In this document: positions 1 through 64,000 of the stretch, one piece after another
How positions within the stretch are numbered: the stretch's first letter is position 1
Layout: each line of letters opens with the position of its first letter
Source of the DNA: Sialis fuliginosa
Taxonomy: Eukaryota > Arthropoda > Insecta > Megaloptera > Sialidae
Direction of reading: 5' to 3'
Length of the DNA stretch: 64,000 bases
Assembly (NCBI GenBank): GCA_961205875.1
Contig: OY540810.1
Coordinates: 32,798,001-32,862,000 of the forward strand
Program-made: the position numbers and the translations under genes
Notes under the pieces: model-generated
Database searches by the model: none
What the model was told of the DNA's origin: nothing
Seen by the model: the letters and a program-made list of their open reading frames with translations, nothing else

Positions 1-306
1 CCTGCGATAGGTAGATTAAAAACATTACGAGCATAACAAAAACTGAAACGCCTATAAACTTCACTAATGTCTGGTATCATAAAGGAGCTAGCAAGTTCAA
101 ACGGGGTATCAGTTTTCTAGGAGTTTTTGACAAATATGTATTTATTTTAGCAGAATAGTCTCAAACAATCTAAATATATCAATATGAACTGTTACTATTT
201 ACTAGAAATCAAATAAAATATATTTTTAATATTGTAAAATGTGCAGTGAACTGGAAATAGTTAAAAGCCAAATATAAAATATATTAAAAATAGTAATATA
301 ACAAAA
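1..306. other. Left edge: MITE fragment and leader of module A
   Basis: At about 69-120 lies a left-end fragment of the TWA-target MITE family found at 5168, 22973 and 55211 (it reads like TGTCTGGTATCATAAAGG, followed by the GCTAGCAAG and GGGGTATCA landmarks). Its right end is missing. The remainder is AT-rich. At 245-246 an AG after TGTAAAATGTGC could be a splice acceptor 61 bases before the module A start codon. I see no coding sequence here. Confidence 0.5.
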
Positions 307-756
307 ATGTCGGGCGTGCCTCATAACATAATACCAAATAGTGACGGAACCCGTCGAAGGCGACAATTCTCTATAGAAGAGAAAATTCTTCTGCTGCAAG
401 CCATAGATTCCGGCAGAAAGAAAGCCGATGTCGGCAAAGAGTTCGGTATCACATCATCTACTTTATCAACAATCGTAAAGAACCGTGCCCAAATCGAAGA
501 GTCGATAAAAAATGCAGACATGCGACTTCAGCGAAAGAGGATGCGAAGTGCGTTGTACGAGGATATAGACAAGGTCGTGTATGCTTGGGTTCTGGAGAAC
601 AAAACGAGAAACGTGCCCGTCAATGGACCCAGTATCAGACTGAAGGCTTTAGAGGTCGCCAATGAGCTGGGGCATGAGACGTTCCAGGCAAGTGCAGGAT
701 GGTTGAACAGATTTCGGGAACGGTATGGATTTGCGCTGAAATATCAAATAGGAGAG
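307..756 (+). CDS. Module A: alternative first coding exon with CENP-B/pogo-type HTH DNA-binding domain
   Basis: This is an open frame of 150 codons from ATG (context ACAAAAATGT) to a donor GAG|GTAAAT at 757. After the donor the frame runs only ten more codons into AT-rich sequence and a stop, so it is an exon and not a whole gene. Residues about 20-67 form a Psq/CENP-B N-terminal helix-turn-helix (FSIEEKILLLQAID, then GITSSTLSTIVKNR). Residues about 74-145 match the second, CENPB/Tc5-type HTH (ASAGWLNRFRERYGF). Such paired HTHs come from pogo/Tigger transposases and are used by host proteins such as CENP-B and jerky; no DDE catalytic domain follows. The donor is phase 0, like those of the four modules downstream, and joins in frame to the acceptor at 10692, giving a predicted 486-aa isoform. 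The splice is inferred from sequence. Confidence 0.8.
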
Positions 757-1934
757 GTAAATTTTGTTGTTTATTTTCATTTTGAATAGTTTATTAATTG
801 TTTCGTCGGTTGTTTTTCATATTTAGGTTATTGTTCATCCTTTTTATTCTCATAATAAAACTGATTGTTTGAGACTTCTTTGCTGGAACTTGAAGTATAT
901 TATTTATTGTTTTAGAATTATTAATGTTATCGAATATTTATTTCCTTATTGTGTTGAACGTTTTTGATAATATAAAGTTATCAAACGCGATTATAAAATT
1001 TATGTTATCTTGATATCAATATCACATTTGTAAAATTCAATTGGGCATTAATATTCAGTATGTAATAATAATAATGCTTGTTTCTTGGTAGGCTTGACTC
1101 TAGTCTGACAGAATAAATAATTAAGAGCGATATTATTTCCTTAAGTTATTGGCAGGTTCATTTCGAACATATTATCTTGTATAACATTTCGTTATAATAA
1201 AACACAACCTCGTGTAATGAAAGGTTAAAATCGATTCGTTTATTAGTAGTTCGGATTAACCGCTGTAGGGCGTTTCTGCGCATGCGCTAAATAGCCTTGT
1301 TGTCATGATGACTAGGTCATAACAGTGTGAACTGTGGATGAATAAGGATTGTGGTAAAGGTACAATATGAGATGGCCACTGTTTTTTTTTATGTTTTGTA
1401 GAATCTCAGACTGGTAACGTACAATTTTTGACATTAGATGCACATGCCTCTTTATTTCCATAATCTGTGTTTTTCTGAATTTAATAATGTTTGTTTCAAT
1501 CAATTTCGTCCAGTAGAAGTATTTACACCAAATAGTAAAACGTTACGTTATATGTTTATACTTTAATTTTAATTATGCAGATATGTATATTCTGTTATTC
1601 TATGAACATACATAGTACTGTTACTTACCTAAGATTCTACAAAAAGCAAGTAGCCGTCTAATATTGGACTTGACCTGAATTGCGTGTGTTCTTCATTTCA
1701 GATATTTTTTAATCATAGAATTTAAATATAACTGGAATGCTCAATAGAATCAGATAGGGCGGGTCGGGATAGATAAAAAAGAATGACCATTTACGTCGTA
1801 TATACACTATTGAAATTAAAAACGTGTTGATCTATTTTTGTTGTAGCATTAAATACGGTTTCGTCTTCAAACTAATTTAATAATATATAATTGATAATTA
1901 AATTTAATTCTTATTTTAAAATTCTGTGACTAAA
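757..1934. other. Intronic or intergenic stretch between modules A and B
   Basis: AT-rich DNA without a coding signal. TTTTTGTTGTAG at 1835-1846 is a plausible 3' splice site 88 bases before the THAP start codon. A GC-richer patch at about 1258-1290 (CTGTAGGGCGTTTCTGCGC) is unassigned. Confidence 0.5.
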
Positions 1935-2315
1935 ATGGGTAAAAAGTGTGCTTTAAAGACTTGTAGAAATTATTATCTAAATGGTTCTGATATCAGCTAT
2001 CACAGGTATGTAAAATATATTCCATATAAAAAAACACAATTCGATGTTCCAAATAAGACGTGTTTCGTGTGATATAACCGAATACAATAATTGTCATTCA
2101 GATTACCGGGAATCGAAGAAATACGCCAGAAATGGTTGGATGCAATTCCTGCGGATTTAATACAGCATAGATCTCAAGCAATGTACATATGCAGCGTGCA
2201 TTTCACGCCGGATAGTTTTCAGCCAGATACACTCGGATTGACGAGGAGGATGTTAAAAAAATCTGCAGTTCCTACTCTTTTCATCAACTTTTCGTCGGTG
2301 AATCCATTGTTAGAG
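1935..2315 (+). CDS. Module B: alternative first coding exons encoding a THAP zinc finger
   Basis: Two exons, 1935-2005 and 2102-2315, are joined across a 96-bp intron with donor CACAG|GTATGT and acceptor TCATTCAG|ATTACC, giving 95 codons. The product has the whole THAP C2CH signature: C5, C10, W35, C54 and H57 (YICSVHF), the HRLP turn at 23-26 and the closing AVPTLF box at 79-84. THAP fingers bind DNA in P-element-type transposases and in many animal transcription factors. The intron splits the Arg codon of HRLP, so the domain exists only after splicing and a single-exon search would miss its first half. An in-frame TAA lies eight codons before the ATG. The second exon ends GAG|GTAATA in phase 0, compatible with the constant exon at 10692 (predicted 431 aa). 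Confidence 0.82.
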
Positions 2316-2885
2316 GTAATAATTTAGAATTGTAATTTAATTATTTATATATAAAAAATACACAGTATCTGTAGAGGTAAAGAGTGCTCCCTAAACACTT
2401 TGATAAATTACAATAAAATACTTCTTTTTATTTAGAAAGTAGGAAGTTTTTTATATAAAAATATATTAAATAGTACTTATTCAAAATGTATTTCGATTTT
2501 TGTGTACATAAAATAAACGATTTTGTATATTTTATTTTGTTTAGTAAACCATCTGTAATCCTATAATTTTAACAAGATTCTAATATCATGTCTATTCCAT
2601 GAATATAGCCAATTGTTTGTAGGAAAGATTATAAATGAGAAACGATATTTAAAAAAATTTATTTATGGTCCGTTTTCTATCTGTATTCATACCCATCTTT
2701 TTGACGTCGAGTTCGCATCCAGTTATATTTTATTTCTATGGTTTTAATTTATCTATACATTGTTATTTAATATCTAAATTGATTATTATCGTTTTGTTGA
2801 TTATAAAATTATTGATAATGCGTTTTTTTTAATACCCGTTAGTCTTCTATCGTCAGAGCCTTAATTTTTTATAATATGTATATTA

Positions 2886-3554
2886 GGGTGGTCCTTATAT
2901 GGGGTTAGGACGAATTTTGACCGGGCCGCCCTCAAAACAGCTCCAAATAATTCAGAAATAATGTGGAAAAAGTTTCAGCCCTCTGTCTTAAAAAATGGCC
3001 ATTACTAGAGGCGGTGATTTTCCCATTTAAAATACACGTGTTTTCAAAGACGTGGGTACTAGGGTGTCTTAAACTCTTTCTAAAAATCTAGAATATTCAT
3101 GAAAGCATTCCTGGTACTCATATTCCATATCTAGATGGATAAATTAAATTTGTGATTCAACGTTGACAGCTTTTGTATTTAAAGATCAATGTTTTTATTG
3201 TCAAACGTTTTTCTGACAAAATTATCCAGAAATTATACAAAATTTTTTTTTTTTTAAATTTTCTTGTTAAAATCACACATTTAATTTATCCCTCTAGATA
3301 TGGAATATGAGTACCAGGAATGCTTTCATGAATATTCTAGATTTTTAGAAAGAGTTTAAGACACTCTAGTACGCAGGTCATTGAAAAATCGAAAAAACAC
3401 GTGTATTTTAAATGGGAACATCACCACCCTCTGGTAAAGGCCATTTTATAAGACAGAGGGCTGAAAGTTTTTCCACATTCTTTTTGAATTATTTGAAGCT
3501 GATTTGGGGGGCGGCCCGGTCAAAATTCGTCCTAACCCCATATAAGGACCACCC
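2886..3554. mobile_element. Foldback MITE with TA target duplication (TIR GGGTGGTCC)
   Basis: An almost palindromic 669-bp element between modules B and C. Its ends read GGGTGGTCCTTATATGGGG and the reverse complement CCCCATATAAGGACCACCC, with TA on both outer sides (2884-2885 and 3555-3556). The arms of about 310-330 bp pair through most of their length around a T-rich centre near 3240. TA duplication suggests mobilisation by a Tc1/mariner-type transposase. There is no coding capacity. Confidence 0.85.
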
Positions 3555-3680
3555 TAATGTATATCATACATGAGCTAGCCTGGTACCATTCATAAATGAG
3601 TTTTTTTATTGATATTATGTGTTTTTTTGATGACAGTCTACTCTTAATATTTCCCCGGGCCGGTACGATTAGATTTGCTA

Positions 3681-3704
3681 TTATTTCATTCTATTTGTTA
3701 ACAG
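3681..3704 (+). promoter_or_regulatory. Possible 3' splice site upstream of module C
   Basis: A pyrimidine-rich run ending TTTGTTAACAG| at 3704 lies 35 bases before the module C start codon. If used, it would make module C an internal exon fed by a leader exon outside the window. Alternatively the CAGTT here is part of an initiator (TCAGT-like), giving module C its own promoter. The sequence cannot decide. Confidence 0.35.
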
Positions 3705-3739
3705 TTAGATAACGTACTGTTAAAAATTTTATAAAAGAC

Positions 3740-4135
3740 ATGTCGAATAAACGTAAACGGGTTGTTTTAACAATCGAAGAAAAACTCGATATTATAAGAA
3801 AATTAGAACAAGGTTATCCGATACATCAACTTTCGGATACGTACAATATAGGCGTGACAACCGTACGCGACATTCGTTCGAATAAGGAGAAGATAGTCAA
3901 CTACGCAGCAAAATCTAACTCTAAACGTAGAACGATGAAACCATCCATGTACCAGCAGTTAGACATACCTATGTTGGAGTGGTATAATCGGCAAGTTGCT
4001 CAAGGTGTTACGGTATCGTCTTTGGAGTGTATGAAACAGGCTAGTTCGTTGTTCAAGGTGTTGGGAATGCAGGGGAACTTTAGCGCATCGACGGGATGGT
4101 TAATGAGGTTTAAACATCGGTACGGTATTAAAACG
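3740..4135 (+). CDS. Module C: second CENP-B/pogo-type HTH alternative first coding exon
   Basis: 132 codons from ATG to a donor ACG|GTGAGT, again phase 0; an in-frame TAA at 3710 supports this start. Residues about 10-55 form a Psq/CENP-B HTH (LTIEEKLDIIRKLEQG, then IGVTTVRDIRSNKEK). Residues about 63-130 form the CENPB/Tc5 HTH, ending ASTGWLMRFKHRYGI. It has the same architecture as module A and the same exon end just after the W..RF..RYG motif, but the two differ at most positions, so they are old paralogues or independent captures. No transposase core follows. Spliced to 10692 it would give a 468-aa protein. Reading through the donor adds only seven codons before TGA. Confidence 0.8.
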
Positions 4136-4617
4136 GTGAGTGAGATTTTAGCGACTTGAAATTGATTGATTCGGGCTAATGGTGTATTTGTGGTTTTTGT
4201 AGTTAATTTGGTATGTTATATGAAAAGAAAAATTGACGAAAAAAAGTATTTAGGGTGTTATTTTTAAAATACAATTTTGTGAGAGTATGCTTTTTATATA
4301 TTTTTAGAGATTGCAATTTAAATATTACGAATTTCATCCATTTTGATTCATGAAGCTCCAGGCCCATGTAGAGAATCAGTTTCAATAACGCAACTCCGAA
4401 ATGTTATTCAAAATTGATTGTTCAACGTCTATATCTTCTATGGTGTGACCATACATTTCATAGATAATAAATGAAATTATCAATCTATGGTCTTTGATTT
4501 TGCCCTTTCTTACGATTGACACACTAGAGAAGACATTGCTATGATTTTCCTAAATGTTTGGTAAACTTCAATTTAGAAAACAAAATATTCATAAGGCAAT
4601 GCCTTTGCATTGCATAA
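4136..4617. other. Spacer after module C
   Basis: AT-rich, with no domain and no convincing repeat ends. It leads into the degenerate open frame at 4618. Confidence 0.4.
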
Positions 4618-4917
4618 ACAAATATCAAAATTTACGAAATTAGTCCCAGATTTCGATACAGAAAATTAGCTTTTCTGCTGCATGACTCACATTTTGAAAG
4701 TCTGATATTACAAACTGATAATAAACGTAAAGAGGAAATTGACAGCGTAGATGAAGAAAACCAGATTGATGACAACTACAACCATTGTCAAATTGTGTTT
4801 ATCTTCAGTAAGATAAAAAGAAGTGGAGCAAGGTTCGTTGAGCATACGAAACAGTTGATGTACCAACAACTTAAGTCCCATGTAAGACTGTCCAACGAAA
4901 TTGAATTCTATTCATGA
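4618..4917 (+). other. Degenerate open frame, possibly the remnant of another module
   Basis: An uninterrupted frame of 99 codons follows a TAA at 4615 and ends at TGA 4915-4917. It has no ATG near its beginning. It reads through YRKLAFLLHDSHFES, then an acidic stretch (KEEIDSVDEENQID), then KIKRSGARFVEHTKQLMYQQL. The order (MADF-end-like WxxLxFL-type segment, acidic linker, amphipathic helix resembling a BESS motif) recalls MADF-BESS proteins, but the match is weak and made by eye. It could be a dead module, an exon with unrecognised splice sites, or chance. Confidence 0.2.
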
Positions 4918-5167
4918 TATGCTTGGCGTAGTCTTGAAATTGAATAAACATTATGCAGTATTCAGTTTATACTAGTAGTAAGGTGAAAATTGATAGAAAC
5001 GCTGAACTTATTAAATGTGAAGACAACTCTTAAACGTATAATAATTTCTAAAATTGGATTTAAACATTTAAATTATCAATTATTAAAAAAAACGTTCTTT
5101 TCTGCGCTTCTGGATGTCAGAATTTTCGTGAACTTAGATTCTCTATATCAATAATAATATCGTATTA

Positions 5168-5499
5168 TGCCCGGTATTATAAAGGACCTAACAAAATTTG
5201 TTAGCTAGCAATTACATTCATATGGGGTATTAATACTGTACTAGTATCTATGGATTAGTTATGGAATTTAGAGCAGTGACACTTCAATTAATTGTAACAC
5301 AGTTGGCATCTTTGACCGTACAAAATAATTTTCATAACATCACCACTGTTTTAATACCGTTCGTATTTACCTTCAACGCGTGCGCGAAACTTGTCAAAGT
5401 CATCAACAAACTCCAAAAGAACTGTCATATATGTTTGATACCTCAGTTGAAAGTGTTTGTTAGCTAACAAATTTGTTAGGTCCTTTATGATACCGGACA
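5168..5499. mobile_element. TWA-target MITE copy 1 (TIR TGYCCGGTATTATAAAG)
   Basis: A 332-bp element with inverted ends TGCCCGGTATTATAAAGG and CCTTTATGATACCGGACA, flanked by an exact TTA on each side (5165-5167 and 5500-5502). Subterminal landmarks AATTTGTTAGCTAGCAA and GGGGTATTA recur in other copies. The 3-bp TTA/TAA target suggests PIF/Harbinger-type mobilisation. The open frame inside it is not coding. Confidence 0.85.
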
Positions 5500-5599
5500 T
5501 TAAAGAAACAATTATCTTGTGGATAGTAATGAGTTATATGGTGTTATAGTAGGACTTAAGATGCGGATACACTAGAAAGTAATTTGTGATAGTTGATGC

Positions 5600-6859
5600 C
5601 ATAGAGATGTAATATAACTGGAGCGATAACTCTAATGGGCGAGTGTGCGTTGATAAAGATAGTTTCCAACGTACCGCCTTGCTTCTAGTCTTAGATTAGG
5701 AAAGACTATGGATACATAATAACCAATACTAGTCCGTATACGAAACTGTTACCAGAACCGCAAATAAGCTTTAAATTACAATTGAATTTGTTTTGTAAAA
5801 GAGATGCTGGTTGCAAACAGACATTTCTCTATTAATGATTTATCACTCAAGTAGTTTTAAATACTATATAAAGCATTTATTATTATTAATTAATTGTATA
5901 ATTCCAAACAATTGATTTCTATTTTAAAATCTGAATGGTACACCAATGACTCATTGGTGTACCATTCGGATGATTCATTTGTAGCGACGTTCCCACGCTA
6001 ACATATTAGATTTCCGAAATTTTAATGTAAATATTTCATACACACATTTATTTTTAAGAAATAATTTTATTGCAGTTTGGCGACAAATTTCTTACAGGAT
6101 TATAAAACTTTCAAATCTCTTAAGCCTGTCCATTTCGTTTTAAACACGTTCGATTTGGAATTCCCGATAATGCTGGCGGAAAGGTCCAATAAGGCTTAAA
6201 GGCTTTAAACATGCCGACCGGGGTTTTTCCAAAACGTTCTGAGTACGTTCTGAATTTTTCCCCCTCTCTAAATATCTATCGCTATCCTTGTCTAACCGCT
6301 CTGAAACAGGATCTTTCATTTTTCGAGACAAGAGAGTTCGTTTCAACTCCTGACATAGTAAACATCTCGCTACACATTCGGTCTCAACTACTGACATAGT
6401 AAACATCTCACTACAGTACCTTCGCGCTAAATACACATAATACACTATAAGTAACATACATCATACAATATATACAGTTATACAACAATAAATAAATAAT
6501 TACTAAAAACTTCGAAAGTGTTATTATTCAAAATGTACCTTGCACACAGTCACTAAACATTGATAATGACTCATGGAACGATTTTTTTGTGGAGCGATAT
6601 GGTAAAAACGATTGGTAGTGTGTTATGAGTCCTATATTGTCTAAGCTTCTAGTATTATCTAACCTAAACATGTTTTTGAGTTGTTTCCATGTTTACAACC
6701 AAATTTTGCGAATCCAATATTTTTAGTACAGAGAGTCGGTTCACGCTGTTAGCCAATCATAGCTTGTTAGACAAGGAAATGTGGTACCTGAGTATAAGCT
6801 ATCTCAAGTGACACATTTATAACATTGAGTTATCGTTTCAGTTATATTACATCTCTATG
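5600..6859. mobile_element. TIR transposon with 8-bp target duplication GTTGATGC (TIR CATAGAGATGTAATATAACT)
   Basis: A 1260-bp element whose ends are exact inverted repeats of at least 20 bp. The 8-bp GTTGATGC is repeated at 5592-5599 and 6860-6867. An 8-bp duplication points to hAT, P, Merlin or MULE-like transposition; I cannot choose. Inside, a near tandem pair (CTGACATAGTAAACATCTC at about 6352 and 6392) is present. An open frame on the - strand (6140-6457, 105 aa, K/R/E rich) shows no recognisable domain and I do not call it a gene. Confidence 0.85.
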
Positions 6860-7310
6860 GTTGATGCTTAAGTGTCGGGTATGCTAATGCAAGTAGAGTT
6901 TATTTAAAAAAAAGTTCCAAGAATAGCAGTTAACTTTATTAATACTTAACCCTTTACAAATTTTGTAGGCTTATGCGGTGATTTTGATATGAATTTTGGT
7001 TTCTGGGTAACCGCGTCGAATTAGTTATTTTCTCGACCAACTAACTGGAAACAGATGTTTTTGTTGTCAAATTTAGAATGTTTTTATAAAAGTTGTAGAG
7101 AATATTATGTATAATTTATGTCATCAATTTTTTCCATCTTTTATCATTTAGCCAAAAATATTTTTTTAATATAATTTGAAACACGCACACTGTACAGCGT
7201 ATAAGAAAGTTCCGTGGCACTAATGGAAGCTTTTTTTCTGTAAAATACACTAGCAAATTACGTGCCAGTGTATCCGCACATTTGGGCTGTGTTAAATGAT
7301 ATATTTTATA

Positions 7311-7330
7311 ATTTTTTTTTCTTGAATCAG
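7311..7330 (+). promoter_or_regulatory. Possible 3' splice site upstream of module D
   Basis: A run of ten or more T followed by CTTGAATCAG| ends at 7330, 31 bases before the BED module ATG. It has the form of a good acceptor. The overlapping TCAGTT could instead be an initiator element. An in-frame TAA lies between it and the ATG, so the ATG is the true start either way. Confidence 0.4.
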
Positions 7331-7361
7331 TTAATTATATTCGATTCACGCGCGTTTGAAA

Positions 7362-7779
7362 ATGCCGCGTGGTAAAAACGATTGTTTCGATCAACTGTTG
7401 TTCACATTAGTAAAAACAGGAAATAAGTACAGTGCGTTATGTACAGTTTGCAAGAAGTATTTGACCAACACTGCTGCATCTCGGTTACAAGCCCACAGGT
7501 AAGAGTTTTTAATATACATATATTCAACGATATAATTGTTTCAGTGTATGAACATTTCCGAAAACTTATAATTATACATGAAAATTATTCGTTTTTCATT
7601 ACAGAAGAGTTTGCAACATGCATCTAGGCGAACAGCCCTTTTGGTATGGGAGTAGTTCTATCTCAGGCCCCGCAAGACAAACTGCTTATCAAGAAAGACA
7701 ATACAGAAAGAATGACAATGAGTATTCGTCGTCAGTCAGTGCAGTTTTGGCAGAGTGTATTTTGGAAAAAGAAGGCCAG
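7362..7779 (+). CDS. Module D: alternative first coding exons encoding a BED-type zinc finger
   Basis: Exon 7362-7498 (donor CACAG|GTAAGA) joins exon 7605-7779 (acceptor TTTTTCATTACAG|AAGAGT), giving 104 codons. Splicing reconstructs a C2HC finger: C27 and C30 in ALCTVCKKYL, then H45 and C49 in QAHRRVC. This follows the BED pattern C-x2-C-x(n)-H-x(3-5)-[HC], with the aromatic and hydrophobic spacing expected before it. BED fingers are the DNA-binding part of hAT transposases and of DREF and BEAF-32. The intron falls inside the H-R-R-V-C segment, so neither exon alone shows the finger. The second exon ends CAG|GTAAAA in phase 0, in frame with 10692 (predicted 440 aa). The C-terminal 50 residues of the module are Ser/Tyr/Gln-rich linker. 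Confidence 0.72.
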
Positions 7780-8196
7780 GTAAAAATAGAAAAAAATTGT
7801 TTTGATGAACTTACTTTTAAGACAAAAACATTTATAATTTTCCTCTTTTTCTTCAAATCTGTTTAATCTTTAAAAATGAATAAAATTGTAGTTTCTAATA
7901 TTGTGTAGTTCTTTATTTTGTTTCCTTTCATATTTATTCGTTGTTTTTTTATTCGAGCGTTTTTCGGTATTTTATTATGATTGCGTTAGGTAAGGTTAAA
8001 TAATTACTTCTACTTACGATATACTTTGAAACTTTGCCTTGTAATATTAACTTGTAATTTTCGTATGTAATGCTCGTAGTAAACTATGTGGAATTTCGAT
8101 AATATTTGCAGAATACTGTGAAAATTTATAGTGAATATAATAAAAGACTAATAACAATAAAACATTAGTTGATCTCAGTGATTAGTTGAAAAGAAA
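7780..8196. other. Spacer between modules D and E
   Basis: AT-rich. ATCTCAG at 8172-8178 is a weaker possible acceptor 18 bases before the MADF start codon; the same bases read TCAGTG, like an arthropod initiator. No other feature seen. Confidence 0.4.
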
Positions 8197-8529
8197 ATGT
8201 CAGATTTAAAACGAAATTGGAAGAAAGTAGAAATAATGATACTAATTGAACAATTCAGAGAGTTACCAGAATTATGGGATGTAAATGCGAAACATTATCG
8301 CGATAAAAATAGAAAAACAATTGCTATTGAGTATTTAGCAAAAGAATTCGAAACAAGCGTTGCTGAAATATCTCGTAAAATACACAACCTCCGGTGTCAG
8401 TTTCATTCTGAAATGAGAAAGGAGAACGCCAGTAACCGTGGAGGAAAAACTTATAAAAGTAACTGGGAATTTTTTAATATGATGAAATTTATTGTTGGAA
8501 GCTGCTCAAACAAAATATTGTCGAAAGCG
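8197..8529 (+). CDS. Module E: alternative first coding exon encoding a MADF domain
   Basis: 111 codons from ATG (in-frame TGA at 8179) to a consensus donor GCG|GTAAGT, phase 0. Residues about 14-97 are a complete MADF (Myb/SANT-like in Adf-1) domain: LIEQFRELPELWDV near the N-terminus, IAIEYLAKEF, VAEISRKIHNLRCQFHSEM, and the late Trp in YKSNWEFF. MADF domains bind DNA and in Adf1, hinge3 and Dip3-type proteins are normally paired with a C-terminal BESS motif. None is present in this exon, but the constant exon at 10692 supplies two, so this isoform (predicted 447 aa) would rebuild the classical MADF-BESS layout. That is strong contextual support for the splice from 8529 to 10692. Confidence 0.83.
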
Positions 8530-8616
8530 GTAAGTTTGTCTATTTTTTTATTTTAAATCAAATAGCTGTTATATAGATATTGTATTTTAAATGTAATTAC
8601 TTATATTCCTATGTAC

Positions 8617-9129
8617 AGCTTTGGATCAAAAGTTAATTGTCCCAAAATTTCAGTCTCGTAGATCAAACCGAGTCTTTTTCCCATTTGATTAACATGGAAA
8701 AAATTACTTTTTTACTTATGTGTGAATAGCTCGTTGAAAAATTTATTTATTTTAATTTCTCACAGCAGCATGTTATAGAGAATTAAATTTCCTACAGAAA
8801 AGATCCCAAGTGCTCAATTCATAGATCCAGTATTTTAAAAGATACGTTCGTTTAAACATTATCATAAAAAGTAAAATCCAATTTTTATGATAATTTTTAA
8901 ACAAACATATCTTTAAAATTACTGGATTTACAAATAGAGCACTTAATTCTCTACAAAATATTGCTCTGAGAAATATTTAAAAAAATTATTTTCAACGAGC
9001 TATTCACGCGTAAGTAAAAAAGTAATTTTTCCCATGTTAATCAAATGGAAAAAAGACTCGGTTTGCGCAGTTCGCAGGTTTGATCTACAAGTTTGAAATT
9101 TTCGAACAATTAACTTTTCATCCAAAGCT
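8617..9129. mobile_element. Foldback MITE (ends AGCTTTGGATCAAAAGTTAA)
   Basis: A 513-bp imperfect palindrome between module E and the constant exon. The left end reads AGCTTTGGATCAAAAGTTAA and the right end is its reverse complement with one or two changes. The inner arms also pair (for example GTCTTTTTCCCATTTGATTA against TTAATCAAATGGAAAAAAGA). The flanking duplication is not clear. Confidence 0.75.
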
Positions 9130-10671
9130 AAAACATAGCCCAATGGGACCGAAAAAAAAACAGTGCTCTCCAGAATATTGTTGTGTCTTTTTTACTAATC
9201 GTAGTGAATACACATTATACATCATTTTTATATAAAGAGTGAATACATCATAAAGATACTAAAAGAAGAATTTAGAAATAAATGACATTTAAATTATATT
9301 TTTCAAGATGATTGAAAAATTAAATTCAGCAAGACCGATTGTATTACAAGATATTTATTATTTAGATGTACTTTAAAAATGATTATGTTTTATTAATTCA
9401 TTCCATGTTACGTTAATAAATTTGTATATTGTAAATAAACCTGTGGATAATATGAATGAATCATTTTAATGAATGAAACTTAAAACGATGAATCAACAAA
9501 GACCTGATCTACAAGAGAAAATAATAAACGGATTATTATGAATGACGACGTGGCTTTGAGAGAGGTGGCTCACATCGATATTACAGATCTCAGCAAAACT
9601 ATTTTTGGCTTCTGAAATACGTTCATTGTCTGCGGAAATTTCAATGAAGTAAATGAATACAAGGAGTTCTTTTGTAAATAAATGAAGAAGTTGGTATTTA
9701 CGATGAACACACCACCCTTGAAAATCGATTGGTACCTATATTGGAATTTCTATAGTAAAGGATGATTACCTTTTTCATTGTTAAATCTCAAGAAATAAAT
9801 ATGTAAAATGTATTTATTTTATATCTTTAAACATTTATAGCAAAATAAAAGTATACTATTTAAATATAATTGAGAAATTTTATTTATCTGTTTTTATTAT
9901 AATGTTCTATTTAACTTCTCATTAGGAAGTTATTGTAATCGGTCCAAAAATCAAAATAAAAAATTTCAACATATTTTTGTTTCAAGGTCACTATAGTATA
10001 TTTACACTATTTTCAGAAATATGTATGTGTGTGTGTTTATGTACGTATGCGCATACCATTTTTTACGTGCACGAAATCTCGCAAATAAAAAATGCTATTG
10101 ACTTCGTTGGGATGCGAATCGAAGCGTCTTGACGTGAATATGATCTGAAAAAGGATTTACGGGAGTAAAAGAGGTGTAAATGTTTGTGTGGGTAAAAATA
10201 TTTTTTTGGTCGGACTTACTTAAAACTTAGCATAAATAAATATTTTACATTACAAATAATGAAAAATGTATTTCAGTATTTTTTTACATGTGCCTTTCAT
10301 TGAAGAGGTGAAAACTACCCTCAAAATTTCATGTTTCCTTTAAAACAAACGCAATTAAATTCAAACTGTCAGATTAGTTATTCTAAAAATGTAAGAAGTA
10401 GAAATAATAGAAAATTAATATTCATAATACAAAGGTGAGTTTTATTTCTGGAAAAATTCCATTAAAATTTTTATATACATATCAAAAAATTATTTACATA
10501 AACTATAATAAATAATCAGTATTCAAGTATTTATAGTCATACCATGTGGGGTAAGTGCTTGTGTGGACCTCAAGGGTCGAACCTAAGTCTTGTTCTTTTT
10601 CAGTTTACCAAATAATACCCACCAATTGTTGTAAATCCATTATTTCTCGATTTTGAATAAATCACTTAAAT
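9130..10671. other. Rest of the long intron before the constant exon
   Basis: AT-rich, with a short GT-rich run at about 10022-10045. A patch at 9480-9760 contains short broken open pieces but no recognisable domain. No further DNA-binding module was found here by eye. Confidence 0.4.
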
Positions 10672-10691
10672 TTATTTCTTTATTTTTACAG
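10672..10691 (+). promoter_or_regulatory. Shared 3' splice site of the constant exon
   Basis: TTATTTCTTTATTTTTACAG is a textbook polypyrimidine tract and AG. The exon that follows starts with a complete codon (CAA). All five upstream modules end after a complete codon, so every one of them joins here in frame. Confidence 0.8.
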
Positions 10692-11702
10692 CAACCTGAA
10701 ATTGCACCGTCTACATCCGTCGATTACGAGAGCGGTTCAGTTTCCAATTCTTCAAACTTCCAGGTGAAGGCAGAGCCACTGGACATCAAACCAGAGATCG
10801 ACTACAGCCAATATGCGGGTATTCCAGACCATTTAGAAGACCCGCTGATAGCTTCCGTCAAAGTAGAACCGGACGAAGAAGATGAATCGATAGAAGAGAG
10901 TGACTACAGAATAACTACCCCAATCGTTGAATACCACGAACCGGATGTTGGGATATCCGAATGGTCGAACGGATCAGAGAAAAATGTATCAAATGACCCT
11001 CCTCCAGCAAAAAGAAAGAAAGTTACAAAAACTAAAGAAGTTCATCGTCAACTTGCAACATTACAACCGCCCAAAGAAGTCAGTCATGTGTTAACGAATG
11101 ATGAAGATGAGTATGATGTATTTGGGCAACACATAGCATCTCAGCTTCGATTGTTACCTACAGAAATAGCTCTGAAAGCTCAAGAAGAATTAAGAAGTGT
11201 TATATTAAAAATTATAACTAACTACATCAAAGAAAAAGAAAGTATTAAAGAACTAAGTCAAGATGAAGTTGTTATAAAAGATGTAGACGAAGAGGAAGAG
11301 AACATTAATACTGAAAATATAAATGTGAAAAATACAGAAGAAAATGATACAGATGGTAGGAAAAAGGTTGCTGCTGATGGAAGTAGTAAAGAAATGAACG
11401 AACCGGAGATGCGGAGAAGAAAAACGGCAGTTAGAACATTAAGTGAAAGTGAGTTAAGAAGAAATGAAGAATTAGGTATATTTGGTAAACAGATTGCGAT
11501 ACAGTTACGCGAGTTGCCCGCGACAATAGCGTTAGAAGTGCAGTCGGAAATAATATCTAGTGTGACTAAAAAACGGATTGAGTATCTTAGGACGCAAAGA
11601 GAATCTAGTGCAATATCTCGATGTACCAGTGATGAAAATGTGACGTTGCTTAGGAAATCACCGCTCGCGGAAAAAGTAGTGAAAAATACATATGCTTATT
11701 AA
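10692..11702 (+). CDS. Constant 3' coding exon: SUMO-site, NLS-like and tandem BESS-like tail shared by the modules
   Basis: 336 codons plus TAA, starting after the acceptor at 10691. An in-frame ATG at 10653 lies in the upstream intron and is not a good start. Residues 25-59 hold three psi-K-x-E sumoylation-type sites (VKAE, IKPE, VKVE) in an acidic context. Residues 103-115 (PPPAKRKKVTKTK) look like a nuclear localisation signal. Residues about 137-172 (DEYDVFGQHIASQLRLLP) and 258-292 (ELGIFGKQIAIQLRELP) are two BESS-like motifs, clearly copies of each other, joined by an acidic linker at about 187-222. BESS motifs mediate protein-protein contacts, including self-association, in MADF and related factors. 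The exon has no DNA-binding domain of its own, which fits a common tail for the modules at 307, 1935, 3740, 7362 and 8197. Confidence 0.8.
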   Translation, partial: QPEIAPSTSVDYESGSVSNSSNFQVKAEPLDIKPEIDYSQYAGIPDHLEDPLIASVKVEPDEEDESIEESDYRITTPIVEYHEPDVGISEWSNGSEKNVSNDPPPAKRKKVTKTKEVHRQLATLQPPKEVSHVLTNDEDEYDVFGQHIASQLRLLPTEIALKAQEELRSVILKIITNYIKEKESIKELSQDEVVIKDVDEEEENINTENINVKNTEENDTDGRKKVAADGSSKEMNEPEMRRRKTAVRTLSESELRRNEELGIFGKQIAIQLRELPATIALEVQSEIISSVTKKRIEYLRTQRESSAISRCTSDENVTLLRKSPLAEKVVKNTYAY

Positions 11703-11771
11703 TTTGTGTTTACGTTTTTGTAATCTGTATAAGATTTTGTTGGAAGAATTGGTGAATTTAATTTTACAGAG

Positions 11772-11777
11772 AATAAA
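11772..11777 (+). terminator. Polyadenylation signal AATAAA for the constant exon
   Basis: AATAAA lies 70 bases after the stop codon and is followed by a TGTGTTTGTG-like GT-rich stretch, the expected layout for 3' end formation. It implies a short 3' UTR of about 90-100 bases. Confidence 0.55.
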
Positions 11778-11789
11778 TAATTTGTGTTT

Positions 11790-13677
11790 GTGAATTATTT
11801 GTTTATTTTTATATACTTATTTTATAAATATATTTAAAGTTCATAATTTATTAAAACAAAATCTTATACGATCACTAATTTACAATTTTTTTTAATGCGC
11901 ATTCTTGAAGAAATATATGGACTTTAAAATATTTTAAGATATTTTTTTAGTTTTCAATAGATGTTAAATTATTTGTTTAAAGATACGGAAATCACAAAAT
12001 CGGACATTTATAATATATTATATTTGTAGCGTAGTAAGAATTTAATAGAGTTACATTTTTATGAATGTATTGTAAATTTAAAAAATTGAACTCAATTAAT
12101 ACATGACTACGCCCATATTTCTTTATATTGGTTTTTATTTCATGTCAAAACTGGAAATGACTACAGCACTTTTAAGTATTATTACAATTATGATGAATAG
12201 TATTTTCTTATAAATATATATATTATATATGAACAAAATAATAAGTAAGTTGAAAATGTCTCATTTTATTATAATAATTGTTAGTTTCTCCAAAGAATAT
12301 TATAAAATTTTCAAAATATAATGTAAAAATGTTTTTTTATATTCCTTATTATATCTCTTTAAGGTAAGTACATTTTTTTCTATCTCTTAATTAATTTAGT
12401 TGAAATTATCCCAGACCAGGGGACTTTTTTTAGATTAATGAAAAATACAACAAACAAAATTTTCCAGGGTTATCAAATATCAACATAAAAAAACATTCAT
12501 TAGGTATTAAACCGTAAAAAAAGTTTTAGTCACTTAAAATTTTTCTATTTTTTCAAATTGGAGATAGCAGAGAATGTTACGAACAACGTTTATTGAATTT
12601 TTTTATAAATGCTTATAAAACCGATATTTATAATGATAAAAAAACAATAATTTTGCAATAAACCCATGAAATACAAAACCAAATCGGAGTAAACTTAGGG
12701 TATTATTCTACACCACATTTCCAACAAATCCTGTGAGTAGCAAAACTGTAGCTAAAAATTCATATTTTAGGCACTTTTAGTTCCCACATCCTGGATATTA
12801 TCATTATCAGTGATGTTGTATTTTGTATTACATAATTGTTTTTTATTTTTATTATAAATATTAGTAATCTTATACAGTAAGTTATACATTTATTTAATTT
12901 TTCTCAAAATAATTTAGATATTTCATATCTATCATACTTTGGCCATGATCTTCAATTGTTTTATCAGGACTTAGAACTGTGAGTAGTGCGTGGCTGAAGG
13001 TCACGTGTGATTTTTACCAAAATAATGGAGCCATTGTGTATAAAAAAAAATTGTTTTGAAGCAGATATGAATATATATAAAATACACTTTTGTCAGATAA
13101 AATAATTTAAACAAATATGAACTATCTGAATTATAGTCCAATTCAAGATCTTATGTAAGTCCATTTTGTTTCTAAGAGAATTTTATCAACGATAGTTTTT
13201 GGCATTCTGAATTTATGAACGTAAGCTATATTTTATCAAATTTATAAATTTTAGTAATACCTTAGTGAAAATATGTCTCTAGTTTTTATGCGAAAACTAG
13301 AACTAAGAAGATCTACAACTTCCAATTGTTCCTGTAAAAAATTTTTTTTTTAGATTATTAGAACATTTGATCAGCATACTTTGAATTATTATTTCCCCAA
13401 GTTACAAAAAATTTCAACCAGAAAGCAAAATTCAATGCTTTTGTGCGGGGTCCTTTCGTTTGTTCTACTGCTAAAACGGCTCGTTTGCGGACATCGGTTT
13501 CATAACAAAAAACGATTGTTTAAATATCCTCGACAACTGCTAAAAGTTTTTCGGTATATTTGCGAGACATCCTGTATATTTTTTAGTAGTAGCATATATT
13601 AAAAAAAGGTTTAATATAAGATAGTATCTAAGATATATATAAAGTTAAATTACAATTAACAGCAATAATTGTTTATG
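11790..13677. other. Gene-poor AT-rich stretch with repeat fragments
   Basis: At about 12680-12790 a minus-oriented fragment of an interspersed repeat contains TCGGAGTAAACTTAGGGTAT; relatives lie at about 42720, 49510 and 49960. At about 13400-13590 a right-end-like piece closes with GCGAGACATCCTGTATATTT, like a TIR fragment. No gene is seen. Confidence 0.5.
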
Positions 13678-13799
13678 ACCAGAAAGACAAAACAGCAACA
13701 CGGTGGTTTTTTGACAAAATTCAAAATAGCAACAAATCTATTACATTTTTAAATACCAAGTATTTTAAAAACACCGTGTTACTGTTTTGTCTTTTTGGT
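13678..13799. mobile_element. Small foldback element
   Basis: A 122-bp hairpin with 28-bp arms, AGAAAGACAAAACAGCAACA against the near complement TGTTACTGTTTTGTCTTTTT. No target duplication was identified. Confidence 0.65.
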
Positions 13800-14202
13800 T
13801 TAAACACGGCATAAGCGTTACAAGTTGTAGTTTGTAGTAAAAAAAATAATAAAATACGAGTTTCTACAACGCAAAAGACAACTTAAAAAAAAAATGTTTC
13901 ATAAAATTGTAGAAATAATATAATTTTTTGAAGAAATAATTTAACAATAAATTGATAATTTGTTTTATATCACGCAAATGGAAAATTTGTCGAGTTTTCA
14001 TTTAAAGGATTTAATCGTTTTGGCTTCTAAATAATTTGTAATGCTACATATTTACGATAATATTATATGAAAAAGATTCATTTAACTTTTTCACTAAAAC
14101 AAACTCATTAATTTTCCTCACTTCGTTCTGCGCAGATAACCGTTATTATGTATGCACATTTTAAATTAATTTTACCCACTATGTGTAATGGTCTTTGTTA
14201 AA
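13800..14202. other. No gene seen
   Basis: AT-rich sequence with no coding signal or repeat ends. Confidence 0.4.
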
Positions 14203-14560
14203 TCTACTATATATAACGAAGTGCCCTGACTGACTGACTGACTGATAATCATTTTTTTGACCATTTCCACTCATCGGAGAAACTTGAAATTTGGTATATA
14301 CATTCCTTGGGGGTAAAAAATAACAACTAGTGGGCCTTTTTTGAAAAAGTTTATAAATGGGGTAACAAGGGGCCCCCAATTTTTCAAAAAAAAAGTTAGA
14401 ATTTTTTTATTATTATTTTTATATTCCTTGGGCGATATAATGTAAGGTTCAAATTTCAGATTTAAAAAAAAAGAAAAAAAAAGGAAAAAAAAAGTTTTGA
14501 TGTAAAAAAGTATCAAAACGAAAACCGATATTAGATTTTTTTAATTTTTTTCAAATACTT
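14203..14560 (+). mobile_element. Helitron-like 5' fragment
   Basis: It begins A|TCTACTATATATAACGAAG, followed by four CTGA units and GAAACTTGAAATTTGGTATA, the style of the 5' end of insect Helitrons. No CTRR 3' end was found, so it is truncated or decayed. Confidence 0.45.
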
Positions 14561-15559
14561 TGGTTAATTGACAACCATAAACCCGTGTCTGATTTTTGAA
14601 AAAGATATGTTAAAGAGGAGAAAATAAACAAAATACGTTTACATATAATGCGCTTTAAGCATTTACTAAATTAATTGCAAATGTCGTAACTATGGATACA
14701 TTATATTTTATTGATTATTTTAAAAAAATTTAAATGTCAGTGGCCATTTAAAATTTTGAAGTGAACAATAAAATATAACAAAAAAGAAATATAAAGAACA
14801 TAACGAATGAAAAAATATGCACAACTCTAATGTAATATATAATTAAAATTTTCATAAATAAATTTGACAAAAAAATTGAAGACAAACAATTACAGCATTC
14901 GGACACAATTCGACCAACATTCGGCGATAGATATGTGTTCCCGGTACAAATAAAAATTAAGTATATAATGACATTTTTTTAATCTTAAGTCATTGAATTA
15001 TCAATATTTTTACTTTCATAGGTATAGGTATTTTTTTATATTTATTTGTAATCATAAATATCAGAAGAATTTATATAATTTCAAATTAACATTGTAATTT
15101 TAAATGATATTATTTTAATTGTTGTTTGAAACTGTATATCTGTCATCTTTACCCAATGTACTAACCTAAAATGTACATTTACAAAATTAAAACAAGATGT
15201 TGATTTATTGCAAATTGTTACGAAAGCTTCATTCAATTGACAAGACCTATATTTGATTGTAATTAATTAATTAATTGTACAAAGGGTGTACGAGTATCTA
15301 CAAGAGCTAATAATGTATTTATATAGACACATTGATGAATTTTTGAAAGACACGAGCAGAAAAACCAAAAATGAAATTATTTTTAATATTCATAAAATGT
15401 TCAAATCATGTAAGTACATGATGTAATACAATACATGTACCAGAAGTCATAAAATAATTTTTTGTCGTTGTCATATCAGAAACAAATGTCATAATATGTA
15501 TTTAGTATGCAATATATTTTCATACGACAAGAGTTGAAAACGCATCGTAAACAAATATA
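14561..15559. other. No gene seen
   Basis: Very AT-rich, with no domain and no clear repeat ends. Confidence 0.4.
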
Positions 15560-15848
15560 CAGGTAATCCTCGACTTATAATTGTCTTTGTCTCTTTCTTA
15601 CATGCACATATTACATAAATGAAACAAACAGTTCCGGGAATTTCCCAAAAATGTAATTTATTATTATTTATGTAGATATTTTTGGGAACCCGCAACTGTT
15701 TGTTATGTATAGAAAATGCGATTCGCTTCACATCAAGGAAAACGTCCAAAGCAAAAATATGTACATATTGTACGTGTTAACTTACAACTTATTCTATTTA
15801 CGATCGATGTTTAGAAACCTATCTCGGTTGTAAGTCGAGGAATACCTG
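15560..15848. mobile_element. TA-target MITE, family CAGGTAWTMCTCGACTTA, copy 1
   Basis: A 289-bp element with ends CAGGTAATCCTCGACTTATA and GTAAGTCGAGGAATACCTG, flanked by TA on both sides. The same family recurs at 53098-53400. A minus-strand open frame across it is not coding. Confidence 0.8.
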
Positions 15849-16994
15849 TACTACGATATATAACGTATGTCTTATCAGTTTAAGCGTAAAAAATATCAAA
15901 GTTAATATTCAATGTTTTTAAATGCTGCGAGAAGTTCAAACATGCTTGACTGATTTAAATTTACTTTTTTCCTTATTTTATATATTACTTACAAAATAAC
16001 CAAGACGTTCCATTAAAATTTCAGGATTTGTGAAGTGTTCTGTCGTAGGAAAAGTTTAGGAAGCACTGTTCTACATCATACTTCAATATCAACCAAATTG
16101 AGTTATTGAGGGTAAAAAATATATTGAAAAAACCTCATAGAGAAACCATATTTAGTTTGTGCAATAAAGTTTTAACAGGTACGATTTTTCTAAAATATCT
16201 TAAAATTAATAAAATTAAAATTGATAAAAACCCAGCTCTAATGAATAAATAAGAAAGCACTCCGTCACAGCACTATATTATTCCGTCGCGGGAAAGTACC
16301 TACCATATAGGCCAGTCAGGATCCACTCAGGGCTAGCTACGTCACTGGTTACGATACTATATTATTGTTGGTTACGATATTTCATAAAACAGATATCGGT
16401 GCTTAGAATACATTGTCTGGAGGAATACGATAAAAGTTTTAACAGATTTTTTAGCGGAAAAGAGAATTTTGTCGCTTATATATGAGATTTTTAGAATCGA
16501 TAACTCAATTTCGCAAAAAGTGTATCTTACGATACTTTGCCTTGGAGGGGACGATATAGAAATAATTTAACCAGGTATGTTATAATTTAGGTATATAAAA
16601 ACATAGTACCTAGCCATGGAATACGGAATTTTATAATTTACGGTTTCAATATTTTATTTTATTAATTTAGGTTACTATGATTATGTCTCTTTAAAATATT
16701 TTTTGTCGAACAATTAAATGATTTTTGACACATATTAACAATTAAATATTTTGAAATGTCTATATTGATTGAAAATTTAAATATGAAGAAACATTTCACT
16801 TCCATGAAAGGTAAAATATCGAAATTAATTATTAGGTTTGGTGTAAATTTTTCGAAACACAATTTTTCGAATCACAATTTTTTGAATCAAAATTCTTCGA
16901 ATGAACAATTTTTCGAAAAATTTAAGTTTTATTGTTCAAATTTTAATTAGTTAATAAAATATTAAGTAAAGTAATATTTGGACATTTTACGATA
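15849..16994. other. Gene-poor stretch with a hAT-type end and a TTTTTCGAA repeat
   Basis: At about 16330-16347 GGGCTAGCTACGTCACTG looks like the end of a hAT MITE (reverse of CAGTGACGTAGCTAGCCC) without a visible partner. At 16844-16920 a loose tandem repeat of CACAATTTTTCGAAT-like units produces overlapping spurious open frames. No gene is seen. Confidence 0.5.
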
Positions 16995-17848
16995 TCCATA
17001 CTAATATTATAAATGCGAAAGTGTGTTTGTCTGTCTGTTTTCTGTTTGTTACCTTTTCACGGCTAAACCGCTTTACCGATTTTGATGAAATTTGGCAGTG
17101 AGATAGCTTGCATCCCGAGGACGGACATAGGCTATTTCGTATCTTAAAAATTCAACCCCTAAGAAATTGCAAGGGGGTAGAAATTTTTTAATTTTTTTTA
17201 GTAATTATTATTTTACCCCCCGATACATATGAAGGGTTGTAAGTGGTTTTATTCGATCCGGCGGGAAAAATACCACGGGAGCGTAGGTTTTAGGGGGCAA
17301 AACAACCCTCTATCTCGCATAGGAGCCGAGATATTTACGATTTTGTATAATGAAAGAAAACTAAAAATAAAAAAATTTAATATTTTACCCCCTGTCACAT
17401 ATGAAGAGTTGTAATTGATTACATTCGATCTGGCGGGCAAAAATACTACGGAAGAGGGATTATTAGGGGGACAAAACAACCCCTTATCTTACATAGGAGT
17501 CGCGACTTATATTATAAATGCGAAAGTGTATCTCTCAGTCTGTCTATTTGTTACCTGTTCACGACTAAACTGCTTTACCGATTTTGATGAAATTTGGCAG
17601 TGAGATGGCTTACATCCCAAGGACGGATTAAGGCTATTTCATATCTCGAAAATTCAACCCCTAAGGAATTGCAAGGGGGAGGAAAATTTTTAATTTTTTT
17701 TAGTAATTAATATTTTACCCGTTACATATGAAGGGTTGTAAGTGGTTTTATTCGATCCAGCGGGAAAAATACCACGGGGGTGGGGGTTTTAGGGCGGAAA
17801 AACCCCTCTATCTCGCATAGGAGCCGACACATTTACGATTTTGTATAA

Positions 17849-19178
17849 CACTGGTAAACACTGTTTTTGTCACACGTACTTTGTGATGATTTTTGTTCAT
17901 GTTGGTGTACCCTCATTAACAATATATAATAATTTTGTTTCAATCACGTCCAGTTTTTTTGTGACAGCTACATATTCATTTATGACCTCATATACGTGTC
18001 TTTTTTTTAATAATTTCATTTAGACGACTGTATACCTATTGCATTCAACTAACTTACATCTTATATACGTTTGTTACATCGTAAACATGTCACGAAAGTG
18101 TTCTAACAACCCCGACAGTTTTTGTTATTTGTGTGGAGAATTAACTTTTACAACTCAGCGTCGAAATTTCACATCATTAATTGAACAGTGCTATTTAGAC
18201 TATTTTGGATTTCCTGTGAGGAATAAAGATAAATCCTGGGTTCCACATAAATGTTGTGTAACGTGTGTGAGACTGCTATTAGGTTGAGCTAAACAAGAAC
18301 CCAGACATATGCCATTTGCTATACCAATGATTTGGACCGAACCAAAGGATCATGTAAGTGATTGTTATTTTTGTTTGACTCAAACAAAAGGCATTACAAC
18401 CAAGGCCAAACACACTATCCAGTATCCAAACTTGTCTTCGGCCAACAGACCCATCCTACATAGTACCGAACTGCCTGTGCCAAAGCCTCCAAATCGATCA
18501 AAAAGTCAGGATTTGTATATCTGAAAGAGAAATTCCCCAAACTCAGCGAGGCAAAAATTAAAGAGGGAATATTTGTAGGTCCACAAATACGGCAACTGAT
18601 AAAGGATAAGAGCTTTGAAGAAAAACCAAATTATCAGGAAAAACTCGCCTAGAAATGTTTTGTGAACGTTGTCCAAAATTTTCTAGGAAACCATAAATCG
18701 GAAAATTACAAAGACTTAATAAATGAACTTATAATGTCATATAAAGCTTTGGGGTGTAATATGTCCTTAAAAATACATATGCTGGACTCTCATCTGGATT
18801 TCTTTCCGGCAAATTTGGGTGCTGTGAGTGATGAACAAGGCGAGAGGTTCCATCAGGACATTTCCTTAATGGAGAAGCGCTATCAAGGGAAATGGAGTCC
18901 AGGAATACTAGCAGATTATTGTTGGAGACTTAAAAAAGACCTTCCAGAAGCCAAATATTCACGAAAATCATAAGTATTTATTCTATATTAAGCAATAATT
19001 TCTCTAAATGTAGCTGATGTTTGTACTTTTTACGAAAATATATGTTTTGATGTCACAAGGAAACCTGACGTGTCAATTTTTTTTCATTCACATATTATTG
19101 TTTGGTGGCCCTAGTACATTCAAAATTTGATATAAGTTTTCATGTGACAAAAAAAAGTTCAAATTTTGTTGACCAGTG
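17849..19178 (+). mobile_element. TIR transposon nested in the Helitron, TAA target duplication (TIR CACTGGTMAACA)
   Basis: The left end is CACTGGTAAACACTG and the right end GTTGACCAGTG. TAA flanks both sides (17846-17848 and 19179-19181). The empty site is visible in the Helitron's own other repeat, which reads TTTGTATAATGAAAGAAAAC where this copy has TTTGTATAA[element]TTAAAGAAAAC. TTTTTGTCACA follows both TIRs internally. The 1330-bp element carries the broken gene at 18087-18973, so that gene family appears to be mobile-element cargo or a transposase. Confidence 0.8.
18087..18973 (+). pseudogene. Internally deleted copy of an insect-wide unnamed multi-copy protein family
   Basis: The reading starts at ATG 18087 (MSRKCSNNPDSFCYLCGEL) with paired cysteines (FCYLCGE, HKCCVTC). 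It meets an in-frame TGA at 18285, where a Trp codon is expected, then continues (HMPFAIPMIWTEPKDH, DCYFC). At about 18500-18510 it jumps to a C-terminal part (YLKEKFPKLSEAKIKEG), broken once more at TAG 18651. It ends FFPANLGAVSDEQGERFHQ ... KYSRKS at TAA 18971-18973. I recognise the family as uncharacterised proteins present in many copies in arthropods; full members are much longer, so the central several hundred residues are deleted here. The conserved cysteine pairs suggest a zinc-binding N-terminus. Function is unknown. Its place exactly between TIRs suggests a transposon-encoded protein. Confidence 0.75.
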
Positions 19179-19280
19179 TAATTAAAGAAAACTAAAAATA
19201 AGATAAATTTAATATTTTACCCCCTGTCACATATGAAGGGTTTCGAAATCCACGCGAGCGAAGTCGCGGGTAGCAGCTAG

Positions 19281-19791
19281 TTAATGAATAAACTGTAAAT
19301 ATTGATAATGTTTCGGAAATTTATTAACACTGTATCTTCCGTAATTCATTATTATAACAAACATTAAATAGTAATTATATTTTCCTCGCTGTAAACCTTA
19401 AAAAAGAGCATATATATGTAGAATATTACCTCAAAAAAGAATTAAGGACCAAAAACAAGTAGATACTTAGTATTATTTAATTTATATTGTAGTGATTCAT
19501 GGCTTCTGAATTTAAGCTGCGTTGTTTCGATTGTTTCTTCAATTAATGAAGCTTGCACCTAGAAGCCGTGAATAACTTTAGGATCATAGCGGAAGCCTCA
19601 ATATTGATAGTAATTGATCAAAAATTTACTGGTGGAAGTTTGTTATGCCTGGAATACACTTCGCGATGATATTCACGAATATCATTTGTCCTAACATTCG
19701 TCTATTGCCCGAATATAGCGGCCCAAATAATCCGAACATTTGTGCAACGAAGATAAACAACATGAATATACCGTCTACACATTTGACAATG
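19281..19791. other. No gene seen
   Basis: AT-rich. A short imperfect palindrome around 19500-19575 has TGGCTTCTGAATTTAAG and CTAGAAGCCGTGAAT as possible arms of a small foldback. Confidence 0.35.
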
Positions 19792-20295
19792 AGTATGTTT
19801 ACACAGCGGTGTTGTTCCGGTTTTACTGTAACTGATGTAGTTTAACTGTTTTCAACGATGCTGTTTACAGTACGAGAATAATTTACGTCAGCTGGAATTA
19901 TAATTCCGATTTGAAGTACGCTATAAGTTCGATGGCGTACCAACAAGAAATCTCAAAAATACTTTGGCTCCTCTACGTTCCACGAATCACGCTTTCTTTT
20001 GTTTTCAATCTCTTCGTCTCAGGTGTTTTAACCATGTTTTAACTAACGACGCTTCTTTAAATGTTAATGAGAAGTGCATTACGATGAAATCTCTACATTC
20101 CGTAGATACGATAGATAGTTTTTATTCAGGCTCTATTTTGATTTAGTTATACTATGCCTGTAGATTAAGAGGAATAGCATAACTAAACCTGATTCGTTAT
20201 GTCAGGTGTAAAGCGCTATCTACGCGAAGTTTTACACCCAGTTTTACCATATCAGTTATAGTAAAACCGGAATAACAGCGCTGTATAAACGTACT
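19792..20295. mobile_element. TIR element (AGTAYGTTTAYACAGCG)
   Basis: About 504 bp with about 50-bp inverted ends: GTTTACACAGCGGTGTTG and TTCCGGTTTTACTGTAACTG on the left, and CAGTTATAGTAAAACCGGAA and AACAGCGCTGTATAAAC on the right. The two arms differ at several positions, so the insertion is old. The short open frames inside have no domain. Confidence 0.7.
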
Positions 20296-20301
20296 GAATG
20301 C

Positions 20302-20680
20302 GTTTTTCCACACACCAGCAAAACCGGTGCCGGTGACGGCACCTGTTGCAATGTAATCAAATCAGAGCTTTTCCACGTAGACCGGCCCGGCTAATTTGCC
20401 GGTGATGACACCGGCACCGTTAAATGCTGCCGGAGTTAAACTCTACAATCGGATAAGTACCTTACAGTAAACAGAGGATGTACCTAATACTGCCTTTTTT
20501 GTATTTACGATTTATATACTTCCTTCTGAGGTATAATAACACAAGAAGGTAACGCTTGTTGAGCATTACACACATGTTTCTATCATCACAGCTAGAACCC
20601 AACTGCACCGGCACTGAGAATGCCGATGTGTGGAAAAAGAGCCATGCAACGGCACCGGTTTTGCCGGTGTGTGGAAAAAC
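20302..20680. mobile_element. GC-rich TIR element (GTTTTTCCACACACC)
   Basis: About 380 bp, much richer in GC than its surroundings. Ends are GTTTTTCCACACACCAGCAA and TTGCCGGTGTGTGGAAAAAC. The core repeats palindromic CACCGGCA/TGCCGGTG words (AAAACCGGTGCCGGTGACGG; ACGGCACCGGTTTTGCCGG). No clear target duplication. It abuts the previous element. Confidence 0.75.
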
Positions 20681-21036
20681 GGCCTAATTGTTATTTTATT
20701 ATTAATTTAGATACATTTATTTATTGTTCCATTAAATGGTGATCTATGTTTCTCAATTATTATGTAACGCATTTCATCAGCAAGCTGATTGCATTTTTTC
20801 AGACACATTACATTGAGATTAGACTGTTTTTTAATACGATAAGTTTTTGTTTATAAAACGTTCGTGTTTTAAGTGTGTTCGTTGATATTCAGTGTAAACA
20901 TCTCTAACTGAATCATCTGGTATCCGCGTGTTTCACAGGACAGGACTTTAACATGAGTAATTAATATATAATTTCATCAAATCTATATTTATTGATCATG
21001 TTTTTAAATGATACCTACTTAAATCTAAGTATAGTT

Positions 21037-21260
21037 CAGTGGCGTAGCTAAAAATTTATGGCCCCTGGAAAATTTGTAAGGTATATAAGGACTTTTAAAA
21101 AAACTGAGCAGTTTAGGGGATAAGGTGACAAAAAAAGTTATAAAAACAAGATACCTATCTACTCGTACAGCATACTTATGAATTTTCGAATTTTAAATGA
21201 TTTAGGATTATTATACACAGTATATGACTCCCACATTCCCACAGGAGCCCCTAGAATAAT
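21037..21260. mobile_element. hAT-type MITE fragment (CAGTGGCGTAGC)
   Basis: The left end CAGTGGCGTAGCTAAAAAT is of the hAT MITE form common in insects. No matching right end was found downstream, so the boundary given is approximate. Confidence 0.4.
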
Positions 21261-21432
21261 TTTTTTTGACCAGGTTTTTTCGGTCTTTCAATAAACAAAA
21301 ATATATTATAAGACTAAATGACCTTTTTTTAATTCGTAAATACCATTCAAAAACTTCTTTTTCCGCCACGCCGGACCTTCTTGTGTTTCTTAAAAATATA
21401 TTTTCATATGATCCTAAGGGATCATTAATAAA

Positions 21433-21800
21433 TTACGTCACATGTTAAGGGGGAGGGAGGGTTTCTACAAAGTGTGACAATGGGAGAAAATGTGACTCTC
21501 CCATTGTCCCACTTTGTAGACCCCCTTCACCTTGACGTGTGACGTCACATCTAAAAAATGAAAACAATTTTATATAAATTCTTAGAGAAAAAATTTGAGG
21601 AAAAACTACTATGTTGTTAGTAACTCGTGATCGGTAAAGAGTTATTGGGAAAATTTATATCTAAATTAGTTCTAGATTTAAAATTGCAAATTATGTGACG
21701 TAGGGGTGGGGGGATCACACAAATGTGACAACCTGTCGAAGGGGGGTGGGGTGGGGGGAAGTAAAAATCATGAAATTTGTGTGACGTAAAAAGCCAATAA
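21433..21800. repeat. Inverted and G-rich repeat cluster
   Basis: TACAAAGTGTGACAATGGGA and TCCCATTGTCCCACTTTGTA face each other at about 21464-21520. A related G-rich piece (GTGACGTAGGGGTGGGGGGA) follows at about 21694. It looks like overlapping decayed MITE ends. No gene. Confidence 0.5.
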
Positions 21801-22479
21801 CCAGTACATTTATACATGACCTAACCGAGATAAAACATCTCTCGTTTGACCTGGTAAACGTAGACTGGCTCTGCCTGGTAAAGAATCACGAACGTGCCAC
21901 GACACCAGAGATAACATTCTCAGTCATACATTATCTCTAACGGACTGCTGTAGACGGATGTGTACAGCTATCTCTCCAAGTTCAGCAACACACATCACAT
22001 GTGTTGATGTTGTTTTACGTTTCTGTTGAGAATTATGTCAATATGTCGATAACGCTGCAAGATTTAACCTCTTGTTTTGGATACAATTATTATCAGATGT
22101 GACTTCTTAGAATTTATAATTTTTGGATTTATCCTAAAAAAAGTATATCAATATACATATTTATTTTTATTAAATGCGATTTACAATAAAATTGGTTGTT
22201 TTTAGAAAAGTGATATACATACATACATATATATATGACTAAACATTTACGATGTTATTCTTATGATTTTTTTCTTCATAATATTTTTATACTAATTACA
22301 GGGTGTCCACGGTGAATCATTTTCAAATGGATGCAGTTATTGAAACGAAAAAAAAATTGCGTTAAAAAGAGGAGAGTCTGCACTTTTATTCGGGCTATGT
22401 TACGTGAAAATTTTATAAAATCTTTTTGTAGAGTATTCAATTTCCTATAATATACGTCACCACAACGTTTGTTGTAAAA

Positions 22480-22830
22480 TATTCCCTTGCAAAGATTTAC
22501 CTCAATTTGTTTTAAAAAATCGTCATTTGTTTTTTTTTAAATTAGCTATTTACTTTGACATATTAAATGTCATTGTGACGATTGCATAACAGAAAAATTT
22601 AGATTTAGATTGAAATTGTCAAAAAATAAATAATGATGCGCGTTTAATAGAAAAATGTCGAAAAAATATACTTTTTTTTAACTGTATAAAAATTAAATGG
22701 TTAAACAATGCCAGTCAATTTATCTGAATACTTTATCAGTGTTTATTAAAATTGTTCGATAATTAACTACCTTTGGTGAATCTCGTACAAGGAATCACTG
22801 TGCATTTACTCGGCAAATGTTTTTATGCTC
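22480..22830. repeat. Dispersed repeat, copy 1 of a pair with 34150-34400
   Basis: It shares ordered blocks with about 34150-34400: TCGTCATTTGTTTTTTT, ATTAAATGGTTAAACAATGC, CAATTTATCTGAA and ACTGTGCATTTACTCGGCA. It is preceded at about 22300 by TTACAGGGTGTCCACGGTGA, which could be a transposon end. No terminal repeats tie the pair to a class. Confidence 0.55.
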
Positions 22831-22972
22831 GCTAATAATAATACACACATGAATTTTTGAATAAATCGCGGGCACCGCCGTTTGGCGACTTTATCATAAT
22901 TCTTACTGGAGTGTCTCTTATACATACATATATCCAGCAGATAAACATTATAGTTCACATAAATCAGCATAA

Positions 22973-23206
22973 TGTCCGGTATTATAAAAGAGCTAGCAAA
23001 TTTGCTAGCTAGCAGTAATTCTTCAACTTATTGTAACACAGTTAGCGATTCTGACTGTACTAAATAATTTTCATGTTTTAATACCGTTGGTGTTTACATA
23101 CCACGTGTGCGCGAAAATTGTCAAACACTTCATGAAACTTAAGGAGAACTGTCAGATAGGTTAGAAACTTCAGCAAATTTTGCTAGCTCGTTTATAATAC
23201 CGGACA
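22973..23206. mobile_element. TWA-target MITE copy 2
   Basis: 234 bp with ends TGTCCGGTATTATAAAAGAG and CTCGTTTATAATACCGGACA, flanked by TAA on the left and TAT on the right. The internal AGCTAGCAAATTTGCTAGCT palindrome is well preserved. Confidence 0.8.
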
Positions 23207-24372
23207 TATGTGTATGTAAGTATCTTTAAAAAACTATAATACAAAGAAATCATCTAATTTAAATAACCCCAAAGATAACAGAATATTTATTTTCATATAA
23301 GATTATTGACACAATTTTAATGTTTTTATTTATTAACAAAACAACTTCTTCATCACATATCAACAGATTATGAAACGCATGCATATTAATTGTAAATCAA
23401 AGATCAATATTCCATGATAACTTCATATGCTGATGATCTGTTTTTCAACTAATAAAAACATTTTTTTGATATAAATAATATGGGTTAATTTATCGTAATA
23501 ATTATGTTGTTATTTCCTTATTATTTTGTTTTTAAACAAAAACAAATCAATCATTTTACTTATTAGAATGTATAAAGATTATTGATGTATAAAAGTTATT
23601 TTTGTACACTAATTTGTAATATCTATGACCTATTTTTTTAAATTATGTTCTAATCTATTAATGTTATTTTGTCTCTGAGCAGTCAAAATAATGATAACCT
23701 TAGTGTACTATTATTATATTGTTGATTTGTTTGTTAAGTGATAATATGTTCTGTACTACATTGTATACACCGATGTATCAATTATGCCAATATTTTCATT
23801 GTTTCGAGTACCTACACAGAAAAAAATATAATATAATTATAGTTTTTCCTGTCTATCCCAGATAGTAAACGAAAACATAATATTTTACTATCTGAAACTG
23901 TAATAATATAATTTTAGGCTGTAATGTTGCAGTTAATCAATCAATTTATATTGAATATTATAGTACAGTACAGTCTAAAATTATATTATTACAGATTTAA
24001 TTTTTCAAACATTCCCGTAGCCACATGAATATATTTGAAATTACAACATCTGTCTCATATTTTGAAAGACATATTTCTGAATTTTTGATTTAAAACATCA
24101 ATATTTTTACATTACATAATTTTATTTTATTTTAATTTATTATATTTTTAACCTGATGATGATTGTGTGAATCGAAAGCTTGCGAATACTTTTTCTTTAA
24201 TAAATTTAACGTTTGAAAAATTAATTTGTTTTTATTTAATATATTTAACGTCACTATATTATATTATATACATATAATATATTTTATAATTTTCAACTAC
24301 AAAAATTGACTTTTACAACTACACTTTTCATTTTTAGAACTGCAGAAATAAGCAACAACTACACACTAAAAT
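23207..24372. other. No gene seen; one imperfect inverted repeat
   Basis: AT-rich throughout. Around 23905-23995 CTGTAATAATATAATTTTAG pairs with CTAAAATTATATTATTACAG, a hairpin of about 90 bp whose 20-bp arms match exactly. Confidence 0.5.
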
Positions 24373-24518
24373 AAACGGTCTCCGTCACCGCTTCGACCTT
24401 ACAAATATATTACATGTTAGCTGCATCAAAATGCAGCGCCGTTTCGACGCAGCTAACATGCCACTTGTATTGAATCACTTATAGATTTGCAAGGTCGAAG
24501 CAGTGACGGAGACCGTTT
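24373..24518. mobile_element. Short foldback MITE (AAACGGTCTCCGTCAC)
   Basis: 146 bp that folds from end to end: AAACGGTCTCCGTCACCGCT against AGCAGTGACGGAGACCGTTT, with an inner pair CATGTTAGCTGC and GCAGCTAACATG. It is GC-richer than its flanks. Confidence 0.75.
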
Positions 24519-25529
24519 CTATAAAGTGCCAAGACTTAATTGGCAATCTAGAAATCGTCTATTCGATGTATAAATACATATATATGTATATAAAACCATT
24601 TGGCTAGAAGAAATAGTCCGGTACTGTCTTATATAATTTTGTGTGTATATTTCCATGTGTGACATTAAAAAGACAATGAGTATTTACATCAACAAGTACA
24701 CGCAGACGTTGTGTGAATTCGAATCCACGTCCTTGGAGAAAACCGCAGTAGCAGTAGTGGCATCAGTGTTATGTTTACATAACCATTATTTATTTATTTA
24801 AACTGTTTGCTGATAAATCGTTAGCAAATGAGCGATAACTATCACAAATAGAAAACGTAAATATCGCAGTTTATCGTCAAAGGTTGTTGTTTGTTTAATC
24901 CGTTCTTCGACGCATATTCTCAATCGAGTGAGCTGAGAAATGCATGTCTAAGCTATGTTGAGATTAGATGACCTTTGTAACTTTGTTGAAGGTGAAATTG
25001 AGAAAACATTCCTAGTAGAAGTGATAATCTTACAGGTGCCAATATGACTAAATTAACTACAGTACTTAAAACCTCGATATAACGGACTCCGATGTAACCA
25101 GACAAAAACTTCTGGTATAGGTACGTACAGAGCTAGGTATGTAAAATACAAGGTAGCCTTAGTAGCTCGGCGCGAGAGAGGGAAATACGTCATCTGGGGT
25201 TCCCAAATGTGGAGAGGGGGAATGATGTGTCCAATTATAACAAATAAAGTCTTGTAACTCGGTGCGAGAAGGGGAAAATACGTCATCTGGGGTGCTCAAG
25301 CTAATTGGTCAAAAGCTACTGAGGCAACCCGTGTATTTACTAACACATGTGGAAGTGGTCGCCCAGTTTTCATTGAAATTCGTTTATCACTTTAGTAAGG
25401 AGCCTACTAAGTTTTTTAGCATAATTTGTATGTATATTTTGTTTCTTCAATCTCTTTTCTAAAAGTTTATTTATGCAAACTACGACGGTATTCAGTGCTC
25501 AGCTGTTTTGAGTGATAACGTGATATGTA
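24519..25529. other. Gene-poor stretch with decayed TIR pieces
   Basis: ACCTCGATATAACGGACTCC at about 25071 looks like a pogo/Tigger end. At about 25165 and 25257 a direct pair (GCGAGAGAGGGAAATACGTC and GCGAGAAGGGGAAAATACGTC) resembles the MITE family at 28413 and 43893. A slightly GC-rich patch at about 24700-24770 is unassigned. Open frames on either strand across the pair show no domain. Confidence 0.45.
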
Positions 25530-25537
25530 CTCTATAG

Positions 25538-25835
25538 CATTGGTGTCCAACCTTTTGAACCTTTCGGGCCGCATAGCAAAAATTTTATTCAATTTGGTTT
25601 ACTAAGGGCCGCAGGTTATAATAGAAAACTGAGGAACTTTTTTTTTTTGGTCGCGTCAAAAATTTTATTATAAATAGAGTTAGATTAGGAAGACCTTTTT
25701 TTTTTAGTCGTAGATACTATTTTCTATGTACATTTATTATCATAAATTTTTTTATTTTTAAATTATGCTTGCGGGCCGCACCAAGAGTCCTCGAAGGCCG
25801 CATGTGGCCCGCGGGCCGCGGGTTGGACAAGCTTG
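25538..25835. mobile_element. hAT MITE with exact 8-bp target duplication CTCTATAG
   Basis: 298 bp with ends CATTGGTGTCCAACC and GGTTGGACAAGCTTG. CTCTATAG is duplicated at 25530-25537 and 25836-25843. Subterminal GGGCCGC words (TTCGGGCCGCATAGC; GCGGGCCGCACC) are typical of this hAT MITE type. No coding capacity. Confidence 0.88.
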
Positions 25836-25843
25836 CTCTATAG

Positions 25844-28412
25844 CACTTCTAATTGTAAGATTTCAAGGAACACGCTGATGCAAGTTTCACAAAAATCGGT
25901 CCAGTAGTTTTCAAGATTACTTAAGTCGAATATACATACACAAGCTTCATGTAAATATAAAGTTTATATATGTAAGTGTGAGATAACTACAGTTAAAAGT
26001 TCTAAATAAAATTGGTGAATTGTTTCCTGAAAAGTTCATTAATCAGATGTTAAGGTGAAAAGAGGAATAAGTGACTAAAGTATATAATATTGTCAGAACT
26101 CATAAAGGCTGTAGCTGGGTAACAATTTCATAAAGTATGTATAACGGTATTAGATTATTTTCATACTCACATATAAAAAGGAAAATTCAATTTTGATAAA
26201 TATCTGGCAACAGCAAGTATTCAAAAAGTTTATTTGAAATATATTTTGAGGAACAAATACCATTTGTGTTCTCCTAAATTCAATCAGATGCAAAGTTTTC
26301 AAATAGAGAAAACCCACACATTTACTTCCTAAAACTTTCGGAATTTTGACAAAATATGATAATCCAGTATTCTACTTAATTTATAACTTTTTCTCAAAAA
26401 AAAAACAATTTTAAAAATAACTTTAGATACAAAACTTTATACCAATCCTAAACTTTCCGGTGTTCAATTTCAACTCAGTGTTCGTAAAAAGAATTTTTAA
26501 TATAATCTGAACAACAAAACAGCCAATATTGATTATGTGGTACTTTTTCATCTGTTGTGTTTCAAGATAAAATAATTCGAAATATAACGTAAATAACTAA
26601 ATCATATTTAATTATATTTTTAATCATAAATATGTCAATATCATAAACCAGGAATAATACAATATTTTCGAAAGATGACAGACATTACCTCAAATTTTAT
26701 ACATGTAGGTACAGGCTTTCAAAATTATTAAAAAAAAGTTTTGTACTTTATTTATAAATTTATTAATTTATAATCTAAAATATTTAGTACACAAAATAAG
26801 TAAAATTCTTTATGTAACCGACGTACAATTCTACTCAAGATTTTATATCAAGAAGGTATTGATATGTTTTGCCAAAAAAGCGCCACATAAAAACACAAGA
26901 AAAGCAACTCTTGAATGAACATGAATTTTTCAACCATCTTAAAAACAATATCATATTATTTACACGAACATTCTTATCAAACTATGCAAAAAAAAGTCGC
27001 GGGTAAGTTACATTACCTCGAGATAAATCATAAAAAAATAATTACAGCCAGTTTTTTAATATAAGATTAAATGTCCAAGCCCATTTCATCTCCCACACAA
27101 TTAACTTCACGTTTCTCAGTTATGCAAAAACCATAATGTAATAACAACATATTACCTGCTGGTACCACCTACAAGTTAGCCTTGAGAGAATTTCAAGTTG
27201 CCATTATTGCTAGGTTATATGTTGGCGCCAAAACAGCTGCTGTCATGCGATCATAACAAGTATAACCATTATATGCTAATTGTATCTTACTTTTTTTTAT
27301 ACATACAAATATATTGTTTAATGAATCATTCTTAAATAAAATGTAACATAACATGTTTTGCTTGTTTTTATAATTTAATTGACAACTGATACATTTGAAA
27401 ATGTTTGCCTTCTTTAGTTTAAATTTTTATTTAATTAAACTGTTTTATTTTTTATTATATATGACATTTGTTGTACCTACGAAATTTTTTCGAACAGAGG
27501 TGTATAATTAATATTCCGCCCGGGTACCAATCTTCCTTAGTCCGCCACTGAATCAAGGGGATACTTTCAAGTAGGGCCATGGTCAACTTGACCTCTGAAG
27601 TTATTTCTTTGTGTGGGTGTCTTATGCAAATATCTTGAATTTCCCTACAGTAAATATATTGTTTATTTTGATATATCTTCGCCATGTTATTAATCGCAAT
27701 CATCCAATCTAATTGTAAGATATACTAATAATACTTATGCAAATGTAATAAGTATAAAACATTTAAATCCACCTTCACAGCTACCAAATTAAGACTCATG
27801 ATCAAGTTGAAGTAGTAAAGTTGTGCTATATTTTTATTATTTAAACTTCATTTTAGAGGCCATTGGGTAATATAATTATTCTTTATTAATTGTAATTGCT
27901 TTACTGAAAATTTAAGTGCTTGATATTTAAATGTTAATTTGAAAATAACCTGCAATCAGATCATATCTGCTAATAAATATGATGTAATTATACAGCTAAT
28001 CTATAACCTAGTTAGATTTTTAGTGCAGTGCTTATATTTACATATTATTAAATTCGTATAGAGATTTTTAAAATCTATGTCCAGGTAATTTTCTATTCTC
28101 TACAGATTGGTAGTATTATTTTGCATTTTACCCTATAGTGTTAGTATGGCCAGATCTGAACTTTTGAATTGTTCTTAATTCGCTAAAATAATCTAATTAT
28201 ACTTTTAAGTTCGGATATAACCAACCTACATGCATAAAAAAGTTTAGGTACTTAAAGCAAACGAATATAATTGTCTTCGAAATATTGTTTGAAACAGAGA
28301 AAGTATTGTTTTCTTTCGACAATATTGTTTTAAAGAGAAACTATGAGATAGTTGGATTAAGATCATATTCTAATATTACTTATCTGAAACAAGAATTTTC
28401 TTGACCCAATGC
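25844..28412. other. Long gene-poor AT-rich stretch
   Basis: No gene, tRNA or clear repeat ends. At about 27540 CCGCCACTGAATCAA resembles a hAT MITE right end (CAGTGGCGG reversed). The minus-strand open frame at 27455-27703 crosses it and is not convincing. Confidence 0.4.
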
Positions 28413-28729
28413 AAGGTATATAAAGACAAGGTAGTTTCAATAGCTCCTTGGCCAATCAGCGTTTGCGCGGGAATTACTTACGTCACCCGGGGGATATATT
28501 CAAATGTTATAAATGAAAAATTAGTACAGTAAAAATAGATTTTTCGAACACAATAATTTTTTTATCAACGATAATTGGTATATAGTTTAGAACCTACACT
28601 TTAAAAAAAACTGATGAGTGTAGTCGACCAAAGTGTGAAAATGTAGTTTCGTAGGAGGTGAAAGGGGCGGAACACAAAATGGCAACTGCGCTCATCGATT
28701 TTTTAAAGTGAAGGTACCAAACTACACTA

Positions 28730-29285
28730 CCCTGCAAAAGTTTAAGATCACCTGAAATTTTTTTTTTTTTGACTTTTGCTAATATTTCTTTCTCTGACCG
28801 CTATATTCAACGTGTTTGTATTTACCGGTAACAGAATATGTTCCTCGCCCGATAACTGTACGGTCGGTTAGTTATCCGGCGCTCACGAGTATTTTGAAGT
28901 GTCAATTGAAATTGTCAGCTTTGCCATAGTGACATTTCTTTTTCCCTAAAATTAGTGAGTATATTCTATATTTACAATACCTATTATCATTATTGTACCT
29001 TGTATTTCGATTTTCTGCACCGACAATTGCAGTGTTTACACATTTCAAATGTCCTAACCTCAATATTGTGTGATCCCCAAAAAAATCTTTTTTTTACAGA
29101 AAACACAAAAATGGGGAAAGCACAACAAATTTCGAATGAAAAACGAGCTCACATAGTTATTTTGAATAAATTGGACCATTCACAGTGAAAAATTACTGAG
29201 ACGAATTGAATAAAACGGTAAAAAAAAAATTTGAAAAAAATCCAAAAATCGACATTTTTGCAGGTGATCTTAAACTTTTGCAGAG
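28730..29285 (+). mobile_element. Tc1-like deletion derivative nested in a MITE
   Basis: The ends are CCCTGCAAAAGTTTAAGATC and GATCTTAAACTTTTGCAGAG with TA on both sides (28728-28729 and 29286-29287). At 556 bp it is about one third of a Tc1 element. It retains the start of the transposase gene at 29111. Confidence 0.85.
29111..29188 (+). pseudogene. Tc1-type transposase, N-terminal remnant
   Basis: 25 codons, MGKAQQISNEKRAHIVILNK then LDHSQ, stopped by TGA. This is the opening of the first HTH of a Tc1-family transposase. The remaining DNA-binding part and the DDE core are deleted. It lies inside the TIR pair 28730-29285. Confidence 0.6.
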
Positions 29286-29489
29286 TAGCGTATCTCTGTA
29301 CCAATTTTTATTGTTAAAGGAATTATTATAATATTTGAATATATCCCCTGGGTGACGTAATTCCCGCGCAAACGCTAATTGGTCAATAAGCTATTGAGAC
29401 TACCTTGCCTTTATATATCATGTACATACCTTGGGCCCAATGTATTTTTTTCTGTTTAGTCATATAATAGATAGTATTGTGCACCCTTG

Positions 29490-29660
29490 ATATCGAATGC
29501 AGCTACGACTGTTGTTGCTGCGTTTCCCGCCAGTCAGTGGGAGTAAAAATGGCCGCCGTGACGTCACACCGGTTGGAAACATGCCACCTTACCGTAACGT
29601 GTGTGTACGTGGACGTGTGGGCACAACACACATGGATAACCTTGTACAGCTATCAGCAGA
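29490..29660 (+). promoter_or_regulatory. GC-richer island with CRE and initiator-like motif; possible 5' exon
   Basis: About 170 bases stand out from AT-rich flanks. It contains a TCAGT initiator-like word at 29534-29538, an ATG in good context (AAAAATGGCC) at 29549 and a perfect TGACGTCA (CRE) at 29559-29566. Two frames remain open for about 70 codons but neither shows a known domain. It could be a promoter with a short first exon of a neighbouring gene. Confidence 0.3.
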
Positions 29661-31611
29661 TAAGTATTTTCGAGTTGAAGAACATTTTTTGCATGTAATT
29701 TGATTTATTTTCACGATACGTACACACTTCATGGTATTAAGCATTTCAGTGCTTTAGAGATGCTATCTATAAGTATATAAGCAACGTACACGTGTATGAG
29801 TGTAAATAATTCAAACGTAACCTTGGCCAGTGGTCAGTGCGTTCTTCTTTACGCCAATCTTGACTATTATATAGCATAGTATTTTTACGGCAATTGTTAT
29901 GACTTAAATTTTGATTACAACTGCATGCTGTTTATGATTTTGAATCATATTGCAAGATACAAAATGTAGACTTCTTTTTAATCTTTTGGGTGTACATTAC
30001 ATTCTATGGTTTTCAGTTTAGTCATTGATTTTAGTCAATGATGATTAGTTATTTATTATGCTGTATTTAAAAAAGCTTACATACCTATAGAAACACAATA
30101 CATTTAAATAATACCTACACGTATTGTAATAAAAAAATAGAAAAAAACCAATAAAATTATTATTGTTTTTTTTAAACAGTATCGCTATTATGCATGTTGA
30201 TAAGCTGAATGTTTGTTAAAAATATTAAATAATAATCCATTATGATTTTGTGCATTGTAAATATGTTAACATAAAAAATATTTAATTAAAAATGTAATTG
30301 AGCGTGTTATTAAAAATTCTATACGTGCGTTTATTCTTGTTCACAATTTAGCAGACGGTATGAGAATAATTTAACACAATATGTTAAATATTATATAAAC
30401 ATTTTGTTGTACTATTTGGAATTATTAAATAAGTTAATTGGATTTTAGAAACTATCACATATACCGTGTGTTTTTTTAAACACTTTCAGTGGATTATTTC
30501 CTAAATAACAAATTTTCAGAGAAAATGTTTCATACAAAAGTTTCATCGTTTCGAGGGGGCTCAATACTGACAATATGGGTTGACCTTGAAGAGGTCACCT
30601 TATTGGGTTTTCAGGTTTAACTTTTCATTTTCAAATTTAAACTTGTATTTTTTGTTGCAGATTCGTAATCTACGAGGAAAAATAAGTAACTTTTACTTGA
30701 AACATTTTTTCTGAAAATCTCCATTTTTTATGATATGGAGCAAAACAAAGTGAAATTTTTGGATTTTCAATAATTTTGTGCTCAAATCAACTGCGCTTGT
30801 GGTGCAAATAGTAAAATTTAATGAATAAATATTTTTTTGAAAACATGAAATTTTCATGAAAGGTTCAAATTGTAATGCTATGAGATAAATTCGAATCTAA
30901 ATAATACACAATTTATATATTTTTTTACAATTTTATAAACTTGGCTGCTAAATATGGCCGATAACACGATCAAATCGACGCGTCTTACACCCAGAAGCCA
31001 AGTTCCATGGCTTGTTTGCCCGTTTCGATCAAAACTTGTAACCAATTTTTCACCCACTTCCCAACGTCCGATTGTATTGAAATTTTGTATACTTGTGTAT
31101 TCTCGAACGCAATATAAGAATTAATAATTTCCAAAACTAATTTAAAAATATATTGTTGCTTTTTAAAAAGTGTGTATTGTTTTATATTACTTTAACTTAA
31201 GTACTAACAAAAAGTACTACCAACAACAACAACAAAAGCGTATGAACAAAACTTTTCAAAAATTTGAATATTTTCACAGGCGAGTGTGAAATTGAAAAGT
31301 TATGAAACTTTTCACCTTTACATAAATACATAAAGTCAAATAGGCGTTATTTACATTCAGTTAATTTATACAACTAACCTAAATTCAGAATTGAAAATTG
31401 GAGAAACAACTAAAAACATTGATTTTGTGTTACGATTTGGTATATCCACCCACATACAATTAAGTGGCAGTAGTGGCACTAATTTATATCGATTTTAAAC
31501 TAATGCCACATCGTAAACAATTCAATTAATAAAATTAGAACTGTTGCATGTCCAAGTCCATTGTTCTTGTGACATTTTTAGTTTCACCAATCACGAATAT
31601 TCAATTAACTA
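29661..31611. other. No gene seen
   Basis: AT-rich, no coding signal. CACACAAGCGCAGTT-like or other words did not resolve into repeat ends. A CAACAACAACAACAAA run lies at about 31222. Confidence 0.4.
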
Positions 31612-33919
31612 CACTCACGGAAAAAATTAAAGGACCACTTTTATTATTCGAAAAAATTGCTTATTTTCAAAGTAATGCCGATAGGTCAAATATGATCCAA
31701 TTTTTATTTATAAGATATGAAAATTGAAGGAAATTTTATCATCTTTTCGAATTTAGGGGTATATTTGTTTTATTAAACTTATTATTGTGACCAAATCGCG
31801 GTTTAATAAAAAATAAAAAAAATGATTTTTTTTTGCAATTTTGAAAGATACCCACGGGGATGTAAAATTTTTTTTCTAAAATTTCAAGATAACCATTTTG
31901 TAGGAAATTTGTTCAGCTTTAAAACGCTTTTTCAAATTTGTTTTATAATTTTTTGTTGTTACGATATTCGAGTTTGAATGAAAAAAGTACCAAAAAGTTT
32001 TAAACGACCATAAAGGGCCTAATGTTAGTCGCACAGAAAAGAAAAAAAAAAGAATATTAAAGCTTAAATAATCACCTACTGTCTAGTAGCATTTATAAAA
32101 TGTTTAATTTTAACTTAACCCTTCAAATACGAAAAACAAAACAGTGTTCGAATTTAAATAATCCTGTAAAAATAACCTTTTTTTAATCATAGATCTAATG
32201 TTTAGAATGTATTCAGAAATTAAGTTCTATCAAAGAATATGAATATTAGACTTATTACCTTCTATGTGAACAAAGGTTCCAGTAAAAATCTTTTAATTTG
32301 GCTGAGAAATTGCATTTTGAATTTTTTGTATACGTTTAGGATTTGACCGTACTTTTTATAACAAGTTTTTCTTTGGGATTTTTTTTTCGAAAAACAATCA
32401 ATTTTTGAGAAAAATTGTAAGAAGGAAAAAGTTTTTCTTTCTTGTTAAAGAATATTCATAATTTTTTTCAGATGTTTTATATCAATATTATGGGATTAAA
32501 TTTATTTTTAATAGGGTACTTTTTCATTCAAACTTGAATATCTTGGCATCAAAAAATGTGACAATCATTATTTAAAAAGCATTTTGAAGCTGAGAAAATT
32601 TACTAAATGATGAATATCATGGAATTTTGAAAAAAAAAATCATACATCCCCGTGTGAAATTTCTATAACTGCAAATAAATAATTAATTTTTTTTAGTCAA
32701 CTACGTGTGGACCAAAAAAATTCAGTTACTTTGAACGAATAAGCGGTGAAAATTCAATGAAAATTAATTTAACTGTCGAAATCAAGAGTCTTTAATATGT
32801 TGTTGAACGTTTTTTCATGACCACACGCAGTTGACTGAAAAAAAAATTGAAATTTTTTGTAATTATGGAAGTTTCACACGGGGATGTATGATTATTTTTT
32901 TTCAAAATTCCATGATATTCATCATTTAGTAAATTTTCTCAGCTTCAAAATGCTTTTTAAAAAATGATTGTCACATTTTTTGATGCCAAGATATTCAAGA
33001 TTGAATGAAAAAGTACCCTATTAAAAATAAATTTAATCCCACAATATTGATATAAAACACCTGAAAAAAATTAAGAATATTCTTTAACAAGAAAGAAAAA
33101 CTTTTTCCTTCTTACAATTTTTCTCAAAAATTTATAGGTTTTCGAAAAAAAAATCCCAAAGAAAAACTTGTTATATAAAGTACGGTCAAATCCTAAACGT
33201 ATACAAAAAATTCAAAATGCAATTTCTCAGCCAAATTAAAAGATTTTTACTGGAACCTTTGTTCACATAGAAGGTAATAAGTCTAATTTTCATATTCTTT
33301 GATAGAACTTTATTTCTGGATACATTTTAAACATTAGATCTATGATTAAAAAAAGGTTATTTTTACAGGATTATTTAAATTCGAACACTGTTTTGTTTTT
33401 CGTATTTGAAGGGTTAAGTTAAAATTAAACATTTTATAAATGCTACTAGACAATAGGTGATTATTTAAGCTTTAATATTCATTTTTTTTCTTTTCTGTGC
33501 GACTAACATTAGGCCCTTTATAGTCGTTTAAAACTTTTTGGTACTTTTTTCATTCAAACTCGAATATCGTACCACCAAAAAATTATAAAACAAATTTGAA
33601 AAAGCGTTTTAAGGCTGAATAAATTTCCTAGAAAATGGTTATCTTGAAATTTTAGAAAAAAAATTTTACATCCCCGTGGGTATCTTTCAAAATTGCAAAA
33701 AAAAATCATTTTTTTTATTTTTTATTAAACCGCGATTTGGTCACAATAATAAGTTTAATAAAACAAATATACCCCTAAATTCGAAAAGATGATAAAATTT
33801 CCTTCAATTTTCATATCCTATAAGTAAAAATTGGATCATATTTGACCTTTCGGCATTACTTTGAAAATGAGCAATTTTTTCGAAAAATAAAAGTGGTCCT
33901 TTAATTTTTTCCGTGAGTG
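31612..33919. mobile_element. 2.3-kb near-perfect inverted repeat element, TA target duplication
   Basis: The ends are CACTCACGGAAAAAATTAAA and TTTAATTTTTTCCGTGAGTG with TA outside (31610-31611 and 33920-33921). Two arms of about 1.1 kb (31612-32712 and 32818-33919) match base for base over long tracts with scattered changes and small indels. The loop is about 100 bp around 32765. There is no coding sequence. It is a foldback or very-long-TIR derivative of a Tc1/mariner-type element; any transcript through it would form a kilobase double-stranded RNA. Confidence 0.9.
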
Positions 33920-33921
33920 TA

Positions 33922-36587
33922 TATTGCCATTAGTATAAACACATTATATAATACTAAATCTATTAGGTCGGTTTTTTAACGATAAAATTACTATAGGTAT
34001 TGCTATTTTTCAATATCTATTTGATTTAACTATTTTGTTTCCCTTATGAAAATTTTCTATAAAATATTAATAATTATGATATTTTTACAATAAACAAAGA
34101 GGTGTGTACTCAATTTTTCAATTATGTACTCGGAAATTATTGGCTTACCGATCAAAGATTTATCTTAATTTGCTTCAAAAAGTCGTCATTTGTTTTTTTA
34201 AATTGACGTGCTTCTTAAGAAAAATTTAGAAATAATATTTTTTGTAAAATTGTATAAAATTAAATGGTTAACCAATGCCAGACAATTTATCTGAACACTA
34301 TCTAAATATTTTTATTTAAATTGTTCAATAATTAATTACTTCTGGTGAATTTACCACGAGGGAGCACTATGCATTTACTTGGCAGATGTTTTCCCATTAT
34401 TTGTGTTATAAGTTATTCATTACTTAAATATATATTCATACGTACAAAAACCTCTTTCTTTGTGTAAAGATAGTATCGAAATGAAGAATCGATAAAATAT
34501 CGTACGATAGTACAACGTTTTTATTTATTTATAAAATTAAGATAAAGTTTGGAATTTTGACGTCAAAATATATACATATGTACATTTATACAAATGTGAT
34601 GCTGATGATAAAATATCATACGACGACCACATGAATGGAATGTTTTTATTGCCTCTGTTACTATGCGTTGTAGAGATATACAAATAGTACAAGTTGAAAA
34701 CGTTGTTTTTCGATGATATGTTATATATTTTTTTCGTTTTGTTTGATATCACTCGACTTTGCACGTATTGACGTCATCTCATCTCGAGTGTTTTGCAGCA
34801 GATGTTCAAAGGTTTTACGTAATTATCGTAATCTGTATGACATCTGAACGTAGAACCTTCAAACTACCATTTTTAAAAGTTTAAAATAGAAATTATTACA
34901 AACAATAACGATAATCAATTAAAATAATATACAATAGACTAGTGTTTACTAAAGTTAAAATCCCCATGTACCCCCTTTAAGAGTTAAGTGTTAACGAATG
35001 TTGGGAAATTAAAAAAAATGTATTACATTTTGCAATTTCAAAACTGTTTTTCAAATCAAATACGCTTAACGAAATTAAAAAAAGATTAAACAATTTTCAA
35101 TTATGCAGAAAGTGTTCTTCAAACACAAAATTATTTAATAAAAAATATTAAGAAGTACCCCTGGGGTACGTGTACCACACTTTGGTAAACACTGCAATAG
35201 ACAATAATAATATTCTTCCTTGGACGGAACCATCTTCCAAAAAATGTGCACATTTTCTGATAAAAATAAAAGTGGTTTAATTTTTTATTTTTTTTATTTG
35301 CATTTTCTTTTCATGATGTCAATTTTGCATGACATACATATTGCATATAAAGAAGTTGATATTCGTGTGTAGTATATTGAGGATTAATGTTTAGTAAAAC
35401 ATATTTTTTTATTTAATTAAATTAATAAGTTCATTTTTATTTTACATATATAAATATAAAATTTATATTCAAAAATTAATACCTACACAAAGGGCGGGGT
35501 GAAAGATTTTACTGAATATTTTACTGACATTTACATATCTAACAACATTCTTTTCTAAAATAAAAATCGATTTTCGCATCGAAGGGAAAAAATACATGTT
35601 TCTGATTTCTAATTTTGTACTAAATGGTGTACTAACATAAAATCAGATTGTTTAAATTTTAATTAATTGTTTAAATGTGTCGCTGACTCACACCCAGTTT
35701 TACCAAATTCTGCTATCGATACCAGTCATACCGATCTCCAAATTAATCAATCAGTACCCAGCATTTGCTATTTAACAGATGTGTACCAATCTGTCAACAC
35801 AAACAAACTGGTATCGAATAGAATACATCAAGCATTAATGTGATTCTTACTTTCTGGGCTTCTGGATATAATACGCGTTGTTTTGATCGTTATTACACGT
35901 GACGATCAATCTTAAAGAGTCTTTAATAGTAGCGCATCCACTGAAAATATTCATTGTAATCAGGGCCGTAACTAGAGGTTCTCATTTCTAATTTATCTCA
36001 AACTATCGATCTTAATAATTAAAAATAAAATTCCTGAAAAGTTTATTAAAAATAAAAAATTCCATAAAAAAATTATCCTTGGACTAATCTAACTAGCAGT
36101 TTACGTTAATTATATAACATTAGATTAAATATATGTTCGTTTTTTTTGCCCACGCAGTACATACGAATACTATAATAATTGATATATGTAGTTGCGAACT
36201 GCTGATAACAATTCGTTATCTTGAACATTTAAAAAATAAACATAATTTAGATTGCATTGTTTTTATAGGTGTTAACTTTATCAATGTTTAAGTTGCACTC
36301 GTGAGATTAAGGCACTATTTATCTGAAATTTGTTTCAGGGTAATTATCAGGTGATGCAAGATTAAATGATTTCTTGGAAACTGACTAATGAATTGTTTTA
36401 AAGACAGTAATCAAAACTGTATTAATATTGAATTGATACGTGTGTTTCAGTGTGTAATAAATTTTAAGATAATATAATTTAAATAATGCAGGTATAATGT
36501 ACCTAGAAGAAAAGATCAATACATTCTATTCGATAATAGTATTGAAAATATGTATTTATAAAGCGTCAACATTTGTTAATATTGTGT
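33922..36587. other. Gene-poor stretch with dispersed repeat copy 2
   Basis: At about 34150-34400 lies the second copy of the repeat at 22480-22830. At about 35963 CAGGGCCGTAACTAGAGG looks like a hAT MITE left end, similar to 54169, with no right partner seen. No gene. Confidence 0.45.
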
Positions 36588-36852
36588 TCAAATCAGATCT
36601 TGATAGATGTGCATTTTGAGACAAATTCAATTTCACTGGTTTTTATTTTGTGAAGACAAAGATCTACAAAGATAGGGATTGAAAGATTGAAAATTCATGA
36701 ATTTTTAACATTTCAATCTGTATCACGATCTACAACGATCTTCAGAGATCATTGTAGATCGTTGTAGATCTTTGCAGGTCTCCACAGATCAAAAAGCAGT
36801 GAAAAAATATGATTTTGTCTCAAAATGTAGATTCATCAAGATCTGATTTGAT
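36588..36852. repeat. GATC-rich foldback repeat, copy 1
   Basis: An imperfect palindrome of about 265 bp with ends TCAAATCAGATCTTGATAGA and TCATCAAGATCTGATTTGA. GATCT/AGATC words occur more than ten times (ATCTACAACGATCTTCAGAG; ATTGTAGATCGTTGTAGATC). It is related to 60680-60973. Confidence 0.75.
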
Positions 36853-37907
36853 CACTTTAGATCTTTTTTTTTTTTAAAACTTATTTAATACTTATTTGTG
36901 CTCCTCCTCTATATAGATTTTCATTAATATATGATTCGTTAATAATAAGATAGGTACAAATTACTGATAAAAGAAGATATACTGAAAAAATAAACTTTTT
37001 TTTGTTCTGCTCACATCGCTTCTAGTTCCGTGTAAACTAAAGTAAGGTAAGAAGAACAACGTGTATGACTGACTCCATTATTACATACAACTAGAAACGA
37101 GGTAAGAAGTTAGGTGAGCAGAACAGGTATGTGTATGGTTTCAGTCATAATTATAAACATGTTTAAACTACTTTAATTTAGGGTTGATTTTACTTATTTT
37201 TATAAATTTTCATAGATTTATTTTAATTGTAATTAATTCCTTCAAGAGAAAACTGTTACAGCCTACTTATTTTCTTTATCTTCATGGTAAAATTACATGT
37301 TACTAAGAATAAGCGTTACAGGTATTTACAAAATTCTTGGAATTCTGTTCCTTTGTGTAGATCTAAATCAAAACAGAATCAAACAAATCGTGACGTGTTT
37401 GTTTCTGTTTAAGAAACACTGTTTATTCAAATTACATTTGCTATTTGAAGCACAAAATTGTTGAAAATACATACTAGAATTTCACAAATCTTCAAAGAAC
37501 TTCCATTTCCTTGTTTAAAAATGGTTTTGAAAGTGATTGTAAAAATATTCTATTGGATGTAAACTGGAGACATTCAAAAACCAAAAAATTTACTTTTTTT
37601 CGATTTTTTTTATTAATATTATACTCTAAAGTCAAATACAAAAATACAATTTTATAAATGACCATTTTTGACTACGACTTCTGTATTTATTAACTGCGAA
37701 ATAAACAAAATATCTTTTCAATGACTAATTTCAGTTCTTAAAATACATTTGTTTCTTGTAAAGAATACCCATTATTTTCGAAATGTTTTGCTTTGAATTT
37801 ATTTCTACATTGTAATCCGTAATAACAAAAAATAATGAAAAATATCATAATACTATTCAAAAAAAATGTAAATAACTAAAAAAGTATATACAATATATTA
37901 TTATATG
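36853..37907. other. No gene seen
   Basis: AT-rich. A loose inverted pair around 37010-37120 (TCTGCTCACATCGCTTCTAG and CTAGAAACGAGGTAAGAAG-like) may be a decayed small MITE. Confidence 0.4.
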
Positions 37908-37909
37908 TA

Positions 37910-38664
37910 CAGCGTGTCCCAGAATTGATGTAACAAGAGGTGTAATGAACATTTTTTTTTCGAATTTTCGGAATGACATTTAGGGATCGAGTCCTGCTTG
38001 ATGTAAAACTAACGTATACCAATATATAATAAGTCTATTTGGTCCTCTACAGGGTATTTTATAAGCAAAGTTGTAAAAATAACCAAGAGCAAACTACTAA
38101 GTTTGTTTAGTATGCAATATTGTAACCAGGGTATTAAAAAATTAACACTTTCAATAAATTAAGTAGATATTTTATAGTGAAATGAAAAGTGGAGATACAT
38201 TATTTAGTTGTTATTGACTATCTGTCAAACGTGACGTTATCTCATCTTGTCAATCTGACCATCTCTAATTTGTCGTCAATGTCGAAAAAGCTCAAAACTA
38301 AAGTATTTAAAAAACATAAGAGAAAATGTTTGTTTTTATTGTATCGCTGAAAATAAAATGCAATTTATTTAATTTGTTTCATTTAAATTTTTTGAAGTTA
38401 TTTCTGAAATTGGATATGTGGTGACAAAAATACATTTTAAACAATTTTCTTACTATTTTTTTTTAATTTTGAAAAATAAAAGTGGTTTATTCTTGGTAAT
38501 TTTTTCAACTTTACTTATGAGACACCCTGTACAAAATCAAATCAACAAATTTTTGGTATACGTTAGTTTTACATCAAGCAGAACTCGGTCACCAAATGTC
38601 ATACCGAAATTCGAATTTTTTTTGTTCATTACACATCTTGTTACATCTATCCTGGGACACACTG
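37910..38664. mobile_element. TA-target TIR element (CAGCGTGTCCCAG)
   Basis: 755 bp with ends CAGCGTGTCCCAGAATTGAT and ATCTATCCTGGGACACACTG, TA on both sides. Arms of about 200 bp pair further in (TTGATGTAAAACTAACGTAT and ATACGTTAGTTTTACATCAA). The + strand open frame at 38418-38672 runs over the right arm and is not a gene. Confidence 0.85.
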
Positions 38665-38666
38665 TA

Positions 38667-39413
38667 TATTAAGTATATATTAATTCCTAGAATTCATATA
38701 ATATGTATACATAAAAAAACATTTAATCATAAACAGCGTTTATAGTAATGTATGGTTTTATTGAGTTAGCGATAAGACAGAAATTAATCATAATAATATT
38801 TTATTAAAGTTAGAACTTAAAAAAATACATAAATAATACTGCGAATATATTAATGGCAGTTGTAATAAAGATAAGCAAAAAATGTTAATGTTTTATTTAT
38901 AGTGGAGTAAATATTTATATTTACGTGTTTAGAAAACAAATTATTTGCAAGTTTCGTTTATCTGAAATATAATTTAATATTAAGTTATGAATATTATGGA
39001 TTATTTCGCACGTTATAATATTTTAATAGCGTCATTTTGTAGCATATATTTATATTTTAATGAAATATAAGTCATAATGTGTTTGGTGTTAAATAAATTG
39101 TTCAGAAGTCAACATGATTAACAAAGATCAGTTGAAAAAATCAGTGTTTTTAATTAGAAATACGTTTTAAATCGATTAAAATATTGATTTGTTTTCTAAA
39201 AAAATACCTACTTCCTCCACTTCCCCCCACCTCTTTGATTTCTACGCCCAAAAATCTACTTAAATCTAGGATTTTAACCAAAAACAAATTATTTTTGGGT
39301 TTAATCACCATATTTTTTGACTAGTAAGTAAAATATATAAACAATAATATAGAATAATAAATGTTTACAAAATAAAATTATAACGGTGCTTTGAAAATGT
39401 AAAATGCACTATA
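38667..39413. other. No gene seen
   Basis: AT-rich without coding signal. Confidence 0.4.
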
Positions 39414-39801
39414 GGCTTCAGAAGTCGTCTGCCACCGTAAAGGTCATAATCGCTTACAACAGATTCGACAATATTAAGACAAACATCATCGGTCATCTTT
39501 TTCTAGGGCGGTTTTATTAAGTTTAACATATTTTTAAATACTAAAATTCGGAATATCAAATTTTTATTACCACAAAATTTACCTATAAAATTTTCAATAG
39601 ATTACATAATAATTTAATCGCTCAAATATATATAAGTACTATAAACGAAGAGTACTTCTTTATATAGCAAATGAGTTTCAAAATATCTGTAATTGTTTGG
39701 TACATGGAAAAATGATTTAAATATTATAATAATCAAATGGGAGGAGCCTACAAAGTTTGTGATAAGGGAATATGAATGAAAACTGGACGACCACTTCTGC
39801 A
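39414..39801. repeat. Truncated copy of the CAGTCGCCTGCA MITE (see 45107)
   Basis: It shares most of its length with 45107-45493, including ATCGCTTACAACAGATTC, AAATACTAAAATTCGGAATA and TCAAATGGGAGGAGCCTAC. The outer TIR bases are missing or mutated (GAAGTCGTCTGCCACC; CCACTTCTGCA). Open frames on both strands here are spurious. Confidence 0.75.
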
Positions 39802-41102
39802 TTTCACTGTACATTATTGTACATATACATACATATATAAGAACATAAGTACATGTATATGCAATTAAATATAAAATATAAACACAAGTCAATTGCGACT
39901 TGGGCTTATGCTATAAGTATTCCGTACCGACAACGGATCAATAGAAACAATTGCAATTATATATTTATATCATTACGATTGTATAGTTGGATGAACTGTG
40001 ACAAAACAAGGAAAGTTATTTACTTATCAAATACTTTATCAACAAATCTACAAAAAAAATAGCCACTCACACAGCAAGAATTTTTTTAAATGTGACAAAA
40101 TTTGCAAAAATTGAAATATTGAAATATAAAATGGAAGTACGCTTCAATTAAGAAATTTTTAATTGGTATATATGTATATGTATGTATATATGTATGCGTA
40201 TGTAGGCACTTCTTTATATCGTAATCTTGCGATAATAAATATGGCATATATTTTAAAAGTTTCCATTTGAGATAAATTATTTTTTAAATAAGATAAATAA
40301 TACTTCACAAATTATAAGTGTAGCGATCTCCACCTTTTTATCAGTGATACGTTTCGTGTAAATTAGGATTTTTCCATTAATTATCACATAGTTGTAGTAG
40401 AGTATCTCTTTTTAAACGATTTGTACTTTGTGCTAGACTTGTTATGATTTTTTTGTGTAATATCAAATAATTCAAGGTACATACAAATGTCAATTAAAGC
40501 TTAATTCAATTTATATTTTTATTCAAATTAATTGTGTGTATGTTACCGGTTAAGGCAGGTAAAATAAAGTTAACATAAACACATGATTTCCCCTCACATC
40601 ATTCAACAGCATAACAATACTCCTAGCGCCAAGGATTAATATTAATTTATAAACATTTAACTGTCTTACAGCGTGATTTGATGACAATCTGCCAATAGGT
40701 GTCAAAATAGTAGACATTAAAACTAATTATTAGTACCTATAACTTATTTATTAATTATTATATTATCATAGCAACTGCTTTACATTGTTTTAAATTTAAC
40801 GATTCTTTCTTTTATATATTTTGTGTCGTAGTACTTATCATTTTGTAATCATTAGCAAGTGTCCATCACTGCGTGCTCATTACTGGTTTTACTTTATACA
40901 TTACTGGAGAAAAAACATAAACAAAATAAAAGTCTATAATTTAAAAAACAAACTATATTTTCAGACTTTGGTAAGTAAATTGATTAAATAAAGAGTTACT
41001 TGTTTTATTAATAACATGAGTTCAAAAAAAGCCCATCAATCACAAAAATAGTAAACTTTGCTTTTATAGCGGCCATAACTGGCGTCAGTACTTTATTATA
41101 TA
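39802..41102. other. Gene-poor stretch with a TATATGTATG microsatellite
   Basis: An alternating TA/TG run lies at about 40167-40204. No coding signal or element ends were seen. Confidence 0.4.
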
Positions 41103-41975
41103 CTAGCTGGGCCCACGCGGCTTCGCTCGCGTGGACTACGGAATTATTGTTTAGAATTTAAAAAATATATAGTTGAATTAATTACAAACACGATTAGTTA
41201 TTACTATAATAAAAACCAAATAACACTTAAATTACCTACCTAACAAAAACGAATCAGAACAAAAAGTAAAAATAATTTTTGTTCTATTTAAATTTAAAAG
41301 TGAATTATTGAAAACAAAATAAACAATTGACAATTAAAAAAATACCGGCCTGTTCGGCTGTTCTCTGCCCAGCGTGTTGACACGTTCCCTCGCCGTTCCC
41401 CGCGCACGGTCACAATCGCGCGAATAATATGTTCCAATATGTATATTTCGATATTTTCTAAACTATACGACCAAATTGGATGCTGTAAATGGCAAATTAT
41501 ATCTACATTAAGTACTTATGACGATGAAATCATTTATTTCGATAAGGATTAATGTTTTGCAGGTCATAAGTCCATGTAAACAGAACTCAAATATTTTATG
41601 TTTTCTTTGTAACATAAAAGCAGTCATTGTGTTTAAATATAAAAGTTAGACATATCGTGTCGCGGACTTTATTGTAGAACTTTTGATTCTACATAATTCT
41701 TTAATACATTATTTTGTTCTATATTGAACGGTTTAGGCAGCGTATTACAAAACAGCGCGCCGACGGCAAAATTTTTTCCGACTTGATTTACTATTATCGT
41801 CACTGCTTAGTTGTTATGTTACCTAACGTAATAAAATATAGCCTATAACCTGGCCAGAGAATGTACCTATGAATTAAAAAAGAAAACACGTAAATCGGAT
41901 AAGTGGTTTTCGAGTGATAAGGTAACTAACGGACAGACAGACAGACAGAGAGACGTTGAGCTTTATATATATTAA
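41103..41975 (-). mobile_element. Non-autonomous Helitron, minus strand
   Basis: Read on the - strand the 3' end is a hairpin (CCACGCGAGCGAAGCCGCGTGG) followed by GCCCAGCTAG|T, with the terminus at 41103. The 5' end lies near 41975 (ATATATATAAAGCTC, then repeated GTCTGTCTGTCC). No Rep/helicase gene. Its inner part (41455-41945) is shared with 61430-61770. A GC-rich internal patch lies at 41341-41430. Confidence 0.7.
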
Positions 41976-43892
41976 GGCTTAATTAAAATATCAGTGCGAT
42001 TCGTGCTCGTACAAGTTCGTTCAATAAATGCAAACTGACCTTAATATTGAACAAGTACCACGCACTATTTAATTTTTTAAGTAAAGTGTTTAGAGATAAT
42101 TATAAATTGTTACATAGTAAGTATATTTATACGTATTATCAAATGATATGCCTTTATCAATGTAATGATAATTGTATTATGTGTGTTTGTATGTAGTTCA
42201 AACGAGATAAAAATTCTTTACAAAATAAACTCATTGACATAGAAAATTGTTGCTGAGCTATTGAGTGTTGACTTTTTACCGTTACTTTAGATATAATAAT
42301 AATTATTTATTAACTACTTATCTATAATATTTAATAATCGACTGTTGATATTATTATACTGATTAGTTTAGAAATTGTTGAATTTTTTATAAAGATACAT
42401 ATATTTTCCATTTTACGTTTTTTATATTTACATTACACTTTTTAATTATCTATATAAGTCCATAATAGTTTTAAAAGTTTTTTTTTCTGCACAATCAGTG
42501 GCGCATTATTCTTTAAACGAGCAATTAGAGGTGGCCCAAATCACTATTTCTAAAAATTGTTGTTTTTACTTATATTTTATCAAATCTTGTTTTAAAGAAA
42601 GAAATAGTTAAAATTATATTATAATTTCACTTGAACAATAAAAATTAATAATTAATTAAAAACATTAAAATTACGGCCAAACATCAAGTCATTTTTAGGT
42701 ACAGTTTTGCTGATTACGCATGATTTGTTACAAATGTGGTTTAGAATAATACCCTAAGTTTGCTCCGATTTTGGTTGTCCGCGTCATGGGTAAATCATGG
42801 TTTAATTACAAAATTCTTCAAATTTTATGATTTTTGCTAAATAGCGGTCTAAGTAAGTATTATATATTGTACAAAAAAAAGTTTCTAAGAAAATATGTAT
42901 AAAATATGTATATATAACAGAAATTCCGGTTTTAGGAAGTGGGATTGGGCGACCGCCCGGGGTGCCAGTTCAGAAGGGGCAAAGTAATTCGCTATAAAAT
43001 TCCTCACAACCTCCATTTTGAAAAAAAATCATTTGTTTATCCGCTACACTGAAAAATGGAAGTTGTAGGGAATTTTACAGCGAATAACTTTTATTTAAAA
43101 CTATTTTTGTATAATACTTAGTTAGACGGCTATTTAGCAAAAATCAGAAAATCTGAAGAATTTTGTGACTAGCAAAACAATACCTAAAAAAACTATTTTA
43201 GCCTCCACCGCCTGGACTATAATTGATTTTGAAGAGGATAAAATTATCTACAAATTTTGCAGTTAATAGTTTATAAAATATTTAACATCAAAAAGCTATA
43301 AATTAATGTTTATAATTACAATTTAAAGTGATTTTTTTAACCCAATAGTTAAACCGCGAAAGAATTTTATTATCCATTAAATACCGTCTTGCAACTTTGA
43401 ACAATAGAGTCCAAACATCATTGGATCTTATGAATTTTTTGGGTCATCACAATAAAATGTAATTGAAAATATCATTAATCAGCCCTTTATTTTTATTTTT
43501 CTTGTAGATATAATGTGCCACTGTAATGTTATTTGCAGTAGTCATTAAAAACACAATTAGCAATAATATTCTGAACTTAAGTACGTATGTATGTATATAA
43601 CAAAATACCTATTGAGACACATGTACAATGTGCACATGTATACGTACATTGGCATTGAAACAAAGAGTGTATGGGGGCCGGTGTGTGGGGCACCTGTCGC
43701 GATGTGCAACACCACCAGTGGCGGCAATGTGCAGGAAACTAGCTCGTCATTACTGGCAGCTCTGTTTGTTGTACCACTGCGTACTGCACAGAACTGCATG
43801 TATATTTCATTTAATATAATAATTAATAATATTATTCATGTGTGATACAAATCGATTCTGTTTTTTCTTAGATATAGAATCTAGAATAGATA
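41976..43892. other. Gene-poor stretch with repeat fragments and a GC-rich patch
   Basis: TCAGTGGCGCATTATTC at about 42497 resembles a hAT MITE end. At about 42720-42800 lies the interspersed repeat with CCTAAGTTTGCTCCGATTTT. At 43665-43805 a GC-richer patch (GGGGGCCGGTGTGTGGGGCA) is open in three frames on both strands without a domain. No gene is called. Confidence 0.45.
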
Positions 43893-44377
43893 CAAGGTAT
43901 ATAATGACAAGGTAGTCTTAATAGCTCCTTGACCAATCAGCGTTTGCGCGGGAATTACGTCACCCAAGGTATATATTAAAATGTTATAAATGTATAATAA
44001 TGTACAGAAAAATAGGTTTTTCGAACACTTTATCAACGAAAATTGGTACAGATATAGTTTGGTATCTATACTTTAAGAAACCGATAAGTGCAGTTGCCAT
44101 TTTGAAGTTATTTATGTAAAAACAATTTTTCGCCTCTTTTACTCCCTACAAAACTATCTTTGAAAACCTTGGTCGACTATACACTCATCGGTTTCCTAAA
44201 TTGTAGGTATCAAACAATCTCTTTCGTTGATAAAGGAATTATGGTGTTCGAAAAATCTATTTTAACTGTACTAAATATACATTTATAATATTTGAATATA
44301 TCTCCTGGATGACGTTATTCCTGCGCAAACGCTGATTGGTCAGATAGCTATTGAGACTACCTTGTCTTTGTATACCA
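43893..44377. mobile_element. TIR MITE (AAGGTATATAA...ACAAGGTAG), copy 2
   Basis: About 485 bp with ends AAGGTATATAATGACAAGG and CCTTGTCTTTGTATACC and inner blocks GCGTTTGCGCGGGAATTACG and CTGCGCAAACGCTGATTGG. It is the uninterrupted relative of 28413-29422. Confidence 0.8.
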
Positions 44378-44444
44378 TTGGTATAACTGTTGTTTTATTT
44401 ACTGCATAAGTCATAGAGTTACAGTAGTGATAATTTATGCTATT

Positions 44445-44644
44445 TTAGCTGTCACCAGCGACTTCGTGCACTTGGAATTTGTATTTTTTTTATCTAATTA
44501 TTTTTCGGGATACAAAGTGGCATAGGTTCTTCCTCAGTATGCAAGCTATCCCATTCTCAAATTTCATCAAAATCGATTCAACGGTTTAGTAGTGAAAAGA
44601 TAACAAACAAACAGACAGATAGTTACTTTCGTATTTATAATGGA
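44445..44644 (-). mobile_element. 200-bp mini-Helitron, minus strand
   Basis: On the - strand it begins A|TCCATTATAAATACGAAAG, contains CCGTTGAATCGATTTTGATG and AAATTTGAGAATGGGATAGC, and ends CACGAAGTCGCTGG...ACAGCTAA, a CTRR-type terminus. Head and tail match the Helitron at 16995, so it is a short deletion derivative. Confidence 0.7.
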
Positions 44645-45106
44645 TTCATTTTCAAAGTTCAACAAAGTATCAAACACACTGTTGATACTTCTTAAAAAGG
44701 CTAGAGTTTTTTATTTTATATGTTTCATGCATATCACACCAGAGTAGTGAATATATATAACGTTAAATTACTTTTGAAATTTAACATTTCAATAAATTAT
44801 TAACTATGGATATGATTTTTTCAGTATTAATTTTTTTTAAAAAAACTAATCGGATTTTTGTAACATTTATATAAAGTATATATAATAATAATAATAATAC
44901 ATTTCTTCTTCTTTTCATGTATTTAATATATTATATCTAGATACCTACGTACATATATCATAATATATATTTAGATCTGGGGTGTTTGTACACATATGTA
45001 ACACTTCGTTCAAAAGTTGAAAAAGTTTTTTTCCCTATACTATATATGACAAAAAAGTACATTTACTAGCAAACGAATGAAATATGAATAATCTGGTACT
45101 CTTGTA
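44645..45106. other. No gene seen
   Basis: AT-rich with an AATAATAATAAT run near 44885. Confidence 0.4.
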
Positions 45107-45493
45107 CAGTCGCCTGCAGAACTCGTCTGGCACCCTAAAGGCTAGAATCGCTTACAACAGATTCTAAATTTAAAGACAAACATCATCGGTTATCTTTTTC
45201 TATCAAGTTTAATATATTTAAATACTAAAATTCGGAATATCAAATATTTATTGCCACAAAATTTACGTATATAATTTTCAATAGATTACATAATAATTTA
45301 ATTGCACAAATATATATGAGTACTATAAACGAAGAGTAGTTCTTTATCTAGCAAATTAATTTCAAACTATCTGTCTTTGTTTGATACATAGAGAAATGAT
45401 TTAAATATTATAATAATCAAATGGGAGGAGCCTACTAAGTTTGTGATAAACGAAAATGAATACAAACTGCAAGACCATTAATGCAGGCGACTG
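45107..45493. mobile_element. TA-target MITE (TIR CAGTCGCCTGCA)
   Basis: 387 bp with ends CAGTCGCCTGCAGAACTCG and ATTAATGCAGGCGACTG, TA on both sides. A degenerate relative lies at 39414-39801. Confidence 0.85.
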
Positions 45494-46100
45494 TACCTTG
45501 TATCAAAATTAGCGAATCGACCAAAAATGACCTTAATCATTTTGCCAACTGAGTTCCGCATTTAAAACTATTTTATTCTGAATTCTGAAATATACTATTT
45601 TTGTTAAAATATTAACTGTTATTTATAGTTCTACCAAGAACGTTTTAATTCACTAACAAAAAACTAAAAATGCAAACACAACCAAGCACTCATAAAGAAC
45701 ACACCGTTAATGATAAATGTGCATCATCAACAGCGTATGTTTAAGCTACTACAGCGCCATATGGCCCGGAAGGAAGAGTTCAGCAGGTGAACATGTGTTA
45801 AGCAGTATGTACCTGCCTCGTTCGTCTATTGTTTTGACACAATTTTTATATAATTAGTTAATTGGAATTCCAACACGGAATAATATTATTATCATTATTT
45901 TAATTACTACTACGTAAAACGGTATGACCTGTTTCTACAGACAATTAAACGATTCATTATTGTATGTTCTTTAATATATGTAGCAGTAGGTTAAAAATAT
46001 TATGGTGTCTATAAAACATATGTTTGTTTATATTGACATAATACTTAACATTTAATGGATAATAAATTAGTCTGGTATGTATTATTAGATTCCTGCTGAG
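45494..46100. other. Mostly empty; one candidate short exon
   Basis: AT-rich apart from a GC-richer 60-base patch that holds the candidate exon at 45737. No repeat ends seen. Confidence 0.4.
45737..45786 (+). CDS. Candidate short first coding exon (weak)
   Basis: ATG opens MFKLLQRHMARKEEFS and the frame reaches a good donor AGCAG|GTGAAC after 50 bases; reading on gives TGA at once. The patch is GC-richer than its flanks and the peptide is basic and helix-forming, as a real N-terminus could be. I do not recognise it and see no partner exon in the window. Confidence 0.2.
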
Positions 46101-46350
46101 CACTGGCGCGTTATGGCGGTTGGGGGTTGCAGGAAGAATAAAAGTTTGGGGCCGCATTCCTAAAAAAATAGTGTTGGGTTACCATAATAATCTAAGAGTT
46201 TTTTTGCTCTTCATTCATAAACGTAAATAGATAAATCATTACATTTTCAGTTGCATTACTATAAAACATAAACACCTCTTCGGGCCCCATTTTTTACTTC
46301 TGATTCCCAAGTAGTTGTCTAAAGTGCCTATACTGTGTGGCACGCCACTG
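46101..46350. mobile_element. hAT MITE with exact 8-bp target duplication CTGCTGAG
   Basis: 250 bp with ends CACTGGCGCGTTATGGCGG and TGGCACGCCACTG. CTGCTGAG is present at 46093-46100 and 46351-46358. No coding capacity; a - strand open frame at 45957-46157 crossing its left end is spurious. Confidence 0.85.
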
Positions 46351-46681
46351 CTGCTGAGGTCTTTTTGTCAAGTTGAAATACGTGTTAAGTGGTTTCTAGG
46401 TGTGTTAATTATTGATAATATGTAATAAATATCGTTCATCATATTATTTAAAAAAAAATGAACTAAATAAAAGTTTGTTAAATATATGTTATGAATGTTA
46501 AAGACTAACATGAAATTCTAGGAAAATATGTAAACAAACACAGTTCACTAAATGTAATCGAATTAAAAAATAATCTTTCAAAATTCGTAATTTGAATAAG
46601 CTTTATTTAAATACAATGACCTACATTCTTGAAATAACATGTTTTAATGATTTTAACTGCTGTACTTACAATGACATAATA

Positions 46682-47271
46682 TAGTCAGACTTGGTTATAA
46701 CGAGATTTATAAACGTCTTTGTGTATTTAGTTTAATAAATACATATGTGTAATGTACCATTTTTTTAATAATTAATTAATTCACAATGAATACCCATGTA
46801 GGAAATTACAAAAGGGCCACGGTTGGCCCAGGCTTGCCCTAATGTTAGCCAACACTGAGCCAAAATACGAATGATAACTTCGTTCAAGACTCGGCCAAGA
46901 GTGACCCAGAGTCTACCTTATACAAAATAACCAAACATAATGAATAGGTGACCTTAATGTAAGCTCGATATCTGAAGGTTGGTCCAATCTTGGGTAAAGA
47001 AACACACCAATTTAATATAATATAAATATAATAAGTAAATAAAATTAAATATAAAATTATTGTTAATTAATAGTTAATAAGTTTAAAAAATAAAAATGGA
47101 TAATTTATAAATCATTTATTCAATTTTTTCTCGTTACAATTTTGTTCTTGATAATTTAAGTAATAAATGTAGAATTAAATATACATATAGAAACTAAATT
47201 TCTAACAATATATGATTGTAATATTGGAATTTTTAATATAACCGTCCTCTCGTAATAACCAAGTTCGACTG
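46682..47271. mobile_element. pogo/Tigger-like MITE with TA target duplication
   Basis: 590 bp. The left end TAGTCAGACTTGGTTATAAC and the right end ATAACCAAGTTCGACTG are inverted (consensus CAGTCGAACTTGGTTATWAC), with TA at 46680-46681 and 47272-47273. A GGCCACGGTTGGCCCAGGC block inside at about 46815 looks like another small insertion. No coding sequence. Confidence 0.75.
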
Positions 47272-47273
47272 TA

Positions 47274-49414
47274 TTGACTAAAATCAATAAACATTCATGA
47301 ATGGAAAGCCCATTTTTCATCATGAGTTATTTTAATCTCCGGCACGCATTACAAAGTAAAATTTCATTGTGATATTATTCTATAACATAAAATTGCGTTA
47401 CAAAAAGAATCTAACATTGACATTTACGAATTTTAAATATTGTCCACGTGAACTTCAGTACACATGTATTATAATATTTATTATACATTATAGTCCCATC
47501 TTTACTGAGCACGTGGAGAGATCTTATTCTAAGACGTACAATATTGTGAATATTTTACGTTATCAGTTGATAAAAATGTGATTAGATAAATTAATTCTAC
47601 ACGTCGGAATTTGAGATTAAATATTTTAAGTCCATCGATCAAAATGAAATAAAAAATCACCGGTACCTACTTTCAATTCTCTTGGATTTTAAAACATAGA
47701 CATTAATAAATGTTTTTTTTTTTCGTTTTCCGTACCGAAATCGGGAAAAAGACCACTTATGGGATCAACACTATATCCTGTGTTTATCTGTCTGTCACAG
47801 TTTTCTAACTACTAAACCGTTTGACTTAGAAAGCTGATATTTGGCGTAATTATAGTAACCTAACCGAAAACAGGAAAAACCGTTAATTTTGCCGGAATGA
47901 AAACCGGAACCGAACCAAAAAAATATCGTTTTTTTCGGTTCGGTACATGTTAAAGTATGCGAGTTAACATGATCTTACTCCCCACTTCAGTTGTTCAGGA
48001 CTATCATACAAGTACCATAAAATGTTCTAAATTATGGTAGAAAATAAATTTTTAATACAAATAAAAAAAAAGAATTAATCACTCAGAGCTGAACCAAAAA
48101 CCGAAAATTATTATTATTATTTTCGGAAGGAAAACCGAAACGAAAAAAATAACGGTTCGAAGCCCTGCAATAAATGACCTGAATTATAAAAAATAAATTT
48201 TTGAGGTGAGGTATCAATTAAAGCTGACAATTCAAGGAATTTAAATATGCGAACGTCGTAGTATTATTTTGATCTTCGTTGATAAAGATTGTTTTGAAAA
48301 TTTCGTAAAAATACTTTGTCCCCTGCTATTTGCCCATATCTGAGAAAAAACTGAAAAATTGGAAATATGTATAGCTATAGCTGTTACTCGCGACTTTGCG
48401 TGGAATTTATTTTTAACGGACGAAAAAATTGATAATTTTACATTTTTACTGATACGATCCTGTTGGGTATTAATTCTAACATCAAACACACTGGCAAGGT
48501 TATTTATGCGTTTAGGAAGTCACAAATTGTTATCTATACAGTATTATGTCGACGTGTGCTGGCTTTACGTGTTCCATAAGCAGGTGTATTTCATTAGAAC
48601 TGCATTAACAAATACACAACATGAATAGCACTGTTTTACGATTCTTCCTTTGACATCTATTCATTCCAGGTCTGGAATTATCTTTTATTGTTTGATTGTG
48701 ACAGTGTCATGATTCATATGACGTATAGATTATTTTTATGACTGTTCTTCAATTATCAACTTAACCATTGTAGTTTTTTTAATTGAATTACTATGTGCAG
48801 GAGCGTAACAATGGGGTAGATGAGTTGGAAAAAATTCAGTGACTCCCAGCTCCAAAGGAAGCTCACCACAGAAGATAAACTGTATTAATATTTAAATTTT
48901 GCAAGTATTTTAATTCAAAATCAGAAGATCTAAGTAAGAGGTGTACCAAAAAATATTAACACATAGGTGTCACCTATTCCAGGAGCTAAAAGTTTATAGG
49001 TACGCCACTGATGAAATATTCATTATGTTTATTATCTTGTAATAAAATTTAATAAGAGTTAAAATTAAAATACGGAACAGTAACAAGAAATAGTGATATA
49101 AATATTATTCGGATGATAAAATATATTACACATGTGAACTATAAAATTGAATAACAAATTAAATGCATATCAGCAGTGCATATCGAAAAAATGTAAACAA
49201 TGATTAGATAACATTTTATCGCTGTATATTCTTGAGTTTTACTAATTGTAAAATTTCAAGGACAGTATTAGAATTCATAAATTCTACTTATCAGTATTTA
49301 CAATATTTATAATCGTAAGTATTGTACAAACATTAAATTTATTAATTTTTATATGTTATTTGAAGATATGTTTTCAAGTTTTGATTATATAATCGTTAGA
49401 ATGTGTGTTATTAA
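47274..49414. other. Gene-poor stretch with hAT-type fragments
   Basis: About 47855-48167 is a decayed relative of the hAT MITE at 56578 (CGGTTCGGTACATGTTAAAG; right end GGTTCGAAGCCCTG), with its left end lost. About 48798-49011 may be another hAT-like MITE (CAGGAGCGTAACAATGGGG ... GGTACGCCACTG) without a matching duplication. Opposing open frames at 48241-48628 have no domain. Confidence 0.45.
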
Positions 49415-50191
49415 TGTTCGGTATTATAAACAATTTGTTACATAGAGCAAATTTAAAGCAAACGCTATCTGTAGGGTATTAAATTTAAATGACAGTTACA
49501 GAATTTATTACAAATGTGGTTGAGAATAATACTCTAACTTTGCTCCGATTTTGGTTGTCCGCGTCAGGGGTAAACCATGTTTGAATTGCAAAATTCTTCA
49601 GATTTTCTGAATTTTGCTAAATAGCGGTTTAAATAAGTACAAAAAATGTTTCAAATAAAAGTTATTCCCTATAAAATTCCTTGCAACCTCCATTTAGAAA
49701 AAAATACAAAAAATCATTTGTTTATCCGCTTCGCTGATTAAGACGGCTGAAAACACACTTCTTTTAAGCTGTAATAACTAATAAAGTTAAACGTTTTTTA
49801 AGTTAGTACCCCTGGTACAGAACATTCACTGAAAATAAGGACCTGATATTTTTAATTTTGTTTGTTTTATTAAATTGTTAATAATGGAATCATGCTTGTT
49901 TTTGACTAACAATGAAAGTTTTTGTAAAACTGTTTGTATGTGTTCCCAAAGACAATCAAAATCGGAGCAAACTTAGGGTATTATTCTAAACCACATTTGT
50001 AACATCCTGTAGGTAGCAAAACTGTACCTAAAAATTCCTATTTTAGGTACATTTTAGCCTAGACAGCCTGGAATATACGTTAATATAAGTATATTTATTA
50101 CTACTGCTTAAAAATTCATAACATTTTGATACCTCGCAGATAGTGTTTGCTTTACTTTTGGACTAGAGCAAATTGTTTATAATGCCTGACA
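49415..50191. mobile_element. TWA-target MITE copy 3, carrying a nested repeat
   Basis: The ends are TGTTCGGTATTATAAACAAT and ATTGTTTATAATGCCTGACA, with TAA exactly duplicated at 49412-49414 and 50192-50194. An inverted repeat of about 570 bp (from about 49498 to 50068) is inserted inside. Its arms carry CTTTGCTCCGATTTTGGTTG and CAAAATCGGAGCAAACTTAG, members of the repeat also seen near 12690 and 42720. Confidence 0.8.
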
Positions 50192-50544
50192 TAAATGCTT
50201 GAGTCAAATGTTTATGTAAGATACAAGATATAAATATGATTTATGGTTAAATACTTTACAATAAATGTAATTATTATTATCTATATGTATACTTCGTTTT
50301 CCTAATTGAAATTTTCCTAGAATCTAGCCTTCGTTGAACCATTTTGTTAAGAAGTTTTGCATTTACCGAGACGATATATCTTTCTAAACAAAATCAAGAG
50401 ATTCCTAGTACAATTTTCAACATTTCCTTTCTCTTTCAAGTTATCTATCCACCTAAACATTGGCCTCTAAACCATGTAATTGGGGTCATAGATTTCCGAT
50501 CACTGAACTATTACATCAATTGTTGCCAGTCTCATGTAAATTAC
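50192..50544. other. No gene seen on this stretch
   Basis: AT-rich up to the candidate minus-strand exon at 50545. A + strand open frame at 50344-50577 overlaps it and has no domain. Confidence 0.35.
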
Positions 50545-50737
50545 CACAACACAATGATTATCTGGCCAGCTCCGTGACTGTGAATCCATTGTACATAAGT
50601 CGTGCTCACTGATACACATTCGAGTACGTAACAAAGGAGGCCATGTACCGATCACAGCCACTGCTGATCCAAACCACAACGCGAAACAAAAACAGTGAAG
50701 GATTCCTTCAACAATTATCATGTTTGTCACGCTCCAC
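50545..50737 (-). CDS. Candidate minus-strand exon encoding a signal-peptide-like N-terminus
   Basis: Read on the - strand, a good acceptor (CGACTTATCTTACACAG|) ends at 50738. An ATG follows at 50730, and 62 codons later comes a donor GTTGTG|GTAATT. The predicted peptide starts MTNMIIVEGILHCFCFALWF, continues with small hydrophobic residues (GSAVAVIG), then has a hydrophilic part with three cysteines (residues 39, 46 and 60) and the motif WPPLLRTRMC. This is the layout of a secreted or membrane protein's first coding exon, and the stretch is GC-richer than its flanks. I do not recognise the family. No partner exon is visible. Confidence 0.3.
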
Positions 50738-50983
50738 CTGTGTAAGATAAGTCGTGTCAGTGGAACGGTCGGTCAGTTAGAAAGACGTAGTTCTTTGCAG
50801 ACAAAAGGAATATGAATTTTTTGAGAAAGTGTTTTAACGTGTATATATATATACGTATTACCGTATTCATAAACCTCAATTAGTGGAGAAAACCCAAGAG
50901 GGTGACCTGGAGGAAGTAATTACTGACAATCTGATAAATTTTAGAATGCATTTGAATTATTTTTAATTTTAACAATAATTAAA

Positions 50984-51381
50984 CAGCTACACAAAAAAAG
51001 TGCGGAGACAAAAAAGCATTGTAGTATTCTTGAAATTTTCTGCTTACCGTTTTTTTTTTATTTGAGCTTGAATTTTGGGTTAGGCAACTTGGAAAAATTC
51101 AACCTTAACCCAAAATTCAAGCTCAAGTTAAAAAAAAACTGGTAAGCAGAAAATTCCAAAAAATCGGATTTCGAATATGCTCGACCAATACTACAATGCT
51201 ATATAGGTCGATTTTTTTGGTATCGCACTCTTTTTTTGAAAAAATTCAACCTAAACCCAAAATTCAAGCTCAATTTAAAAAAAACTGGTAAACAGAAAAT
51301 TCCAAAAATTTGGATTTCAACTACGCTCGACCAATACTACAAGGTCGTTTTTTTGGCTCCTAACTTTTTTTTGTGTAGCTG
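50984..51381. mobile_element. Foldback MITE (CAGCTACACAAAAAAAGT)
   Basis: 398 bp with ends CAGCTACACAAAAAAAGTGC and ACTTTTTTTTGTGTAGCTG. The interior repeats CCCAAAATTCAAGCTCAA and its complement three times, so several smaller hairpins form within it. TA-type flanks are not clear. Confidence 0.75.
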
Positions 51382-53097
51382 TGTTATTACAGTTATAATG
51401 CATTAATCCTTGTTTAAATCTGTAGGTTTTCATACTTAAAGTTTTAAAAGTCTTTAGATTTAAAATATCTTTGAAAATCCTCTTGATTTTTTAGATTAAA
51501 ATTAATATCAATTAACAAACTTGCTTTTCCCATATCGATGTTTTTTAATTACTTTACTTAAAGGGCTACAAGTTATTAAATATTAAATGACAAATTTAAA
51601 AAAAAATGAATAAAATGGATAAATATCGTTTAAGTGCTCCAAATTATTTTATAGAAAATCTGTTTTGTTTTAATATCTAGCTATGTATATAATTTGTGAA
51701 TGTTGACAAGAAATTGTAAGAAATATTGTTATTGAAGTGTTCAAAAAGTATTTTAACTAAAATATTTTAAACAATCATTTATCAAAACAAATACAAAAAA
51801 AATTTTTTTTTATGAAACGACTTATCGACCACTTTTTTTTTTAAATTTAATCCATAGATAAGAATACATTTTTAAACGATAAATAACGAAAATATATCTC
51901 AAAGTTGAAAGATTTTTTGAGTTGTCTTAATTATAATTTCATTGATATGATACAAAAAACGTAAATAAAAACTTGACTTACTTAAGTACTTATGTAACGA
52001 ATAACATGAACCACAATGGTAAAAATATGTATATCAAAAAGTTATAATTAATTCCAAACAAATTACGAGTTCCCATTGAATGTTATGTACTTACATCGTT
52101 CTCACAATTTTATATAACAAAGGACAAAGGAAATCCTTCACCCTTCGAGAGTTCTTTACCAACAATAATGCAAATGACGAAATGACGGAAGCAATCAGAT
52201 CGAGATTAAGAACGACATTTATAAAAATACATGCTTATAAAATTATTTAAAAGGAATAATTCAATGGATTTTTTAACAAATCAAATTTAAATTTATTGTT
52301 GATTGATTTTTCATTAACAACAAATTGGTATTTATTTAATGTAATGTAGTTTCATTACATACACATTTAAAGCATCGACTTAAGTTATATATGTAAATAC
52401 TAAGGTACTTGTCTATTATATCCCCGGCATTTGTAGATGTGCAAGTCTCTTGTATTATAAGATAAATCAGTGCCAATGTGAGTAAAGTGTGTACTATTAG
52501 TTTAAATATTTATTATTGCATATTAACCTAACAAAACAAACCAAACCGATTTCGCCCCAATAGATTGCCCTAACTAAGGACAGTTCGATTAAATCTTCGT
52601 ATTATGCATAATTTAATTACTATGTTGCAGTTTTTGAAAATAATAACCGCGAATATACAATAATTATCTATTTAAAAATATTGAAATTAATAGTACATAC
52701 TTTACACACATTGGCGCTGATCAAATCGTACACTACATGACCCTTGCCATCCATCTGTAAATGCCGGAGATATAATAGACAAGTACCAAAACTATTAAAA
52801 TATGTAGTATTATTTTGAAAAGTATAATGGCTGGATGTTTATTCGTGCATCAATTTCAGATGAGTTAGATTGTAATAGTTTATGTCGACATTGTTACAAT
52901 TTATAAATATTTAAAAGCAGAACCTGAAAATACTAAACCATACTATCTACTACATAAACCCGTAATTTATAAACTACTCAAAAGTAAATTTGAAATTGTC
53001 AAACACTTCATGAAACTACAAGATAACTGTCAGGTAGGTTAGAAACCACATTTGAAAGTGTTTGTTAGCTCATTTATAATACCGGATATCATATATA
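51382..53097. other. Gene-poor stretch; right half of a TWA-target MITE
   Basis: From about 52980 to 53087 there is a right-end piece of the TWA-target family (GAAATTGTCAAACACTTCAT ... TTAGCTCATTTATAATACCG) without its left half. The rest is AT-rich with no coding signal. Confidence 0.5.
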
Positions 53098-53400
53098 CAG
53101 GTATTATTCGAATTACGACCGAGATAGGTTTCTAGACATCGGTCGTAAGTCGAGTTTCATAAAAAAAAAACAAAGAACAATAAAAAGATTATTAGATACA
53201 AAATAGTTCAATCTTTATTCAAAATTATAATTAAAATATGTATACATAATATTATGTTATTTAAGTTACATATTTACATTCCGCGTAATTTTTTCAAAAA
53301 GTTATATTATTGACAAATAATTGTTCATTGTTGTTATTTGATTCAATTGTTGAGTTTGTTCTGAATAAAATAAATTTGATCGTAAGTCGAGAAATACCTG
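53098..53400. mobile_element. TA-target MITE, family CAGGTATT, copy 2
   Basis: 303 bp with ends CAGGTATTATTCGAATTACG and CGTAAGTCGAGAAATACCTG, TA on both sides. The inner block GAGATAGGTTTCTAGACATC matches copy 1 at 15560-15848 in reverse orientation. Confidence 0.8.
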
Positions 53401-53943
53401 TATGAATTTTGCATAATCAGTTATTTTCGATTGTTATCATATATTGGTTGGGTGTGAAACGAGCCTTATAACTTGTAGGGTGTTATAGTTTATGAGACCG
53501 AACACCAGTATATTTTGTTTTATTCTTCCTTCATGCATATTCGGCCTGCATCAATGAATGCATTCGTAATAAAAACACAAAAGCGAGTCACGCACTGGAG
53601 CGGAACCACGCGAGTTGGCGTGGGTCACGCTACGTGGCGTGACAGTGACTCCGTGACCAGAGGCGAATTCAGGGAAGACACTAACCACTAAAAAAATAAT
53701 GCACGATTCGCTTCGCTTGGTTCAGTTATGTTGTTACGAGTGAGGTGTTTTTATCGAATTTATGTACTGTTTAGTTGATCAAAGAGTGTTTGTTATGGTC
53801 TTATGGTATGCGTTTTGAATGATGGACAGATAGTATTACCTCAATGGTAACCAAATGTCTTAGGTTGTATTAGATACGTGTTTTTTCTAATTTTTTGTCT
53901 ACAAATAATAAACTACAAATTTTTTAAGTGATGAGCTGACATA
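53401..53943. other. Stretch with a GC-rich island at 53580-53690
   Basis: The island reads GAGTCACGCACTGGAGCGGA and GTGGGTCACGCTACGTGGCG, rich in CACG/CGTG words that could be bHLH or bZIP sites. No open frame of note. It may be a promoter or a non-coding exon. Confidence 0.3.
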
Positions 53944-54157
53944 AAGGCCTCTATACAACACCCAATCTGCAGGGCCGATTTGTCGGGAGGTAGAGTAGGG
54001 GTACTACTGATTGGGACGTGTATAGGAAAATCGGGCCGATTATTTCGCGAAAAGTAGACCCGATTTACCTATACACGTCCTTATCTGCAGTCTGCAGTAC
54101 TCCAACTCTACCTCCCGACAAATCTACCCTGCAGTTTGGGTGGTTTATAGAGACCTT
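53944..54157. mobile_element. Foldback MITE (AAGGCCTCTATACAACACCC)
   Basis: 214 bp, GC-richer than its flanks. AAGGCCTCTATACAACACCC pairs with GGGTGGTTTATAGAGACCTT, and GATTTGTCGGGAGGTAGAGT with ACTCTACCTCCCGACAAATC. No coding. Confidence 0.8.
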
Positions 54158-54168
54158 AACATGATTTC

Positions 54169-54491
54169 CAGGGCCGTAACTACCACCGGGGCAGGCCCCC
54201 GAGGCCTCTGAGGTTAGGGGGCCCCCGCGGCAGCGTAAAACTTTTATTTTTATTTGGTTCTTGAAAATGTTACCTTTCTTTTTTCGTTACAGACTTGAAT
54301 TTTACATTCATTATTTTATTATTCATGAAAATAAAGTTAGTAGGAAGTGTACAAGTTAATAAAATACTTGAGAGGTCTTCAATTTTTTTATATTTTGAGG
54401 GGCTCTCGTCTCTTCTTGCCCCAGGGCCCCCGATTCCTGACGATTTCATATAAAGTTGTTCATGAATTGCTTTTGTTGGATTAGGCCCCTG
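54169..54491. mobile_element. hAT-type MITE (CAGGGCCGTAACTACC)
   Basis: The left end is CAGGGCCGTAACTACCACC and a likely right end is GATTAGGCCCCTG. GGGGGCCCCCG and CCCCAGGGCCCCCG blocks face each other near the ends. The 8-bp flanks do not match, so the right boundary is uncertain. Confidence 0.5.
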
Positions 54492-55210
54492 ATTCTAGTC
54501 TTTCCAAATTTATTAATCTTAGTGAATCATCGAGATTTCCAAAAAAATTATCATTTGAGATTAATATTGGTTGTTTGGAAAATTCGTACGAATATTAAAG
54601 GTAAATAAAACTGTTGGTTTTAAATTTTAAGTAACATTCATCCACAAAACATGTCTAAAGAATTATAATTAAAGGATCGAAGTACATGAGAATCTAAAGG
54701 GAAAGATTAGGTGAATAGGTAGAATACGATATTTTTGAACAACATGATATTATTCCTATATAGACATATTACTAACAATTATTGGCAAATTAATTACCAC
54801 AATTAAAGCTATCTCATTTTTGGCTCAAGAAACGTCATAGCGTAAAAATTACACAGGTAACTCAAATAAAATTCTACCAAACCTATTTTTTAATTTAACA
54901 TTTCTAATTTAAAATTAGATACATTCAATTTCAGTCTGACAATGACAATATAGAATATGATCTATTATTTCTTATTTTAAATTCTTGTGCCTACCATAAT
55001 TGAAATAAATTACGTTATATATTTCCGACTAACCTTACTCTATAATATTTAAGCTTTCCAATATCATTTTATTTGATATTTTGGGATTCCAAAATTTAAT
55101 TTTCTTGGTATAAAGATCAATAAGCCATTACTTAAACAACCTCAAATAAAAAATCGAGTCTCAATACATTATTCACGTAAACTTTAAAATTTCCATTTTC
55201 AATACTCTCA
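54492..55210. other. No gene seen
   Basis: AT-rich, with no coding signal or repeat ends. Confidence 0.4.
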
Positions 55211-55493
55211 TGTCCGGTATTATAAAGGAGCTAGCAAAATTTGCTAGCTAGCAAGCATTTTCAAATGGGGTATCAAACATATATGACAGTTCTCTAGGAG
55301 TTTTTATATATATAGTTTCATGCATAGGAAGTAAAAACAAAGGTATGTAAAGTATATTTACTAACCTTGAGTAAAAATGGTAAAAATCAACTTACTGCGC
55401 GAGAACTGTCATATAAGTTTGACACCTCATTTGAGAGTGCTTGCTAGCTAGCAAATTTGCTAGCTCCTTTATAATACCGGACATGAGACTTAT
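55211..55493. mobile_element. TWA-target MITE copy 4
   Basis: 283 bp and the best preserved copy: TGTCCGGTATTATAAAGGAG against CTCCTTTATAATACCGGACA, each followed by AGCTAGCAAATTTGCTAGC-type palindromes. Flanks are TCA and TGA, complementary rather than identical. A minus-strand open frame over its right part is spurious. Confidence 0.85.
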
Positions 55494-55867
55494 CACGTTA
55501 TAGCCAGTGTTTTTCAAAGTATGATACGTGTAGGTAGTCCTAGTTTCACCCAAAATTATATGTATTACGAATGTTTTGTAATACCATCTCCTCACTTTTA
55601 ATATTTTTTAATCAAAAATGGAATAAGTACGTCAGTTAAATAGAATAAAAGCATGCAGGAAGTTTGGGAAACACTGTGCTATAGCATGACCGTAATATAG
55701 AGAGAAAAATGTAAGTGTTCTGTTAAGAGATTGGGTAGGTAGGTGCAGGCTAGCACGAATGATTCATCAACAGCGGTATATTACGGTTTTAATAATTGAT
55801 GAAAGTTTATGTGCGTGTGTTGAACAAAAGAGTGTGTGTGTTCAGTGGCGTAAAATAAAAATGTATA
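55494..55867. other. No gene seen
   Basis: Mixed AT-rich sequence. TTCAGTGGCGTAAAATAAAA at about 55840 resembles an isolated hAT MITE end. Confidence 0.35.
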
Positions 55868-56445
55868 CAGAATGATTTACAACTAGTGTAAAAAAATTTA
55901 ACAGTAGATCGATGATATAATTCTAATTGTAAGGAAAAAACTTTATGTGAACCTACGTCCGGAAATTCTTTGTGAGGGAGCTACAGTCTTTCAAAAATTT
56001 TGCTAAAAATGAGTGTTTATTTGATATCTAGAGAACCAATTGTGATACAGTTATGAGATTTGATACAGGGTTTAGTACCAATAAGTGTTATCGATTACCA
56101 ATACCAAATAATCATAATTTAGACCAGGGGTGTATGGAGTCAGAAGATCCGTCGTTTTTTATCAAGTATTTTTTGTTTTTTAATTTTTACCTGAGAAAAT
56201 TTTATGATACGCCTGGTCTAAATTATGATTATTTGGTATTGGAAATCGATTACCCCGTATCAAATCTCATAAGTATATCACAGTTCTCTAGATATTAAAT
56301 AAACACTAATTTTGGGCAAAAATTTTGGTAGACTGTAGCTCCCTCACGAAGAATTTTCGGACACAGGTTCACATAAAGGTTTTTGCTCAAAATTACATCC
56401 TCGATCTATTGTTAATTTTTTTTATACTAGTTGTAAATCATTCTG
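55868..56445. mobile_element. TA-target long-TIR MITE (CAGAATGATTTACAACTAGT)
   Basis: 578 bp with ends CAGAATGATTTACAACTAGT and ACTAGTTGTAAATCATTCTG, TA on both sides. Almost the whole element is palindromic (GAGATTTGATACAGGGTTTA against ATCGATTACCCCGTATCAAA-type arms). The 81-codon frame across the centre is a by-product of the palindrome. Confidence 0.85.
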
Positions 56446-56577
56446 TAATTGTTAGATAGATTTTTTCTGAAACAAATGTTTTAAAGTACATTATATATTG
56501 TAGCAATATTTACGTGATATGTAGATTAAAAGTGATAATACTTTATTTTCACAACTATTTTATAGAACGTTTTTGAG

Positions 56578-56952
56578 CAGGGCTTCGAACCAATATTTTT
56601 TTCATTTCGGTTTTCGATCTGTTTCGAGTAAAAAAATATATTTCGGTTCGGTTCCGGTTTTCGTTCCGAAGAAAATAACGGTTTTCCGGTTTTCGGTTCA
56701 TTATTAATTAAAAAAAAAATTTGTGTTAAACATTTATTTTCTACCATAATTTAGAACATTTTTGGTACTTGTATGATAGCCAGAACGACTATTGATGTGG
56801 GGAATAACATCATGTTAACGCGCTTATTTTAACTTGTACCGAACCGAAAAAACCGATATATATTTTTCGGTTCGGTTCCGGTTTTCGTTCCGGCAAAAAA
56901 TAACAGATTCTCCGGTTTTCGGTTTTCGATTTAGTTGCGGTTCGAAGCCCTG
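56578..56952. mobile_element. hAT MITE (TIR CAGGGCTTCGAACC)
   Basis: 375 bp with ends CAGGGCTTCGAACC and GGTTCGAAGCCCTG. The flanks TTTTTGAG and TTTTTGTC are six of eight identical, consistent with an aged 8-bp duplication. The inside is built from CGGTTTTCGGTT-like words. A minus-strand 73-codon frame reflects this composition and is not a gene. A relative lies at about 47855-48167. Confidence 0.8.
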
Positions 56953-57869
56953 TTTTTGTCAAACAAAATTCTTTTAACATACTTTGTAATCCTTGGTTTC
57001 ATATCCACTGACATGTGTGGCGAATCATCGGTTAATGTAACGATCAAAATGACGAGGCCAAGAACCACTCTTTGAAAGCTTCAAAGTATGGCATAAAATA
57101 TACTTTCTTCCGAGATTGACACAAAAGATTTAGCAACTTGCCCCAGTTACTTCATACCAGCGCCGCCACCGTAGAGTATGTGGAAACCGTCTAGTCTCTG
57201 CCGTGTCTATTTCAATTTACTGTCATCGTTGCATGACGTCGTTTATTTTTCAATTATATAAACAACGTTATATAAAAAAAATGATAAGTTTGTAATATTC
57301 GTGTTTCCAGTTATTATTTATAGAAAACTGTGTTACGTCAACGAGGAGGAGGTCATTGCACACGCTTTTTGTGTTGAAACACTGTTGATTTTGTGTTAAC
57401 ATTGATTTGTTTCTGGTTCACCAATCCGAGCTGCGAAAAAAAATACGTGGGAGATATTAACACGTCATGTGCCACAATCCAATCAAATAATATATGTATC
57501 ATTACCATTTTTGATTTTTTAACGTGTCAGCTTTTACTTTGATGTATGCGCCAATCCAGTTTTAAAATTGATTAGTAAATAGTGTAGTTTTGGAATTAAT
57601 TGTTGCTTTGTTTTGCACGGTTTTATATTTCACTAAAAGTTCCCCGTAACTTCGTTTGTGTTTATTTCAAAATCAGAGAGTGACTGCATTAACGTATACA
57701 CAACACATAAATTTTAAATATAAAAAAACTATTTTAATTCCCATAAAAATTAAATCAATCATCATATGTTTTGTAACAGTAAAAGTCTCACCCAACTCGG
57801 TTCGGTAGTAAGAATTTTAAAAACTACTAAAATGTATTATTTAACCTATGAAACGCCATAACTTACCTA
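56953..57869. other. Gene-poor stretch with a GC-richer patch at 57150-57245
   Basis: The patch (CATACCAGCGCCGCCACCGT ... GTTGCATGACGTCG) contains a TGACGTC half of a CRE. It might be a promoter or a non-coding exon. No open frame is supported. Confidence 0.3.
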
Positions 57870-58153
57870 TGCCCGATATTATAAAGAATTCCAGCTAACG
57901 CTATCTGCTATAAATTGCTCAATATTTTAAATCAGTGGTAATAAATTTATAGTAAAGTAAATGCTATGCTTGGCAGCACTTATTTTAAGTCGCTGATTTC
58001 TACTTAATACGCATGCGTCAAAGTCATTATATGTACGATTTCATTCGCTACATCTGTGAGTGTGCTGTCATTTATTTTTAATACCTAGCAGATAGCGTTA
58101 CCTGGAAGCAAATTTACATTTGCACTCAAGCAAATTCTTTTTAATATCGGGCA
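57870..58153. mobile_element. TWA-target MITE copy 5, diverged subfamily
   Basis: 284 bp with ends TGCCCGATATTATAAAGAAT and ATTCTTTTTAATATCGGGCA and inner blocks AACGCTATCTGC and GCAGATAGCGTT, shared with copy 3 at 49415. Flanks are CTA and TTA. Confidence 0.75.
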
Positions 58154-60679
58154 TTAAAGACTTAAAAAAATCATTACACAAACAGTGCCTACAGATATAG
58201 TATATAGTACAATATTCATATTGAATTCCTGTTTTATTTATAATTACGTAAAAAAACTGTCTCGGTTTGCAGCTTATTTTTGAATAAAAGCTCCATTTGT
58301 TTTTTCTTCTCTATTATTCAAAAATGTTCTGAAATTTGAAATCATCGTGGTAACTTTACAGCTAATTCTTAATAAGAAGATAATCTTTTTATCCGAATAT
58401 TTTTCATATAAAAAGAACGAGGATTATCTTCTAAATAATCCTTGTAGAAGTTGGGTTAGGTAAGTACAATAAAAACCGAATAATTCGATTTCTGAGTGGA
58501 GGCTGCATCTTCTAGAAATAACATAAAATTCAACAATAATAAAATAAAATTCAACACCAGATTAAAAATACAATGATACAAAATCTGGTATTAAAATACA
58601 ATACCTAATCAATTTGCAACACAGAAGGTGCTTATGAGACTATCAGCAAGAATGTTCTTGTAATTTATTTACAGTAGGACATACACACTCACACAAACTT
58701 GAAGGTACCGTTTTATGCAGAATTATAGTCAATAATCCGTGTGTTTGGATTCAGAACACGTCGCTCGCCTCCATTCCATACACATATTTCGAATAAATTA
58801 ACATAAAAAATGAAAGTGGATTCCAATAGCGCCACTACCACAATACAATGGCACAATATACCCACTTATAAGTACACTGTTCATAAAAATGTACACGCAC
58901 TCTTGCATTACCATAGTTTTGAAATTGATTTTTAAATCTTCTTAGGGTTGGTATACCTATATGTTGACTTATTGGTTGATGTCACTTTTAAAAGTGCTGA
59001 GGATAATCGATTGGGTATTATTAATATTGATATAGGGTTTTAACTCTTCAATACTGGCGCATGGACTCAAGTCTACGGAGTTTTATTATGACTATAACAT
59101 TGTGTAGAAAGTGATGGGAGGGGGTACAATGTAACTATATAGATACCTTTTTAGTTGTTAGTTGTAGCTGTCGTTTGTGTTACATATTGTGTTAAAAATT
59201 AAGAATTTGGTCCATTAGACCTGGTATAATTGTAAAAATTGCTCAAAATTTTTATACTTACAGCATGCTCAGATTGTGTTATTGTTTCGATGGATATATC
59301 TTCAATTGAACCTTATTTGTTATTGATATTTTATTTTGCCAATTAGTGTAAAGTCTTTATGATTAATTTTATTACTAGGCTTTAATTAATATTGCATAAA
59401 ACTAATTTAATTGCTTAATAAATATAATTAACAATACATAGTTTAATATTAATACCCTGTTAATAATAAAATTATTAACAATTGGTAATTCCGTGAGGGC
59501 CTGAGAGGCCCGACGCCAGTATTGATGTCCCACAAGCAAGCGCAGGGTTAAAAAGATATGGAGTTTCGTGACTGTTTTCTTTTTGTTCTTTCTAAATCGG
59601 ATTTAAGGTTATTTTATTTTCGGGTAAAGTAATTACATATCCGGTAAAAAGTTAAGTGTGCGTGTTCTGGCAAAGTACATTTTAAGTAGGTACTTATTAT
59701 AATGAAACAAAAATTCTTATTGTGATTATTTACGTAAAGTTTAACTGTTTTCCTTGTAAAACAACTCAAGTTAGTCCACTTGTGGATTTGCTCATTTTGA
59801 TAGCAGAGAATTTGATTTTTAAGTACCTACTTTTTATACACTCGTCGGCGGTCATACTTCACTTTGCGTCGTTTTGGAAATTGTGAAGTAAGACATTTAA
59901 GACAACATAGCCCTTCGAGTGTTACATATATTTTACATTTGCGTTTGTGTCGTTCGGAAAATATCGTTTTAGTTCGCATCGCCTCTTTTAAAAACGCGCA
60001 TCCTCGACGCATTGTTTTATTATAAAATCGATTTTCCAACCGTTTGTTATATCTACCTATATCTTTTGGATTTATTTAGAAATTACTTAACCGATTATAG
60101 TGCGATTATCATCAATAAGTAGATAATTATCAGCGAAGGTTTTAAATTATATTGTAGATTCCATAAAAAACTTATATTAAACCATAATACATATCTTTTT
60201 ACAAAATCTAATACACATATACTGTTGTATTTTGTTTCTTTGACAACATGCACAACACAATACCAATATTAAAAGAATCTTAGTAACCACTTACCAGTAT
60301 TATGTTATTTATTGTATAGTCCTTAACTTAACGTTATAACCATTGTACTCCCATATGTGCTCCATAAAGTCAGTGGAGTATCATTTATCTTAAAATCTAT
60401 TATCATTATTTTATACCAAATTCAACACAATTTTAAGTATGTATATGAGCTATATTAAATTTTCAAACGACGTTTATGAGATATATAAAATACTAATTGT
60501 TACCCGTGACTTCGTTCGCGTGGAATTTGTATTTTTTATCTAATCAATTTTTCGGGATACAAAGTGGCCTATGTCCTTCCTCAGGATACAAGCTATCTCC
60601 CTGCCATATTTCATCAAGATCGGTTCAGGGCTTAGTCGTGAAAAGGTAACGAACAGAAAATAGACACTCAGAAAACATT
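58154..60679. other. Gene-poor stretch with a Helitron fragment
   Basis: At about 60494-60660 a minus-strand mini-Helitron remnant is visible (CACGCGAACGAAGTCACGGG near its end, ATTTCATCAAGATCGGTTCA on the + strand), relative of 44445-44644. At about 59050 and 59515 AATACTGGCGCATGG and GACGCCAGTATTGATG face each other, possible ends of a decayed element. A CpG-rich patch at about 59830-60030 is open for 70 codons on the - strand (very Lys/Arg-rich) without a known domain. Confidence 0.45.
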
Positions 60680-60973
60680 TTTAGATCTAACGTGATCTTG
60701 ATAGATCTGCATTTTGAAACAAAATCATATTTGTTCACTGGTTTTTGATCTGTGGAGACTTACGAAGATCTACAATGATAGGTATACAAAGATCTCTGAA
60801 GATCGTTGTAACATTGAAAATTCATTAATTTCAACGTTTGAATCTCTATCACAATCTACAATGATCTTTAGAGATCTTTGAGGGTCTCCACAGATTAAAA
60901 ACCAGTAAATATATGACTGTCTCAAAATGCAGATCTATCAAGATCTGATTTGATCACTTCAAATCTAATTTTT
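60680..60973. repeat. GATC-rich foldback repeat, copy 2
   Basis: About 294 bp, palindromic, relative of 36588-36852. The arms carry TGATCTTGATAGATCTGCAT and ATGCAGATCTATCAAGATCT. Outer pairs TTAGATCTAACGTGATC and GATCACTTCAAATCTAA extend the ends further than in copy 1. Confidence 0.75.
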
Positions 60974-61800
60974 TCCCCGGGTACTAGGGAGGGATATACA
61001 TAGAGTGGATGCTTATAAAATATCTGAAATATTTAAATGTAAATTATTAATTAAATTATTCATTACGGTTTCAGGCGTTTTATAACTAAATGAAGTAATT
61101 TTATAAAACTATTAAAATTGATAAGCTCTTTTAACGTCGGGTAAACTCATCTACTTTAAAATTAAAAAAATATATACATACTTCCCAGCCTACTTATACT
61201 TTTTATCAGTGTAAGGTAGACAACGTGCCACGCTCATACACATCTCTTGAATAACTAATGTAATTTGCACCAGCAACCATCTTCCCGTCATGAGGGAAAT
61301 GTCTTTGTCTGAACGCCATTTGTATTCCTGTTGGCTCTCAGACACCGATGGCTAAAGTACGTGAGTCAGTACGCGTTTGCTTCAATTACAAACAGGGATG
61401 CCAACAGTAGCTACTGAAAAAACTCCGAATTGAATGCTGTAAAGGGCAAATTATATCTACATTATTAAGTACTTATGACGGTGAAATCATTTATTTCAAT
61501 AATGATTAATGTTTTGCAGGGTATAAGTCCACATAAACAGAACCCAAACATTTTTAATTTTCTTTGTAACATAAAAGCAGTCATTGAGGCTTAAATATAA
61601 AAGTTAGATATATGGTACCGCGGATTTTTTTTTTGCTTATTTCTTATGTTAACGAACGTAACAAAATACATACTAAAACCTGGCCAGAGAACATACATAT
61701 CTATGAATTAAAAAAAACACGTAAATCGGATAAGTGGTTTTCGAGTGATAAGCGCCCTAACGGACAGACATAGACAATATTTTTAACTACAACAACCTAC
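60974..61800. other. Stretch with a partial Helitron-internal repeat
   Basis: About 61430-61770 matches 41455-41945 (GGGCAAATTATATCTACATT, GTAACATAAAAGCAGTCATT, CACGTAAATCGGATAAGTGG) and is a fragment of the same Helitron-related family. No gene. Confidence 0.55.
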
Positions 61801-61808
61801 AGTATATT

Positions 61809-62176
61809 CAGGCCCGGATTTAGAAATTTGCCACCCCTAGGCAGTTGCGAAAATTGCCGCTCCCCCCTCCTCGAAACTAACAGTTTAAAACTCAGGATCT
61901 TTTTTTTTGGTTGCGTCAGTTTCAAATTTTATAAATTTTTATAAAGTTACATTAGGAAACATAAAATCTGAAGACCTTTTTTTTGTCAAGCTTGAGTTAC
62001 ATGTATAGAGAAATGATAGCTATGGGTTGAAATTTTTACGTCTCGATTTTCGGATGGCAAACTCATCGATAATGGAATCAAAATCAAATTCAATTCCCAC
62101 GAATATAACAAGTTTCCACCAAAATTTGCCGCCCTAGGCAGCTGCCTACTCTGCCTGCATGGTAAATCCGGGCCTG
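61809..62176. mobile_element. hAT MITE with exact 8-bp target duplication AGTATATT
   Basis: 368 bp with ends CAGGCCCGGATTTA and TAAATCCGGGCCTG. AGTATATT occurs at 61801-61808 and 62177-62184. Inner blocks CCTAGGCAGTTGC and GCCCTAGGCAGCTGCCT match. The - strand 75-codon frame over its right part is not a gene. Confidence 0.9.
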
Positions 62177-62184
62177 AGTATATT

Positions 62185-63088
62185 ATAAGGAAATGGCAAG
62201 GATATTTTATCATTCAAGAACAATAGACGCAGTACATAAGACAGGGGTGGGGAACCTGTAACCTTAAGGCCGATGCTGTTTTTTTTTTTGAAAATACTGT
62301 TTCTATATAATTATATAAAACATAAAAATTAATATGCGCGGTGCACAGAACATGTATGTATATGGCCTCTGTCTAAGAGGACCTACTCTGCCTAAACAGT
62401 AAATATATTTAAATGTGTTAGAAAATAAAATTAACTGATATTAAAAAATAAATTTGATAATATTTTCTTGTACTCAACAAAGTTTTAATAAAAAACAAAA
62501 CTTGTAAGGAATAAATTTAGTCGTCTGACAACAATCACTGTCTCCAACTGTTTTTTCTCACAAAACACGATGACGTGCTGTACTGTTTTGACACTTAACA
62601 AAGCGCAAAGTGAAAAAAACTGTCAAATATATCCGTCGTTTGTTAGCACGAATATACTATTTGCATGATATGGCATTTCTTAAACAAAATGATCTCGTCA
62701 CATTTGATTACTGGTTCGTGCAGTTTTTCATTATGTGATAATAATACAAATCGTGTGTAGTCATAGAAGATATATAATCATATTATATAGAGTTATTTAC
62801 TATTTGGTTAGTTAAGTAAGGTGTGTTGAAAATAAACATAACCATTATATAGGTTTTATGTAAAGACACTGTTAATATAAATTTTGAAACATCAAGTCAG
62901 TACCCTTTTTTAATAAATAAATAAAATAGACAATATTTTTTTAATTTCACTTTCAATTTTAGTTCTTTAGAGCCCAAAGAACCGCATGAAGCTCATAAAC
63001 CGTAGTTTGCTGACCCCTGATCTAGACCAAATTCTTTATAATACCGGGTGTAAGATGTTTTAAAATCATATTAAAACAATTTTTACTG
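62185..63088. other. Probable decayed hAT-type pieces
   Basis: CAGGGGTGGGGAACCTGTAA at about 62242 and GTTTGCTGACCCCTG ending at about 63020 look like opposite ends of a hAT-type (Charlie-like) element, but the 8-bp flanks differ. AATTCTTTATAATACCGGG at about 63031 is a lone TWA-target MITE end. No gene. Confidence 0.4.
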
Positions 63089-63854
63089 CATGGGCTGAAA
63101 AGTATTTGGCTTAAAAATGAAAAAAACGATTTTTTTATCGAAAAAAACTATTTTATTCTTCGACATAATCGCCATCTAGTTTCTCGAGTAATACTCTTGT
63201 TCCAATGGTCCTCTAGCATTTTGATACCAGCCTTACAGTGGTTCGCGTCAAGTCCCTCAAAATAGGCGTTTGTTTCCAATTCGATTTCTCCATTAAAGTA
63301 AAATCTTTTACCAGAGAGCCACATTTTCAATTTCAGAAAACGTAGTAGTCGCTGGGGGCCAGGTCAAGAGAATACGGTGGGTGCGGAACCAATTCATAGC
63401 GCAATTCCTTCAATTTATCGGTCGTAACGTGATCCTTGTGAGATAGTGCATTGTCTTGGTGAAACAGCATTTTTTCTTTTGAAATGCCTATGGTGTTAGC
63501 TAGCTCACTCACTTTCACTTTGCGGTCATTCAACATAAGTTTTCGAATATTTTCTGGAGTAACTGCCTCATTTGGCCTTTCTGAACGTGGTGCATTATTT
63601 GTGCACGACGAAACTCAGTAAATCAATATTTATCAAGCCATTCCTTTGTTTGGACAGTATTTTCCCATCAAAAAACAATGATTAAAAAAATAACAAAAGT
63701 AGCATCACTTCGAAGGCTGTAAACTTGAACAAGAGTACATGAAATATCATGAAATTGACAGTATTCTAGTAAAGGTTGGTACTGTATGGAAAGCATAAGG
63801 ATTTTTTGTATATGTCGCCATCTGTTTGTCAGACCAAAGACTTTTCAGCCTATG
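63089..63854 (-). mobile_element. Internally deleted mariner element
   Basis: The ends are CATGGGCTGAAAAGTATTTG and, inverted, AGACTTTTCAGCCTATG. The 766-bp length compares with about 1.3 kb for a complete mariner. The clear TA duplication is lost on the left. It carries the broken transposase at 63148-63600. Confidence 0.8.
63148..63600 (-). pseudogene. mariner transposase remnant
   Basis: The - strand reads a linker piece (NDRKVKVSELANTIGIS), then jumps directly to MLFHQDNALSHKDHV and PHPPYSLDLAPSDYYVF, so the region with the first catalytic Asp is deleted. The second Asp (HQDNA) and the Asp of SDYYVF remain. A frameshift near 63334 moves to KMWLSGKRF ... NAYFEGLD, and another occurs near 63180 before the usual GDYVE-type end. 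It cannot encode an active transposase. Confidence 0.8.
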
Positions 63855-64000
63855 TAGTAGATTACTCAAACGACAAAATGTTAGTCGAAATGTATAACCA
63901 AAGTTTAATTTGAAAAGAATCCAAAATATAACATTGAATTCAAGTAATAACCGAGAAAATCTACAATCGAAAACATTACAAATTACAACAGTTATAAAAT
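63855..64000. other. Right edge, nothing seen
   Basis: AT-rich, with no feature. Confidence 0.4.

Follow-up and report, generated by a model that had tools for sequence, protein, structure and literature searches.

The products of lola, mod(mdg4), and Broad have an N-terminal BTB in common, and their DNA-binding parts are C-terminal. Vertebrate host-transposase fusions usually hold one captured domain per gene. In these, transposase-type DNA-binding domains are reportedly joined to a host effector part (Cosby et al. 2021). That study is cited in PMC8700633. Drosophila BEAF-32A and BEAF-32B have alternative N-terminal BED-finger segments and one common BESS exon, with alternative promoters presumed and with the C-terminal BESS mediating BEAF-BEAF interaction (PMC5021357); BEAF-32 is reported as probably restricted to Drosophila or drosophilids (PMC5094011). 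MADF and BESS form a known pair, as in Dip3 and Hinge1-3, with the MADF N-terminal and the BESS C-terminal in Dip3 (PMC4451555 and PMC6274879).

The locus described here lies in a 64-kb window, the whole stretch of DNA that was analyzed, which opens just ahead of the first module (ATG at 307). We put at roughly 70% the probability, judged from the sequence, that it is one insect gene in which five alternative 5' DNA-binding modules are spliced to a single 3' tail exon. As in BEAF-32, N-terminal DNA-binding modules are in phase with one C-terminal exon, here at the level of sequence only; unlike BEAF-32, with its two N-termini that are both BED fingers, there are five heads of four folds, and the tail is longer, with two BESS-like repeats. 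The locus is probably a real multihead locus with an extended BEAF-32-like design. As in lola, mod(mdg4), and Broad, one gene is predicted to combine many DNA specificities with one common interaction domain, whereas here the DNA-binding part is N-terminal and the common part C-terminal. An earlier sequence-only reading had called the arrangement the reverse of lola or mod(mdg4); the order is indeed reversed, but the layout has a precedent in BEAF-32A/B (PMC5021357). Unlike the single-head MADF-BESS factors Dip3 and Hinge1-3, MADF is here one of five heads, and, if a capture origin is correct, five heads would serve one tail, unlike in the vertebrate fusions. Even with BEAF-32 as a precedent, an array of five modules drawn from four unrelated, transposon-linked folds is unusual. 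In line with that reading's remark that it knew of no such gene, the open-licence literature, as far as its text was available, yielded no described gene whose alternative N-termini carry four unrelated DNA-binding folds.

Five DNA-binding heads in tandem

Between positions 307 and 8529, CENP-B, THAP, CENP-B, BED-like, and MADF modules follow one another, each with its own ATG and a phase-0 donor; all five heads are open and share one orientation and one phase. The coordinates first proposed for all modules and for the tail exon held, and the donors after 756, 2315, 4135, 7779, and 8529 are, as proposed, GT dinucleotides at codon boundaries. An upstream in-frame stop, previously credited to four of the five modules, was found for all five, 5 to 14 codons before the ATG and with no ATG intervening. 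GC content was 0.31 to 0.47 in the head exons versus 0.29 in the DNA between heads, being barely raised in THAP exon a (0.31) and MADF (0.32). Three inverted-repeat elements sit between modules or ahead of the tail exon. No tRNAs, and no RNA families at gathering score, were detected in the window. Splice sites were scored with a generic splice matrix and ranked among the 3533 GT and 2898 AG sites of the window.

Modules 1 and 3 encode CENP-B-type heads: the first (307..756, + strand; 150 amino acids [aa]) starts at ATG 307 behind a stop at 262 and ends in a phase-0 donor after 756, and the second (3740..4135, + strand; 132 aa) ends in a phase-0 donor after 4135. Both contain the two Pfam halves, CENP-B_N and HTH_Tnp_Tc5, at scores exceeding the Pfam cut-offs (38.9 and 64.5 bits in module 1, 41.2 and 46.6 bits in module 3), and span the CENP-B DNA-binding domain, matching the human structure 1hlv_A at E values of 7.4e-19 (its residues 4 to 129, module 1) and 1.1e-10 (module 3). 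They share 25.8% identity over 128 aa (E 9e-14). The idea that the whole array arose from a single head by tandem duplication was considered and rejected: kinship was found only between the two CENP-B heads, with other pairs reaching E 3.7 at best.

Module 2 comprises THAP exon a (1935..2005, + strand; 23 codons plus 2 nucleotides [nt]), with zinc ligands C5 and C10 and a donor ranking 13th of 3533, and exon b (2102..2315, + strand), with C54, H57, an AVPTLF box, and a phase-0 donor after 2315; the internal intron is in phase 2. Once joined, the module scored 59.3 bits against Pfam THAP (cut-off, 23.9) and matched the THAP1 structure 2ko0_A at E 1.3e-9. The four ligands and the AVPTLF are visible in the translation, and C2CH zinc ligands with an AVPTxF box form the THAP signature. 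Module 5 (8197..8529, + strand; 111 aa; phase-0 donor after 8529) matched Pfam MADF_DNA_bdg at 71.4 bits over the entire profile (1 to 84 of 84). The labels CENP-B HTH (twice), THAP, and MADF, originally assigned from the sequence alone, are thus borne out by Pfam.

The BED label of module 4 fared less well. Exon a (7362..7498, + strand; donor ranking 6th of 3533) encodes C27, C30, and H45, and exon b (7605..7779, + strand; acceptor ranking 18th of 2898, phase-0 donor after 7779), beyond a phase-2 intron, encodes the fourth ligand C49 and a linker. The claimed ligand pattern, C27-x2-C30-x14-H45-x3-C49, is present in the translation and agrees with C-x2-C ... H-x3-5-[HC], the BED-finger pattern, but a Pfam match is absent: zf-BED was not matched, and no family was found at E≤1 with the module or at E≤10 with exon a. 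In a PDB search the best match was a ZBTB24 zinc-finger chain (E 0.099, with zero passing stretches), and a single-sequence AlphaFold2 (AF2) model of exon a, a piece that excludes C49, was all helix at pLDDT 66. It is the ligand pattern that suggests a BED identity for this module, the one BED-like head within the window.

A single tail exon in matching phase

The common tail exon (10692..11702, + strand, phase 0) encodes 336 aa and a stop behind an acceptor ending at 10691 that ranks 4th of 2898; its proposed length and matching phase were confirmed, and it is compatible with all five donors. Its earliest in-frame ATG lies at 11394 (codon 235) and a stop lies upstream at 10632, so that full translation requires an upstream coding exon. 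The two other frames of the exon stop after 24 and 1 codons. Across the + strand of the 64-kb window, no phase-0, acceptor-led stretch other than this exon and two substretches of it stays open for more than 88 codons; 10 first-order Markov windows gave maxima of 78 to 124 codons versus the 336 of the real exon.

The tail is predicted to be nuclear, disordered, and oligomerizing. Motif matching gave three candidate psi-K-x-E sites (VKAE, IKPE, and VKVE; 10764..10868, + strand), a SUMO-like motif, and a candidate NLS-like PPPAKRKKVTK (10998..11030, + strand). Two BESS-like helical hairpins appear in single-sequence AF2 models: hairpin 1, residues 138 to 189 (11103..11258, + strand), with helices at 138 to 153 and 157 to 189 and a block mean pLDDT of 84 to 88 at residues 141 to 180, and hairpin 2, residues 252 to 310 (11445..11621, + strand), with helices at 252 to 273 and 277 to 310 and a block mean pLDDT of 84 to 88 at residues 251 to 300. 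The second is an internal duplicate of the first; the repeat parts align with a score of 110 versus a maximum of 72 among 500 shuffles. The sequence-only reading had placed a BESS in this exon: two helical-hairpin copies that may be termed BESS-like are there, but Pfam BESS was unmatched at E≤1 with the whole tail and at E≤10 with three pieces. As BESS is described as somewhat degraded in Hymenoptera (PMC4451555), copies outside Drosophila may evade the Pfam model. Against the PDB, the tail reached E 1.2 by sequence and 5.4 by fold at best, with no fold match at E≤0.001. A protein collection yielded no homologue at E≤0.01, whether the query was the tail (2852 candidates) or MADF plus tail (6761 candidates), and homologues were likewise absent from viral contigs for the tail, module 1, and MADF, and from bacterial and archaeal genomes for the tail; insects are probably scarce or missing in the searched collections, and these misses therefore say little about conservation.

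Joining heads to the tail

All five head-tail joins are in frame and stop-free, giving products of 431 to 486 aa, and the sequence tests support interchangeable heads on one tail in matching phase. The introns within the THAP and BED modules are in phase 2 and separate zinc ligands, so that the wrong joins tested shift the frame: five wrong inclusions each stop 16 to 22 codons past the head. The tail acceptor, earlier described as the one strong acceptor, is strong (score 11.56), but that at 10603 is almost equal (11.22), and a third at 10763 scores 10.42. By eye, a phase-0 join at 10604 meets a stop after 3 codons; joining at 10764 leaves the frame intact at the cost of 24 codons.

Some features, the nearly equal acceptor at 10603 among them, speak against five heads on one tail. 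The donors of modules 1 to 5 rank 63, 145, 7, 94, and 8 of 3533, those of modules 1, 2, and 4 being only moderate; the internal acceptor of the THAP module is weak (686th of 2898); and long transcripts from upstream heads would need to bypass the strong acceptor of BED exon b. T-rich words behind the donors were above the simulated mean and not above the maximum of 60 simulations, and docking/selector pairing and a common promoter or splice motif around the modules also stayed within the range of 60 simulations. In three of the five modules the 150 nt before the ATG contain an acceptor scoring at least 6.7 (background, 25% of 1070 ATGs), and the modules may thus share a leader exon in place of separate promoters.

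Chance open reading frames are ruled out by the Pfam scores together with the Markov controls. Donors scoring at least 6, in any phase, after an ATG-started open frame of at least 100 codons numbered five on the real + strand, versus a mean of 0.1 in 40 second-order Markov windows; all five fall in the two CENP-B modules and MADF, and in each of these the farthest passing donor is the phase-0 donor proposed by the sequence-only reading.

Alternative explanations

The most credible competitor, though an unlikely one, is that MADF (8197-8529) alone joins the tail as an ordinary MADF-BESS-like factor while the four other heads belong to separate genes or are first exons followed by others that are small or lie beyond the window. 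MADF and BESS are a known pair (PMC4451555 and PMC6274879), and the MADF donor is strong (8th of 3533) and the nearest to the tail (2.2 kb). Against this, the upstream heads likewise all finish in phase 0, and no second large phase-0 exon occurs behind any head on this strand anywhere in the 64 kb; a search there for another 3' exon gave nothing above noise level, although a chain of small exons may exist. A Pfam scan of positions 1 to 11.7 kb (E≤0.1; the three + frames and a single - frame) gave no domain beyond the heads. The same four of six frames contained no transposase catalytic domain at that threshold, which weighs against separate DNA transposon remnants (pogo/Tigger, P, hAT, and PIF/Harbinger) lying in tandem by chance in a repeat-rich region, as do five heads that are open in one orientation and one phase. 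The inverted-repeat elements among the modules or before the tail, and the origins of the domains themselves (CENPB, THAP, and ZBED are transposon-derived factor families and MADF is likely PIF-derived; PMC10027918), would fit such remnants, which we nonetheless consider the least probable account of all.

Scarcely more probable is that the heads act mainly as short DNA-binding proteins, made by read-through of the donors (intron retention or early polyadenylation) and competing with full-length factors. Each of the three single-exon heads has a stop shortly past its donor (789, 4159, and 8556), and hexamers resembling poly(A) signals occur behind every head; such hexamers are, however, expected in 70% AT DNA, and the strong tail acceptor and the 336-aa exon without a start would be left with fewer heads or none.

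Proposed mechanism and implications

One gene with five alternative heads and a single tail would work as follows. Each module, of one or two exons with its own start codon, would supply a DNA-binding head spliced after a whole codon to the sole 3' exon, whose product would be a nuclear tail, disordered for the most part, with two BESS-like helical hairpins at its end. The choice of promoter or 5' exon would pick the head and so set the DNA site. The common tail would give all products the same partners and allow homo- and hetero-oligomers. We infer that the junctions are used in transcripts, with a promoter for each head, and that each module uses the tail, so that the single locus would make at least five factors. 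More tentatively, and at slightly less than even odds, the tail exon may be a docking site that over time served heads of four unrelated transposase-linked folds (pogo/CENP-B twice, P/THAP, hAT/BED, and PIF/MADF) as alternative 5' modules, with heads separated by phase-2 introns. In that case the isoforms would meet through the common tail, and mixed oligomers could unite the five DNA specificities, making the product an enlarged architectural factor of BEAF-32-like kind.

If the multihead reading is true, one gene would be the source of factors that combine a common partner domain with DNA-binding folds of four unrelated kinds, and it would show how an existing factor can gain new DNA specificities when a head with a phase-0 donor is placed upstream of a receptive exon. 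The locus would then offer a natural test of the serial recruitment of transposon-type DNA-binding domains and of how insulator-like factors of the BEAF-32 type, which are regarded as limited to Drosophila, originate elsewhere among insects.

Tandem DNA-binding heads and a single tail exon

Five DNA-binding modules, here called heads, lie in tandem on the plus strand: a CENP-B-type head at 307-756, a two-exon THAP head at 1935-2005 and 2102-2315, a second CENP-B-type head at 3740-4135, a two-exon BED-like head at 7362-7498 and 7605-7779, and a MADF head at 8197-8529. All five carry a purine at -3 of the ATG, an in-frame stop 5 to 14 codons 5' of it (the sequence-only reading had counted such stops for four), and a closing GT donor after a complete codon (phase 0). 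The tail exon (10692-11702, plus strand, 336 aa) follows an acceptor that ranked 4th of 2898 AG sites in the window; the layout of five heads with phase-0 donors and one tail exon was confirmed, with two labels weakened to BED-like and BESS-like, the stop count raised to five, and near-equal acceptors noted. Because no in-frame ATG of the tail precedes 11394 and a stop at 10632 closes the frame on its 5' side, translation of the full tail would require a spliced-on head.

In each CENP-B module, Pfam matched the two halves of the CENP-B DNA-binding domain, and it matched THAP and MADF in their heads, all above curated cut-offs. Both CENP-B heads aligned with nearly the full length of the human CENP-B domain structure (1hlv), and the THAP head, aligned to THAP1, retained the full zinc-ligand set (four of four) along with the AVPTLF box. 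For the module initially called BED, the ligand pattern (C-x2-C-x14-H-x3-C) held up but no Pfam match was found; its top PDB match was a ZBTB24 zinc-finger chain (E 0.099). Modelled from the single sequence, its first exon gave helices at low confidence, and the label goes no further than BED-like. The zinc ligands of both two-exon heads (THAP and BED-like) are split by the intron, so a finger is formed only when that intron is spliced out.

Predicted joins of heads to the tail

The five head-tail joins are all open (486, 431, 468, 440, and 447 aa for heads 1 to 5 in order); the two other tail frames stop after 24 and 1 codons. Among 728 plus-strand acceptors of the window scoring at least 2, phase-0 open stretches of more than 88 codons were found only behind those of the tail and two of its own sub-stretches (336, 312, and 185), while in ten simulated windows the longest acceptor-led open stretch had maxima of 78-124. 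A donor search of both strands of the 64 kb (phase 0, score of at least 6, ATG frames of at least 60 codons) returned only the three single-exon heads; admitting all phases added three donors within the two CENP-B modules on the plus strand and two candidates on the minus strand. Together, the open joins and the two surveys point to one plausible large destination for the heads and five plausible sources for the tail. Since the window opens just ahead of head 1, with positions 1-306 barely preceding it, additional heads may lie further 5'.

The internal introns of the THAP and BED-like heads are in phase 2, and the outward donors are all in phase 0. Five wrong inclusions (an upstream head followed by THAP exon b, BED exon b, or both, and then the tail) all stop 16-22 codons past the head. 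Such a phase mismatch would make erroneous joins non-productive, a "phase guard" that would oblige transcripts from upstream heads to skip BED exon b despite its strong acceptor (rank 18 of 2898). The tail acceptor at 10691, claimed to be the single strong one, also has near equals: 10603 (11.22) and 10763 (10.42) versus 11.56. A phase-0 join via 10603 stops after 3 codons, and one via 10763 gives the tail minus its first 24 codons, otherwise identical.

The shared-tail model is least comfortable at the BED exon b acceptor and at acceptor 10603. We nevertheless give a probability of roughly 0.7 to a gene whose common tail would be used by most of its heads, and the multi-head interpretation appears likely, with all conclusions drawn from the window itself. 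That the tail is joined by the MADF head alone is unlikely; the small remaining probability is divided among heads made as short proteins, remnants of transposons, and other arrangements.

The tail protein

The tail contains three psi-K-x-E motifs, a basic stretch of the PPPAKRKKV type, and an internal duplication (alignment score of 110, to which acidic stretches common to both aligned parts contribute, versus a maximum of 72 in 500 shuffles). A single-sequence AlphaFold2 model had a mean pLDDT of 55.8, with 198 of 336 residues below 50, and placed helical hairpins at residues 138-189 and 252-310 (core block means of 84-88). The tail had no Pfam BESS match, and its best E values against solved structures were 1.2 by sequence and 5.4 by fold; BESS in Hymenoptera is described, in an excerpt of PMC4451555, as somewhat degraded relative to Drosophila. 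Given these observations, "BESS-like" is our reading of the two predicted hairpins, short of the family assignment first proposed.

Transposon links and genome setting

An excerpt of PMC10027918 includes the ZBED, CENPB, and THAP factor families in its list of transposon-derived ones and traces MADF, which its authors set aside, likely to the PIF superfamily. If the BED-like head is accepted, all four head kinds belong to such families. No transposase catalytic domain adjoining the heads was found in the four frames scanned, so that capture, if any, was old or head-only. A palindromic element at 2876-3564, probably a MITE, lies between the THAP and second CENP-B heads; its arms measure 62, 83, and 117 nt (89-95% complementarity), and it contains TAGGGTGGTCC close to its start. 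Another at 8617-9129 (arms of 53, 63, and 123 nt, 85-89%) lies in the MADF-tail interval, and a third, at 5194-5474 (inverted 40-nt arms, 80%), also lies between modules. All three show insertion within the locus and are uninformative on head origin. By eye, a short repeat like GGTATNATAAANGANCTANCAA recurs in three places: at 5194-5474, near 65-90, and near 22971-23000.

The region 12000-64000 looks gene-poor and repeat-rich: its longest stop-to-stop ORF is at most 106 aa in 52 kb, and none of the 9 scanned (of 11) ORFs of at least 90 aa reached a Pfam cut-off. A decayed coding stretch with stops at 18087-18973, opening by eye with MSRKCSNNPDSFCYLCGEL, sits inside a repeat-rich block (about 16990-19280); no Pfam match was found for its last piece (106 aa). 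A 93-aa ORF at 63333-63614 (minus strand) had a sub-threshold Pfam HTH match (17.7 bits versus a cut-off of 23.1) and resembles the end of a mariner-type transposase.

The genome containing the window is insect-like. The source assembly comprises 14 long contigs, C1-C14 (16.8-47.1 Mb), along with C15-C20, all six of them small (15.6-25.6 kb); a contig C21 was looked for and not found. CCTAA telomere repeats open 8 of 10 long contigs (C2-C8 and C12) for which starts of at least 1,000 bases were covered (C1-C8, C10, and C12); of the exceptions, C1 opens with N and C10 without CCTAA repeats. COX1 on C20 is readable with the invertebrate mitochondrial code.

Known precedent

Alternative DNA-binding N termini on a BESS tail are already known from BEAF-32A and BEAF-32B. 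According to an excerpt of PMC5021357, both come from a single gene with presumed alternative promoters; some 80 N-terminal residues, with a BED finger in each, set the two apart, and about 200 residues encoded by one exon are common to both and include the BESS domain through which they interact. Part of PMC5094011 describes BEAF-32 as probably limited to Drosophila or drosophilids. Another gene of such design was not found in searches of an open-licence library, which is weak evidence of absence. Whereas BEAF-32 has two heads of one fold, the present locus would have five heads of four folds.
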